Below, one piece after another: positions 1-46,682 of a stretch of 46,682 nucleotides of DNA; positions within the stretch are counted from its first letter, which is position 1, and each line of letters begins with the position of its first letter. The notes below the pieces were generated by a model. That model made no database searches. It had not been told where the DNA came from and saw only the letters and a list, made by a program, of their open reading frames with translations. Source of the DNA: Deltaproteobacteria bacterium (GTDB lineage Bacteria > Myxococcota_C > UBA6777). A program made the translations under genes and the position numbers. Location of the stretch: positions 1 to 46,682 of the forward strand of contig PCBK01000198.1 of assembly GCA_002731275.1 (NCBI GenBank), read 5' to 3'.

Positions 1-291
1 TACATTTGTACAAGAAAAAAAAGAACAGAAAAACAAGCGTGGGCATTCATCCCTGCCCTAAAGAGCAGGGCCTTCTGCCTCCTTTATCCGGTAAATGTGT
101 TTGTTGACTGTCTCTGCCCCACTCAATAGCAGCTTCCGTACCAGCCACCCAAAAAACAAAAATCACAATCATACAAGACACTTACTCAAAACACACAGGT
201 TCTCTTTTTCACACTCATTGAACATTGCTCAACGATCGTTGAAGAATATTCAATGAACCTGTAAGGTTTGTGGGATTCTCTTTGTCAATCA
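1..291. other. intergenic, no gene seen
   Basis: No plausible coding sequence is visible. It holds a small hairpin at 51-70 (CCCTGC ... GCAGGG, 8-nt loop) and a much larger dyad at 216-255, listed separately. Both lie downstream of the leftward lipoprotein gene that ends at 292, so they may help to end its transcript. Confidence 0.5.
216..255. promoter_or_regulatory. 40-bp symmetrical dyad
   Basis: The layout is CATTGAA, six bases, the perfect 14-bp palindrome TCAACGATCGTTGA, six bases, then TTCAATG. The outer arms (216-222 and 249-255) and the centre (229-242) are perfectly symmetrical, and the two 6-base connectors pair only partly. It sits 37 bp past the stop codon of the leftward gene. 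It could be a factor-independent terminator lacking a strong T-run, or a protein-binding operator. Which of these cannot be decided here. Confidence 0.4.
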
Positions 292-1848
292 CTAAGGCGT
301 CATCATCCACCAAATAGGTTGGCTCTCACTGGTCTTTTTGCCATATAAGGTGACATCCACCGTCACTCCGACATAATAACGAGTGCCAGGTTTTGCGCCT
401 TGTAATTCGACCTTCATGCCCAGCTCCACCTGTCCTTCCATCCCGGCTGTCGCTGCATCGAGGGCAGCCCGAACGCTGCTTTGATACCGACGTCCTTGCG
501 TAGGAGGAATCAAAAAGACCTGCCCCCACACATTCCCATCAGCGTCCTTCGAAGTGTTCGCCAAAGCACACAAGTCTCTGACATGTGTATCCCATTCACT
601 GGTTGATGACATTGAGGGCTCTCTTGGGTAAACGATAAAACTGACAGGCGTAAAAACATTCTCACCAGACGCTTTGATTTGTTGCTTCACCTTATCCAGC
701 GTCACCTTCAATGAACCCGGTGCATTTGGGGCCTTCACGCTGATGTCAGGTGTCAAGGAGAGCGCCAAAATGAGCGGGTTATACGTGAGTTTTTGCTTAC
801 TGCGAGACACACATGTCGTTCGTATAGCGTGTTCTAGAGCGTCATATAATGGAGCGTGTTTCTCTGAAACCAGAGGTGACACTCTTACGAATTCTTCGCT
901 CGCGTTGACCCCGTTTGTCTCTGTCATGGGAATATAGCCACATGTTTTTTTCTCCGGAGAGGTATAAGGGTCGGAGACTTGTGAGAACAGGTCTATGTTG
1001 TCTTTGCTGCTCTCTCCCCGAAAGAGCGTCGCTCCGACAAGATCGAGCTGTGCATCTTTGGCAGTTTGTCTCGGGAATTCGAGCACCCAGCCCGCAGCGC
1101 TGCTCGTGCGTGTTCGTCCAGCGTCGACGTCTGCAGCATACTGACTTGTATCGATGAGCAACCGAATCGCCCGAGGCGCCTGATCTTGGGATAGATTTTT
1201 CCGGACCTGTTCCGCGTGGGGATGAAGTCGTATCTTCATCGAAGCAGGATCGAGTGTAACCGTCGCTTTTACGTCACTGACCTCTTCGCCTGATTCGTTT
1301 ACGACCTTGACGGACTTGATAGAGAAATGGCTGCCGTCCAAATTCGAATTCGTGATCTTGTGGAGTTGTAATGCCTTGCCTCGATCTTGTAGCATGAATC
1401 GCGCCGTGACGCTCGCTTTGGTCCCTTTGATCGAATGTTGGTCACATCCAACAGTCCCAAACACTGCTTCGAGTTGGGGTGTGCTATTTGAGATACTTAC
1501 TTTGTAGGTGCATGATGGATTGGTGGATTTGCTATCCTTCCCGGCTTTTTCTGCACAAGTCTTGAGAAATGGCAACATTTTGTCTGCACACAAATCACTT
1601 TGCCTCAAACAATCGAAGAAGAGTTTGTGTCTCTTCAAATCTTCTTCTGTGCAACCTGTGTTCTTTTCCTCCAAACACGCAATCGTAAATTGGCATGTCC
1701 CTGTTGGATTGGAAAAGATGTCTTGGAAATTCTTGCAAAACGCTTTTGTATCCTCCAATTGAACAGATGCCCCACAACCAATCATCCAACACAACACCAA
1801 CGACAACACGAGATAACGAACACTTAGTGGACAAAAGAACCTCTTCAT
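292..1848 (-). CDS. secreted lipoprotein with Cys-containing N-terminal region
   Basis: A 518-residue protein of unknown function. The N-terminus is a lipoprotein signal (basic start, hydrophobic run, MIGC lipobox with Cys25), so it is probably anchored to the inner or outer membrane. Residues 38-115 carry about nine cysteines, likely disulfide-bonded in the periplasm. The last ~60 residues (GTRYYVGVTV and onward) look like a fibronectin-III or Ig-like beta-strand set. AAAGGA lies 7 nt before the ATG, which supports the start. The upstream DNA carries three copies of the CACATCAGATAA motif also found upstream of the neighbouring lipoprotein gene that starts at 4193, so the two may share a regulator. 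No enzymatic motif was recognised. Confidence 0.75.
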   Translation of the reverse strand: MKRFFCPLSVRYLVLSLVLCWMIGCGASVQLEDTKAFCKNFQDIFSNPTGTCQFTIACLEEKNTGCTEEDLKRHKLFFDCLRQSDLCADKMLPFLKTCAEKAGKDSKSTNPSCTYKVSISNSTPQLEAVFGTVGCDQHSIKGTKASVTARFMLQDRGKALQLHKITNSNLDGSHFSIKSVKVVNESGEEVSDVKATVTLDPASMKIRLHPHAEQVRKNLSQDQAPRAIRLLIDTSQYAADVDAGRTRTSSAAGWVLEFPRQTAKDAQLDLVGATLFRGESSKDNIDLFSQVSDPYTSPEKKTCGYIPMTETNGVNASEEFVRVSPLVSEKHAPLYDALEHAIRTTCVSRSKQKLTYNPLILALSLTPDISVKAPNAPGSLKVTLDKVKQQIKASGENVFTPVSFIVYPREPSMSSTSEWDTHVRDLCALANTSKDADGNVWGQVFLIPPTQGRRYQSSVRAALDAATAGMEGQVELGMKVELQGAKPGTRYYVGVTVDVTLYGKKTSESQPIWWMMTP

Positions 1849-1906
1849 CAGTCAATTCCTTTCGTTTGGGATCAAATCAACGACAGAACAGCATGGATGC
1901 TCAAAA

Positions 1907-1971
1907 CACATCAGATAAAAAGCATTCACATCAGATAAGACTACACACTTGATACGATCTTATTTGATGTG
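1907..1971. promoter_or_regulatory. CACATCAGATAA operator cluster
   Basis: Two identical direct copies of CACATCAGATAA (1907-1918 and 1927-1938) lie exactly 20 bp apart, about two helical turns. A third copy in inverse orientation with one mismatch (TTATTTGATGTG) is at 1960-1971. The cluster is 59-123 bp upstream of the leftward gene starting at 1848, a typical place for operator sites. The same word recurs as an inverted repeat upstream of the gene starting at 4193. The cognate regulator is not identifiable. Confidence 0.5.
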
Positions 1972-1994
1972 GACAAAGAACTCGCTCATCTCCC

Positions 1995-4193
1995 TCATGG
2001 CCAGGCAGGTCCATCTCCAACCGCCCCTTTGCGTGCATGACAGGTGTGACAGGTCACATCTTTCCTTCCTAACATCAGACTTGTCGCGGGCATCACGACT
2101 CCTTCCATGAATGCCATGATCTCAGGATTCCTCACACGCTGCTCCCGCATGACCTGTTCATCGAGTGGAAAGAGTTTGGTCGGCTTCGAAAAATCGGGTA
2201 CTCCCAATTCGTTCTCACCATGGCAACTACGACACGTCAGACCTTTCGTAAGCAGCCCAGACGTCTTCTTAGAGCGCATCTCCCCCTCACTGCTTGACTG
2301 GCGAAAAAAGAGCGACATCACGGGCATAAAGTTCTGCTCCATGTGATGAAAGCGCTCAAAAAATGTCATCGTGCTCCAATTTTTCTTGGGCTTTGACATC
2401 CTAGAGAGGATATCCTTGACGACTTGTCTATATGTTTCTTGGGAGGAAGGTCTTGGGATGGAGCGCTTAAGTTTCTCGAAGAGAGGTCCTTCTCCGAGGG
2501 GGGTCTTGGAGGGTATAAAGTCGGGTGTTTGGAAAGCAGGAAGAGCCGAATCACTTGGAAGCTGATGTACACGAATGGTATGACCATCAGTCACAAATAT
2601 TGCGACGTTACCGGCGACGATAACATCGCGAGGAGCCCTCTTTTGTAGCGAAAAGTGTATCTTCATGGGTATCTCGCCATCCCTCACGAGCTCTGTCTGT
2701 GAAGACACACAATACGTATCCCAAAAAGGTGTGTCGTGAGGAAGGTTGCCAACGTTCACATCACTAAGATCGATGGGACTCCCAAACAAAGAGATACAGT
2801 GATGTTGCATCGCAAATGAATAGGGAGCTCTTTGCATCGCCCGTGACGAGATCCCCCCTCCCTCTTCAGAGGGTGCCTTGAGCATGTGAAAGATCGGATA
2901 GTATGTCGGTTTGGAGGCGAACTCTTCGCTCTTTTTGGAAGGTAAAAAGAAAGACCCACCATCCCGCAACACAAACTGCACCTGCCCATCTTCGAGCAAA
3001 AACAGCTGACTCCCCTTTAAGGAAGGTTCTTTACGAGCCCAAGACGAGACGCCTGTTTTTACGTTCACAGAGAAGAACTTCTCGCCATTGCGGAACAAAA
3101 GCTGTCCATCGTGCAAGAGTACGTTGGAGTAGACAAACGAACGCGATATCGTCGGCGAGATCCATAGAGAACGCTCTGATGGTCGTTTCCAAAGAGAGCT
3201 TCCCTTTTTATCGAAGAGTTGGACGAGGGACGTCGTCACCTGGTACTTTCCAGCCCCGAAGACTCCCCATAATAACCTGACAAAAACCCCCTCTTTCAAC
3301 ACACGAAGATCCCCTCTCACGAGATATCGCCCACGAACCAACACGCGAATCCACAACAGCTTCTTGGTTTGTAGATCGTAAGCGGACAATCTCACGACGC
3401 GCTCTCCCTCCTTATCGATCACATCATCGAGGGTGTACAAAATCCCTTCATGCGCGCGGAAAACAATGACCTTTTGAGGTTGTCCTTCATCAAAAAAGAG
3501 TCTCCCTGTGTTCACGCCTGTGTCCTTCGAGAAAAACCGGATCCCTTTCCTGTCCTTGAGCAAAATCATCCCCTTATGAAGCTCTATTCCGACATGTGCG
3601 TCTTTTTGTGAAACGCGATGTTTATGGGCAAACCCTGACGCACCAACGAGCTCACGCTGAAGCCCACTTCCAGAAGGCGCTAACGGCAATGACTCTGTGT
3701 CGAGATGAAGCGTGAGAGACTTCGTGAAAACCATTCTCCCGGTCTGTCGAACGAGTTTGACAAGGCGAACCCCCATCTGACCTTCTTCTGTCTTCTTCGG
3801 ATCTTCTCGCCTCGCTCGACGCAAAAGATAAACAAACTCCCTGTCTTCTCGAAAGATACATAAGGTGCCAGACAAGGACCATGTCTGACGTCCTCCCTCC
3901 AGGTCAATCACCGATAAAGTCGAATAAGTCGTAGGCTTCCTTGTATTTGCATCGTGCTCAAGGCCACACCCGTAGAAGACCTTCTTTGTGAGGAAGAGCG
4001 TGTATAATTCCCTCTCCAGACTCAGCTCCCACAAAAAAGGGCCAAAGCGCTTCATATAAGGAACGACCCCCTCTGTGCTTTGTGCTTTTTCGGGAAAAGC
4101 TCCCTCTTTACCGAGCGGTTCATCGACAGAAGTCTGACACCCCATCACACCAGAAAACACCAAGCACACGAAAGCAAAGAGATATATCCTCAT
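1995..4193 (-). CDS. beta-propeller lipoprotein with two C-terminal haem-c sites
   Basis: A 732-residue protein starting at the ATG at 4193, preceded by GGGAGG; the reading frame extends 77 codons further upstream, but that part is not protein-like. The signal peptide ends in a VMGC lipobox (Cys19). Residues ~50-480 form repeated PQQ/BamB-like propeller strands (for example IDLEGGRQTW, YDLQTKKLLW, VNVKTGVSSW). The C-terminus carries two haem-c attachment sites, CRSCH (~654) and CHTCH (~715). Each follows a Met-containing helix, an arrangement that recalls the photosynthetic reaction-centre type cytochrome family; this is my inference. It is probably a periplasmic or outer-membrane electron-transfer or scaffold protein. 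Upstream operator-like repeats suggest co-regulation with the gene at 292-1848. Confidence 0.75.
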   Translation of the reverse strand: MRIYLFAFVCLVFSGVMGCQTSVDEPLGKEGAFPEKAQSTEGVVPYMKRFGPFLWELSLERELYTLFLTKKVFYGCGLEHDANTRKPTTYSTLSVIDLEGGRQTWSLSGTLCIFREDREFVYLLRRARREDPKKTEEGQMGVRLVKLVRQTGRMVFTKSLTLHLDTESLPLAPSGSGLQRELVGASGFAHKHRVSQKDAHVGIELHKGMILLKDRKGIRFFSKDTGVNTGRLFFDEGQPQKVIVFRAHEGILYTLDDVIDKEGERVVRLSAYDLQTKKLLWIRVLVRGRYLVRGDLRVLKEGVFVRLLWGVFGAGKYQVTTSLVQLFDKKGSSLWKRPSERSLWISPTISRSFVYSNVLLHDGQLLFRNGEKFFSVNVKTGVSSWARKEPSLKGSQLFLLEDGQVQFVLRDGGSFFLPSKKSEEFASKPTYYPIFHMLKAPSEEGGGISSRAMQRAPYSFAMQHHCISLFGSPIDLSDVNVGNLPHDTPFWDTYCVSSQTELVRDGEIPMKIHFSLQKRAPRDVIVAGNVAIFVTDGHTIRVHQLPSDSALPAFQTPDFIPSKTPLGEGPLFEKLKRSIPRPSSQETYRQVVKDILSRMSKPKKNWSTMTFFERFHHMEQNFMPVMSLFFRQSSSEGEMRSKKTSGLLTKGLTCRSCHGENELGVPDFSKPTKLFPLDEQVMREQRVRNPEIMAFMEGVVMPATSLMLGRKDVTCHTCHARKGAVGDGPAWP

Positions 4194-4251
4194 CTCGACC
4201 TCCCACCAACGTACATTGTCATTGAAACACAAAAGTGATCTGATCTGACAT

Positions 4252-4298
4252 ATTTCTACATCAGATAAACAATAAGACATCACATCTGATGTAGAAAT
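4252..4298. promoter_or_regulatory. inverted-repeat operator (ACATCAGAT family)
   Basis: Perfect 15-bp inverted arms, 4252-4266 (ATTTCTACATCAGAT) and 4284-4298 (its reverse complement), are separated by 17 bp. The core ACATCAGATAA equals the motif repeated at 1907-1938. It lies 59-105 bp upstream of the leftward propeller/cytochrome gene. It also sits in the divergent interval shared with the rightward gene at 4723, so it could control either side. Confidence 0.5.
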
Positions 4299-4722
4299 GC
4301 AAATACTTTTTGTAGGGGATCGTTTCAAAGGTCTCAGGTCACTGGAGTCCAAAATCGAACACACGGTCTGCCCTGCTGACATCAAACCGCCTTTTTGAAA
4401 GGAAAGACCCATCAAACGATACAAAAACGAAGAAAAAAGAGAATGGGATTTCGACTAAAATTCAGTACTTTAGAGACATACAAGAGGGTAGTTTTTCAAA
4501 AAAGAAAATACATTTTTGGGTTGTTGGATCATTTTACAATCAAACAGGCTTCTTCGGTACTTGAGAAACCTTCCCATCCAAAAACAAAAAGACTCCTTTT
4601 TTCGACTTGCTTTTTCTTTGAAAGCGTGAAGGAAAAGCCTCGTCCTTGAACAGGCTCTTTTGTTTTTGAAAGCGAAGTCACAACATTAAAAGCCCAAAAC
4701 CGCGAACCACTGAGAGGAAAAC
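4299..4722. other. divergent intergenic region, no gene seen
   Basis: AT-rich DNA without a convincing gene; a short open frame across 4395-4649 lacks a ribosome-binding site and protein-like composition. A weak terminator-like element lies at 4633-4667: AAAAGCCT, an 11-nt loop, AGGCT, then CTTTTGTTTTT on the + strand. It could attenuate transcription into the gene at 4723, but the stem is only about 5 bp. Confidence 0.4.
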
Positions 4723-7371
4723 ATGCTCACACAGACACGATGGCTCCCCAAATTGGTCACAGGATTGTGTATCACCCTTCTTGCGATAGGCTGCAGCGCC
4801 CAACCAGACAGACAAGAAAACCAAATCATCTTCCCACTTCAAGAAGACGCGACTTCTTCAGCCGCCCAAAACTGGACTGATTTGGGCCCCAACGTTAGTC
4901 ACTTAGGCGCTACAAATATCGTGATACAAGACGGCCAGACCGTCGTGTTTGATGCTGCACACACAAAAATCAACAAGCTGATCATCACCGATGGTACGTT
5001 CAAATGCAAAGATGATGGTGTACACCGTGTTCTTGAGACCAAAGGAATCATGCTCAATGGTTCGAATGCCCGTTTCGAGTGTGACCTCTCTGGAAACTCA
5101 GAATCGACTCTTGAGATCAAGTTTTACGGCAATATCGAGTTCCCCGGTTCGGAGCTCCACTGTTCGGACAACCATATGCACAATCACGACAACACAGGTC
5201 AGCAATCCTTTTTGGTGTTGTGCGGAGCGACCCTCGATTTGAAAGGCTATGATCGCGGACCTTCGTGGGTGTTGACAGGTGATGGTGTGGATGTCAACCA
5301 AGACAGCAAAGGGCCCATCCAAATCGCTCCATCCAGATCCATCCAAAACTGGAAGGCCGGCGACGAGATCGTCATCGCCCCCAGCTCTCCCAACCCCATG
5401 CACACCAAAAAATATACAATCAGCAATATCACAGGAAACGAACTCAATATCACGACCAGGCTCAAAAAAGAGATTCGCAGCAAAACAATGAGCTACAGAT
5501 ACAACCAAACCCTCGATCAGCGCGTAGAGGTCGCGAACCTCACACGCAACATCAAGATCCGCGGAGAAAAGCTCAACGACAAGAGTTACCACATGATGTT
5601 CATGCAACCAGGGAGAATTAAGATCGAGAGCGTGGAATTTATCGGTGGCGGCCACATGGGCGACCTCGCGCGCTACCCTATCCACTGGCACATCGCAGGA
5701 AATCGCCAGGGTGATTACATCAAAAAATCATCCATCCACGACACAGAGCAACGGTGCATCACCATCCACGGAACCCATAGAGTCCGTCTTGAGGACAATG
5801 TTTGTTACAACCACGTAGGACATGGCTTCTTCCTGGAAGATGGAGATGAACAACACAACATCTTGAAAAACAATCTCGCGATCAACGGTATCAAACCCAA
5901 AGCAGGAAAAGTCCTCTTACACTCGGATCTTCAGACCTCCTCCAAGCGATACAAACCAGTCGCAGGGTTTTGGATCTCCAACCCCAACAATCTACTCGAA
6001 GGAAATGCAGCCGTAGGAGAAGGTACAGGTTTTTGGTATGCCCTTAAAAGCGCAGATAGTTTACAAGGACGCATCGCCTCACTCACACCCGCTCCCATCA
6101 ATACACCCATCCGCCTCTTTCGCAACAACCGTGCTCACGCAAATGGCGTCGGTCTCACGATCGACGGAGGTCCTAACAATGACTGCTCTTCTGAAGATTC
6201 CTGCACAAACGCAGAGAGCAACATGTTCCCTACCGGTACCAATTACGAACCGACAGCTTCTTCTGTAATTGAAGGGTTTATCGCTTACAAGAACAAAGAG
6301 TTTGGGCTTTGGGTACGTTCTCCAGGAGGCAACACTGTCGTCAGAAACAGCATCGCAGGAGATAACTACGTCAACTTCGGATTGGTCTTTGACCAGCTGT
6401 TGGAAAACTCGGTTGTCGTTGGAAAGAGCGCAAACATGACCGACGAAGACATGGGCTTCCTCGTCAATAGATCATGCACCGATTGCAGCACACCTCCGAC
6501 AGTCACCGAGCTCGTTCCTGCTTCGGGGTTGGTACTGTACGATGGTCCCATCTCCCTCAAAAATGTCGAATTTGCAGACTACCCTACAAGTTTGCAACTC
6601 AACCTCTCAAAAACAAACCTGACCAACTACGACATCGCGCCGGTCCCGTTTGTCTTGACAGGCGCAGCCGCAATGAGAAGCTCAACACATCGAGTGGAGG
6701 GGGTTACATTCAGTAACGCACCAGGAGCAATAGGAGATTTTGCGCACACCTTCAACCACGCGAGCAAAAAGAACTGGGCCGCAGGACTCTACGATGTCGA
6801 CGGGACCTACTCCGGCCATGCAAATCACACCGTCAAATCCGATATGCCCATGAATGTGTATCCTGACTGTAAGAGAGATACCAAACTGCGTAACGCAGTG
6901 ATCTGTCCGGGTGTATTTGGGCTGTTTGGCATTGTCAAAGAAACATTCCAGGCCAATATCACACGTGTCGATCGACTGCTCAACAAACGAGTCCTGTTTG
7001 ATATCGACAACCAACCGTACAGCCAACCAGACAACAACAACATCAATCAGTTCTCTTTCTCACATGTTGTGGGAGGACGCTTTAAATACGTGATTGAACC
7101 ATCTAGCAGCGATGCCTTCGAAAACGATGGCTTTGTAACTTACGGAAAACTTGGAGAGTGGAGTCCTTGGTTTGACTTCCGCCATAAGGCACACCGTTGT
7201 GAGTTGCTAAACAGCGCCTCCACAAACCACAGAATTCAAAAACATACGGACACACAACTCATTTTTAGGGTCAAATACACAACGCTGGATCGACGCACGA
7301 GCTACAACGGAGACTACCGATACAAAGCAACCTTCCGTATCAAATGTGCCCCCCCAACGAATAGCCCCTAA
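4723..7371 (+). CDS. G8-domain / parallel beta-helix surface lipoprotein
   Basis: An 882-residue lipoprotein (Cys24 after AIG). Residues ~50-180 match the G8 domain pattern: a WTDLGPN start, INKLIITDGTF, and a GATLDLKG region. After that comes KAGDEIVIAPSSPNP, and residues ~285-560 are right-handed beta-helix (PbH1-like) turns. The segment RYPIHWH (317-323) followed by GN is the signature I associate with animal CEMIP, CEMIP2 (TMEM2) and PKHD1L1. CEMIP and CEMIP2 have been linked to hyaluronan breakdown, so a role in binding or cleaving polysaccharide is plausible but unproven. The protein is predicted to sit on the outer surface. AGAGG lies 5 nt before the ATG. It is transcribed alone, divergent from the cytochrome gene and convergent with the next gene, with hairpin repeats behind it. 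Confidence 0.8.
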   Translation: MLTQTRWLPKLVTGLCITLLAIGCSAQPDRQENQIIFPLQEDATSSAAQNWTDLGPNVSHLGATNIVIQDGQTVVFDAAHTKINKLIITDGTFKCKDDGVHRVLETKGIMLNGSNARFECDLSGNSESTLEIKFYGNIEFPGSELHCSDNHMHNHDNTGQQSFLVLCGATLDLKGYDRGPSWVLTGDGVDVNQDSKGPIQIAPSRSIQNWKAGDEIVIAPSSPNPMHTKKYTISNITGNELNITTRLKKEIRSKTMSYRYNQTLDQRVEVANLTRNIKIRGEKLNDKSYHMMFMQPGRIKIESVEFIGGGHMGDLARYPIHWHIAGNRQGDYIKKSSIHDTEQRCITIHGTHRVRLEDNVCYNHVGHGFFLEDGDEQHNILKNNLAINGIKPKAGKVLLHSDLQTSSKRYKPVAGFWISNPNNLLEGNAAVGEGTGFWYALKSADSLQGRIASLTPAPINTPIRLFRNNRAHANGVGLTIDGGPNNDCSSEDSCTNAESNMFPTGTNYEPTASSVIEGFIAYKNKEFGLWVRSPGGNTVVRNSIAGDNYVNFGLVFDQLLENSVVVGKSANMTDEDMGFLVNRSCTDCSTPPTVTELVPASGLVLYDGPISLKNVEFADYPTSLQLNLSKTNLTNYDIAPVPFVLTGAAAMRSSTHRVEGVTFSNAPGAIGDFAHTFNHASKKNWAAGLYDVDGTYSGHANHTVKSDMPMNVYPDCKRDTKLRNAVICPGVFGLFGIVKETFQANITRVDRLLNKRVLFDIDNQPYSQPDNNNINQFSFSHVVGGRFKYVIEPSSSDAFENDGFVTYGKLGEWSPWFDFRHKAHRCELLNSASTNHRIQKHTDTQLIFRVKYTTLDRRTSYNGDYRYKATFRIKCAPPTNSP

Positions 7372-7372
7372 A

Positions 7373-7436
7373 CCAAAAACAGCCTCGAAGAGGCCAGCAC
7401 AGCGCGCTGGACCGCATTGGAAGGCCTTACGGCCTT
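7373..7436. repeat. partial copy of intergenic hairpin repeat
   Basis: It starts right after the stop codon of the G8 gene with the core CCAAAAACAGCCTCGAAGAGGC shared with copies at 7498 and 16358. It then diverges into a different perfect hairpin, AAGGCC-TTAC-GGCCTT at 7421-7436. It is probably a decayed or recombined member of the same repeat family, and may serve as the terminator of the rightward gene. Confidence 0.55.
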
Positions 7437-7497
7437 GGGAATAGCCTGCTCTGATCAAGAACAACCCCCTGCGATGACGTGCATCCCTCCACAAAAA

Positions 7498-7617
7498 CCA
7501 AAAACAGCCTCGAAGAGGCTCAACTGAGGGGGAAGACAAGCGCAGCGCGTCTGGGGGAAATCCATTTCCCCCGATAGTTCACCCCAAAATTCATGTCCCC
7601 CGATAGCTCTCCTAAAA
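7498..7617. repeat. intergenic repeat, full copy A
   Basis: A ~120-bp element closely repeated at 16358-16498. Order: the core hairpin AGCCTC-GAA-GAGGCT, a CAACTGAGGGGGAAGACAAG spacer, GCGCAGCGCGTC, then a 9-bp stem GGGGGAAAT/ATTTCCCCC at 7553-7561 and 7564-7572. It ends with two degenerate units of about 28 bp beginning CCCCCGATAG. It sits between two convergent genes, which suits a bidirectional terminator or REP-like element. Confidence 0.75.
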
Positions 7618-7622
7618 AGCGA

Positions 7623-9446
7623 CTATTTTTTCTGTAGAAGGAGCTTCAGCCTTGCTTCACCGTGACCTTTTCCGAGGATCTTTTTGAGTCTGTCGTGGAA
7701 GTTGAAAGACTTATCATGTGGTGGATGGTGACATCCTTTACAGGTGCTCTCTGGGACATTGCGCACGATCAAAGCTTTATTCGCAGAAGCTGCGTGTAGC
7801 CCGCCGTAACTGTGACAATTTTCGCACTGAACACTGGCGAGTCGATGGGGTTTTTTGATGTTGTACAATCCACCGGGTTTCAGCCAGCCAGTCACGTGAC
7901 AGCCGATACAATCGAGATCGTATTGCTTCTTATCTTTGACGAGTGTTGGATAGGCATTGGCGTGACGTGTCTTTTTCCAGAATTGGTATGCTGCGGCGTG
8001 ACAGGTTTTGCACTTGTTCACCCCAGCATAAAAGTTCCCCTTTGCGTTTTTGAGGATTGGCTTGATCGCAGCGAGAGCCTTCAGGTTGGCCTTTTTGACA
8101 TCTTCACCATAGCGAGCCAATCGGTCCGCGATCGTCGGATCTTCTCCCAGTTTTCGGGCAAGAGGTACCAAAAAGTGAAGGTATCCATTGTGCCCTTTCT
8201 TCAATTGCGCAGGTGCTGAGAGGAGCTTCTTGGCGGCGACGATTTTCTTACGTAGAGCGTTGGCTTGGTTGATATAAATCCCAGCAAGAGGTGCAAAGGC
8301 AGCGCCTTGCTTTTTCATCTGTGCAGCCTGTCTCATATACGAAGCGACCTGCTCGTCCATCTTTTTGATCGCCGCTTTTCTCTGTCCAGCAGTCTCAACC
8401 CGCGCCCAAGGTAAACCGGATTTTTGCACGTAAAAGGACAACAATCCAGCCTTTTGTCCTTCTTTGGGGGTCGAGACCAAGAACGCACTCTCGATGCGTT
8501 TGGGGGTCGTAAGCTCAGCATCTTCAGCGCCTTCAATCGCGACATGGATCCCTTTGACCTTCTCCAGTATCGCCTCGACTTTTTGGAATCCCAATGTAGA
8601 GAGCAAGATGATCTTCTTTGCGCCTTTCTTTTGGAGAAGCGCGACCATCCGTTGGGCGGTCTTGAGGGGCGCAAGTCGTTTGAGTTTGCGTGCGCTCCAA
8701 AAATCCTTGGGCCAAGGATCTTCCTTATTCGGTGTCGAAGGTGCATCGGTCAACGAGAAGACCCCTACTTTCTCCCCCTTCCAGTCAAACACGACATGTG
8801 TAGGAAAGATCGCTTTCCCCGCGACATCAACGATGTTACTCGCGATTGTGTGGGCCGTGTTGCGTTTGGCGAGGCGCTTGAGCGTAGAGAGTCCAAAGGT
8901 CAGGTCGTAGGGTCCAACGCCCACAACACGATAACCGATCATACCGAACATATCAGCGACCATGTCGGCTTTGATATGTGCCTGTGTTTGTTTGCTTTTG
9001 GCCAGCTTGAGCTTTTCGAAGTAGAGGTTCCCGGCGTCCAACCTGAGGGGCTTGATGCCTTTGTAACGGAGCCCACCAACAAGCGCGCCAAGTCGAGGCA
9101 GACCACCGAGCATGTCAGCCTGACAACCACAAGGTTCATAGTAGGATTTAAGTCCACCGGAGAACAGGATGACGTTGGCTTGCGCTGGACCAATTTGCTT
9201 GTTGGGTAACAAGATATCTTTGGGGAGGGACGTCTTGAAGGGGCCCTTCTTTGCCTGGACTTTGTGTGTCGTCGGTCTTGATGTCGGGATGTTGCGTGTC
9301 GTCGGCTTGGATGCCGGACTCGTTTGTGTGGTGGCCTTTGACGTGGGGGGGTTCGTTTTGGGTGGGCGGGCGGCCATCAACCAGACGCTCAAGCCAAGCG
9401 CACAACACATCAACCACCAGGGACTCCCTTTTCGAAGCAATGCCAT
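7623..9446 (-). CDS. metallophosphoesterase-like / tetrahaem cytochrome c554-type fusion
   Basis: A 607-residue exported protein. The chosen start is ATG 9446, with AAAGGA 9 nt upstream; a TTG three codons earlier abuts that site and is less likely. After a signal anchor comes a Thr/Pro/Lys-rich linker (~25-70). Residues ~80-330 resemble the UshA/5'-nucleotidase metallophosphoesterase fold as found in multihaem fusions (a YYEPCGCQADMLGGLPR motif, then LDAGNL and VGPYDL). The C-terminal ~130 residues hold four CxxCH sites (~479, 513, 541, 569) plus extra His ligands, in the cytochrome c554/c-prime style. Several canonical phosphatase metal ligands are not obvious, so catalysis is uncertain. 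It likely works in the periplasm in electron transfer. It is transcribed leftward from a ~380-bp upstream interval. Confidence 0.8.
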   Translation of the reverse strand: MALLRKGSPWWLMCCALGLSVWLMAARPPKTNPPTSKATTQTSPASKPTTRNIPTSRPTTHKVQAKKGPFKTSLPKDILLPNKQIGPAQANVILFSGGLKSYYEPCGCQADMLGGLPRLGALVGGLRYKGIKPLRLDAGNLYFEKLKLAKSKQTQAHIKADMVADMFGMIGYRVVGVGPYDLTFGLSTLKRLAKRNTAHTIASNIVDVAGKAIFPTHVVFDWKGEKVGVFSLTDAPSTPNKEDPWPKDFWSARKLKRLAPLKTAQRMVALLQKKGAKKIILLSTLGFQKVEAILEKVKGIHVAIEGAEDAELTTPKRIESAFLVSTPKEGQKAGLLSFYVQKSGLPWARVETAGQRKAAIKKMDEQVASYMRQAAQMKKQGAAFAPLAGIYINQANALRKKIVAAKKLLSAPAQLKKGHNGYLHFLVPLARKLGEDPTIADRLARYGEDVKKANLKALAAIKPILKNAKGNFYAGVNKCKTCHAAAYQFWKKTRHANAYPTLVKDKKQYDLDCIGCHVTGWLKPGGLYNIKKPHRLASVQCENCHSYGGLHAASANKALIVRNVPESTCKGCHHPPHDKSFNFHDRLKKILGKGHGEARLKLLLQKK

Positions 9447-9830
9447 ATGAATCAATCCTTTCTACATAACAAAGGTGACGCGAGCACCATCTTCACGCTT
9501 GATCCAATCAGACGAAAATGGTGACAACCCAATGCTCTTCATACAGGTCTGTTTGGGGGATTGGGTGTATCCACAGGATAGTCGTGGCCCTCGGTAAAAT
9601 CAACAGACAGCCAACACTTTCCCCACGATACAACCTCTCCTGCTCAGAGACCTGCTAGCAAAACATGCAGACAACCCCAACCTATTCCCATCAGACGGTC
9701 GGAGAAGGTTGTTTGTAAGAGGTGTGTGCTTTGTTGGAAGATTATATGGAGAAGAAAGTCATGTGGAGAGGGGATCGCAGGCGATGATACCGGGTTCACC
9801 CCCAGCACCACAGGAAGGAAGTGGGTACAC
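9447..9830. other. intergenic, no gene seen
   Basis: It lies between the end of the giant Cys-rich gene and the start of the cytochrome fusion, both leftward. It must hold the latter's promoter and the former's 3' end. I see no convincing hairpin or coding sequence, and short open frames here are extensions of out-of-frame reading through the neighbour. Confidence 0.4.
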
Positions 9831-12800
9831 TTACTTGACGCAGGCTTTGATGGTTTTTCCGTCGACAGTGAGGCTACCACAGGAAGCTCTCGTGCCTTGC
9901 GCGAGACAGTCACCGGAGACCGTACATGGGACAGTACATTCCAGGCTGCTGCCATCACAGAGGCGCGTCGCGCAGGTGTTGGGGAAGGATGCCGAAGCAT
10001 TACATGTCCCGCCCACTGCGACATCACTACCACCAGGCATCGCGCAGAAGGTGCCGAGCTTGGCGTTTCTCTTCTCAGCACGACAGACATAGCCGTTTTT
10101 GCAATCATCAGCCTTGCTACATGAGCCTGTGTCAGGAACACACGCCATGACAGTCACATGCCCTGCTCCAACCGCCATAAAGGAAGGCGCGCACACAAAA
10201 CCACTCGCACAATCAGCGTCGACTTTACATGGCTCTTCGCACTTACCGGAGCCAAGACCACAGACACGGGTCTGACAATCGTTGGGGAAGGCTTGTGTAA
10301 TGGTGCATGTCGCGCCGACCTTTTTGTCAGTCGCGTCAGGAACACGACACTGTTTTTGGTATCCCATTGCAGCCGTAAGGTAGGTACAGACCTGACCGCT
10401 TGGGCAATCTTTGCTGGACTCACAAGCTGCATCACAGAGCTTCGTCTGGAAGCCTTCAACAGTCACGGTCCTACATTTGCCCACACCACAGTCAGCGTCG
10501 ACATTACAAGTCTCTACACAACGATCGTTGTCGGGATGGCACATCTTCGTCGTACATGTGCTGTTGAAGATGCTCTGTTTTGAGTCACACGTCGAGCCTG
10601 TGGCAGCTCCACTTCCAGCCTGACATGTGTAAACGATGCCTTGTGCTGTTCGTGCACCACGACAGACATTGGGCGCAGCACAGTCCGTCTTCTTCTGGCA
10701 GCTCGCGCCGACGTCAGGGACACAGCCTCTGACAGCCTTGTTGCCTTCGATGAAGGTCGAACCACACACGAGACCCTTCGGACAATCAGCGTCTTTGCCA
10801 CATGTCGCGACACACGCCTGTGTACCCGCCTCACAGAAGCGGTTCTCACAGTCACCAGGGATCTTCGTGTCCGTACACGCGTCACCAATTTTCTTCTTAC
10901 CGCTGGGGCGCTTGATACACTTCTTGATAATTGTACCTTGTAGATCGAAGTCGAGCGCACAGACAGGTTCAGCGGACGGGCAGACCGCGTCATGTGTACA
11001 TTCAACGCCACTAGAGACACAAGCTCGGGCGAGTGAACCACCGCTAAGTTCGACACTTCCACAAAGAGTGCGAGGACTGCTTGTACAATCAGCGTCTTTT
11101 TCACATGTATCAACACACACTTTGAGTGAGGGATGACACAGACCGGATTGGCAATCCGCATTGAGCGCACACACAGAGCCGGCTTTCTTTGCGTTACTGT
11201 CAGGGGGCAGACACAGATAGTCGATCTGCTTACCGCTCTCCCGAACCGTACAGATTGTTGTTTTGTAAGTACAATCGGCGGTCTTTTTGCAAACTTGTGG
11301 TGGGGGTGCGCAGGCGAAGACTTTGCTTCCTGAGATGGTGAGCTCAGTACAGACCTCACCAGAAGGACAATCACCCAGGCCAGATGTACAGGTTTGGGTA
11401 CACTTGTTGGTGATGAAGTTACACATTGAGGTTTGACATTGCCCCAGTGAAGTACATGCGTCACCGACTTTTCCGACATTTGGATCGCTTGGTTTGACGC
11501 ACGAGAAGGTGACACCACCAGCGGAGAGTGACGCTTTACAGACCTCACCAGAGGGGCAATCGGCGTTCCCCTGACAATCTTGACGGGCACCTGTGATGCA
11601 GGCGTTGATCTGTGTCGTCAAGAAAGAGAACGTTCCACAGTACTCAGTCGGTGCACAGTCTCTATGTGCCTGACAGATATCAGTACACTTGCTCTGATTG
11701 GGCTCACACAAACCTGTCGCGCAGGTGTTGCCTGCAGGAGGAGGTGTACAGGTGTCGCCCTTCTTGCTCTTGGTGCCAATAGCCACACAAGACGTGACCA
11801 CCTGGTTACCCGCGCCAAGGTCGGGCTTACAGGCTTCGCCAGTTGCGCAATCAGAGTCCTTGAAGCACTGACGACAGATGTTTGCAGGCCACTTTCCGTC
11901 CAAAATGGCCTCAGTACATGAGTAAGGTGCCGTACAACCCCCCGTCTTACAGAAGATGGAGCATCGTCTGGTTGATGGATCACAGAGCCCGGTCTGGCAT
12001 TGGTCTGTGCGAGAGGGATCGCATGTGTCACCGATCTTGGACGAACCTTTGGCTGTATCACAGGTGCGTTGTGCACGGTTGTCTGTGTCATAGGACAAGG
12101 TGCAGAATTCACCGGACTGACAATCACTGTCCGCATCACATGCTTTGCTGATCGTTGCGCAGAGGTTGAGATTGTTGGGGCCATTGGCTGTCGACTCACA
12201 ACGGAATTGCAACGGACAGCTCGTGCTCTTTCCACCGTTACATGGTGGGGAACACGTCTTCAGAGTGGGATGACAGAGACCACTTTGGCAGTCAGCGTCT
12301 TGTGTACATTTTGCGCCATGAGCGGCCTTTGTGGTCTCGGGCTCACGACAAGAGAGGATCGTGTCACTACCACGTTTGGTGTATTGGCAGATCTGACCTC
12401 TCGGACAATCCGCATCACCTTCACAGACCTTGAAACCACAGAGTTGGAACTTCGTGGCTTTGCCTGTTGAGTCTTTGACTTCGCGCTGTGTACAGAGGAA
12501 GGAGTCATCCACAGGGTTGACAGGTGGGGTCTTGCTTGCATCGAGACATTCGTCGATTTTGAGGCACGGTGCAGAGCAGTACCCTTCAGGCAAGAGACAG
12601 ACATTGGAAGCACAATCGCTGTGTTGCGTACACTTCTTACCAGTCTCACTCGTACTTGATCCTGGGGTATTACAGAACAAACTCAGTGTGTTGTTTTTCT
12701 CGACAATCTGACATTCTTCTTGTGAAGCACAGTTGTTCCTCGTTGCACAGGTCAAACCCGTCCCTGGACGAACACACATCGTTGTTTGGATGGGAGAAAA

Positions 12801-14363
12801 ACCAGTCAGGGTGAGATTCTGTTGGTTACAGTCGTAGCCAGCAGGACAGAGATTGCTTTTGGAGTTACAGGGTTTTGAGCAGCGGCCACTCAGACAGATG
12901 CGGGAGGCACAGTCTTCGTCTTTGCTACAAACCTCACCGACAGCGGCGGTCGCGGTTCCTTTGGTGACACAGGTCAACTTGAACTCACCAGTGTCTCTGA
13001 CAATCGCGCTACAGATTTCGCCTTGTGTCGTACAATTTGCATCTTCTTTGCAGTCTGTGTAGGACTTTGTACAGACGCGAACGCTGCCTTTTGTACCGTT
13101 GACAGTAAGCGCACTGGGATTACAAAGTAAACCGCCGACACAATCCCTAGTAGAGTCCTTGCAAAGAGTCGCACAGACATCTGTATCAGGTAGACAATAG
13201 CGACTTTGACAGTCATCGTTGTCGGTACAAGGTTGTCCTTTTCCAACCGCGCCTGTTTTGGGTTGTTGACAGTACGTCTCTATTTTTGAGGAGATAACTT
13301 TGGGTGAGCAGAAGTAATCTTCGTGGACACACTCCCCAGTTTTGTCGCAAGGCACACCGTTGGGACCGGGTTGGCAGATTTTGTAGGTTTGCTTGTTGGT
13401 GAAATCTGTGAACTCATAGGCTTTACAGACATAGCCCGTCCCACAATCAGCGTCAGCATCGCACAAGACACTACACATACGTAGGCTCTTCTTGATACAA
13501 ACGCCACTGTAACACTCAGTCTCACTATCACACACTTCGCCGAGTTCTTTGGTCGAGCCGGGCTTGGCCTGACATCGCGTCTCGTATTTTCCTTTGGTGA
13601 TGTTGGGGACGAGGATACAAAAAGTAGACTGATCGGTGGAGCAGTCATTGTTGCGTGAGCACTGGTCCCCACCAGGGAAACAGACATTGAGCTTCACATT
13701 ACCAATGTCAACAGAGTCGCAGCTTCCACCACCGGGACAATCGTTGCTATCGCGGCAGGTCTTCGTACATTTTTTGTATTTGCCATAGCAGAGGGTCGAC
13801 TGGCAATCGCCAGGTGCTGCTTTGGTCGGATCACAGGTCTCACCAAAACTGGCTGCGCCTGTATTTCCGGGCAGACAATACAACTCGTTGTTTTGGGAAG
13901 CATCAGGGATACAAAATGTCCCAGTACGTGAAGCACAGTCAGCATCGCTGGTACATTTGGGAGGAGGTCCAAGATCGGGTTCTTTTTCGACGATGGGCTC
14001 TTCAGGTGTCGGCTCGGAGGCATCAGCTTCTTCGACGACAGGTTCGGGAGCCGGTTCTTCCTTGACCGTGGGCTCTTCGGGTGTCGGTTCGGGTTTCGCA
14101 GGCTCAGCAGGCTTGCGATATCCCGGCGGGACAGTGACACACAGTTGTTGGATGCATTTCTGGTTGGCGCCCTGGCAGTCTGTGTCGCTGGTGCAAGCAG
14201 GCGCAGCAGTCCTGGGCTTACATGAACCATCTGTACACACTTGTGAGCCAGAACAATCTGTGTCGTAGGTACACTCAGGTTGGCTACAGTGGACGAGCAT
14301 CGCCCCCCAACCAAACAGACAACACAAAGTCAAAAGACGAAGCGAAATCAAACGAAACTTCAT
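9831..14363 (-). CDS. giant Cys-rich modular secreted protein (14 repeats)
   Basis: A 1510-residue protein starting at ATG 14363, with GAGGA 5 nt upstream; an ATG nine codons earlier lacks such a site. A signal sequence ends near LVHC, a non-canonical lipobox, so lipidation is uncertain. Then come two short Cys knots, a Pro/Glu-rich stalk (~80-140), another Cys module, and 14 tandem modules of ~95-105 residues. Each module starts with a G-x-x-C motif and follows the pattern C..(D)C.s..C....C...C....DC..g..C, similar to the dickkopf/EGF-like Cys-rich repeats of myxobacterial surface proteins. It is probably a disulfide-stabilised cell-surface stalk or adhesin; no catalytic motif is present. 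It is transcribed alone. The repetitive composition creates long meaningless open frames in other registers. Confidence 0.8.
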   Translation of the reverse strand: MKFRLISLRLLTLCCLFGWGAMLVHCSQPECTYDTDCSGSQVCTDGSCKPRTAAPACTSDTDCQGANQKCIQQLCVTVPPGYRKPAEPAKPEPTPEEPTVKEEPAPEPVVEEADASEPTPEEPIVEKEPDLGPPPKCTSDADCASRTGTFCIPDASQNNELYCLPGNTGAASFGETCDPTKAAPGDCQSTLCYGKYKKCTKTCRDSNDCPGGGSCDSVDIGNVKLNVCFPGGDQCSRNNDCSTDQSTFCILVPNITKGKYETRCQAKPGSTKELGEVCDSETECYSGVCIKKSLRMCSVLCDADADCGTGYVCKAYEFTDFTNKQTYKICQPGPNGVPCDKTGECVHEDYFCSPKVISSKIETYCQQPKTGAVGKGQPCTDNDDCQSRYCLPDTDVCATLCKDSTRDCVGGLLCNPSALTVNGTKGSVRVCTKSYTDCKEDANCTTQGEICSAIVRDTGEFKLTCVTKGTATAAVGEVCSKDEDCASRICLSGRCSKPCNSKSNLCPAGYDCNQQNLTLTGFSPIQTTMCVRPGTGLTCATRNNCASQEECQIVEKNNTLSLFCNTPGSSTSETGKKCTQHSDCASNVCLLPEGYCSAPCLKIDECLDASKTPPVNPVDDSFLCTQREVKDSTGKATKFQLCGFKVCEGDADCPRGQICQYTKRGSDTILSCREPETTKAAHGAKCTQDADCQSGLCHPTLKTCSPPCNGGKSTSCPLQFRCESTANGPNNLNLCATISKACDADSDCQSGEFCTLSYDTDNRAQRTCDTAKGSSKIGDTCDPSRTDQCQTGLCDPSTRRCSIFCKTGGCTAPYSCTEAILDGKWPANICRQCFKDSDCATGEACKPDLGAGNQVVTSCVAIGTKSKKGDTCTPPPAGNTCATGLCEPNQSKCTDICQAHRDCAPTEYCGTFSFLTTQINACITGARQDCQGNADCPSGEVCKASLSAGGVTFSCVKPSDPNVGKVGDACTSLGQCQTSMCNFITNKCTQTCTSGLGDCPSGEVCTELTISGSKVFACAPPPQVCKKTADCTYKTTICTVRESGKQIDYLCLPPDSNAKKAGSVCALNADCQSGLCHPSLKVCVDTCEKDADCTSSPRTLCGSVELSGGSLARACVSSGVECTHDAVCPSAEPVCALDFDLQGTIIKKCIKRPSGKKKIGDACTDTKIPGDCENRFCEAGTQACVATCGKDADCPKGLVCGSTFIEGNKAVRGCVPDVGASCQKKTDCAAPNVCRGARTAQGIVYTCQAGSGAATGSTCDSKQSIFNSTCTTKMCHPDNDRCVETCNVDADCGVGKCRTVTVEGFQTKLCDAACESSKDCPSGQVCTYLTAAMGYQKQCRVPDATDKKVGATCTITQAFPNDCQTRVCGLGSGKCEEPCKVDADCASGFVCAPSFMAVGAGHVTVMACVPDTGSCSKADDCKNGYVCRAEKRNAKLGTFCAMPGGSDVAVGGTCNASASFPNTCATRLCDGSSLECTVPCTVSGDCLAQGTRASCGSLTVDGKTIKACVK

Positions 14364-14707
14364 GGAAATCCTCAATATTTTCAGCTTCACGATGATCGGA
14401 TGTGAATGACACGTAATCGGGAAAAAAACCCGTTATCACAGGATGCTACCTTAGCGGAGTTGCCAGAAACGGTCAATCATCCAATTCTGCGATCACGGCT
14501 GAAACCTCAAAAAAGACAAAAATCTTTCAACGAAACAACACACTATACTCTATCGAAGAAAACAGACCCAAATGATCTTTTTCTCATCCTCTACCTTACA
14601 ATGACCACCCTCCTCTTCAAAACGTCTCACCCTCCGAGAGATACGTGATCGGTCTTTTCAGAGAGAATCAATTATCCAAATAGATTCAATCGATTAACGA
14701 AAAGCGT
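14364..14707. other. intergenic, no gene seen
   Basis: It separates the leftward giant gene from the tRNA promoter. Top-strand composition is strongly C/A biased: I counted 45 G and 78 C in 14401-14700, typical of the left side of this window. A tiny CGGG-A7-CCCG hairpin lies near 14418-14434. Nothing else is recognised. Confidence 0.4.
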
Positions 14708-14736
14708 TTGACACATTGTAGACCTTGTGGTATAGG
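14708..14736 (+). promoter_or_regulatory. sigma-70-type promoter of tRNA-His
   Basis: A perfect -35 TTGACA (14708-14713), a 17-bp spacer and a -10 TATAGG (14731-14736). The predicted start near 14743 gives a ~37-nt leader before the tRNA. Confidence 0.7.
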
Positions 14737-14779
14737 GTATGAACGTTTTTTTCAGATGGCAACATTTGAATCAAACATG

Positions 14780-14856
14780 GCGGATGTAGCTCAGTTGGTT
14801 AGAGCGCCTGACTGTGACTCAGGAGGTCGCCGGTTCGAGACCGGTTATCCGCCCCA
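14780..14856 (+). tRNA. tRNA-His (GTG anticodon)
   Basis: A complete cloverleaf. The acceptor stem GCGGATG pairs with TATCCGC, the D arm carries GGTTAGAGC, the anticodon stem CCTGA/TCAGG encloses CTGTGAC with anticodon GTG at 14814-14816, and the T arm GCCGG/CCGGT has loop TTCGAGA. CCA is encoded at 14854-14856. The discriminator is C73 (14853), and a G at 14779 can serve as the G-1 identity base typical of tRNA-His. Confidence 0.97.
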
Positions 14857-14861
14857 CATAA

Positions 14862-14894
14862 AACCTCGAACCTTTATGGTTCGGGGTTTTTTTT
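14862..14894 (+). terminator. factor-independent terminator after tRNA-His
   Basis: An 11-bp stem (AACCTCGAACC with GGTTCGGGGTT, one wobble pair) with the 5-nt loop TTTAT, running into a stretch of nine T. It lies 5 nt after the CCA end. Confidence 0.9.
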
Positions 14895-14970
14895 TGCCCT
14901 TTTCACACCCCCGCATACAACATCTCACTACCATCGACTTGTGAATACCACCCACAAGGAGGAGCCCACA

Positions 14971-15441
14971 ATGGCTGGAAAATACTACGAAGACCTCGAA
15001 GTAGGAAGCACCCTGAAGCACCCAATGGGTCGCACCATCACGGAGATGGACAACGTCATGTTTACCTCTCTGACCATGAACACACAGCCCCTCCATCTCA
15101 ACGAAGACTACGCAAAAAACACGCGCTTTGGCAAACGCATCGTCAATGGGATCTTCACCCTCGGCCTCGCTGTAGGTCTCACAGTCGCTGACCTCACAGA
15201 AGGTACACTCGTCGCCAACCTCGGTTATGAAAGCATCAAGCACCCTCACCCAATGTTCCACGGTGATACGTTGTACGTCGAGACAGAGATCGTGAGCAAA
15301 CGAGCGTCCCGCTCCAATCCAGGACAAGGTATCGTCACCTTCCGACATATCGGACGTAATCAGGATGGCGTCATCACCATCCAATTCGAACGCTCCGCGC
15401 TCATGCACATGAAGCCCGCCCAAGACGAGAGTGCTTCCTAA
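14971..15441 (+). CDS. MaoC-family acyl-CoA hydratase
   Basis: A 156-residue hotdog-fold protein. ATG 14971 is chosen because AAGGAGGAG lies 7 nt upstream; a GTG ten codons earlier has no such site. The hydratase segment is NEDYAKNTRFGKRIVNG: the conserved Asp is present, but the His usual in the hydratase-2 motif is Asn here, as I recall for some mesaconyl/itaconyl-CoA type hydratases. It probably adds water to a branched C4/C5 enoyl-CoA in the cytoplasm. The next gene, 24 bp downstream, is a CitE-type C-C lyase, and such pairs act in sequence (for example itaconyl-CoA hydratase then citramalyl-CoA lyase). No CoA-transferase partner is in the window. Confidence 0.85.
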   Translation: MAGKYYEDLEVGSTLKHPMGRTITEMDNVMFTSLTMNTQPLHLNEDYAKNTRFGKRIVNGIFTLGLAVGLTVADLTEGTLVANLGYESIKHPHPMFHGDTLYVETEIVSKRASRSNPGQGIVTFRHIGRNQDGVITIQFERSALMHMKPAQDESAS

Positions 15442-15465
15442 CCCTTCTTTTTTGTGGAGGATATC

Positions 15466-16347
15466 ATGTCACGAATTCGCCGCTCTGTGTTGTACATGCC
15501 TGGCGACAGCCTCAAGAAAATCACCAAAGCTACACAGCTCGATGTCGACTCCATCGTCATGGATCTCGAAGATGGTGTCGCCCTTAACAACAAACAAGCC
15601 GGACGTGAGACGATCGTCGAAGCCTTCAACACACTCGACTTTGGTCGCAGAGAACGTCTGGTCCGCATCAACCCCTTCGACTCTCCCTTCGCACAAGACG
15701 ATCTCGACAAAACGATCGGTGTCAAACCCGATGGTTACGTCATCCCCAAAGTCGAATCCGCCGACGATCTCCAACAAGTCGACACCTTCCTTGAACAGGC
15801 CGAACAAGCAAACGGCTGGGAAGTCGGCTCAATCAAACTCCTCGCGATCATCGAGACCGCACGAGGTGTCTTTCACCTCCCGCAGATCGTCACAGCGAGT
15901 GAACGCCTATCCGCTCTGATGTTCGGCTCAGAAGATCTCGCAGGTGACATGGGCGCCATCCGCACCCCAGAAGGGATGGAGATCCTCTACGCACGAAGCG
16001 CCGTCGTCCTCGCTGCTGCCGCCTATAAACTCGACGCGATCGACACTGTGTACCCGGACTTTCGTGACCACGAAGGACTCAAACGCGAATCTCTCTTCGC
16101 CAAACAACTCGGCTACTGTGGAAAAATGGCCATCCACCCAGGGCAGGTCCCCATCATGAACGATGTCTTCGTACCGACTCCAGAAGAGATCGACTACGCA
16201 CAGCGCCTAATCGCGGCCAATGACCAACACCAATCAGAAGGCACTGGCGCGTTCGCCTTTGAAGGCAAAATGGTCGATATGCCCATGATCCGCAGCGCAC
16301 AAAAAGTCATCCAACAAGCCACACAAGCCGGTATCCTCCAAGCATAG
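15466..16347 (+). CDS. HpcH/HpaI-type citrate-lyase-beta-like CoA lyase
   Basis: A 293-residue CitE-like TIM barrel. ATG 15466 follows GGAGG by 5 nt. Family hallmarks in order: RRSVLYMPGDS (phosphate/CoA loop), MDLEDGV, RINPFDSP, PKVES, IIETARGV and FGSEDLAGDMG (Mg-binding acids), GKMAIHPGQ (substrate Arg/His loop), and a C-terminal lid. These enzymes cleave or form beta-hydroxyacyl-CoA thioesters such as malyl-CoA or citramalyl-CoA. The operon partner is the MaoC hydratase directly upstream. Substrate choice between malyl-CoA and citramalyl-CoA cannot be told from sequence alone. It is followed by the intergenic hairpin repeat. Confidence 0.88.
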   Translation: MSRIRRSVLYMPGDSLKKITKATQLDVDSIVMDLEDGVALNNKQAGRETIVEAFNTLDFGRRERLVRINPFDSPFAQDDLDKTIGVKPDGYVIPKVESADDLQQVDTFLEQAEQANGWEVGSIKLLAIIETARGVFHLPQIVTASERLSALMFGSEDLAGDMGAIRTPEGMEILYARSAVVLAAAAYKLDAIDTVYPDFRDHEGLKRESLFAKQLGYCGKMAIHPGQVPIMNDVFVPTPEEIDYAQRLIAANDQHQSEGTGAFAFEGKMVDMPMIRSAQKVIQQATQAGILQA

Positions 16348-16357
16348 CCAGCGCAGT

Positions 16358-16498
16358 CAAAAACAGCCTCGAAGAGGCTCAACTGAGGGGGAAGACAAGC
16401 GCAGCGCGTCTGGGGGATTTCAAAATCCCCCGATAGCTCTCCTAAAATCCATGTCCCCCAATCGCTCTCCTAAAATCCATGCCCCCAATCGCTCTCCC
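16358..16498. repeat. intergenic repeat, full copy B
   Basis: It matches 7498-7617 almost exactly over the first ~55 bp. The second hairpin is GGGGGATTT (16412-16420) with AAATCCCCC (16423-16431). Compared with copy A, both arms have changed together, so pairing is kept. After it come 2.5 tandem units of ~27-28 bp (CCCCCGATAGCTCTCCTAAA and variants CCCCCAATCGCTCTCC) at 16427, 16455 and 16482. Like copy A, it lies between convergent genes. Confidence 0.75.
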
Positions 16499-16509
16499 CT
16501 CCCGGGGCA

Positions 16510-16935
16510 TCAGGCCTGTTTATTTTCTTGCAAGAAGAATTTGAGCAACCCTTTGGCGACGATTTGTCCATCGACGTGGGCCTCACATAGCATGATTCGC
16601 ATGGGGCCTTTGGCCGCATCGAGTGTGGCTTTTGTTGCGATCGTTGCGCCTTGTGGGATCGTCGCTAGGTAAGAAAAATCTTCCACACCAGTCAAAAACC
16701 CCAAAGAAGGCTCCAGTCCGTCTTTGTAACCGATGTAACCCTGTCCAGCAGCCACTGTTTGTGCGAGAGTCTCGATCAAAGCCTCTTCACGAAGGAGTCC
16801 ATCTCTCACAAAAGGATCGCCCTCTTTGACTTCAAAGCGCCCCTCGACCTGCTCCTCTGACCACGACGTCAAAGCATCGAGACGTAGTAATGTCGCGCGG
16901 TGAGGTAGTAATGATTCGACTTCGGGAAAACTCAT
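16510..16935 (-). CDS. FabZ/FabA-like hotdog dehydratase
   Basis: A 141-residue protein starting at ATG 16935, which overlaps the upstream gene's TGA by ATGA, so the two are translationally coupled. It begins VESLLPHRATLLRLD, close to the ...LLPHR.P.LLLD motif of beta-hydroxyacyl-ACP dehydratases and of ApeP-type dehydratases of aryl-polyene clusters, with the catalytic His. A Glu at ~52-53 may be the acid partner. It probably dehydrates or binds an acyl carrier thioester in the cytoplasm for a specialised lipid. A plain thioesterase is the alternative. Its partner is an LpxL-like acyltransferase. Confidence 0.75.
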   Translation of the reverse strand: MSFPEVESLLPHRATLLRLDALTSWSEEQVEGRFEVKEGDPFVRDGLLREEALIETLAQTVAAGQGYIGYKDGLEPSLGFLTGVEDFSYLATIPQGATIATKATLDAAKGPMRIMLCEAHVDGQIVAKGLLKFFLQENKQA

Positions 16936-17903
16936 GACTCTTCTCCATCCCAAAAGGGGTAAAAATTAAACCACTGATACGGATACTTTTTGACGATGTG
17001 TTCGAGCTGCTCAACATAAAACTGGACCCAGCGTTTGCGTGCGTCCTGCTTGGATTCTCCTTGCAAACGCTCACACAAGTGAGGACCGGTCGCCTTCAGA
17101 TCGTATTGTGTCCAGGTCTTCTTGGTCGCGAACATGTGGTAGACAGGCACCTCCAAAGAGGACGACAACATAAAGGGCAAGAGCGGAAAGGCTGCATTTT
17201 GCCCTAAAAACGCAGCAGTGACAGTCCGTCCACCTTCGAGTGAACGATCCCCGTGAAGGCAGACGATGTCACCCTTTTCAAGCGCAGAGATGATCTTCAT
17301 GACGGCGCTCATCCCCTCCTGAATAGGGATAATCTCAAAAGAAGGCTGGCTGTTGATCGAATCAAAGAAGCCTTGGAGTTGTTCGGCCTCGGCTTGCAAC
17401 ATCACGACGTGGATCTTTTTGTCGACTTTGCCTGTGAGCATCCGTCCGGCGAGATCCCAATTGCCGACATGTGCGCTGAGCAGGATGGCGCCTGTGTCGA
17501 GCTGCATCATCTCCTCGATCTTCTCGACACCATCCTCAGTGAAGTGCAATTGTGTACCGATCACACCCATCGCACCTGCCATTCGATCGATGATCACCTG
17601 CCCAAAGTAGAGGATATGGTTGTAATTCATCCACAACCGCTTCCACCATGGGAGCGGACCATGTATCTTTTGCAGGTACTCACTTGATGCTCGTAACGTC
17701 GAAGGCGCAAAGAACATGTAGTACATACCCACAAAGAACAGCAGCGTGTAAGCAGCCCGCAGACCAAAGAATTGAAGTAACCACGCAAAGATGCGGTAAC
17801 CGAGTGGGTTTCCACGGCTCCGCCCTGTCCACTTGCGCTCCTTCGCGCGCTCGATCTGATCGCGCTGTTCGACATCCTCCGCGATACTTTTTTCTTGATC
17901 CAA
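16932..17903 (-). CDS. LpxL/HtrB-family lysophospholipid acyltransferase
   Basis: About 323 residues. The start is my choice: TTG 17903 has GGGAGG 5 nt upstream, while ATG 17942 and GTG 17963 in the same frame lack good sites; the longer forms add a poorly conserved tail. A hydrophobic anchor (~FGLRAAYTLLFFVGMYYMFF) is followed by the catalytic HVGNWD (HX4D) motif and HGDRSLEGG. This is the arrangement of the membrane acyltransferases that add acyl chains to lipid A or related lipids (COG4261-like). It sits in an operon with the FabZ-like gene and diverges from the BAHD-like gene, suggesting a small lipid-modification module. The acyl acceptor is unknown. Confidence 0.8.
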   Translation of the reverse strand: MDQEKSIAEDVEQRDQIERAKERKWTGRSRGNPLGYRIFAWLLQFFGLRAAYTLLFFVGMYYMFFAPSTLRASSEYLQKIHGPLPWWKRLWMNYNHILYFGQVIIDRMAGAMGVIGTQLHFTEDGVEKIEEMMQLDTGAILLSAHVGNWDLAGRMLTGKVDKKIHVVMLQAEAEQLQGFFDSINSQPSFEIIPIQEGMSAVMKIISALEKGDIVCLHGDRSLEGGRTVTAAFLGQNAAFPLLPFMLSSSLEVPVYHMFATKKTWTQYDLKATGPHLCERLQGESKQDARKRWVQFYVEQLEHIVKKYPYQWFNFYPFWDGEES

Positions 17904-18112
17904 AGACACCTCCCAACGGCCTAAATGCACAGTGTATACCATCCTTTTGGGGATATGTGACACTCGCTTTTGAGTGCTCCACTATCTACAACAAGCCCTA
18001 CAGGATCTCAAGCTCGTCCTCCCATACATTTGTGATGTATATCAAAGAAAAGTGGGACGGTTTCTGTACACTCTTTGTGTCCTATCACCTCACACACAAA
18101 GGGTCTTTACAG

Positions 18113-19423
18113 ATGTCATCACAAACCCACATCGTCCAGGCCACGTCCCTTCCGGAAACACAACATCGATGGACACTCAGCCTCCTCGACAAACAGACCA
18201 TGCGGATGAATATCCGTGGAACGTGGATCTATCGCGACGCCCCCTCCCCCGATGCGCTTCGTGAAAGTCTCGCCTCCCTGCTCTCCTACTATCCCCACCT
18301 CACAGGCCGTATGGTCGACACATCCTACATCGAATACACAAACGCCGGTGTGCCTTTTACGACGACACAAAACCACTCGATCAGCCTCAAAGATATCGAG
18401 GAAGATCAAGAAATTGTAGACAAACTTGCCCCAACACTCAACGCCAAACAAGTTCAGAAGGGACAACAGGCACCTCTTCAGGTCCAGCTCACTGAGATCA
18501 AAGATGCACACGTCCTCAGCGTGATCGTCAATCACGGGATGATGGACGGAAACAGCTTTTATTCGATGATGTTGCGCTGGAGCCGACTGCACAGAGGGTT
18601 AGAGATCATCCCTCCAGTGCTCGACACCTCACTGCTCCCACAAGCGTCAGACGTCGACAAAGATGTGCTTACAGAGCAGGCCAAAGAGCTCGGCTGGCGG
18701 CCCTTCTCTTTGTGGAAACTCCTGTGGCACCTGCCGTCGCTGATCATATCGATGCGCGCAAAGCGCTTTGGTCCAATCTACTTCTCTCCAGAGAATCTTC
18801 ACGCGCTCAAACAAAAAGCCATCGAACAATCGGGATGCCAGACGATCAGCACACACGAAGCATTAAGCAGCTACCTCTCTCGACTGTTCGCCCAACGAGG
18901 CAAAAAGAAGTCCAACACCTACACCCAAAGTGTCGTCATTGATGGACGTGGCAGACTCGAAGATGTCCCAGAGAATTACGTTGGTAATATCTCGTATGTC
19001 ATCCCAGGCGCGACGTTCAACCGAGAAGACAGCTTTGGAACGATCGCACAAAAGATGCACGACGCTGTCGAACCCTATACCTCTTATCCCTCGAAGAAAC
19101 TCACCTTCGCGATGAAGGCCAGCCTCCAAGCAGTCCAAGAGAAGCTCCCCTTGATGCCGTTCGATATCGTAGGCGCCAACATCAACCCTCCACGAGACTT
19201 TTACATCAACAATTTCAGTAAATTCCCTGTCTATGATGTCTGCTTTGGCAGCGCACAAAAGGAGCTCGTTCCGATACGGGTTGTCCCACACAACCTTCCG
19301 GACTTGATACAATTTTGGCCTGCCCCCCCCGCACAAGGCGGGGTCGAAGTTTACTTCAACGGTCCACTCGCCAACATCATGCGTAAACACAAGCCCACGA
19401 TCCTTCCAGCGAAGACGACCTAA
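18113..19423 (+). CDS. BAHD-like (HXXXD) acyltransferase
   Basis: A 436-residue protein. ATG 18113 has AAAGGG 9 nt upstream; the reading frame is open another 155 codons upstream, but that stretch is antisense to the LPLAT gene and not protein-like. The catalytic motif VNHGMMDGNSF (HXXXDG) lies at ~142-152. A late YDVCFGSAQ segment sits where plant BAHD enzymes have DFGWG. These point to the chloramphenicol-acetyltransferase-like superfamily, nearest to BAHD (PF02458) rather than to wax-ester synthases, which have HHXXXDG. It likely transfers an acyl group from CoA to an alcohol or amine in the cytoplasm. A run of eight C in the coding strand near 19323 is a possible slippage site. Confidence 0.75.
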   Translation: MSSQTHIVQATSLPETQHRWTLSLLDKQTMRMNIRGTWIYRDAPSPDALRESLASLLSYYPHLTGRMVDTSYIEYTNAGVPFTTTQNHSISLKDIEEDQEIVDKLAPTLNAKQVQKGQQAPLQVQLTEIKDAHVLSVIVNHGMMDGNSFYSMMLRWSRLHRGLEIIPPVLDTSLLPQASDVDKDVLTEQAKELGWRPFSLWKLLWHLPSLIISMRAKRFGPIYFSPENLHALKQKAIEQSGCQTISTHEALSSYLSRLFAQRGKKKSNTYTQSVVIDGRGRLEDVPENYVGNISYVIPGATFNREDSFGTIAQKMHDAVEPYTSYPSKKLTFAMKASLQAVQEKLPLMPFDIVGANINPPRDFYINNFSKFPVYDVCFGSAQKELVPIRVVPHNLPDLIQFWPAPPAQGGVEVYFNGPLANIMRKHKPTILPAKTT

Positions 19424-19534
19424 GCTCCCTGCGCCCCTGCCGATATCGCTTGACACGGCGATCGACTTCACCAAAAATGACGCCTCCAATTCTTTTGTTG
19501 ACTCTGACTCTGTCATACTCGGAGGTTTCGTTTT

Positions 19535-22500
19535 ATGTTTACACGCTCTCGAAGAGGCACACATTGGGGCATCGCAGGCTTTCTCCTGCTTTGTGCCCCT
19601 TTTGCCCTCGCTTCAGCTCCCTCACATACATGTCCAGATGCACAAAAACACCCGGGACACGGCTTCTCTAAAGCACACATGTCCAAATACAACGGTCCCG
19701 GTACACAAAAGAACACCAAAGATAAACCCCCCATCAAAGCCAAGGGAAAACCCGCAAAAGTCGATGTCGTCTCCTTTACCACACGTGAAGGGACCTGGAT
19801 GAACCTCACCCTCTCGCCTGATGGTAAGTGGCTCGTCTTCGACTTGCTCGGCGATATCTACAAAATGTCCAGCAAAGGCGGCGACGCAAAGCGGCTGACA
19901 AAAGGCACAGCCTGGGACACACAGCCACGCTTCTCGCCTGATGGAAAGTGGCTCGTCTTCACAAGCGACCGCAGTGGTAGCGCCAACACCTGGATGATGG
20001 ATGTACAAGGCAAACAGCTCCGCCAACTCACACACAACCACGCCATCGTCACAAACAGTCCAGTCTTTTCACCTGATGGCCAACACGTGATCACACGACG
20101 ACGCATCACGGACCGCAGAAGTATCGGTGTTGTCGAACTATGGATGCACCACATCCTCGGCGGAAAGGGTCTTCAACTGACCTCAGGGAAACGAATTGGG
20201 GATGCCAATGAGCCGGCCTTCTCGCCTGATGGAAAATATCTCTACTTTTCGACACGTGGACGACATCGCTACAACAGAAACCCACACCAAGGGATCTGGA
20301 ATCTTCAGCGACTCGATATCCAAAGTGGCCATCGCAAGATGATCTCTCGTGGCGCGTCGCGTCCCCATCCTTCTCCTGATGGTCGTTATATCTCATTGAT
20401 CCGCCGCATCGGAAAAACATCTGCGATCCAACTTCACGATCTACGCACTGGTGCAGAACACACACTCACGAATATCCTCGATCGCGACCAACAAGAAGGC
20501 TTCGCGATGAATGGAACCTACCCTGCGATGGCCTGGAGTCGCGACAGTAAGATGTTGTACTTTACAGCCAAAGGTACCTTCTGGAAGCTGTCCATCAAAA
20601 ACAAAAAGCTCACCAAGCTCCCCTTCAAGGCAAAGGTCGAACAGCACGTCACGAGGGCACTACGTACAACCAGGAGAGTTGGACAAAAAGCCTTTCAGCT
20701 CAAAATATTGCGTTGGCCACAGCGCTCCTCCAAGGGAGACAGAATGCTCTATGGAGCGATCGGACGCATCTACAGCGTCGCGTGGCCTCCCAAACGCAAA
20801 CAACCCAAAGAGATCAAGCACAAAGATGCATTAGCCTACGCCCCAGCCTTTGCACGTGATGGACGAACTTTCGCCTACGTGACGTGGTCTGATACAAAAC
20901 GCGGCCATGTGTGGGTACGTTCATTTGGCAAAGATGGCACCCCCACACCTCCAAAACGTATCACCCAATACAGCAGCATGTATCTCCACCCCTCTTTCTC
21001 ACCAGACCAAAGCAAGCTGGTATTTATCAGCGCAAGTGGTGCTGACCGTCGTGGCCTTCCGCTCTCTTACCAACCCTGGCTTCAGCTTCAAGTCGCAGAC
21101 CTGAAGACCGGCAAGATCCGCTCGATTCTCACACTGAGAAGCCACGGTTCACTCAGCCGCAACCCTCAGCCACGTTTCTCGAAAGATGGCAAACGCATCT
21201 TCTTCACACGTATCTCCTACAAACGTTATAGAGGTTATCGTCATCTGTGCTCGGTCAGATTGGATGGTAGCGATGAAAAGAAACACTTCTCCGTGTACGC
21301 CGGTGAAGAGATGGAGCTGTCTCCCGACCAAAAGTGGCTGTTATTCAAACACCTGCACCAGATCTACGTGATGCCCACACCTCCCTTGCGCAGCAAACCC
21401 ATCTCACTGCGCGTGATCGACGGACGTATCGCTGGCAGTCCTTGGCCCATCGTCAAACTCTCGAAGATCGGAGGCAATTGGCCATCATGGGGACCAAACA
21501 ACCAGATCCTCTGGAGTCTTGGACGAGAGATCTACACCCTCCCTCTCTCGAAAGTCATCGACAAGCTGCAAAAAGACGCGAAGAAGCGCACACAAAAAGC
21601 GCTCAAACGCTACACCAAACAACGCCCCAAAACACAACTCTCCTCCACACCAAAAAAAGCTCCCTCCACCCAACAAACACCCTCCGCCAAGAGCAAACCG
21701 ACCTCTCGTCCCGTCAAGCCCACTAAAAAGTCGAAAAAAACAAAGAAGGCAAAAAAGAAGAAGAAAGACGCCCTGAAGCCGACAGTCCACAAAATCAGAC
21801 ATATCGTCAAGAGCGCAGAACCTTCGGGCTGTATCGCGCTGACACACGCGACGATTATCACGATGCACGGCAAACAAGTGATCCAGGACGGGACGCTGGT
21901 GTTGAATGGTTCAAGGATCCATTGGATGGGACCAAGCAAAAAGGCAAAGCTGCTCGGATACTGCAAAAAGATGGACATGAAAGGGAAATATATCATCCCC
22001 GGTTTCATCGATGTCCACTCACATATGCACTACAACGCGCTTGAGGTCTTCCCCAAGAGTTCGTGGGAATACTACGCAAATCTGGCTTATGGAGTCACGA
22101 CAACACACGATCCCTCAGCGAGCACGGAGCTGGTCTTTGGTCAATCAGAGATGGTCCGTGCCGGTGTGATGGTTGGACCAAGGATATACTCAACTGGATT
22201 CATCTTGTACGGAGCGGAGAACACACATAAAGCGATCGTCAGGGGTCTTCAGGATGCAAGACACCACATGAAGCGATTGAAAAAGCTCGGCGCGTTCAGT
22301 GTAAAAAGCTATATGCAGCCAAGACGCATCCAGCGACAATGGGTACTCCAGGCCGCGAGAGAAGAAAAGATGCTCGTCTACCCCGAAGGTGGTGGCAATC
22401 TCCAGATGAACCTGAATATGGTACTCGACGGTCACACAGGTATCGAACATGCCTTCCCAGTCGCGCCACTGTACAAAGATGTCGTCCAACTCGTCGCACA

Positions 22501-23062
22501 AAGCAAGACCGGTTACACACCAACCTTCCTGGTCGCTTATGGTGGATTGTCCGGGGAGATCTTCTTTTACCAACATGACACTGTTTGGAATAACAAGAAA
22601 CTCACCCAATTTTACCCACCAAGATTGCTCAACGCCCGCGCGAGATGGCCCAAACACATGGTAAGAGATAACGACTGGCACTTCCAAAAGATCGCAGAAT
22701 CCGCCAAAAAGATTATCCGCAGTGGTGGACAGGTGCAGATCGGCGCGCACGGTCAGCTGCAAGGCTTGGGCGTCCACTGGGAGATCTTCTCACTCGCCAA
22801 AGGCGGTTTGACACCTCATGAGGTTCTGAGGGCCGCAACTTACCACGGCGCAACATACCTCGGTCTTCAACACGATATCGGCAGTATCCAAAAAGGAAAA
22901 CTCGCGGATCTCGTGATCCTCGACAAGAACCCACTCAAAGACATCCATCACATCCGCGCAATCCGCTACGTGGTAAAGAACGGCTTCATCTATAAAGGAC
23001 ACTCCATGGATCGTGTCTGGCCCACAACACAAAAGCGCCCCACCTTCTTCTGGCAGCAATAA
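19535..23062 (+). CDS. TolB-type beta-propeller fused to amidohydrolase
   Basis: An 1175-residue exported enzyme. A signal peptide (~1-28, ending ALASA) is followed by PD40/WD40-like TolB propeller repeats (many FSPDGKWL/FSPDGKYL motifs, ~85-640). Next is a very basic Lys/Pro/Ser/Thr linker of ~80 residues (~669-752). The C-terminal amidohydrolase domain starts with its small beta-sandwich. Its barrel has DVHSHMH (metal HxH, ~826), SVKSYMQ (candidate bridging Lys), GIEHAF, GAHGQL, and the closing KGKLADLVILDKNP. Similar fusions are annotated as periplasmic amidohydrolases or imidazolonepropionase-like proteins, but the substrate is unknown. GGAGG precedes the ATG by 9 nt. It is transcribed alone toward the gene-free interval. 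Confidence 0.88.
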   Translation: MFTRSRRGTHWGIAGFLLLCAPFALASAPSHTCPDAQKHPGHGFSKAHMSKYNGPGTQKNTKDKPPIKAKGKPAKVDVVSFTTREGTWMNLTLSPDGKWLVFDLLGDIYKMSSKGGDAKRLTKGTAWDTQPRFSPDGKWLVFTSDRSGSANTWMMDVQGKQLRQLTHNHAIVTNSPVFSPDGQHVITRRRITDRRSIGVVELWMHHILGGKGLQLTSGKRIGDANEPAFSPDGKYLYFSTRGRHRYNRNPHQGIWNLQRLDIQSGHRKMISRGASRPHPSPDGRYISLIRRIGKTSAIQLHDLRTGAEHTLTNILDRDQQEGFAMNGTYPAMAWSRDSKMLYFTAKGTFWKLSIKNKKLTKLPFKAKVEQHVTRALRTTRRVGQKAFQLKILRWPQRSSKGDRMLYGAIGRIYSVAWPPKRKQPKEIKHKDALAYAPAFARDGRTFAYVTWSDTKRGHVWVRSFGKDGTPTPPKRITQYSSMYLHPSFSPDQSKLVFISASGADRRGLPLSYQPWLQLQVADLKTGKIRSILTLRSHGSLSRNPQPRFSKDGKRIFFTRISYKRYRGYRHLCSVRLDGSDEKKHFSVYAGEEMELSPDQKWLLFKHLHQIYVMPTPPLRSKPISLRVIDGRIAGSPWPIVKLSKIGGNWPSWGPNNQILWSLGREIYTLPLSKVIDKLQKDAKKRTQKALKRYTKQRPKTQLSSTPKKAPSTQQTPSAKSKPTSRPVKPTKKSKKTKKAKKKKKDALKPTVHKIRHIVKSAEPSGCIALTHATIITMHGKQVIQDGTLVLNGSRIHWMGPSKKAKLLGYCKKMDMKGKYIIPGFIDVHSHMHYNALEVFPKSSWEYYANLAYGVTTTHDPSASTELVFGQSEMVRAGVMVGPRIYSTGFILYGAENTHKAIVRGLQDARHHMKRLKKLGAFSVKSYMQPRRIQRQWVLQAAREEKMLVYPEGGGNLQMNLNMVLDGHTGIEHAFPVAPLYKDVVQLVAQSKTGYTPTFLVAYGGLSGEIFFYQHDTVWNNKKLTQFYPPRLLNARARWPKHMVRDNDWHFQKIAESAKKIIRSGGQVQIGAHGQLQGLGVHWEIFSLAKGGLTPHEVLRAATYHGATYLGLQHDIGSIQKGKLADLVILDKNPLKDIHHIRAIRYVVKNGFIYKGHSMDRVWPTTQKRPTFFWQQ

Positions 23063-23464
23063 CACCCTCCACCAGAACACACCACTCAAAACACAAGCGT
23101 GACACAACCCCCTTCATCAACCAGCGATCAAACACTCCCATCCACATGCTCATTTTGAACCCCCTTGGAACGACCATGGTGTTGCATTTCAAGCCATAAA
23201 GCTTGCATCCGACCATTCTCTCGTTATGTGGCTTTGCAGTGTTGGAATACAACACGATTGGGTCCTGTGTCTTTGTATCTTTAAAAAGTCAAAGGAGCGC
23301 TGCACGCTCCTTTCGCCTTCTGCAATGACATCCTCAATGGAACACTCCAACAGCCAAAGATAAAGATTCTAGTCTCACAAAAATCACTCAAAAAGCAACA
23401 AATGATGCAAAAAGATGCAAGCACCATTTGGAGAACAAAGTGGGTTGATGTTTCGATGTCAAAA
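23063..23464. other. left flank of the origin interval, no gene seen
   Basis: Non-coding by appearance. The first ~130 bases are very C/A-rich on the top strand, matching the left-arm bias. It contains the terminator-like hairpin listed at 23291-23313. Nothing else is recognised before the GATC array starts. Confidence 0.5.
23291..23313. terminator. perfect hairpin, possible bidirectional terminator
   Basis: AAAGGAGCG, a CTGCA loop, then CGCTCCTTT: a 9-bp perfect stem. On the - strand it runs into GACTTTTT; on the + strand the stem itself ends in TTT. It could stop readthrough from the amidohydrolase gene (stop at 23062) before the origin. Confidence 0.5.
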
Positions 23465-23931
23465 GATCGATCTAGTGGGATCGCCAATCAGAAAAAGATG
23501 TTGACAAGGGGGAGCGTGGAGAAATGATCGAGGTGATCACTTTTAATCTCTTGATTTTATGTATCTTTCAAGGAATCATGGGCGATCTTTACGGATCGAT
23601 CCATCCAAAACAGAAAAAATGGCCATAGGATACTTTTTCGATCTTTGCAGATCGATCGTGATCCAAAAAAGAGCGAGCACTGCATTTCGGACAAAGGATC
23701 AAAATGATCGAAAATTGATCATTTATTTCTCTTACTTTTCAAACCTATACACGATCAAGATGCGATCGCACGCGATCTTTCCTCATGATCCCGCTTTTTG
23801 GCCTGGTTTTGTGTTGGTGTCCGGATTTCGATCCTGAAAGATCGCGATCGGAAAGAATCGATCTTGATCATTGGCGATCATTTACAGGATCGAAGTCCAT
23901 TTGACATCAAAAACCTTTTCTTTTCATAGAG
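23465..23931. repeat. periodic GATC array beside the origin
   Basis: I count 27 GATC sites in 467 bp, where under two are expected by chance. They fall in clusters of 2-4 sites spaced mostly 9-11 bp (one helical turn): 23465/69/79, 23526/35, 23584/94/98, 23640/50/54/60, 23697/706/717, 23753/64/74/87, 23830/40/46, 23860/66/76/88. Successive clusters start about 56-57 bp apart (23469, 23526, 23584, 23640, 23697, 23753, with 23866 in phase after one irregular unit). Between clusters the DNA is AT-rich. Three more GATCs lie at 24183-24199. It could bind a methylation-dependent initiation regulator (SeqA/Dam-like logic) or an unknown origin-binding protein. Confidence 0.85.
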
Positions 23932-24033
23932 ATCATCGACAACTCCCCTTACGGACGTCTTGCCTTTGTATCTTGTAGTCTTTTGATTTTCCAAGACATT
24001 CGGAAAACCAAGTCAAAAAATTCATTTTTTTCG

Positions 24034-24207
24034 ATGAATTCATATCCTTGGAGGTGTTGTTTGTGGGTCACCTCACACGGCTTTTTGCCAGATATCGAAC
24101 AAAAGACAGCCTGCCCTCATTGCAAAAAGTTTTTAATGTTCAAACAGATACAGAGCAAAGACACAGTAGTAAGGGACCCAGAGATCGAAGTGATCGATCG
24201 CAAATGA
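24034..24207 (+). CDS. doubtful small ORF with CxxC motif
   Basis: A 57-residue frame starting at ATG 24034, containing a CC pair and a later CPHCKKF. The pattern faintly resembles a zinc ribbon, but there is no ribosome-binding site before this ATG. It lies in the origin interval, and the frame runs on upstream to a TTG without support. It is most likely non-coding. Confidence 0.15.
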   Translation: MNSYPWRCCLWVTSHGFLPDIEQKTACPHCKKFLMFKQIQSKDTVVRDPEIEVIDRK

Positions 24208-24624
24208 CGCTTCAGAAGCAGGTCAACATCCCCACAAGCGAAAATGGCAAATACCAGTCTGAAATTCGATGAGCATTTGTGCAAAAATGACATCAGACAA
24301 TTTCGCCCACGCAACCACCGCATACAAATAAAATACTGATATACATAGATTTTTCAAATCGTACAAGGACCAAAGTAGACACAAAACTTCTGAAAAGAAG
24401 GTCACTGCAGGCCAATATGAAAAACCTATAAAAATCAAACAGATACTCTCTTTGTCGGAGTTATCCACAGAGCTGGGGATAAAGCTGGGGAAAAGTCACT
24501 TTTTCGTAAGCCTATCAATAGGTTGTAATTACCTATCAATAACAATTCATTTGCACATAATTTGCTACCACTTGGAAAATCCACTCCCTTTCAAAATGAA
24601 AAGGAAAACATGGAGATAAGGTAG

Positions 24625-24657
24625 TTATCCACAGAGTTATCCACAGGCTTTTCCACA
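24625..24657 (+). promoter_or_regulatory. DnaA-box triplet, 12-bp spacing
   Basis: Boxes at 24625-24633 and 24637-24645 are perfect TTATCCACA, and 24649-24657 is TTTTCCACA. Centres are 12 bp apart and all have the same orientation, which suits cooperative DnaA filament assembly. Confidence 0.85.
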
Positions 24658-24741
24658 GCTGAACATAAAAACAGCACATAACTAGCGTAAAAAACGAATA
24701 AAAACAAAGCGATAGGTATGCACATTTAATCCTAATTTGGT

Positions 24742-24815
24742 TGTGGATAACTCTGTGGAAACTGTGGATAACTCTGTGGATAACTCTGTGGATAACTCAA
24801 GCGACCTGTGGAAAA
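24742..24815 (-). promoter_or_regulatory. DnaA-box group in inverse orientation
   Basis: Perfect TGTGGATAA at 24742, 24763, 24775 and 24787, with variants TGTGGAAAC at 24754 and TGTGGAAAA at 24807. The three at 24763-24795 are spaced 12 bp apart. All face opposite to the boxes on either side. Confidence 0.85.
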
Positions 24816-24833
24816 GTGAGCACCGGGAGAAAG

Positions 24834-24939
24834 TTTTCCACACATGTCCACAAGATGTCCACAGGCTTTTCCACAGTTTTTTCCACAGTTTTTGAGACAA
24901 AAGAACATTCACTTTCGAGCAGTTACAGAGTTATCCACA
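24834..24939 (+). promoter_or_regulatory. right DnaA-box group next to the unwinding element
   Basis: Weak boxes TTTTCCACA (24834, 24867, 24879) and ATGTCCACA (24844, 24855) lead to the perfect box TTATCCACA at 24931-24939. The 24855/24867/24879 trio again has 12-bp steps. Weak boxes between strong ones are typical of sites filled only by ATP-DnaA; that is general knowledge of origins, not shown here. Confidence 0.75.
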
Positions 24940-24954
24940 GGTAAAACCCTTCCC

Positions 24955-24969
24955 CTACTAATACTACTA
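24955..24969 (-). promoter_or_regulatory. DnaA-trio unwinding element
   Basis: The top strand reads CTA CTA ATA CTA CTA, so the bottom strand read 3' to 5' is GAT GAT TAT GAT GAT, matching the 3'-(G/A)AT-5' trio consensus described for bacterial basal unwinding systems. It begins 15 bp after the perfect box at 24931 with a GC-rich stretch (CCCTTCCCC) between, and is followed by ~50 bp of AT-rich DNA. Confidence 0.7.
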
Positions 24970-25000
24970 AAGAGATATAATTTAAATAATTTTTATTCTA

Positions 25001-25018
25001 GTAAGAAAATTTTCTTAC
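25001..25018. repeat. 18-bp perfect palindrome at edge of AT-rich element
   Basis: GTAAGAAAATTTTCTTAC is a perfect palindrome that closes the AT-rich stretch after the DnaA-trios. It could be a binding site for an origin protein or a cruciform-prone boundary. Confidence 0.7.
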
Positions 25019-25022
25019 GCGG

Positions 25023-25159
25023 ACACACACATACGCCTACACGTACGTGATGTGTACACCTACACGCACGCACGATCTTTTAGAATACGCGCGCTGCGTA
25101 CGTGTTCTTTTTATACAATGCGATGTGTTGACGTATATACAGAGCATGTGTGCATACGC
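25023..25159. other. alternating purine-pyrimidine tracts beside oriC
   Basis: Several runs of strictly alternating purine-pyrimidine occur within 140 bp: 25023-25036 (14 bp), 25038-25049 (12 bp) and 25144-25159 (16 bp), plus shorter CG/CA/TA runs between. Such DNA is prone to Z-form under negative supercoiling. It directly follows the predicted unwinding element. No gene is seen here. Confidence 0.55.
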
Positions 25160-25719
25160 TCGGGATTGAGAAGTCACCCAAAACACACATCACCAACGAT
25201 GGTGTGTACCTCGATGAATAAAAGCCTAATTTTTTCATTGCGTTATGTTCTTTTTTGAGTGTCTGTGATGCACTGTCCTGGCGAAACGAAGGGTTTGTGA
25301 GGGCTGAAAACAGATCGCCATGATCACGTAAAGGCTTCTCTCGCTTGCATTTTGCACTTTTTCTTGTCGAGATCCCGGAATGCTTTTGGTGGGGCTTCAC
25401 GAGGCAGTCAGGCGTAATCTCGACGGATCTCCTCTCGGCGTCTCTCTCGTCCCTTTCGCCTCGCCTCGCTCTTCGTACAAAAAATCTCTACTGGCTGTTG
25501 GGAGATAGGGACTTTCGTGCATTTTTGGCTTTCCATTTTGGCCAGTTTGTGGTTTAACCAAGGGCAGGTTTCGGACGCAGATTTTTGACGCAGTAATTTT
25601 GATTTTGAGCAAAAAGACGCAAAAAGAGCTTCCGAATAGCCAAGACTTCACGTGGTAGGTATTTCATGGGGAAATCAACTGCGGAAGGAAAAAAGAGCAG
25701 TCAAGCTGGAGATATGTAT
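25160..25719. other. right flank of the origin interval, no gene seen
   Basis: No protein-like reading frame with a ribosome-binding site was found. Short open frames on both strands (for example 25345-25557 and 25397-25651) overlap each other and look random. The far end holds the 3' side of the leftward gene that ends at 25720. Confidence 0.45.
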
Positions 25720-26505
25720 TCAGGCTTTTGCTGCGACGGGTTTGGCTTTGACCACCTCAGAACTGTCTTCTTTCATGCGCTTTTGTCTTACCAAGACGTC
25801 TACGTAAGTTAAAGAACCCAAGACAAGCGCGCGTTCATCCTGCGTCAACGAAGGATCTTGAAATTCGAGAGTGTAACTCTTCATCCCTGTCACCAGACGG
25901 CGTGCGTCTATGAGTTTGCGGCGAAAGCGTCCGACCTGCTTGCTGCCTTTTGACACGCGATACTGGAGACCAAAGGGTCTTCTGCGGATGGTTCCCCAAC
26001 GCTTGCCAGCCGCATCCCACAACATATATCGTCTATCACCCCACAACACTGATTGAGCTGACTCGCCAAGTAAACGAGCTTCGTCTCCTGTCATGTCATA
26101 GATGGAAAAGACCGCACGAAATAACGCCCAACCTTTGACCGCTTTGATCACCAATTCGTTGTTTTTGTCGTGGATTTCGATGACTGAAGATGCACGTGAT
26201 GAGAGGAACGTACGTACACTCACAATAGAGAGAAAGAAGAGACCAACAATGGCCAACCCTAGCCCAATGAGCTTTCCTGTGGAGTCAGCGCCTATCAGCG
26301 CCTGGTAGACACCTCCAACGACGAGTCCTACCTCCAGCAAGAGACCAAAGATCCACAACACAGGCGACATCCATGCCGGGTGAAATGTAATCTCACCAAT
26401 CTGCTCACCTGTGTCGTCGAGCAATTGAAACTTTGTATTCAATGACGGGAACCAGCGAAATTTTGACTGGACTGTAAAATTGTCCGCCTGAAGCAATTCG
26501 TTCAT
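25720..26505 (-). CDS. membrane protein with LURP-one/scramblase-like domain
   Basis: A 261-residue protein; AGGAGG stands 8 nt before the ATG. A short N-terminal beta segment (FQLLDDTGEQIGEITFH) leads to two transmembrane helices (~48-66 and ~77-97). A C-terminal domain (~105-240) follows, with VIEIHDKNNELVIKA, YMLWDAAGKRWGTI and a final strand-rich part. The two 'D..G..(I/L)G' strands resemble tubby-like LURP-one-related/phospholipid-scramblase domains; this is a fold-level guess. It is the first gene right of the origin and leftward, that is, against the predicted fork. Confidence 0.6.
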   Translation of the reverse strand: MNELLQADNFTVQSKFRWFPSLNTKFQLLDDTGEQIGEITFHPAWMSPVLWIFGLLLEVGLVVGGVYQALIGADSTGKLIGLGLAIVGLFFLSIVSVRTFLSSRASSVIEIHDKNNELVIKAVKGWALFRAVFSIYDMTGDEARLLGESAQSVLWGDRRYMLWDAAGKRWGTIRRRPFGLQYRVSKGSKQVGRFRRKLIDARRLVTGMKSYTLEFQDPSLTQDERALVLGSLTYVDVLVRQKRMKEDSSEVVKAKPVAAKA

Positions 26506-26793
26506 GTGATTTCCTCCTATGTGTTAAGAGCTGATGCTCTACGTTGTATGATGTATCGGCGCAGGAAAGCAACATTTGCTCCCCCCTATCTATTATATAT
26601 AGGCGACATACAACGATACCATTCTCCCACAACAACACATCACACGTTCGATATCTTCCCACCTGCCCTCTTCTGTCACAAACCTTTCACACCACATACG
26701 CGAATACATCGAATCTTCACTTGGAGAGCTGTACAGGGCGGAGGATGTTCGGGCTCTGCGGAGGAGATTCGAAAGACGGAGCGGGAAGGCTGC

Positions 26794-27726
26794 TCAGGAG
26801 GAGGGGGTGTTGGAGGCGTGTTTTTCCAACTCTTTGGCGCGCTGCCAATAGTGTTCAAGTTCGTGTTGGGGGGTCTCATGGAGGTCTTTTTGATCGGCAA
26901 AGACGAGCTGTTCAACTTGCTGAAAGCGTTTGCGGAACCGATGGGAGGTGCTCGCGAGCGCGTTCTCTGCGTCGATTTTCAAGTGTCTTGCGAGATTGAC
27001 GATCGTAAAGAGCAGGTCACCAAGTTCGGCCTCTTGCCTCTCATGTGATTCGTGGGCGATGGCTTCCCTGAGTTCTTGGAGCTCCTCATCGACTTTTCGC
27101 AGGACGGCTTGTTCATCAGGCCAATCAAACCCGACCTGGATGGCTTTGGCGGAGATCTTTTGTGCAAGATGAAGGGCTGGCAAGAGAGCAGGGATGCCTT
27201 CGAAGATCGAACGAAATGTGGGCTGTGAGCTGGCTTTCTCCTGGGCTTTGATCTTGGCCCAATTGCGTTTGATGTCCTCTTCCTTGATGGATGGATCTTC
27301 AAATACGTGGGGATGACGACGAATCATCTTCTCGACGATGTCTGTGTAGGCGTCTGCGAGGCTGAAGTGACCATCTTCTTCGCAAAAGCGACTCAAGAAT
27401 GTGACGAGAAAGAGGACATCACCGAGCTCTTCTTGGAAATCATCGTACTCACCATCAAGGGCTTTTTGTCCGGCTTCGACAGCTTCGAGCACCTCTTCTC
27501 TCAGGTCCGGGAGGATCGTCCGCAGGGTCTGTTTGCGATCCCACGGACAGCCTTGTGGGCTTCTGAGTGTTGCGACGATTTGGGTTAACTGTGCGGCCCG
27601 GTATCCGGCTCGAAGCGCAGTTGGGGAGAAAAACGGTAGCACGATCGGGAGCTTCATCTGGATGGGATGGAGCCATCGTTTGAACGTCTCTTTCAATGGA
27701 GCCTCCTGTGTATTGGTTTGAGACAT
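26794..27726 (-). CDS. mazG: nucleoside triphosphate pyrophosphohydrolase MazG
   Basis: A 310-residue cytoplasmic enzyme that hydrolyses (d)NTPs to NMP and PPi, a house-cleaning role. It has the hallmark LRSPQGCPWDRKQT start of the first MazG domain, followed by EEVLEAVEA and EELGDVLF metal-binding helices. A second copy, EELQELREA / EAELGDLLF, gives the two-domain architecture of the E. coli-type enzyme. An extra ~40 N-terminal residues precede the first domain. AGG lies 8 nt before the ATG. It diverges from the TPR membrane gene, with 97 bp between. Confidence 0.93.
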   Translation of the reverse strand: MSQTNTQEAPLKETFKRWLHPIQMKLPIVLPFFSPTALRAGYRAAQLTQIVATLRSPQGCPWDRKQTLRTILPDLREEVLEAVEAGQKALDGEYDDFQEELGDVLFLVTFLSRFCEEDGHFSLADAYTDIVEKMIRRHPHVFEDPSIKEEDIKRNWAKIKAQEKASSQPTFRSIFEGIPALLPALHLAQKISAKAIQVGFDWPDEQAVLRKVDEELQELREAIAHESHERQEAELGDLLFTIVNLARHLKIDAENALASTSHRFRKRFQQVEQLVFADQKDLHETPQHELEHYWQRAKELEKHASNTPSS

Positions 27727-27823
27727 ATCTGCTACCTATCACAAAAGGAATGTTTCACGAAGAGGAGAAAGAAGTCTCGACCTTTATCAGGTGATGGGAT
27801 ATAAAAGGAGGTGAACGTTCATT

Positions 27824-29782
27824 TTGTCACGTTGTTTATGTTGTCACACAAAGAGGAAACAGTCGGTGCGTCGAATTCTGCTGTTGTGTAGTGGTTGGTT
27901 GTTGCTGTGTATGTGGAGCCCACAGGCTCGCGCAGCGACAATCGATAAAGTTATCGCCGAGCTTAACCTTCAATTGCCTGTCTTGCGCCAGCCTGAGGCC
28001 CAAAGTCCTGCGCAGAAGGTGAAGCGACGTCTGCTTGAGTGGCAGCGTTGGTGGAGACAAGGTCAATATGGCCTTGTCAAGCAAGGGCTCAAAGATCTGC
28101 GAGAGTTGAAAAAGGATCTGGGTATCCGCAACTTCGTGACGTTGTCGCTCTTTTTGCTGCAGCGTGGTGATCTGTACAAGAGAAAAGGACGCGACAAAGA
28201 AGCTCGCTTCTATTACCAACAAGCGATCGATTTCTCCCCGGATCTTTCGGAGCCGCGTTTTCGTCTCGCGTGGCTTCATCTGCGCGAACAGCCAACCGAT
28301 GTAAAGAAGCTCTCAAAGATGTTTTGGGGTGGTATCTTGGCGGCCTCTGCTGACTTTTTCGGTCTCGCAGGTAAAGCCCTTCACACGGCTTATGTGATCG
28401 CGCTGTTCTTTTTCTTCCTGTTTGTCTTGTTTTTGTCCTGCGTGTTGGTTCGACATCTGCGCTCCTTCTTGTTTGACTTCAAAGACCTTTTTCCCCCTGG
28501 TGTGTCGACCTTTCAGGTCGAGTTGTTGAGCATCATCTTGCTCTTCATTCCCCCACTGATGGGAGGAGGCTTACTCGAAACGTTGCTGTTTTGGACGTTG
28601 ATCGCGTGGTTCTATCTCACACGTAGTGAGCGTGTGCTGGCTTCACTTTGTCTGCTCATGCTCAGTGGCTCTGCGTTTATGCTCGACTACGTTGAACGTG
28701 GTGCATCGATCGCGGACTCACCTGTCCGTTGGTTGTATCTCCTCAACGAAACAGACATGCGTCGCGAAGCGGCACAGGCGCTCGAAGAACGTCTGATGAA
28801 AAAGCGTCGTTCATTCGATACGTTGTGGTCATTGGGACTGTACTATAAGCGGACCGCGCGTTTGAAGAAGGCGCGTGAGTACTTCAACCGCGCGTTAAAG
28901 ATCCGTCGAGCCTCTGGTCTCTACGTCAACCTTGGTAACCTCAACTTTATCGAGCAAGAAGGCGGCGCGGCCTACAAAATGTACCAAAAGGCGATCAAGC
29001 TCAACAGATACTCTGCTGAAGCCCACTACAACCTCGCCCTGCTGCTCAAACACAGCCAATCCACCAACGTCGTGCAGCAACAAGTCAACGCCCTCGAAGC
29101 CGCACAGATTATGGCGCCCAAGAAAGTCAACGCGTTCCAAAAAGACAACAAAAAGCAAAGCAATCGCTTTTTGATGGATGTGTCCTTTCCACAAGAGCGT
29201 TATTGGGGCTTTATCCAGCGACTTTCTGGTAACGGCCACTTTGTCGCCGCGCTTTGGCCAAGAATATCCCACTGGATCCCCTCCTCTCTTGCCCTCTGGG
29301 TTGGGCTCATTGCGTTTGTCTTGCTGTGGCTTTTGCTCCCTGTTGGGCGGATGTACTTCCACGCAAAACCCTGTACACAGTGCGGTGATATGATCTCTCA
29401 TCGCCACGTCCCCGACCATGAGCACGAAGAGTGGTGTGTACAATGTGTCCATCTCTTCATCAAAAAAGAGGCTGTGGCAGCAAGGCGTAGGGTCGAAAAA
29501 GAGATCGCCATCAGCCGCTATCAACGAGGTCGCTTCCGCTTTCGCGCGTTGTTGAGTGTCCTGTTGATGGGCTCCGGCCAGATCTTGATTGGTCGTGCGA
29601 TCAAAGGCTTCTTTCTGCTTGGATTTACTGCGCTTATCGTCGCACTTTGGTATGCCGGTTCTCCGATGTTGCCCCACCCCTTCCAACTCTCGGCGTTCCA
29701 TGTGTGGCCTCTGATTATAGGCATTGGTATTTTGTTTTTGCTATTTTATATCCAGGCTTTGCGAGAAATTTTGGCAGACTGA
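27824..29782 (+). CDS. TPR membrane protein with C-terminal zinc ribbon
   Basis: A 652-residue protein. The probable start is TTG 27824 with AAGGAGGTG ~11 nt upstream; GTG 27866 with GAGGA is an alternative. A signal peptide is followed by a periplasmic helical part with one TPR-like pair (~105-160) and a hydrophobic block of several helices (~180-290). Tandem TPRs (~315-420) come next, then another membrane helix (~470-490). A Cys4-like ribbon (CTQCG ... CVQC, ~500-525) precedes two final helices. It may scaffold an envelope complex; no enzyme motif is seen. It heads a rightward run with the DUF4388 gene, phoH-like and ybeY, co-directional with replication. Confidence 0.7.
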   Translation: MSRCLCCHTKRKQSVRRILLLCSGWLLLCMWSPQARAATIDKVIAELNLQLPVLRQPEAQSPAQKVKRRLLEWQRWWRQGQYGLVKQGLKDLRELKKDLGIRNFVTLSLFLLQRGDLYKRKGRDKEARFYYQQAIDFSPDLSEPRFRLAWLHLREQPTDVKKLSKMFWGGILAASADFFGLAGKALHTAYVIALFFFFLFVLFLSCVLVRHLRSFLFDFKDLFPPGVSTFQVELLSIILLFIPPLMGGGLLETLLFWTLIAWFYLTRSERVLASLCLLMLSGSAFMLDYVERGASIADSPVRWLYLLNETDMRREAAQALEERLMKKRRSFDTLWSLGLYYKRTARLKKAREYFNRALKIRRASGLYVNLGNLNFIEQEGGAAYKMYQKAIKLNRYSAEAHYNLALLLKHSQSTNVVQQQVNALEAAQIMAPKKVNAFQKDNKKQSNRFLMDVSFPQERYWGFIQRLSGNGHFVAALWPRISHWIPSSLALWVGLIAFVLLWLLLPVGRMYFHAKPCTQCGDMISHRHVPDHEHEEWCVQCVHLFIKKEAVAARRRVEKEIAISRYQRGRFRFRALLSVLLMGSGQILIGRAIKGFFLLGFTALIVALWYAGSPMLPHPFQLSAFHVWPLIIGIGILFLLFYIQALREILAD

Positions 29783-29842
29783 TACGTCCACTGTCCAGGC
29801 CGACCGCTAGACTCACTTTTAACTGAGGAAAGATACAAATCA

Positions 29843-30955
29843 ATGGTTGCGTTGAAGGGTTCACTGAAAGAACAATCCACTGCCGATCTTTTGATGTATT
29901 TTGCTGACGAACACCTGACTGGTGTACTGCGCTTCAAAAACAAAAAAAGAGAAGTACACATGGACTTCATGAGAGGGAAGGTCGTCCATGTCTCCGAAAA
30001 ACCCAACTCACTCAGTGGTACACTTGGAGAGATGCTTCTTCACATTGGCGAGATCACAGAAGCCGAGCTTGAACAAGCCATCGCGCAACAAAAACGCAGC
30101 CTCTCGCCCCTTGGTGTTGTCCTACAAAACCTGTTCAACTGTGAGCCCGAACGTATCCGCTTTGTCTTGCGGGTACAGGCCATCGAAGCGATCTACACGC
30201 TCTTCTTTTGGCGAAGTGGGACATACGAGTTTGAACAGACCAACGTCTCTACCCCCCGCAATAACTACGACCCCATCGAGTTACCTCATCTCGTCGCAGA
30301 AGGTGTTCCCGTTACAGAAGCCTGGCCAACCATCCAAAAGTATTTCCCCGAACCTCTCGTCAGTGTGCGTCGTCTTATGCCTCAGATTTCCGACGCGCTC
30401 TACGAGCGGCTTGATGAGTTGCCCTGTGCGATCTTCGAGCTGCTCGACCAAGAGAGCACCTTTCGTGAACTCTCAATCTTGAGCGGTGCAGGTAAATTTG
30501 CCACCGGCTACGCACTTGTACAACTCCTGCAAGTTGAGTTGATCCGCATCGAGGCGCCCAAAAAGAAAGACTCTGTCGATATACCAAAGCTATTGTTTGG
30601 TCGTTCACTTGGGCACTTCCTCGTTTGGACGATCGTCAGCGCGTTGCTCGTCTGTGGTGGGACCTTTTTGTTCGCGTTTGCGCCTTACTCGCCTGTCCGT
30701 TTATGGCGCTCTCCTTCGCAACTGACGATCCCAGACAGTCGCTGGAATGATGATGTTGACAAGTGGCGAAAGGCTAGAATACAACGCGCGCTCGCGCTTT
30801 ACCAAATGGCCAAAGGTCGATACCCTGCTTCACTCGAACAGCTCGCCAAAGAAGGCTGGATCGCCAACTCTGTGATCTACTACCCCGGCGGGAATGTCTA
30901 CGACTACCAACGTATTAGCGGTGGGCGCTATCGTCTGCTGACGCCCCTTCCCTGA
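29843..30955 (+). CDS. DUF4388 (PATAN) domain protein with membrane anchor
   Basis: A 370-residue protein. Residues 1-130 match the DUF4388/PATAN pattern common in myxobacterial and cyanobacterial regulators (LKGSLKEQSTADLLMYF ... TGVLRF ... GKVVHV ... LGEMLLHIGEITEAEL). Residues ~170-235 form a winged-helix-like helical region. A single membrane helix lies at ~256-280. The outer tail (~300-370) has RALALYQMAKGRYPASLEQL, similar to the C-terminal part of GspG-type pseudopilins or 'DUF' tails that follow TM segments. It is a probable cytoplasmic signalling domain tethered to the inner membrane. It lies 60 bp after the TPR gene and 35 bp before phoH-like. Confidence 0.75.
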   Translation: MVALKGSLKEQSTADLLMYFADEHLTGVLRFKNKKREVHMDFMRGKVVHVSEKPNSLSGTLGEMLLHIGEITEAELEQAIAQQKRSLSPLGVVLQNLFNCEPERIRFVLRVQAIEAIYTLFFWRSGTYEFEQTNVSTPRNNYDPIELPHLVAEGVPVTEAWPTIQKYFPEPLVSVRRLMPQISDALYERLDELPCAIFELLDQESTFRELSILSGAGKFATGYALVQLLQVELIRIEAPKKKDSVDIPKLLFGRSLGHFLVWTIVSALLVCGGTFLFAFAPYSPVRLWRSPSQLTIPDSRWNDDVDKWRKARIQRALALYQMAKGRYPASLEQLAKEGWIANSVIYYPGGNVYDYQRISGGRYRLLTPLP

Positions 30956-30990
30956 ACAGAAAACACGTGCTCTTGTAGGTTCAACGTTAT

Positions 30991-32025
30991 ATGAAGATTG
31001 TATTTGATGATAATCACTTGTGTCGTGCGCTCTATGGAGAGCGTGAGCTTCACCTTCGCATCCTGGAAGAAACCCTCGACATCTCTGTCAACGCCCGAGG
31101 CAACGAACTTCAGCTCAGTGGCGCTGATGACAAACTCACCCTCGCAGAGGAAGTCCTCAACCAACTCTACTTCACCCTCAAGAAAGGCTTCTCGGTCAAA
31201 CCTGATGACATCCGTCGCGGGATCAAGGGGTTATTACGAGACCGTGATATCGATCTCTCAAAGATCTTTACGGACGTTATCTTCGTCAACAGACGCAATC
31301 GCAACATCACACCAAGAGGTCATCACCAAAAGCTCTACGTCGACGCGATGAGGAAGAACGATCTCGTCTTTGGGATTGGTCCAGCAGGGACCGGAAAGAC
31401 CTATCTCGCGATGGCGATGGCGGTCGCAGCCCTCACAAAGAAAGAGGTCGAGCGGATCATCCTCACACGCCCTGCCGTTGAAGCCGGTGAGCGTCTTGGG
31501 TTCTTGCCAGGCACGTTGCAAGACAAAGTCGATCCGTACCTTCGACCTCTCTACGACGCACTACATGATATGCTCGACGCCGAGAAAGTGGATGGCCTCC
31601 TCGAACGTGGCGTTGTCGAGGTCGCTCCGCTCGCATACATGCGCGGTCGCACCCTCAACAACGCCTTTGTCGTGCTCGACGAAGCCCAAAACACAACTGC
31701 CGAGCAGATGAAGATGTTCCTCACACGTCTGGGATTTGATTCCAAAGCGGTGATCACTGGAGACGTCACACAGATCGACCTGCCTCGTGGTGCTTCTTCT
31801 GGACTTGTCGAGAGCCAACGCATCCTCAAAGGTGTGCCCGGTCTGGCCTTTTGCTACTTCGATGAAGCCGATGTCGTGCGGCACCCTCTCGTCCAACGTA
31901 TCATCCTCGCGTACCAACGTGCTGATGAAGAAAAAAGATCCCGCTACGAACAAAACAGACGCGCATCACAAGAGAGAACAAACGACGCCCCCAAAGACGA
32001 ACCCCCTTCACAAGACGAATCATGA
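30991..32025 (+). CDS. PhoH-like ATPase
   Basis: A 344-residue cytoplasmic protein. The N-terminal ~110 residues are the KH-like region of PhoH proteins. The P-loop GPAGTGKT is at 130-137, LTRPAVEAGERLGFLPG follows, and the Walker B segment is VVLDEAQN. The C-terminus is a charged disordered tail. PhoH-like proteins are nucleotide-dependent RNA-associated enzymes, often encoded next to ybeY, as here (ATGA overlap). No strong ribosome-binding site precedes the ATG. Confidence 0.93.
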   Translation: MKIVFDDNHLCRALYGERELHLRILEETLDISVNARGNELQLSGADDKLTLAEEVLNQLYFTLKKGFSVKPDDIRRGIKGLLRDRDIDLSKIFTDVIFVNRRNRNITPRGHHQKLYVDAMRKNDLVFGIGPAGTGKTYLAMAMAVAALTKKEVERIILTRPAVEAGERLGFLPGTLQDKVDPYLRPLYDALHDMLDAEKVDGLLERGVVEVAPLAYMRGRTLNNAFVVLDEAQNTTAEQMKMFLTRLGFDSKAVITGDVTQIDLPRGASSGLVESQRILKGVPGLAFCYFDEADVVRHPLVQRIILAYQRADEEKRSRYEQNRRASQERTNDAPKDEPPSQDES

Positions 32026-32519
32026 TCTCTATCGCCAACCAACAAAAAGAATTACCCAATCTCCCCTCTAGCCTCAGACGACGTACTGCCAGGCTGCTCG
32101 AAGAACTTGGTCTCTCACAAGCTGAGCTGAGTATCGTCCTGTGTGATGATGAAGCCATCCGTGAGCTCAACGCCGAATGGCGTGGGAAAGACAAGGCCAC
32201 TGACGTCTTGTCCTTCCCTATCCACGAAGCCTACGACCTTGGAAAAGAACATTACCTCTCTGAAGAGATGGAAGCCGGGAGCATCCCTCCCCTGCTCGGT
32301 GATATTGTTATCTCTACGGAGACGTGTGTGAGACAGGCCAAAGAGTGGGGACATACACCCTATGATGAGGCGATCCGTTTGTGCCTTCATGGGTTGTTGC
32401 ATCTGTGCGGTTATGACCACGAAGAAGAAGATGACGCGGTCGAGATGAAAGCCAGAGAAGATGAACTTCTCCAGCTCTTTCGTACACGCAAAATCAAGGC
32501 GCTGACACAATTGGCCTGA
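32022..32519 (+). CDS. ybeY: endoribonuclease YbeY
   Basis: A 165-residue zinc-dependent RNase involved in 16S rRNA 3'-end maturation and ribosome quality control. The diagnostic metal site HGLLHLCGYDH has His123, His127 and His133. WRGKDKATDVLSFP is the conserved substrate loop. The start codon overlaps the stop of the phoH-like gene (ATGA), so the two are translationally coupled. Confidence 0.95.
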   Translation: MISIANQQKELPNLPSSLRRRTARLLEELGLSQAELSIVLCDDEAIRELNAEWRGKDKATDVLSFPIHEAYDLGKEHYLSEEMEAGSIPPLLGDIVISTETCVRQAKEWGHTPYDEAIRLCLHGLLHLCGYDHEEEDDAVEMKAREDELLQLFRTRKIKALTQLA

Positions 32520-32546
32520 ACCCTCCCCTCCTTTGCCTTCGCCTCC

Positions 32547-33092
32547 TTAAAACGTAAGCCCCACAGAGAGTTTGCCTTCTGGCAAGAACATCGTGTCTGT
32601 CAGGTCGTCGAGCTGCATCGCGTATCCACCGCCACCTGACAATTGAACTTCAAATCCGACACTTCGTGAGAACCAGTAGGTAAATTCGATCGCTCCTGTC
32701 CCAAAGAACGACTGGACTCTCGCGCTGCTAAACAAGCTCCCTTCAAGGTATCTGTATCCAACCATCGCCGAAGCTCTTGCGCTCCAGCCCAGCCCCGCTG
32801 CGTCCCGTGCATCGAAGAGAGGCAAAGAGATGCCCGCTTTTGCGTACGCTGTGTACCCAAGGAAGATCCACGCTGCGCCTGCTTCCAATTCAAATGGATG
32901 GAGCGCCTTGAGTGAGATGGAGCCACCGACCAGATCCGGAAAGCCTGTCATTGTCGTGACTCTCAGTGAGAGGGAGGGAGCATGTTGTGTTTCTGCAAAT
33001 GGACTCGCCTGTGCCTGGTGTGGTTGGAAAAAGAATCCCAAAAAACAAAGTGCAAAAAAGACCATCGTGGATTGTTTGGTTGCGTTCATCAT
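32547..33092 (-). CDS. outer-membrane beta-barrel protein
   Basis: A 181-residue protein with a signal peptide (ending QAQA, ~30) and alternating amphipathic strands with aromatic girdles, ending in LSVGLTF; a C-terminal Phe is typical of BAM substrates. AGAGG lies 6 nt before the first of two adjacent ATGs. Function unknown; probably an 8-stranded barrel. It is convergent with ybeY and only 27 bp away. Confidence 0.75.
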   Translation of the reverse strand: MMNATKQSTMVFFALCFLGFFFQPHQAQASPFAETQHAPSLSLRVTTMTGFPDLVGGSISLKALHPFELEAGAAWIFLGYTAYAKAGISLPLFDARDAAGLGWSARASAMVGYRYLEGSLFSSARVQSFFGTGAIEFTYWFSRSVGFEVQLSGGGGYAMQLDDLTDTMFLPEGKLSVGLTF

Positions 33093-33518
33093 GTCACACC
33101 TCTCACATTCGCTGCGCTTTTCCTAGGCAGCCTTTTGTTGGGAAAGAAGCAGAGCTTCACGCTGTCTGCTTTGCCCACCTCCTGTGGGCGACTTGTGCCC
33201 ACTCACAAAAGCAATCCACATTCCGACCTGGATGATGTGTGAAAAAGAACTGTATATCAGTCGTTTAACTCCGTTTTTTGAAGTGTGATGTGGATCACTC
33301 TGTAGATGTTCATTCTCTCGGTGTACTGGTATTCCTGAGTGGATAATAATGACTCCACAAAGGGGTCTCTTCGTGTGTGTGGTGGGTTTGGGGGTTTTGG
33401 ACAAAAAGAGGAAGGTTGTATTGGAGTACGTTTGTCTTTGATGGGTTTGGGGAGCCGTTGTGTAGGGTGTATGGAGACGTGGAATGGGCTGTCTGTGATG
33501 CTGGAATCTAGCGGTTAT
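33093..33518. other. intergenic, no gene seen
   Basis: No convincing gene. A short hairpin GCCCAC-CTCCT-GTGGGC lies near 33174-33190. The right part is extremely G/T-rich on the top strand: I counted 91 G and 34 C in 33241-33518, the reverse of left-arm intergenic DNA. Confidence 0.45.
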
Positions 33519-34685
33519 CTACTTGGATTGATTGGTTTCTTTGGGGTTGTCTTGGATGATGGATACGAAGGCTGTGTTTTGTTGTGGTTGTAGAGTGGGT
33601 GTACCAAGTGTGTGTTCACCGAACATCCCCCACATGTGACAGCCTACATAGAGACTCCACATCCCAATATTTGGGTAGCCACCAATATAGACAGGTTCCC
33701 ATTGTGGGCGGAACTTGTTCTTGAAGTAAACGAGGCTGCGAAAGCGGAAGAGTTGGTTGCCAAGTGTGGAGTGGTAGAGGGTGTGGAAGATCCAGCGGAG
33801 GTGGAGTGGTAGAGGGTGTGTGGCTTCTGGGATGAATGCCATTGGACATGCTCCAAGAGAGAATCGTGTGACACCCTCTTCGGCGAGCTGCCGGATACAT
33901 GAGACAAACAAGAACTCCATTGTCCCTGCTGGAGCGTGTGGACAACGAGCCATGACATCTACACCCCACCCTTCTTGGGACCAGCCTGGTGTGATGGAGA
34001 CGACCGCGACAGGCGTAGGACTCTCCGGGCAAAATGCGCCGAGGTATCTTCTGTGTCCAGGCATCTGAAGATTGGGGGTGCCGATCAATAGACTCATCTT
34101 GTGGCCTTCTGGTCGATGGCTGAGCCATTCTTGATAGGTGTGTTCTATCAGGTGACGATCTTGCACAGGGTCGAGCCATCGTGAAGTCAGTTGATATCGT
34201 TTGGTGGCGCGGTTGAACATTTGTCTGAGGTCGGCCATCTTCTTTCCCTTCATGGTGAATTGAGTGGGATCGAGGAAGGCCTCTGAGCCAACTTGCAAGC
34301 AACGAATACCTGCTTGTTCGACGGCTTGTTTTTCTTGTTTCGTGATGGGAAAGAGCAGGACGCGTTTGTGGGATTGTGCTTTGGCTTGTGTGATGAAGTC
34401 CTGGAGACTTTGTGTCAGGTGTTCTTGTGGGCCGTGGTAGCCACCGACGATGAATGCACTTTGTCCTTGTGATTGGACACTGAGCAGCCCTTGTTTACAT
34501 TGGATGAGTTGGAGATCGGGTTCGAGTGAGAGGTAGCCATTTGCGCGGGGGGAAGCGTCGATAGTGTCGATGATGGTTTCTTTAGGAGGGGCGGGGAGCT
34601 GGAGGGGCTTGGTGCCCCAGAGTCGGTCGGCCCATCGTCCAGGTAGTGAAAGCAATGTGCGCCATGATAGGCGTGGTGTTCTCAT
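33519..34685 (-). CDS. stand-alone MprF-type aminoacyl-phospholipid synthase domain (DUF2156)
   Basis: A 388-residue protein corresponding to the soluble catalytic half of MprF/LPG synthase, without the multi-span flippase half. It has tandem GNAT-like folds and the late signatures FSLGACPM and LVYFKNKFRPQWEPVYI, a pattern typical of DUF2156. MprF-type enzymes transfer Lys or Ala from aminoacyl-tRNA to phosphatidylglycerol, but free domains can have other acceptors, such as peptide or lipid amines. The hydrophobic stretch at ~270-290 is weak. It is leftward and 175 bp after the kinase gene, so probably its own unit. Confidence 0.75.
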   Translation of the reverse strand: MRTPRLSWRTLLSLPGRWADRLWGTKPLQLPAPPKETIIDTIDASPRANGYLSLEPDLQLIQCKQGLLSVQSQGQSAFIVGGYHGPQEHLTQSLQDFITQAKAQSHKRVLLFPITKQEKQAVEQAGIRCLQVGSEAFLDPTQFTMKGKKMADLRQMFNRATKRYQLTSRWLDPVQDRHLIEHTYQEWLSHRPEGHKMSLLIGTPNLQMPGHRRYLGAFCPESPTPVAVVSITPGWSQEGWGVDVMARCPHAPAGTMEFLFVSCIRQLAEEGVTRFSLGACPMAFIPEATHPLPLHLRWIFHTLYHSTLGNQLFRFRSLVYFKNKFRPQWEPVYIGGYPNIGMWSLYVGCHMWGMFGEHTLGTPTLQPQQNTAFVSIIQDNPKETNQSK

Positions 34686-34860
34686 CGAGAGCTCTTTTGT
34701 GTGGGAGGGGTGGCTGCGCCCCTCTTTTGTGTGTGAGCTGAGAAATGGTGTTTGACCATTTTGGGTGCAAGGTACGGGAATTTGGATGCAAGTGCAAGGG
34801 GGAGAGGTTCATTTGCGAGGGCTGGTGTTTGCTTTGGGGGATGATTGTGTGGTGAGCTGC

Positions 34861-36423
34861 TCAGGGGACTTGGGAGAGGATCTCGTTGAGATATTTGGCG
34901 CGGATAGAGAGGGAGAAGACCTGCTTGGAGCTGTATTTTTTGAGTAGCTTGCTAAAGACCGCTTTGCTTTTTTTGATGTTTCCTTTTTTGTACAGTTTCT
35001 CAGCGAGCTCAACTTGTAGGCCGATGGACGCGCGAAGTCGTATCTTCCGTAGCCAGACTTTCTCTGTTGGTGAGGCCTTTGGTGCGAAGATATGTGTTTG
35101 TTCAATAGCTTGGAGCCATTGCTTCTTTTGGATTTGTTGGAGGATGATTTGTTTATGGGAGGGGGTGTTGTTCTTGTACAGAAAGAATCCGGCAAGGCCA
35201 AGGACAAGTATACCAACAGCTGCGAGGGCGAGCCAGAGTCCTTTTTTGGAGGAGGATTGTTGGTAGAGGCCTGTTTGATGTTGTGGGTAGAGACCTGTTT
35301 GTCGTTGTTGGTAGAGGCCTGTTTGGAATGAGGGCGTTTTTGGATGAGGATCGTTATACGAGGAGTGGGTGGGGGCTGGTTTGAGTCTATGTGTATCTGT
35401 ATTCTGGAGGAAGATGGAGAGGTCACTGAGCTCGACAGCGCCAGAGGTTTGCTCGGGACGTTGTCGTTGCTCACTGGGAAAGAGCGTGCTCATGAGTTTG
35501 GGTAAGTCGATCCGTTGGGGATTGGGTTGTGAGGCGGCGAAATCGAGGAGCGCTTTTCGTATCTCTTTGGCGGATTGGTAGCGCACCTCAGGTTCGCGTT
35601 CGAGGGCCTTCATGACAATTTGTTCGAGTCTTGGTGGGTAGTTTGGGATGATCTGTGAGGGCGGTGTGATAGGTTCGGAGACGAGCGCGGTGATGATCTC
35701 GCCTTCTGTTGCGCGTTGAAAGAGTCCACGGTTTGTGGTGATCTCGTAGAGGACGATACCGAGGGAGAATAGATCGGAGCGTTGATCGACTTTTTGTCCG
35801 ATGAGATGCTCTGGAGCCATGTGACTGAGGCGTCCCTTGAGGACACCTACACGTGTTTTGTGGACTTGTGTGTTGGCCTTGGCGACACCAAAGTCGATGA
35901 GTTTGATTTCCCCTTTGTACGAGATGAGGAGGTTACTTGGGCTTGTATCTCGGTGGATGATGCCGAGGTGTTGCCCTTCTTCGTCCGTGACATGGTGTGC
36001 ATAGTCGAGGGCTTTGGCCGCCTCAGCGCCGATCAAGGCGAGAAGGTCGTATGGTACATTGTTGTTGTAGCTGGGGTGGGTGTGAAGACGTGTGCTGAAC
36101 GAACGCAAATTTTGGCCATGGATGTAGTCCATAATGATGAAGTAGATGCCATTTGCGTAATCGATGCCATGCACTTTTACGATGTTGGGGTGGTGTAGTT
36201 GTGTGGTGAGTTGCGCTTCATCCAAAAACATCGTGATGAATTCTTCCTCTTTGGAGAGGTGAGGAAGAATGCATTTCAACACAAAGATATTGTTGGGGCC
36301 TTCTGGGAGATCTGAGCGACTGGCGAGAAAAAGCTCGGCCATACCACCTTTCGCCAGGCGTGTACGAATCCTGTACTTTCCAAGTTGCAGCTGTTGTTGG
36401 TTTGCAAGTGTCGAGTGATTCAT
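34861..36423 (-). CDS. transmembrane Ser/Thr protein kinase
   Basis: About 520 residues. ATG 36423 is chosen (AAAGG ~11 nt upstream); an ATG eight codons earlier lacks a site. Kinase lobe at ~15-285: the Gly loop is LAKGGMAE, the catalytic Lys is in FVLKCI, the loop HRDTSPSN carries Thr-Ser in place of the usual Leu-Lys, and DFGVAK and MAPEHL follow. All catalytic residues are present. A juxtamembrane stretch carries three copies of an eight-residue TGLY-centred repeat (24-bp DNA repeats, 35257-35328). One membrane helix (~400-420) and a small periplasmic helical/TPR-like domain complete it. It is the last gene of a five-gene leftward signalling operon and only 51 bp after the BMP lipoprotein gene, which could present its ligand. 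Confidence 0.9.
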   Translation of the reverse strand: MNHSTLANQQQLQLGKYRIRTRLAKGGMAELFLASRSDLPEGPNNIFVLKCILPHLSKEEEFITMFLDEAQLTTQLHHPNIVKVHGIDYANGIYFIIMDYIHGQNLRSFSTRLHTHPSYNNNVPYDLLALIGAEAAKALDYAHHVTDEEGQHLGIIHRDTSPSNLLISYKGEIKLIDFGVAKANTQVHKTRVGVLKGRLSHMAPEHLIGQKVDQRSDLFSLGIVLYEITTNRGLFQRATEGEIITALVSEPITPPSQIIPNYPPRLEQIVMKALEREPEVRYQSAKEIRKALLDFAASQPNPQRIDLPKLMSTLFPSEQRQRPEQTSGAVELSDLSIFLQNTDTHRLKPAPTHSSYNDPHPKTPSFQTGLYQQRQTGLYPQHQTGLYQQSSSKKGLWLALAAVGILVLGLAGFFLYKNNTPSHKQIILQQIQKKQWLQAIEQTHIFAPKASPTEKVWLRKIRLRASIGLQVELAEKLYKKGNIKKSKAVFSKLLKKYSSKQVFSLSIRAKYLNEILSQVP

Positions 36424-36474
36424 CAGATTGGTTGCCTTTCTACTCATGTATATGTGGCGGTGAGGTGAGGATGG

Positions 36475-37803
36475 CTAGCGATCTCCCCTACAGCTTTCAG
36501 GGACGGTGGCTGGTGTTGTTGCGTCATCACCGACAATACCTTCAACATACCAACACATGTTGAGGAGTTGTTTGTCAGTTGTGTACGAGCCTGCAGGGAT
36601 CCTGACGGTGCCTTGGTTGTCTTTGATGGGTCCCTTAAAGGGGAGATGTTGTCCTTCTTGCCCTTCTGTCGCAAGTTTGGGAATATAGTTGCTGACTTCA
36701 AGCCGAACCGTTCCTGGGATGGCAGAGCTAAAGTCTGTGAGCGCAAAGGTACTTTCTTGCTTGTCTTTTTTGACTTGTTCCCAGATGATTTTGGAGGGGT
36801 CCCACTTTCCTTGTTCGAGTTGTTTGACAAGTCGTTCGAGGATCGCGCCCCAGTTCCAGTAGGGGGTGAGTATACATGTGCGGGGACCAAAACTACAAGC
36901 GTTGATGGAGTTGAGGCCGATAGTATAGACTTTCTCTCCACTTTTGGTTTTGAGGGGTTCACCGCTAGCGTTCTCAATTTTCTCGATAGGGATGGAGGTG
37001 TCCGTGTGGGAGTGGATGATATCGGTATCGAGATCCAGGAGTTCTTGTGTGACGATGGGTTCTTTTACCGGGTCAAACCAGTTGTAGATCCACTTGACGA
37101 CGACGACCGCTTTTTTGAGTTTGTCTTTGTTTGGGTTCTTTTGGAAGCCAACTTGGACACCTGCCGCGAAGGCGTTGAGGTGTCTGACAACTTCGGGGAT
37201 GGGTTGGGTTGCGATGAAGCCAACGCGTCCCGTCTTGGTCATGGAGCCTGCAATCATTCCAGCCAACCATTCGATCTGGTAGAGGCGACCAAAGTATGAA
37301 CCGAGGTTTTTGCCCGATTCAAATCCAGAGCATTCAAAGAAGTTGAGATCGGGATATTTGGACGCTTTGCTGAGCATCGGGACGAGGAAGTCGTAGCTTG
37401 TTCCGACGATGACGTTGAAGCCTTGTTTCACAAAGTCTTCGATCTGGTTGGGGGCATCTTTGGTGCTGACTGGACCTGCGAAGGTCGTTTCGTAGCCGAG
37501 TTTTTTGAGGTGTAGTCGTCCTTGTTCGTGGGACCATGTCCACCCAAAGTCTCCTACAGGACCGGAGTAAAGGAATGCAATTTTGGGTTTTCTTACAGCT
37601 GGACGGTAGGGGCCGTTTGGGATACCACCGTCTTGTGTATCAGAGACACAATATCCACCACTACAAGTAAACCCCTCCGCACATGGTTTGGCATTACTAC
37701 ACGGGTATTTGACGTCTTTCCAGTCGAGCTCGCCAGTGCAAGAAACGAAGACGATAAGGGCAAGCGCGAGAAAAAACATGGGGAGTTGTTTGGTGATGTT
37801 CAT
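36475..37803 (-). CDS. BMP/PnrA-family nucleoside-binding lipoprotein with Cys-rich insert
   Basis: A 442-residue lipoprotein (VSC lipobox, Cys22). Residues 35-52 form a four-Cys module (C35, C41, C47, C52; pattern C-x5-C-x5-C-x4-C) like the modules of the giant surface protein at 9831. Residues ~70-400 are a BMP/Med family periplasmic-binding fold: KIAFLYSGPVGDFGWTWSHEQG, GFNVIVGTSYDF, GRVGFIA, DIIHSHTD. Family members bind purine nucleosides for ABC uptake or sensing. No permease or ATPase gene is nearby; the neighbours are kinases and PEGA proteins, so a receptor role is inferred. AAGG overlaps the previous gene's stop codon 12 bp upstream, showing tight operon packing. Confidence 0.88.
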   Translation of the reverse strand: MNITKQLPMFFLALALIVFVSCTGELDWKDVKYPCSNAKPCAEGFTCSGGYCVSDTQDGGIPNGPYRPAVRKPKIAFLYSGPVGDFGWTWSHEQGRLHLKKLGYETTFAGPVSTKDAPNQIEDFVKQGFNVIVGTSYDFLVPMLSKASKYPDLNFFECSGFESGKNLGSYFGRLYQIEWLAGMIAGSMTKTGRVGFIATQPIPEVVRHLNAFAAGVQVGFQKNPNKDKLKKAVVVVKWIYNWFDPVKEPIVTQELLDLDTDIIHSHTDTSIPIEKIENASGEPLKTKSGEKVYTIGLNSINACSFGPRTCILTPYWNWGAILERLVKQLEQGKWDPSKIIWEQVKKDKQESTFALTDFSSAIPGTVRLEVSNYIPKLATEGQEGQHLPFKGPIKDNQGTVRIPAGSYTTDKQLLNMCWYVEGIVGDDATTPATVPESCRGDR

Positions 37804-37815
37804 CTTCTTGTTGCC

Positions 37816-38970
37816 TTAGTATGTTGAGAGGATGTGGAGGGGTTGGCTTGTGATGCTTGGCTGAGTGGACGTCTTGGTTTTCGCCTTCGAAGCACCTGCA
37901 CCTGTAGCGAAGAGCACTGCTGACAGGACGACAAGACCTCCAGCGGAACCCGCCAGAACCAATCCGAGTCTTTCATTGTCGTTGGCCGTTTGCCATTGTT
38001 TGCTCAGAGCGAGTTGGCTTGCTGTTTGTGTCTCTGGCGATTGCAATGCTGCGCGCACTGATTGGTGTGCTTGGTTGGATTGGAGCAGAAAGTACGTGCC
38101 TGCTCCGCCAGCCGCAAGGCCTGCGGCAAGGACAATCCAACCTGGCCAGCTCGTGTACCACAACGTCTTGTCTTCTGCCGGAGGAGGTGTTGGGCGACTT
38201 TGTTGTGTGCTCAATACAAATGAGAGATTCTCTTTCTTCTCCGCTGAAATATCCACAGTTTTTCGGTTACTTTTGTACCCTTTGGTTTTCACCAGTACAG
38301 TATGCGTACCTACAGGAAGTTTGATGTCCTTAAGTGGAGTCTTTCCCCAGTTTTTTCCATCGATTTCAACCATCGCGCCCTCTGGTTGGCTCGTGATGGA
38401 GAGTGTCCCTGTTTGGGCTTGGAGCTTCAAACGCAAGTTGAGTGATTTTCCTCCAATGATCGTCACCTCTTGCTCAATCGTTGCGTGGTTGGGGTGCGTG
38501 ATCTTGAGCTTGTGTGTTCCTGTTGAGAGCGCAAGTGGCTTGATGGGAGCCGTTCCTGTCGCCTTGCCATCAATGTGAATGCTGGCACCTGAGGGGGTGA
38601 CAAACAGAACCAATCGTCCCTGCATCATTTTTTTCTTGAGGTGAGCCAGTTTGCTCATGAGACGAGATTGCGTCATCTTGTTTGGGTTCTCTTTGAGGCC
38701 TCGTTGTACTGTTGCGAGCGCGTCTCGATAATTTCCCAACGCTTCCTGACATTTCGCGACCGCAAAGGAGAGCCGTGGGTTTGCCCACAAAGAGTGTGCT
38801 TTTTGATAAAGTGTAAGGGCCTTGGAGAACTCACCTTTATCGTAAGAAACTGCAGCTGTCTGGGACAACTTGACGACTTTTGCAGCGACCTCTTCCGAAG
38901 GTGCTGTTGCGTGGGCTTGTGGGATCACAAAAACAAATAAGACAAGGGCTAAAAAAAATAAACGTTTCAA
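37816..38970 (-). CDS. TPR-PEGA membrane protein
   Basis: A 384-residue exported protein starting at TTG 38970, with GGAGGA 7 nt upstream. A signal peptide (~1-22) leads to TPR-like helices (~30-110). Two PEGA domains follow: LVLFVTPSGASIHIDGKATG (~119) and LSITSQPEGAMVEIDGKNWG (~195). A Pro-rich bit and one or two membrane helices (~275-300 and ~330-355) complete it. PEGA domains are surface or periplasmic beta modules often fused to kinases; here it may bridge envelope and kinase partners. It lies 23 bp after the pseudokinase gene and 12 bp before the BMP gene. Confidence 0.85.
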   Translation of the reverse strand: MKRLFFLALVLFVFVIPQAHATAPSEEVAAKVVKLSQTAAVSYDKGEFSKALTLYQKAHSLWANPRLSFAVAKCQEALGNYRDALATVQRGLKENPNKMTQSRLMSKLAHLKKKMMQGRLVLFVTPSGASIHIDGKATGTAPIKPLALSTGTHKLKITHPNHATIEQEVTIIGGKSLNLRLKLQAQTGTLSITSQPEGAMVEIDGKNWGKTPLKDIKLPVGTHTVLVKTKGYKSNRKTVDISAEKKENLSFVLSTQQSRPTPPPAEDKTLWYTSWPGWIVLAAGLAAGGAGTYFLLQSNQAHQSVRAALQSPETQTASQLALSKQWQTANDNERLGLVLAGSAGGLVVLSAVLFATGAGASKAKTKTSTQPSITSQPLHILSTY

Positions 38971-38993
38971 GAATCATTCCTCCATCAAGAGCT

Positions 38994-40442
38994 TCAAGGA
39001 AGCTCGATTTGAATAGGTTTCAATCTTACAAAGTAGGAGCTTTTCTTGTTTGTAGGAGATATCCTGATGGTCTTTGAAAAATGATCTTTTCTTTTGATAA
39101 TAAAGACTTTGGTACTATCTCTTGCGATTCGAATTCGAATGGGCGTGACACCCAAACGTTTGCTTTGTCCTTTTATATAAACAGCCGCCCCTGTGGGAGA
39201 GCTGCTGAGACGAATTCTTCGTCTACGTAAGCGTCTCGAGCGTCTACGGACCACACGCTTGGGTTTTTTTCTCACCTTCAGAGGACGTCTTCTGTTCTTT
39301 TTGACAGGCTTTTTGGTTGGTTGTGCTGCTGACACTCTCTCTGTTGGCTCTGGTGGTATCGCTCTCTCTGGCGGCGAAGAGACAGCGTCTTTTGTACTTG
39401 TGTCTGGTATGGTGTTGGTGTTTGGTGACGAACCCCTTGTGTTGGTCTCTGGAGTCTTTGTTTTTTCTGGAAGAGCTGCTGCCACAGATGCATCACTTTG
39501 TTGTGTCGTGTTGGTTGTTGGCTGTGTTGGTTGTGGCCAGAAAAACCATGACAGTCCAATGACAATGACAAAGAGTAAGCCCACTCCCATGAGAGGTTGT
39601 GTGAGGAAGGACAGCCCCGGACGTTGTTTTTTCTCTTCTATGGCTAGCTTTTTGGCGACCTTTTGCATCGTCGGTCTGTTGGCTGCCACATTCTCCACCA
39701 TCGTGTGAAAGAGAGTGTGAAGTGAGTTTGGTATATCGACGTAAGCAGGGAGTGATGGGAGCTCGTTTGGCGGGAGTGGTTGCGTCAGCAGTTGACCTGT
39801 AAGCATGGACAACAACAACAGCCCGAGCTGGTACACATCTGTGTGTGGGTGTTCAACGCCCTCGTCTTCCATCTGTTCGGGAGCTAAGTATGGGTATGTA
39901 GGGGCGATTTTATACGAGTTTTGTTGAGGGAAGGGGACACCGAGACCGTGGAGTTTCACAAAGTCCCCACCGCTACCATCTGGAACAAGCGTGATATGCT
40001 TTGGATGGAGCGCGTGGTGGTACAGCTCTGCTTTGTATGTCACGGCCAACGCGTTTGCGATTTGGCTCGTGATAGAGAGTGCACGAGCGAGATGGAGTGG
40101 GCCTTGTGTCGTGATTAACTCTTCTAGTGTCTGTCCTGGAACAAACTCAGTGACGTAGTAAAGCTCTCCGTAAGGGGTTTCGTTGTGTTCGATGATTTGC
40201 AGGATATGTGGAGTTTGCAGCTGCGCGCGTTTGATGACCTCTTGCTCAAATTGAAAAAAGCCCCCCCCTTCTTCTTGTGCTGTAAGCAGCTCGATCAACA
40301 CCTTCTCGCCTGCTAACGTATGTGCCGCAACATAACTCTCGTATACACCATGTAATGGCCTTTTTTGGATGATACGATATCTGTTCTCCAGTGTGGAACC
40401 TATACCCGTTTTGTCTCTTTGTGGGGGGGAAGCCGTTGTCAT
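38994..40442 (-). CDS. Ser/Thr pseudokinase with PEGA tail
   Basis: A 482-residue protein; AGAGG 5 nt before ATG. Residues ~20-270 keep the kinase fold (FVPGQTLEELI, YLAPEQ, TDVYQLGLLLL). The catalytic Lys is replaced by Glu51 (VLIELL), HRDLKPxN by HHALHPKH (142-149, no catalytic Asp), and DFG is lost (KLHGLG, ~163-168). The Gly loop is also degenerate (RPLHGVYES). One membrane helix lies at ~280-298, then a Thr/Pro linker, a very basic stretch (about ten Arg/Lys-rich repeats, ~385-415) and a PEGA domain (~416-470). It likely acts as an allosteric or scaffolding partner of the active kinase encoded downstream. An eight-G run in its coding strand (40261-40268) could slip. Confidence 0.88.
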   Translation of the reverse strand: MTTASPPQRDKTGIGSTLENRYRIIQKRPLHGVYESYVAAHTLAGEKVLIELLTAQEEGGGFFQFEQEVIKRAQLQTPHILQIIEHNETPYGELYYVTEFVPGQTLEELITTQGPLHLARALSITSQIANALAVTYKAELYHHALHPKHITLVPDGSGGDFVKLHGLGVPFPQQNSYKIAPTYPYLAPEQMEDEGVEHPHTDVYQLGLLLLSMLTGQLLTQPLPPNELPSLPAYVDIPNSLHTLFHTMVENVAANRPTMQKVAKKLAIEEKKQRPGLSFLTQPLMGVGLLFVIVIGLSWFFWPQPTQPTTNTTQQSDASVAAALPEKTKTPETNTRGSSPNTNTIPDTSTKDAVSSPPERAIPPEPTERVSAAQPTKKPVKKNRRRPLKVRKKPKRVVRRRSRRLRRRRIRLSSSPTGAAVYIKGQSKRLGVTPIRIRIARDSTKVFIIKRKDHFSKTIRISPTNKKSSYFVRLKPIQIELP

Positions 40443-40535
40443 GAGAGCCTCTCTTGTTCGTGAGGAACAAAGTCTCGGTTTTGGGGGTAAACATGCCTGA
40501 CTCGTTCGTGTGTTGCCGTGTTGATGGAGGGGGGA

Positions 40536-42299
40536 TTATGAAAGGCGCAATCTGCTGATGACGTGTTGGAGCAGATTGCTCTCGTGTATATCCTTGTCCA
40601 AAAGTAAATCTACGCCAGCTTTTGTTGCTGACATAGTAAGCGATTCAATGGGTTGTTTTGTCAATAAAAAGAAAGGTATATCTCGCCACTCTGGCATCGA
40701 GCGCAGGAGGCGACAGAGGTCGATACCGTTGAGCGTGGGGATCTCGAAGTCGATGAGCAAAAGATCTGGACGGATATTGGACATCTCATGCATGAGGTGC
40801 ATGGGAGACATCGCGGTCATCGCCTCCATGTTTTGCTCTGTAAAGTAGGTTTGAAGTTTTCTCGCAAACTCCGTGTCCTTTGACATCAAAAAGAGCTTTG
40901 GTTGCTCTTTGTAAAACCCTTTCACCTTTCTCAACAACGCTCCAAATGAATCCTTCATCTCGTTCTCTTCGATGTAATAAGAGCGAGCCACGTGCGCTGC
41001 AAGGACGCGTTTTGACAGCTCAACACTCTCTCCGAAAAACAGGATAGGGATGGATTTGTTGCCCTTTCGTATTCTTTGAGCGGCTTGCACAGTTGCAGGC
41101 ATGATGTAGAGCGGCAGAGACGAAGTTCCTGGTTGTTGGTTGTAGTTTTGTGCGGTGCTTTTTGGAAAGGGGATGAGCAAGACATCACACGACGTGAGCT
41201 TGGGATGTGTCAGGATTTCGTCAGAGGAACCAAACTGACATAACTCTATAGTATCCCTCACCGCGAGAGGTTGGAGAGTTTCGTAGAGCGCACTTTCCTC
41301 ACTCAGCAAGAAGGCATTGAGGAGCTCTGTAGGTGGAGTTTGTGAACTCTCATCTCCTTCGATTTCTTCGATGATATCGAGGCTGGGAGATGATTCTATT
41401 GGGAGCTCCATGGATGAGTAGCTGGTGTTGTTTTCTTGCCTGAGCTGTAAGACACACTCTTCCAGTTTCTTTTGGATCGTCTGAAAGTTGAACTGCAGGT
41501 TTTCCGTTTGACCTTGTGAGTGACTTTCTAGTATTTTTTCAATGACCCCGCACTGTTCGCTTATTTCGGAGAAGCCAAAGGAGCCTGCACTACCATGAAG
41601 CTGGTGTGTTTGCTGTAGAGCCTCATCCAGGGACTCTCTATCTCTTTTTTTGTAAAAGGAAGAGAGCGAACCTAGCAAATGAAAGAGCTTTTTTTCGAGC
41701 CGTTGTGCATGATCTTGCCGCATCTCTTCGAAGAGTTTGGAGGCTTGGACTGCTGTTGAGTGTCTGGACAATGCTGGATTTGTCATGATGGACGTTGCCT
41801 CATGCAAAAGGGGCATTTTGGTTTGGCCTGTCTCCTGAAATGCGTACAACAACCCCTCTTGTGGGAGTGGTATAGAACTTGTTGTGGTGGTGATGTTGTG
41901 GGAAAAGGTGTCCTCTGGAGGGGGGATGTATGCAGAAAGAGCGCGACTTAAGCCTTCATCATCAATCGGTTTTTTGATGAGTGTGTCAACGCTTAGTGTG
42001 TGGGTGAGATGTTCCCGAAGAGGATACTCAAAGTACTTTTGGCTCGCTGAGATGAAGATGATCTTTGGTTGTTGAGCAAGCCTACGAATCTCCTCAATAA
42101 AGCTCACACCGTCACCATCTGGTAGCACTCCATCCACAAACATCAAGTCGAACCTCATTTGCCGTGCAAGTGTGAGCGCTTGTTTGTATTTTGTGACGGA
42201 GAGGACCTCATGGTTGTGCTTCATGAGAAGAGACGAGAGTCTATCCCGAAAAAGCATTTCGTCTTCCAGTACGAGGATTCGGTATTTGGGATTCGACAT
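40536..42299 (-). CDS. receiver-HPt-receiver response regulator
   Basis: A 587-residue cytoplasmic phosphorelay protein. Receiver 1 (~7-122) has the acid pocket E12/D13, phospho-acceptor Asp56 (FVDGVLPDGDG) and Lys110. An HPt domain (~190-290) has the motif THQLHGSAGSFG with phospho-His232. A divergent middle region (~335-455) resembles a degenerate receiver. A C-terminal receiver (~470-587) has LLIDFEIPTLNG and DKD, but its N-terminal acid pair is replaced by MSKD, so it may not be phosphorylated normally. No DNA-binding domain and no histidine kinase are present nearby. It is the first gene of the signalling operon, 93 bp before the pseudokinase. Confidence 0.9.
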   Translation of the reverse strand: MSNPKYRILVLEDEMLFRDRLSSLLMKHNHEVLSVTKYKQALTLARQMRFDLMFVDGVLPDGDGVSFIEEIRRLAQQPKIIFISASQKYFEYPLREHLTHTLSVDTLIKKPIDDEGLSRALSAYIPPPEDTFSHNITTTTSSIPLPQEGLLYAFQETGQTKMPLLHEATSIMTNPALSRHSTAVQASKLFEEMRQDHAQRLEKKLFHLLGSLSSFYKKRDRESLDEALQQTHQLHGSAGSFGFSEISEQCGVIEKILESHSQGQTENLQFNFQTIQKKLEECVLQLRQENNTSYSSMELPIESSPSLDIIEEIEGDESSQTPPTELLNAFLLSEESALYETLQPLAVRDTIELCQFGSSDEILTHPKLTSCDVLLIPFPKSTAQNYNQQPGTSSLPLYIMPATVQAAQRIRKGNKSIPILFFGESVELSKRVLAAHVARSYYIEENEMKDSFGALLRKVKGFYKEQPKLFLMSKDTEFARKLQTYFTEQNMEAMTAMSPMHLMHEMSNIRPDLLLIDFEIPTLNGIDLCRLLRSMPEWRDIPFFLLTKQPIESLTMSATKAGVDLLLDKDIHESNLLQHVISRLRLS

Positions 42300-42630
42300 T
42301 GTACTTCTGTTCCCTTTAGCGTGTCATGCTGTGGACTTTTGGTCTTTTATCACATCAGTCCATCTTTTTGCACCGAAAAGCATGACGTGTTTCTGTTGCG
42401 CTAAACATCATGCAAATGAAGGGCAAAAGATTCAAGGATTTTGATGTGGTATGAGAGGAAATGATTCATTGGACCAAAAAGCTCGACTGCCCCAAGGCAT
42501 CTTTGGTTGGTGATTCTTCTTTCTGTATCCTTACTGTAGCCAATGAAATAAGGCTTTCATCCTGGTGTGTTTCTGCTATACTCTCCATCACATAGACCCA
42601 AAAATTGAATCACCTGAGGAGGCGTTTGCT
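42300..42630. other. divergent promoter region, no gene seen
   Basis: It lies between the leftward signalling operon (start 42299) and the rightward small gene (start 42631). It must hold the operon's promoter. No clear -35/-10 pair or operator repeat could be fixed by eye. Confidence 0.4.
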
Positions 42631-43047
42631 ATGGAAAGCAAGAAACCCCCTCGCTCCGCATTTATGCAGGCGCTTGAAGCGTCCCAGAAGAGATTGCGCT
42701 CTTTGTATGTGGAAGCGTTGGAGTTGTACACGGAATACGAGCGTTCAACCGACAAAGAGAGCTCTGAACCTGAGCGTCGTGAGGATGAACGAGCTCGTCC
42801 GCTACGAGCTGTCATTGGGATTGTTCGGAATGTCATCTTTGAGGAGCACGAGAAGGAATTCCACTACGACGTACACGATCTAGACTGGTTATATAGCCTA
42901 CTACAAGAAAGGCTTCGGGAATTCCGTGCGATCTTTTTCGAAGGCAGAGGTCTCTCTGTCCCCTTTCTCGCAAAGCAAGGCAAAAGTGGGGGGGGAAATC
43001 CACCTCCTGTTTATGATTGGTTACCTATTCCTGAGTTCGATGTTTGA
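42631..43047 (+). CDS. small helical protein of unknown function
   Basis: A 138-residue protein starting at ATG 42631, with GAGGAGG 8 nt upstream; the frame is open further left but without support. It is highly charged and helical (long EALELYTEYERSTDK... stretch, possible coiled coil), with the C-terminal tail KSGGGNPPPVYDWLPIPEF. No known domain recognised. A run of eight G in the GGG-coding part (~42988-42995) is a potential slippage site. It is convergent with rsmG, 7 bp between stop codons. Confidence 0.6.
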   Translation: MESKKPPRSAFMQALEASQKRLRSLYVEALELYTEYERSTDKESSEPERREDERARPLRAVIGIVRNVIFEEHEKEFHYDVHDLDWLYSLLQERLREFRAIFFEGRGLSVPFLAKQGKSGGGNPPPVYDWLPIPEFDV

Positions 43048-43054
43048 TGGGGAG

Positions 43055-43705
43055 CTATGCAACGTTGAAGGTGTAAAGACAAAACGACTCGCCTTGGCTC
43101 AAGGTGTAGCTCGTCGTATCTGTGAGGGTGAGTGTTTCTGGACAAGACGGAGGGGTGTGCTCCGTACCCCAGTAGAGGACCTGGCCTTCTGGTGAGAGGT
43201 AGTGGTGGATGATGGGGAGAACCTGTTCGGGGTTGACCGCGCGAAAGGTTACACATGCACAATCAGTGGGGAGTTTTTCTTTTTCTGGTTCACCATCAAA
43301 GCGGACTGGTCGAATCTTCATGTTTGGGAGCTTGAGATCACGTCTCGCCTGTTGAAGGAAAGCCGCGCGTTTATGATGTGATTCGACAAGGAGCCAGTGG
43401 AGATCTGGTCGCAAGATGGCGAGCGGGATCGCTGGAAAACCTGCACCTGAACCGACATCAAGGACGGTGCTTCCTTCTGGGAGTTTCGCGATGGTTGAGA
43501 GCGCGATGAGGGAGTCGACAAAGTGCCGATCCGAAAGATCATGAAGTGACGCAGCACCTGTCAGACGGATCTTTTTGTTCCACCGCAAGAGGGACTTTCC
43601 AAAAGAGATAAATGCTTTGGTGATATCATCACGCCAGCTGAGGTCGGTATTTGATGACTCGATGAGCTCGCGAAGTTGCAAGCCAATTTGTTTTTCAGGG
43701 TTCAT
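43055..43705 (-). CDS. rsmG: 16S rRNA (guanine-N7) methyltransferase RsmG
   Basis: A 216-residue SAM-dependent enzyme that methylates G527 of 16S rRNA (GidB). It has the SAM loop VLDVGSGAGFPAIPLA (~81-96), the conserved RWNKKIRLTGA start, HFVDSL, and SHHKRAAFLQQ. Its length is normal for the family. In many bacteria rsmG lies close to oriC beside parAB, but here it is 18 kb away with no par genes in view. It is 24 bp downstream of the zinc-ribbon kinase gene, so probably co-transcribed. Confidence 0.95.
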   Translation of the reverse strand: MNPEKQIGLQLRELIESSNTDLSWRDDITKAFISFGKSLLRWNKKIRLTGAASLHDLSDRHFVDSLIALSTIAKLPEGSTVLDVGSGAGFPAIPLAILRPDLHWLLVESHHKRAAFLQQARRDLKLPNMKIRPVRFDGEPEKEKLPTDCACVTFRAVNPEQVLPIIHHYLSPEGQVLYWGTEHTPPSCPETLTLTDTTSYTLSQGESFCLYTFNVA

Positions 43706-43729
43706 ATGTCGTCTCTTTTCTCCATGTGT

Positions 43730-45697
43730 CTACAAAAGGCACCCAGTCTTCCAACAGATGAGCAGGACGTTGCGGCCATTTTTTTTGATGCAAGAGAGCT
43801 TCTTTCGTGTGCTGGATGTTTTTGTCTCATTGCACGTGCGCAAGAGTTTTTCGATATCGAAGGTCTTTTGGAAGACGATCTTCTTCCTCCCCTGTTGTTG
43901 TCTCTTGAGCGTGAGGGTGTTTTGTCCTGACCACAACCTGATGCGACATCCGTGCTGACAATTTGGGAACGCAAATCCATCAATACTCGTATACGCCCAA
44001 GGACGCAGAGATAACTCGATAGGATAGCGCTTCCATCGTTGTTGAATGAGCTGTTTGGCTCTGTGTGGATGGACGCGAAAGCGAAATGAGCGACGTAGCT
44101 TTGCCTCTTTGGAGAGACAATGTGCTGTGTACCGTCCAGGTTTGAGCGTGCGTGAAGATGAAGAATCAAATGTCTCACTCCCCTCTTTGTCGAGAGAGAG
44201 TGTTGGGCAGGGAGGTGTCAACTCAAAGCGCACGGTGATCGCTTTGTAGGTGCGAATGATCGTCCTTTTTGGTGCTCTATTACTATGTTTTTGTTTGCGA
44301 ATTTTATGAAATGATCTTCTGGGGATCGGTTTTGAGGGGAGCACTGTCCGGGGAGATACAGGTTGTGTCGCGGTTTTGACGGGGTGAGGCTTTTTGTGTT
44401 GTGTCGGCGGGATTTTGCGAATGATCTTTTTGATCACACGTCTCGGGAGGGTGATATCGGGCTGTGTGAGATCTGATTCAATGGAATCTTGTGAGCGAAA
44501 GAAGTAAAAGATCGCGATGGCTGAGCTGAAGAGGATCACGAGGAGGAGTGGGTAAAGGAGTGAGTTGGAGAGGTAGACAGGCGGTTGATCTGTGTTGGGA
44601 GATCGATGTTGATCGGTTGGATACCAAGCCAACAGCGGTGTCTCTTGGGGTGCCTCTTCTGGGATCGTGAAGGTCAAAGGATCCAGATCGATGTGGTTGA
44701 GTTGGGTAAGGCACTCACTGAGATCGGAGAACCGATCATCTGGCTGATAAGCCAGGCAACATCGCAATAATGCTCGGAGTGTTGGAGGCAATGGGATGGG
44801 GATCAGTTTGAGCGGTTCTGCATGCAGGCTATAGAGGTGGTAGAGGTTGTCGGCATCGAAAGGAAGCGTATTGGAGAGCATTTGGTAAAGGATGATCCCA
44901 AGGGAGAAGATATCTGAGCGTTGATCAAGGGCTTTTCCCCACGCTTGCTCAGGCGACATGTAACAAAGTGTCCCGAGGATAACGCCAGAGGTGGAGATAT
45001 GTGGTGTAGAGTGTGAGGTATCTTTTGAGAGTCCAAAGTCAAAGAGTTTGGCAAAGGGTTGTCCGTTGTCATCGTAAGTTAACATGACATTGTCTGGTTT
45101 GAGATCGCGGTGGATCACACCGATCTCATGAGCTTCCAAGAGGGCTTGTGTGATCTGTCGAAAGATCGTGAGGGTGTGAGAGAGTGGGAGGGTCTGATCA
45201 TGGAGGATCTCTTGGAGTGTGTTGCCTTTGAGCAACTCCACGATCATGAATTGTGCGATCAGGATGTTGTTTTCTTTGTGCTCGCCGTATCCGTAAACAC
45301 GTACACTGTGTGGGTGGTTGAGTCTACTGAGGATTTGGACTTCTCTGTGGAAACGATCTCGAAGGATCGGATCGGTGATCTCTTTGTTGAGCTTGATCGC
45401 GAGTTCTTGGGGAGGCTGTGTATTGTCTAGTTGGGCAAGTACACGATAGACTTCTCCCATCCCTCCCCCGCCGAGCCATTCTCTCACAAAGTAGATCTGA
45501 TCATCTTGTTTGAGGCACTTTCCGGAGAGTGGTCCTGTGAGGATTTTTTTGCATAATTTACAATGAGAATTAGGGGGTTGGATATGTTGGCAGGTGGGAG
45601 CAGTGCACTGAAAGAGTGCGTCGAGAGGATGTTGGCAGTGGGGGCATTGATCCTCAAGAGAGCTTAGTGGCTGTTTACAATGAAGGCATGTGATCAA
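43730..45697 (-). CDS. zinc-ribbon Ser/Thr protein kinase
   Basis: About 655 residues. The start is chosen at TTG 45697 with AGGA 8 nt upstream; TTG 45721 in frame is the longer option. The N-terminal double zinc ribbon has four Cys pairs (CLHC, CPHC, CTAPTC, CKLC; first ~50 residues). The kinase domain (~75-330) has GGGGMGEVY, AIKLNKE, HRDLKPDN, DFGLSK and MSPEQA, all catalytic residues intact. One membrane helix (~380-400) is followed by a basic linker and a C-terminal outer domain with PEGA-like strands and Cys pairs. The zinc ribbon at the cytoplasmic end resembles DZANK/double-zinc-ribbon kinases. It is upstream of and probably co-transcribed with rsmG. Confidence 0.9.
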   Translation of the reverse strand: MITCLHCKQPLSSLEDQCPHCQHPLDALFQCTAPTCQHIQPPNSHCKLCKKILTGPLSGKCLKQDDQIYFVREWLGGGGMGEVYRVLAQLDNTQPPQELAIKLNKEITDPILRDRFHREVQILSRLNHPHSVRVYGYGEHKENNILIAQFMIVELLKGNTLQEILHDQTLPLSHTLTIFRQITQALLEAHEIGVIHRDLKPDNVMLTYDDNGQPFAKLFDFGLSKDTSHSTPHISTSGVILGTLCYMSPEQAWGKALDQRSDIFSLGIILYQMLSNTLPFDADNLYHLYSLHAEPLKLIPIPLPPTLRALLRCCLAYQPDDRFSDLSECLTQLNHIDLDPLTFTIPEEAPQETPLLAWYPTDQHRSPNTDQPPVYLSNSLLYPLLLVILFSSAIAIFYFFRSQDSIESDLTQPDITLPRRVIKKIIRKIPPTQHKKPHPVKTATQPVSPRTVLPSKPIPRRSFHKIRKQKHSNRAPKRTIIRTYKAITVRFELTPPCPTLSLDKEGSETFDSSSSRTLKPGRYTAHCLSKEAKLRRSFRFRVHPHRAKQLIQQRWKRYPIELSLRPWAYTSIDGFAFPNCQHGCRIRLWSGQNTLTLKRQQQGRKKIVFQKTFDIEKLLRTCNETKTSSTRKKLSCIKKNGRNVLLICWKTGCLL

Positions 45698-46102
45698 GAT
45701 TCTCTTCCTTTGTTTACCCAATGAGCGTGTTGGGTATGATATCGCAAATGCATTGTGATCAGAAGCGGTTTTTCAGGAGAGGATCGCCTCAAGCCTGTCT
45801 GTTTACTCTTGTAACATTTTATGATGTATAGGGTTTTGCCATGTCTTCAGTGTTGGGTATACGATCGCGTAACTGTATCACTGCAGAGGAATCACTTCAT
45901 TATATATAGGCAGTAGAGACATTGTTTCAATGATGTTGTTTTTCTCCTTGTGAGGCTTCTTTGATCTTTTTTGACGAGAAAAAAGGGGAGAATGTGTGAA
46001 ATGTGCCCCAGAATGTCCTCTATGGCTCTTCTGAGAGGTGAAAAAAATGATACGTTAAGGTGATGTTTTCTTTGGTAAAATGAGAAAGGTTAATTTTTAT
46101 TG

Positions 46103-46131
46103 TTGACAGAGGGGGGGGGGACAGGTAGAAC
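46103..46131 (+). promoter_or_regulatory. possible distal rrn promoter with G10 spacer
   Basis: TTGACA (46103-46108), a 17-bp spacer that includes a run of ten G (46111-46120), then TAGAAC. It lies ~520 bp before the 16S gene, in line with P1-type rrn promoters. Confidence 0.35.
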
Positions 46132-46245
46132 CCAACTCGCACCTCGGAAGAAACGAGGGCCACTCGGAAAGACCAAAAAGCCTTTGGTTTTGAGTAGGTA
46201 CCAACCTTCTTCCGCTCGTGAGAGCATCCCTTCAAAGAAAAGTTC

Positions 46246-46273
46246 TTGACAGAATCCTTTTCTTGAGTAAAAC
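46246..46273 (+). promoter_or_regulatory. possible rrn promoter, copy 1 of AAAAGTTCTTGACA
   Basis: TTGACA within AAAAGTTCTTGACA (46238-46251), with a 16-bp spacer to TAAAAC. The same 14-bp word recurs 75 bp downstream with a better -10. Confidence 0.4.
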
Positions 46274-46320
46274 GGATACCTCACCTGAACGGGTCGTCAA
46301 AAACTTTTTGAAAAAAGTTC

Positions 46321-46349
46321 TTGACAAAGTGAGCCTCAATCAGTAGGAT
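46321..46349 (+). promoter_or_regulatory. likely main rrn promoter
   Basis: TTGACA (46321-46326), a 17-bp spacer and TAGGAT (46344-46349), embedded in the repeated AAAAGTTCTTGACA word (46313-46326). The predicted start near 46356 gives a ~295-nt leader before 16S. Confidence 0.6.
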
Positions 46350-46520
46350 TCACGGCCCAAGCAAACGAGGCGCTTCTTCTTTCAGAAAAAGTCTTACAAG
46401 GCATTCTTGAGAATGAAGAGAGCGGCTCTGATGTGAGTGAAAGCTCGATCTTTGAAAACTGAATAGCAAGAGAATACATACAAAGCGTATATGGTTCATT
46501 AAAAAGCGCATTGTCCCGCG

Positions 46521-46536
46521 CGAATCTTCGGATTCG
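46521..46536 (+). other. UUCG-capped hairpin in rrn leader
   Basis: CGAATC-TTCG-GATTCG: a perfect 6-bp stem with a stable UUCG-type loop, about 115 nt before the mature 16S 5' end. Probably part of leader RNA folding or processing. Confidence 0.6.
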
Positions 46537-46649
46537 ATGAGGTGCCCTGCCCTTCTCGCTTGGAAGGTGGGTATCAAGAGTGGCAATGACGACTGTCAAT
46601 TTCTAAGCAAATGATTCGAGCTCTTAGTGAGATCGTTGAAATAATGATT

Positions 46650-46682
46650 TAACTGGAGAGTTTGATCCTGGCTCAGAACGAA
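46650..46682 (+). rRNA. rrs: 16S rRNA, 5' end (runs off window)
   Basis: The conserved 16S start with GAGAGTTTGATCCTGGCTCAG at 46656-46676 and then AACGAA at the window edge. Only ~33 nt are present. The orientation is away from the predicted origin, co-directional with replication. Confidence 0.97.

Follow-up and report, generated by a model that had tools for sequence, protein, structure and literature searches.

A compact array of GATC sites lies beside a chromosomal replication origin in the window, the whole 46,682-bp stretch of DNA analysed here, which comes from an uncultured bacterium resembling myxobacteria, and raises the question of which protein would read such sites in a lineage without SeqA. 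The array occupies positions 23465-23934 (no strand assigned), is intergenic and contains 27 GATC sites, mostly in pairs 10 bp apart, the first starting at 23465 and the last at 23931. An earlier note on this DNA had reported 27 GATCs in 23465-23931, with clusters starting at 23469, 23526, 23584, 23640, 23697 and 23753 and 23866 again in phase; the count and all of these positions were exact on recount. Given the rate of 1 GATC per 147 bp in the source genome (G000; 490 kb sampled), the Poisson probability of 27 GATCs in 470 bp is ~2e-16, and 2000 dinucleotide-preserving shuffles of the array gave a mean of 6.8 sites and a maximum of 14. The genomic rate is 0.93 of the Markov expectation, so GATC has no general enrichment in this genome, and intergenic-like DNA of G000 shows a background of 1 GATC per 257 bp. 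The runner-up 467-bp stretches in the sampled 490 kb contained 19 (an intergenic array) and 16 (coding) GATCs. The exceptional density noted earlier therefore stood, as nothing in 490 kb is as dense, but arrays of this kind are not confined to the origin, since two more intergenic ones were found.

Other readings of the array and of GATC-rich DNA in the window were rejected. No counterpart of the 92-aa ORF at 23559-23837 turned up in the orthologous loci, which argues against coding DNA, and an RNA element was dismissed because the only Rfam match in the window is one tRNA. The dense GATCs at 44237-45721 are not a second array, since they lie in a Ser/Thr kinase gene and are codon-biased. This kinase gene (43730-45721) adjoins rsmG and reaches up to 16 GATCs per 467 bp; its high GATC content is a matter of codon usage and the sites are not phased.

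The sites in the array follow a rule of one GATC per helical turn, in pairs and triplets such as the GATC-N6-GATC-N6-GATC at 23640-23663 (no strand assigned), with spacings of 4, 6 and 14 also present. In G000, the three arrays (∼1.3 kb) contain 20 GATC pairs at exactly 10 bp, compared with 14 such pairs across 462 kb of background, in which GATC spacing instead reflects the codon period of 3. A sequence logo around the array sites of G000 displayed a second GATC at +/-10 bp alone (GATC-N6-GATC), a mild preference at most in the directly flanking base, and no consensus beyond GATC-N6-GATC. The earlier note had described a two-level periodicity. Its 10-bp helical spacing was confirmed; the 56-57-bp super-period, with a p of 0.0005 against uniform placement, became marginal (p 0.03-0.05) against nulls that keep the clustering. 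This distance is a non-integral number of 10.5-bp turns, and the super-period is missing both from the two other arrays of G000 and from the arrays of relatives, which have 22 or 23 bp instead. We therefore kept the one-turn rule and dropped the super-period as a general design feature. The suggestion of several GATCs per turn was likewise replaced by one per turn.

The origin adjoining the array was confirmed. A tract of 13 strict TTWTCCACA DnaA boxes on both strands (24461-24939) begins 527 bp from the array, and the core of the origin (24623-24995) aligns on the same strand with that of the relative G001 (L016:13508-13900). The box at 24931 is followed by a DnaA-trio-like sequence, CTACTAATACTACTA, on the plus strand (24955-24969), with a matching layout in G001, and by an AT-rich stretch (24950-25010, no strand assigned; ∼80% A+T) that is likely the duplex unwinding element. 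The DnaA-trio is part of the basal unwinding system, and the order of box, spacer, trio and AT-rich stretch is identical in G000 and G001. Cumulative GC skew declines as far as ∼25 kb, stays level until 33 kb and climbs thereafter, placing the minimum within 24-33 kb. The DnaA boxes, trio and AT-rich stretch together are a clear oriC. It is flanked on the left by a gene for a TolB-like propeller plus amidohydrolase (19535-23062, plus strand), whose orthologues adjoin the origin in G002 and G004, and on the right by a gene for a weakly scramblase-like membrane protein (25720-26505, minus strand), which served as the anchor for locating orthologous origins. The dnaA gene of G000 lies in a separate place, on contig C35 away from the array, next to genes that resemble dnaN and recF and that we named from their sequences. 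It was discarded as a rival origin because no DnaA boxes were found around it; the ∼690 bp upstream of dnaA contain 7 GATCs and no array.

Searches with the right flanking gene found orthologues in only four of the genomes searched, all of the same family and deposited as Myxococcota, Myxococcales or Deltaproteobacteria metagenome-assembled genomes (MAGs). Together with G000, these relatives (G001-G004) gave a set of five MAGs of one family, 86-95% complete, in which G001 and G003 belong to one genus and G002 and G004 to another. DnaA-box clusters are present at the orthologous origin in all four relatives. An origin-side GATC array was found in G001 (15 GATCs in ∼160 bp) and G003 (21 GATCs in 268 bp), and none at the orthologous origins of G002 and G004. 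Additional DnaA-box clusters flank the right flanking gene on both sides (L016:14793-17000 in G001; L018:624-2750 in G003), and G001 also carries a 33-bp tandem repeat (CCAAAGGGAGCCCAGCGAACCTCTCTCTTAAGG) at L016:14329-14452, with its GATC array on one side and the outer DnaA-box cluster on the other.

The presence of the array agrees with that of the Dam methylase. Using TIGR00571 above its curated cut-off, we found two Dam copies each in G000, G001 and G003, and none in G002 and G004, where the best scores were 28 bits. The search for Dam proposed in the earlier note was thus positive, and the Dam-bearing relatives have the array whereas the Dam-less ones do not. Dam presence shows a single change across the genera (g1 and g2 versus g3), giving one contrast rather than five, so in five MAGs of one family the agreement is weak as statistics. 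Dam1 matches both DpnM and the Dam of E. coli over its length, and the NVP and DPPY stretches are part of the alignment. No restriction gene was found among the part of the methylase neighbours scanned with Pfam. The GATCs upstream of Dam1 were considered as a promoter array and rejected; they are unphased and fall within the adjacent reading frame. The second Dam-like methylase (L070:10028-10888 on contig C127 of G000, L068:2295-3287 and L069:8598-9557) is orthologous in the three Dam-bearing genomes at 47-72% identity. SeqA (PF03925) is absent from all five genomes, as is MutH (PF02976); the E. coli controls were positive for both. GATC density is 1 per 85-97 in the Dam-less genomes versus 1 per 140-162 in the Dam-bearing G001 and G003, and close GATC triplets number 713 and 546 in the Dam-less genomes versus 107 in G001 and 71 in G003.

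The arrays of the relatives differ from that of G000 in position and sequence. The array of G000 lies on the DnaA-box side of the core, 0.5 kb away; that of G001 lies opposite, beyond the AT-rich stretch at ∼0.1 kb, and that of G003 is placed much as in G001, its contig beginning just there. The G001 and G003 arrays have a common 22-bp rhythm, yet barely align with each other. Related origins thus do not have the 56-57-bp period and show a 22-bp rhythm instead. Given the opposite side, the other sequence and this rhythm, it appears to be GATC content near the origin that is kept, rather than an inherited sequence, and the array may have changed side and sequence either through relocation or through independent origin. 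Spacings also differ by genus (10; 5 and 22; 9 and 23), so that a single common binding geometry is not proven.

A scan of the whole of G000 for phased triplets gave 51, with intergenic arrays at just three places: the origin, C9:10456-10671 upstream of a regulator gene, and C153:90958-91564 upstream of parA. All remaining phased triplets checked as possible arrays were inside ORFs. The C9 array (L021:10456-10671; 17 GATCs in 216 bp, mostly in 10-bp steps) is ∼480 bp upstream of the regulator gene, whose 158-aa product matches sigma-70 region 4. Upstream of the orthologue of this gene, G001 has an array made up of five 23-bp units, each with two GATCs, and G003 has two looser GATC clusters; no array was found there in G002 or in G004, in which 490 bp upstream are visible. 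Arrays at the regulator gene thus also occur in the Dam-bearing genomes and not in the Dam-less ones.

Compared with the origin of E. coli and its Dam/SeqA system, the locus is similar in having a GATC-rich stretch at a DnaA-box origin and a Dam methylase in the genome. In vitro, SeqA preferentially binds GATCs that share a helical face. The array here lies beside the DnaA boxes rather than within them, has 27 GATCs phased by one turn compared with 11 in E. coli, and has no counterpart at the dnaA promoter; both SeqA and MutH are missing. The locus would act in a sequestration-like way yet falls outside the SeqA system, because the search for SeqA was negative. GATC enrichment adjoining oriC has been tied to Dam in gammaproteobacteria by the DistAMo study (PMC4786541). 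SeqA goes with Dam there; the array described here is compact and intergenic and belongs to a lineage of MAGs labelled Myxococcota or Deltaproteobacteria.

We consider it somewhat more probable than the reverse that chromosome replication is under Dam-dependent control here, with the array as the cis element on which a putative reader other than SeqA or MutH acts. Dam would methylate the adenines of all 27 array GATCs, and the departure of a fork from oriC would leave the entire array hemimethylated at once. The putative reader would then bind GATC pairs of one-turn spacing from one side of the helix, assembling along the array; once bound, it would delay remethylation and keep the DnaA tract, ∼0.5 kb off, from refiring. 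At the two other arrays the same reader probably acts, tying expression of the regulator and of ParA to fork passage. The GATC-N6-GATC motif, Dam and the co-occurrence of array and Dam fit a putative protein that reads GATC pairs, probably by methylation state. The GATC-binding, methylation-sensing protein suggested in the earlier note is compatible with these features and with the missing SeqA; the super-period as its conserved design is not supported. Of a delay on hemimethylated DNA and a help on fully methylated DNA, we tentatively favour the former, because the DnaA origin is complete and the sites have no iteron consensus. As the arrays are clear of DnaA boxes, blocking would have to act over ∼0.1-0.5 kb.

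Help on fully methylated DNA would resemble the Vibrio cholerae ori2/RctB system: a protein would bind GATC repeats only when fully methylated and aid initiation, with the delay in remethylation setting the timing. In ori2, 12-mers that contain GATC follow one another at spacings of 10-11 bp (PMC6090056), and RctB binding to them needs full methylation (PMC2865523). The relatives resemble ori2 in the regular recurrence of GATCs every 22 or 23 bp, and Dam is present here and accompanies the arrays. We nevertheless regard such licensing as unlikely, because the GATCs in the window lack an 11-12-mer consensus, no initiator gene adjoins the array among the genes scanned, and a full DnaA-type origin rich in boxes is found here, versus one DnaA box in ori2.

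The arrays could also be transcription-control sites of a GATC-binding regulator, methylation-sensitive or not, with the origin array serving not initiation but some nearby promoter or nucleoid function. Long intergenic stretches upstream of the regulator gene and of parA do hold two of the three arrays. The origin array, however, lies between convergent genes (19535-23062, plus; 25720-26505, minus) and so has no obvious promoter to serve. The sites share no consensus beyond GATC, and the side of the array relative to the core varies by genus, yet it stays near the origin. This reading likewise seems unlikely to us.

Still more doubtful is a role in segregation, by which a partner of ParA would bind the sites, making the array a centromere-like element and the operator of parA. 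The case for it comes from the C153 array (L022:7957-8563), whose GATC-N6-GATC pairs lie immediately upstream of a ParA ATPase gene. Among the five genomes, close orthologues of this ParA (70-71% identity) occur only in G001 and G003, confining it to the Dam-bearing genomes, and a gene for a low-complexity partner protein follows (L022:4103-6853, 916 aa; L075:1445-2923, 492 aa). In G003, parA is ∼9 kb from the origin array and the partner gene sits between rsmG and parA, the usual place of parB. Both ends of the partner are conserved: the N-terminus is basic (DLGxLFGGK) and the C-terminus helical, the latter being modelled as all-helical with middling confidence (pLDDT 75). Against this role, parA has no upstream array in G001 and G003, so that the link between array and parA is seen in G000 alone; no canonical ParB partner was found, the partner protein matched no Pfam family or DNA-binding domain, and the model of its C-terminus gave no confident fold match.

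It is very improbable that the arrays arose by chance, through expansion of repeats or as a side effect of mismatch repair: although tandem copies of recent date are present in the G001 arrays, the window array has no long repeat unit, density and 10-bp spacing are far above background, the whole-genome scan of G000 gave only three intergenic arrays, arrays occur beside three origins with differing sequence and placement, and MutH is found in none of the five genomes.

Our preferred reading, Dam-dependent control of replication through a putative GATC-pair reader, bears on how often such control arose. To our knowledge, methylation-based origin sequestration is understood in detail only where SeqA exists, and a literature search of open papers turned up no similar array from bacteria other than those with SeqA, although this does not prove that there is none. 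In this other lineage, a compact DNA element and a Dam gene co-occur with a closely related Dam-less outgroup, which together make it directly testable whether replication control by hemimethylated GATC arose more than once, and a comparison of gene content could name the reader. It is possible, at somewhat short of even chances, that a lineage outside the gammaproteobacteria has made a second invention of this kind, in which its own reader, unrelated to SeqA and recognising GATC pairs one turn apart, would couple Dam to origin firing and to the expression of a regulator and of ParA.

Follow-up and report, generated by a model that had tools for sequence, protein, structure and literature searches.

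Does the chromosome of this lineage begin replication at a locus that carries neither dnaA nor dnaN? The original prediction was that the region at 24461-25018 is a chromosomal origin (oriC) lying away from dnaA. We examined it in a 10.75-Mb draft genome of 200 contigs (G000), in which the window, i.e. the whole stretch of DNA analyzed (46,682 bp), is the entire contig C187. The phylum-level search comprised five genomes only, our own and four relatives (G001-G004), all from one family. The prediction was borne out, and the region is almost certainly the chromosomal oriC, because its box cluster is unique in the genome and is joined by DnaA-trios and an AT-rich unwinding element, because the single strand-composition switch falls here with none near dnaA, and because the gene context is kept in all five genomes. 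What has been established in silico is the anatomy, its uniqueness in the genome, a strand-composition switch of bidirectional type and the conservation of the locus across the phylum. The features of the locus are as follows.

23063-25719, no strand: gene-free interval with the complete origin (gene calls); the strand-composition switch lies inside it
23463-23935, no strand: GATC cluster, putative methylation/sequestration region (27 GATC per 500 bp from 23465)
24461-24469, plus strand: perfect DnaA box, left outlier (motif search)
24625-24657, plus strand: three-box array TTATCCACA, TTATCCACA, TTTTCCACA in 12-bp register (motif search, spacing)
24742-24815, minus strand: array of reversed orientation with four perfect boxes (24742, 24763, 24775, 24787) and one TTTTCCACA (24807) (motif search)
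24834-24887, plus strand: array of weaker boxes (24834, 24844, 24855, 24867, 24879) (mismatch search)
24931-24939, plus strand: perfect DnaA box adjoining the DnaA-trios (motif search)
24955-24969, plus strand: DnaA-trios CTACTAATACTACTA, bottom strand 3'-GAT-GAT-TAT-GAT-GAT-5', 15 nt past the box at 24931
24959-25017, no strand: predicted AT-rich DNA unwinding element (least stable 50-mer at 24959-25008)
25016-25165, no strand: alternating purine-pyrimidine (Z-prone) stretch directly past the unwinding element (alternation 0.76)
25720-26505, minus strand: p25720, conserved origin-flanking gene; tubby/LURP-one-like fold with two predicted membrane helices (AlphaFold/Foldseek)
26794-27726, minus strand: mazG, flanking gene kept in two relatives (profile match, gene order)
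30991-32519, plus strand: phoH-ybeY, conserved right flank (profile match, gene order)
43055-43705, minus strand: rsmG (gidB), classical origin neighbor (profile match, gene order)

The interval without called genes, previously put at 2.6 kb, measures 2,657 bp, lies between the genes at 19535-23062 and 25720-26505 and holds the whole origin. Where at least eight perfect DnaA boxes had been claimed, exactly eight TTATCCACA boxes were found in 479 bp (24461+, 24625+, 24637+, 24742-, 24763-, 24775-, 24787- and 24931+), and the predicted 12-bp repeat is real as a start-to-start distance. Near matches are present as predicted, but their number, given as about nine, is 12 within 24461-24939 (six with one mismatch and six with two). 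The boxes form three arrays of alternating orientation, largely in 12-bp register; a lone plus-strand box stands at 24461 and another at 24931. The cluster is far above chance, as expected of a DnaA-dependent chromosomal oriC: TTATCCACA occurs 89 times in the 10.75-Mb genome, 81 of them elsewhere, and simple arithmetic predicts about 0.004 of those 81 copies in 480 bp versus the eight observed. Counting boxes with at most one mismatch per 500-bp window gave 14 here compared with three in the next best window of a 1.38-Mb genome sample. No tandem TTATCCACA-N1-6-TTWTCCACA was detected outside the origin cluster when the entire 10.75-Mb genome was searched.

An unwinding element had also been predicted to follow the boxes, and this too was found. 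The box at 24931 is followed by a 15-nt spacer and then by CTACTAATACTACTA at 24955-24969, a segment overlapping the least stable 50-mer of the whole window (24959-25008); an AT-rich element adjoins the boxes, as in other DnaA-dependent origins. The basal unwinding system is defined by a box, a spacer of no more than 16 nt and at least three trios with a central A, GAT being the most frequent (PMC8287927). This arrangement is present here and is unclear in G002 and G004. G001 shows the same order (box, 14 nt, CTACTACTACTACTATTA), and within its origin region the 50-mer of lowest stability lies at the same point. No clear DnaA-trio was identified past the last box in G002 and G004, so the predicted unwinding element is not uniformly recognizable across the phylum. 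The alternation at 25016-25165 is the highest 150-bp value in the 1.38-Mb sample (next highest, 0.69). Perfectly alternating runs occupy the corresponding place in G002 (31 nt) and G004 (39 nt), and the strongest alternating stretch of G001 also lies inside its origin interval; no such stretch was found at the corresponding place in G003. Speculatively, it could absorb superhelical stress beside the unwinding element.

We also examined the position of dnaA, which is adjacent to dnaN on a separate contig, C35. As predicted for dnaA, dnaN and parAB, contig C187 carries neither dnaA nor dnaN nor any TIGR00180 ParB gene. A search for the parS consensus gave one-mismatch matches only, overall no commoner than matches to a control pattern and none of them on C187. 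The locus had been called unlike the usual arrangement, and rightly so; rsmG (gidB), a classical origin neighbor at 43055-43705, had been overlooked. A stronger DnaA-box cluster beside dnaA, named in advance as evidence against the prediction, was not found up to 36 kb to the left and 16 kb to the right of dnaA in our own genome, nor in the dnaA regions of the four relatives. The distance from dnaA to oriC is at least ~41 kb in our own genome, this minimum applying if the right end of C35 adjoins the left end of C187; in G002, dnaA lies mid-contig (181 kb) and hence at least ~99 kb from oriC. In E. coli and Caulobacter, oriC likewise lies away from dnaA. Such separation of the origin from dnaA has been described before (PMC10225481); it is not new in kind and is no surprise in itself.

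Comparison of gene order revealed a DnaA-box cluster in the same context in all four relatives, with one such locus per genome, as expected of a DnaA-dependent oriC. The shared context is p25720-(mazG)-TPR-DUF4388-phoH-ybeY-rsmG. G002 and G004 have the order maoC, hpcH, TolB-amidohydrolase, boxes, p25720, mazG, TPR, DUF4388, phoH, ybeY, rsmG; G001 has hpcH, boxes, p25720, TPR, DUF4388, phoH, ybeY, rsmG; and the G003 contig begins at the origin and continues with p25720, TPR, DUF4388, phoH, ybeY, rsmG. The conserved neighbor rsmG is 18 kb away in our own genome and ~7-10 kb away in the relatives. Additional DnaA-box groups were observed beyond p25720 in G001 (locus L042, 13510-16915) and G003 (locus L047, 624-2671), and the origin region is therefore multipartite in these two genomes. 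An ortholog of p25720 lies beside the origin in all five genomes. The protein has no Pfam match; its AlphaFold model (pLDDT 76, five-sequence alignment) has two hydrophobic helices inserted in the fold, and Foldseek gave weak matches to LURP-one (1zxu, probability 1.00 but E 0.004) and to tubby C-terminal domains. A PhoH scan of named genomes, none from this phylum, covered 80 phoH loci, and none of them had a box cluster alongside; the origin gene context thus appears specific to this lineage. Placement of the lineage in the PhoH tree was unreliable. At 9831-14390 (minus strand), the window also encodes a very long cysteine-rich protein of repeated units that is probably secreted, with a relative on the same side of the origin in G002.

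This context bears on whether the locus is the origin of a second replicon, a chromid or large plasmid, instead of the main chromosome. The contig is just 46.7 kb and is unjoined to the dnaA contig, which would suit such a replicon, but its flanks are core chromosomal genes (rsmG, phoH, ybeY, mazG and tRNA-His), mostly in the same order in the relatives, and the genome has no second tandem DnaA-box cluster that could serve the chromosome. We consider a second replicon very improbable.

To separate gene orientation from the strand component of base composition, we applied an orientation-corrected test to the four-fold degenerate sites of predicted genes. Without correction, cumulative GC skew across the window bottoms out near 33 kb, an effect of C-rich third positions on coding strands and of the minus-strand orientation of most genes beyond ~33 kb; this raw measure was misleading as an origin locator and was replaced by the corrected test. 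The likelihood of each gene was calculated under leading and lagging models of its own coding strand, trained on C3, C35, C8, C4 and C2 without C187; smaller contig stretches and the relatives were outside the training. The strand component keeps one sign throughout C3 (420 kb), C35 (262 kb, carrying dnaA), C8 (172 kb), C4 and C2, the signs of these five training contigs having been set from the same statistic so that their near-zero gains are partly built in, and it changes sign on C187. On C187, all 10 called genes to the left of the interval indicated a lagging-like plus strand, and most genes to its right a leading-like one. One change-point fits best; it is located between 23062 and 25720, has the origin direction (log-likelihood gain, 120.7 nats) and is visible for genes of both orientations. 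Elsewhere in the genome, 20 further contig stretches totaling 1.33 Mb gave no origin-like switch above 9, and the 262-kb dnaA contig gave none. The same switch was present at the box cluster in the three relatives with a spanning contig (gains of 133.7 in G002, 66.3 in G004 and 29.2 in G001). A lagging-to-leading switch of this kind is what a bidirectional origin should leave behind. The opposite flanking skews originally predicted are real, with the qualification that the change at the box interval appears only after correction for gene orientation and not in the raw cumulative skew. Separately, a leading-to-lagging (ter-like) switch was observed at about 2152 of contig C100 (1-20000; gain 18.8), possibly a terminus or an inversion.

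Dense high-affinity boxes able to soak up DnaA would also suit a site for DnaA titration or reactivation, as known from datA, DARS and the DnaA-box clusters of B. subtilis, where DnaA binds without starting replication and the real origin lies elsewhere. Against it stand the unwinding element and DnaA-trios, a strand switch placed at this locus and nowhere else in the sampled genome, and the lack of any further tandem-box site in the genome; its probability is slighter still. Just as improbable is a switch arising from gene orientation or local mutation bias and not from replication: the raw skew minimum at ~33 kb, with most genes to its right on the minus strand, would fit, but genes were compared with models of their own coding strand, both orientations switch, and the long sampled contigs (100-420 kb) do not. 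Counted against the oriC reading were the missing clear trio in G002 and G004, the location of parS and ParB off the contig, a dnaA gene possibly only ~41 kb away, and the draft state of the assembly.

For an oriC at this locus, the proposed steps from DnaA binding and oligomer growth to unwinding and helicase loading are modeled on those of B. subtilis and E. coli. DnaA, encoded elsewhere, would bind the perfect boxes and fill the 12-bp-spaced arrays as a directional oligomer. Growing past the box at 24931, this oligomer would cover the DnaA-trios (24955-24969) and open the AT-rich element (24959-25017); DnaB would be loaded there, and two forks would depart in opposite directions. The adjacent GATC cluster may serve methylation-dependent timing, a weaker inference than the rest.

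The case for a GATC cluster is built on window counts. The 27 GATC per 500 bp from 23465 compare with a genome average of 3.7, and the cluster at 23463-23935 has the highest count both in 1.38 Mb of our own genome and among 222 intergenic intervals. In a 4-mer Markov test, GATC was not strongly singled out once its own sub-words were conditioned on. The cluster lies ~530 bp from the box region, with no GATC in 24501-25000, and hence does not overlap the DnaA-binding sites. GATC is also overrepresented at the origins of G003 (22) and G001 (18), between box groups; no comparable cluster was found at the origins of G002 and G004. A second GATC-rich intergenic stretch was observed on contig C9 of our own genome (10392-11152, 18 in 500 bp), and the small gene downstream of it has an end that by eye resembles sigma-70 region 4. 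Analysis with TIGR00571 identified a Dam-family methylase in G000 (246 bits) and G003 (303 bits), whose top solved relative is the DpnII-system methylase (2dpm); its GATC specificity is putative. In G001, a homolog resembles these two in sequence and in Pfam score. Besides the G000 and G003 proteins, the TIGR00571 scan covered the best-scoring PF02086 proteins of G002 and G004, which reached <30 bits. SeqA (PF03925) was absent from all five genomes, while the control search gave matches in E. coli; according to a review, sequestration by SeqA appears to be confined to a subset of the proteobacteria that have Dam (PMC4285127). Because a Dam-family methylase and an oriC GATC cluster occur together in two genera and both are weak or missing in a third, firing of oriC may be timed in this lineage by GATC adenine methylation through a non-SeqA reader, a tentative reading that we consider rather unlikely. 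Against a simple methylation reading are the position of the cluster off the boxes, the second GATC-rich stretch on C9 and the commonness of GATC genome-wide. The presence-absence contrast represents one evolutionary event at best, and G002 and G004 are incomplete drafts.

For a small lineage of phylum rank whose large genomes come as fragmented assemblies, these data provide a replication origin and a gene context by which to find it. With origin and context fixed, fork direction and gene strand bias are now assignable in the lineage. The GATC cluster and Dam-family methylase without SeqA hint at methylation-based origin control arising outside the Dam/SeqA proteobacteria.

Compared with known systems, the locus resembles the basal unwinding system of B. 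subtilis oriC in having a box, a 15-nt spacer, at least three trios in which 3'-GAT-5' dominates, and AT-rich DNA thereafter (PMC8287927). It differs in not lying beside dnaA and in having more boxes, in three arrays of alternating orientation, and a clear trio element is seen in no more than two of the five genomes of this phylum. E. coli oriC is located in the gidA/mnmG-mioC region, distant from dnaA, with rsmG (gidB) in the same region. The locus shares with that Dam/SeqA origin its separation from dnaA and the presence of a GATC-rich region, and the genome likewise encodes a Dam-family methylase; in contrast to E. coli, ~530 bp separate its GATC cluster from the box region, so that the boxes are not overlapped, its flanking genes differ and the genome has no SeqA. 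It is also like the origins predicted away from dnaA elsewhere (Ori-Finder/DoriC), with a DnaA-box cluster, a skew switch and dnaA at another site, but its neighbors are lineage-specific (p25720, mazG, TPR, DUF4388, phoH and ybeY). The class of origin is thus ordinary, and what goes beyond routine is a fixed origin for a little-known phylum together with the lead of GATC and Dam without SeqA.

Follow-up and report, generated by a model that had tools for sequence, protein, structure and literature searches.

What most bacterial Ser/Thr kinases respond to is unknown, a gap called an “outstanding question” in a study of the actinobacterial GlnH-GlnX-PknG system, where a lipoprotein solute-binding protein feeds a Ser/Thr kinase (PMC6069109). 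That system provides a precedent for the locus described here. In both, a lipoprotein solute-binding protein without a transporter role is encoded together with a separate membrane protein and a Ser/Thr kinase, and for both it is proposed that the ligand is sensed in the periplasm and the signal passed on to the kinase. The parts differ, since the binding protein is the amino-acid protein GlnH in Actinobacteria and a putative purine-type Bmp protein here, while GlnX is set against a TPR-PEGA protein and a PEGA kinase. Moreover, PknG is soluble, whereas the kinases of the present locus cross the membrane, and one of the present proteins is a pseudokinase. From domain content and general knowledge, we take the two sets not to be homologous as sets; the best reading of the domains is that the locus is analogous to GlnH-GlnX-PknG and not a member of that system.

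Several described Bmp-family proteins can be compared with the lipoprotein of this locus. Med (2hqb), an activator of comK, is an example of the Bmp fold outside transport, in regulation, but it is a weak match (52 bits) and its mode of action is different. PnrA/TmpC and BmpA/BmpD share the Pfam family, the fold class and the lipoprotein anchor with the present protein but give far weaker profile scores. AtzT and 3s99 resemble it in sequence and in ligand-contact residues. Proteins of this type in other phyla mostly lie with an ATPase and two permeases, whereas the present copy has no such neighbours and carries an extra Cys-rich N-terminal segment. AtzT binds guanine, with a KD of about 0.11 µM, and adenine, at 2.5 µM, and adenine was modelled in 3s99 according to the same paper (PMC6834077).

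The locus lies in a window of 46,682 nucleotides, the whole stretch of DNA that was analysed, on contig PCBK01000198.1 of assembly GCA_002731275.1 (Deltaproteobacteria bacterium; GTDB phylum Myxococcota_C). An ORF check of the window recovered all five genes on the minus strand, from 42299 to 34861, where a preliminary description made from the sequence had placed them:

40536 to 42299, minus strand: receiver-HPt-receiver protein, 587 aa, soluble (Pfam Response_reg twice and Hpt)
38994 to 40442, minus strand: transmembrane pseudokinase with C-terminal PEGA, 482 aa, core gene 1 (Pkinase 5.6e-17, weak PEGA)
37816 to 38970, minus strand: TPR-2xPEGA protein, 384 aa, core gene 2 (PEGA 2.3e-30 in two stretches, TPR)
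36475 to 37803, minus strand: Bmp-family lipoprotein of AtzT/3s99 type, 442 aa, core gene 3 (Bmp 1.9e-30)
34861 to 36447, minus strand: transmembrane Ser/Thr kinase with intact catalytic residues, 528 aa (Pkinase 2.9e-33)

The ORFs and Pfam domains agree with the preliminary description of five genes on one strand in this domain order. Its first three gaps (93, 23 and 12 nt) hold to the nucleotide, and the last, given as about 51, is 51 nt when measured from the second ATG of the final gene (36423) and 27 nt when measured from the first (36447). It had also described the cluster as having no histidine kinase or ABC permease, and neither was found there. A domain scan detected no histidine kinase among the cluster genes or the scanned neighbouring genes, and no ABC ATPase or permeases are encoded in the cluster. 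Because the gaps between the five genes hold no terminator-like site, and because a promoter scan found no excess of promoter-like sites over shuffles, transcription of the five genes as one unit is plausible. Predicted RNA structure upstream of the first gene (42295-42420) was no better than that of shuffles (z = −0.28), and an Rfam scan of the window returned only a single tRNA, far from the cluster.

The lipoprotein begins with a hydrophobic segment ending in a lipobox-like FVSC motif, and its Bmp domain (PF02608) scores 106.3 bits against a Pfam cut-off of 24.1. Among solved structures, phmmer ranked 3s99 (2.6e-46) and AtzT (4.7e-46) first, at about 160 bits each, followed by Med. A profile search gave 388 and 365 bits for the AtzT/3s99 pair, compared with 76 and below (58-76) for nucleoside-binding types; among the nucleoside lipoproteins, TmpC scored 58 bits, BmpD 54 and BmpA 49. 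Ligand contacts were mapped via the alignment printed in PMC6834077, with a chain offset of five. The AtzT residues Tyr45, Ser97, Glu165, Trp194, Asn218 and Asn220 correspond to W88, S136, E204, W242, H266 and D268, and the backbone contact Phe98 corresponds to Y137. All six contact side chains are identical to those of 3s99 and three of the six to those of AtzT, the exceptions being Tyr to Trp, Asn to His and Asn to Asp. Given the grouping with AtzT and 3s99 and the six side chains identical to those of 3s99, the ligand is probably a purine base rather than a nucleoside. The BMP/PnrA-like lipoprotein of the preliminary description is a Bmp protein with a lipobox-like motif but belongs with AtzT/3s99 and not with the PnrA group, and the nucleoside tentatively proposed as its ligand gives way to a purine base as the likelier candidate. 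The Cys-rich N-terminal segment before the Bmp domain is common to the phylum's copies and absent from the aligned ABC-linked relatives.

Relatives of the lipoprotein were sought in 386 genomes sampled across the domain. Outside the phylum, 29 Bmp-relative loci were examined, each read up to about 9 kb on either side, with kinases and transporter genes detected by phmmer using a few queries. An ATPase and two permeases lie beside the Bmp gene at 23 of the 29, and no Ser/Thr kinase was detected beside any of them. In the tree, the four full-length AtzT-type copies of the phylum, which lie beside kinases, group as a single clade (100/100) on a long stem, in line with a single change of role in these proteins. 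Among the nearest relatives in the tree are, with weak support, a pair of Bmp genes lying amid hybrid histidine kinases and a fused Bmp protein; neither has a complete transporter set beside it. At the locus of the pair (L140:2429-13556, genome G361), two tandem Bmp genes share their neighbourhood with a receiver protein and three hybrid histidine kinases, and there are no transporter genes. It resembles the window cluster in that Bmp genes without transporter genes lie beside signalling kinases, but the kinases are histidine kinases and the phylum is another. A Bmp domain at L079:9403-11322 (genome G054) occupies the C-terminal half of a 639-residue protein whose N-terminal half is unassigned, and no permease genes were detected nearby. 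Literature searches, mostly of freely accessible journals, for Bmp proteins with histidine kinases and for PEGA proteins as kinase partners yielded nothing usable.

Conservation within the phylum was assessed in the five genomes of the collection, which represent one family and three genera (the window's genome, G000, and four others). A core of three genes, encoding kinase-PEGA, TPR-2xPEGA and Bmp lipoprotein, keeps its order in a second genus, g3. In genome G004 all three lie on one contig (C225, 8452-12556), where the Bmp orthologue is 59% identical to the window protein and keeps all six purine-pocket side-chain contacts; in G002 the contig (C106) ends inside the cluster, after the TPR-PEGA gene, and the core is seen up to that end. 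The TPR-PEGA protein has one strong match in each of these genomes (45-46% identity), adjoining the kinase orthologue, and no match at 1e-15 in G001 or G003. Directly beside these TPR-PEGA orthologues lie the best matches of the pseudokinase (1e-42 and 1e-40, the next kinase being at 1e-21), which are its orthologues on G004:C225 and G002:C106. No counterparts of other window genes were found at the two loci except generic kinase matches. Since the order of the core is conserved while the flanking genes are unrelated, the adjacency is more than chance. This core is based on two genera and three genomes, with one complete relative cluster, and fragmentation of the metagenome-assembled genomes hides part of the picture.

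The other two genes behave differently. The receiver-HPt-receiver gene and the downstream kinase are in the cluster only in the window's genome; both g3 genomes have another kinase gene upstream of the core, and this gene is not orthologous to the downstream kinase of the window. Ser/Thr kinases are very common in these genomes, and one neighbouring kinase means little alone. PEGA matches (63), kinase-like frames and VWA/MopE-like matches (dozens) are so numerous in the window's genome that any one adjacency of these families weighs little. The five-gene set put forward in the preliminary description is therefore reduced to three genes that stay together in the second genus, with the receiver-HPt-receiver and 3' kinase genes outside the conserved set. 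In the gene-neighbourhood comparison that it had envisaged, a Bmp gene with an ABC transporter was seen only in other phyla.

By hydropathy, the TPR-2xPEGA protein has a signal peptide and two C-terminal hydrophobic segments; its gene has a TTG start with GGAGG upstream. Relatives elsewhere have a kinase directly downstream in three of seven cases and nearby in two more, with no Bmp gene. Because such relatives often adjoin kinases without a Bmp gene, the lipoprotein seems to have been added to a more common pair of kinase and TPR-PEGA protein.

An alignment of the pseudokinase included both of its orthologues as well as other kinases. In the window protein, the VAIK Lys is replaced by Glu, the HRD Asp by Ala, the catalytic Asn by His and the DFG Asp by Gly, and a Gly of the glycine loop is replaced by His, while the alpha-C Glu, the APE Glu and the alpha-F Asp are kept. 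Both orthologues, like the other kinases of the window, have intact catalytic residues. The loss of four catalytic residues (Lys, Asp, Asn, Asp) bears out the earlier call of a pseudokinase. Between the window protein and its G004 orthologue, identity is 32% over the kinase domain and 35.5% over the PEGA part; these identity levels, together with the lost residues, indicate that the kinase domain persists although the residues that catalysis requires are gone. The PEGA part scores 14.6 bits, below the Pfam cut-off of 20.8 that the orthologue passes with 24.0 bits, and hydropathy predicts one transmembrane segment at about 276-305. Because the second-genus orthologues look catalytically intact, the pseudokinase is, on this comparison, a lineage-specific loss, a kinase that died. 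The downstream kinase has the VAIK Lys, HRD Asp, Asn and DFG Asp, one transmembrane segment (401-426) and an extracytoplasmic tail. It reaches 223 bits against PknB_PASTA, short of the cut-off of 450, with only the kinase part matching, and its best matches in relatives are on contigs without the Bmp cluster. This kinase may replace the dead pseudokinase. Structure predictions from two-sequence alignments were poor (mean pLDDT 45 for the lipoprotein and 42.5 for the pseudokinase) and were set aside.

We favour, at roughly even confidence, a model in which a solute-binding lipoprotein cut off from its ABC transporter serves a trans-envelope Ser/Thr kinase system as its ligand-binding input. A fuller version is offered tentatively: a purine base would be the stimulus of the Ser/Thr kinase system, received through the former transport lipoprotein, and in one genus the kinase would have become a receptor pseudokinase backed by a second kinase. 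In the favoured model, the periplasmic lipoprotein would bind a purine base (adenine or guanine-like), the PEGA/TPR regions of the two membrane proteins would recognise its closed form, and this recognition would change the state of the cytoplasmic kinase complex. The PEGA kinase of the second genus itself looks active; in the window genome, the downstream active kinase would catalyse, and the pseudokinase would serve as receptor or scaffold. The gene order and its conservation, the domain make-up, the loss of catalytic residues, the conserved purine pocket and the absence of a matching transporter are observed; from them we infer the identity of the ligand, the protein contacts, the direction of the signal and the division of labour between kinase and pseudokinase. 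From the trans-envelope set first envisaged, this model retains the binding-protein-type lipoprotein without an ABC partner, the PEGA proteins and the kinases, with the core found in a second genus, and drops the nucleoside and the equal standing of the two genes outside the core. The cluster gives a concrete candidate ligand class for a Ser/Thr kinase system, and, with an apparently active kinase and a dead orthologue in the same gene setting, it lends itself to a natural comparison. If the model is true, purine bases would join the short list of nutrients sensed via binding proteins linked to Ser/Thr kinases, and the lipoprotein may tell the cell about purines outside, in a phylum that is barely sampled.

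The lipoprotein could instead scavenge purines for a transporter encoded elsewhere, lying beside kinase genes through co-regulation or chance. Most of its relatives are uptake proteins in ABC operons, and the window genome has two Bmp proteins in all, the second of which (C178) has an ATPase beside it, as well as a single PF02653 permease pair in the whole genome, on another contig (C185). The second Bmp protein, however, is of another subgroup and separate in the tree, and the matches of the C185 pair to AtzT-type permeases (1e-47 and 1e-37) are weaker than those of every permease beside an AtzT-type Bmp gene (all about 1e-58 or better). The gene order with the PEGA proteins is also conserved across genera, and we consider orphan uptake unlikely. 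The separation of the Bmp and ATPase genes from the sole permease pair (L142 and L143, on G000:C178 and C185) recurs as the same split in G002. It is also improbable, in our estimate, that the core genes make up a general kinase module for envelope stress or the cell surface, with a Bmp protein that binds a non-purine surface ligand or works structurally. Such a module would fit the occurrence of PEGA and TPR-PEGA proteins beside kinases in several phyla without any Bmp gene. It would also fit a second g3 Bmp paralogue, 55% identical to the window lipoprotein, that has Gln for E204 and Asn for D268; these pocket changes hint at another specificity, and specificity may drift. The window protein and its orthologue nevertheless keep the full set of pocket side chains. 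The paralogue is present in both g3 genomes (L074:1851-12109 and L073:4387-14458, on G002:C79 and G004:C203). Genes for a TPR protein, a Ser/Thr kinase, a VWA/MopE-like protein and a kelch/FGE-sulfatase lipoprotein form a run with it on one strand, and its company of TPR protein and kinase speaks for the favoured model.

Finally, as the preliminary description proposed, the five genes could all belong to a single system in which the receiver-HPt-receiver protein carries real cross-talk between a His-Asp relay and the Ser/Thr kinases. The first two genes share a strand and are separated by 93 nt with no terminator-like site, and, as read from the sequence, the phospho-acceptor residues are present in both receivers (Asp) and in the HPt (His). 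The protein has no hydrophobic transmembrane segment by hydropathy, and the stretch between the HPt and the last receiver appears to be a degenerate receiver-like middle. Against such a system, no full-length match to the protein was found in the other four genomes of the phylum, none lies beside their core clusters, and the cluster has no histidine kinase. The one paralogue, in the same genome (C4:9009-10706, 35% identity), adjoins an unrelated protein of a large family. We therefore regard this arrangement as a poor prospect, and the relay protein does not stand as a conserved member of the set. Cross-talk is possible in the window genome only, on the strength of one genome's gene order. A link between the receiver-HPt-receiver protein and the Bmp cluster via a shared VWA/MopE-like neighbour was considered and rejected, since the genome has dozens of matches to this family and the neighbour is not the best of them.

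Further genes of the window were recorded. A transmembrane Ser/Thr kinase with an N-terminal zinc-ribbon-like segment (43730-45721) lies beside an rsmG-like gene (43055-43705), and a stand-alone C-terminal phosphatidylglycerol lysyltransferase (MprF-like) domain (33519-34685) follows closely after the cluster, encoded on its strand. At 4723-7371, a large lipoprotein-like protein combines G8 and CEMIP beta-helix domains, which are most familiar from animal proteins.
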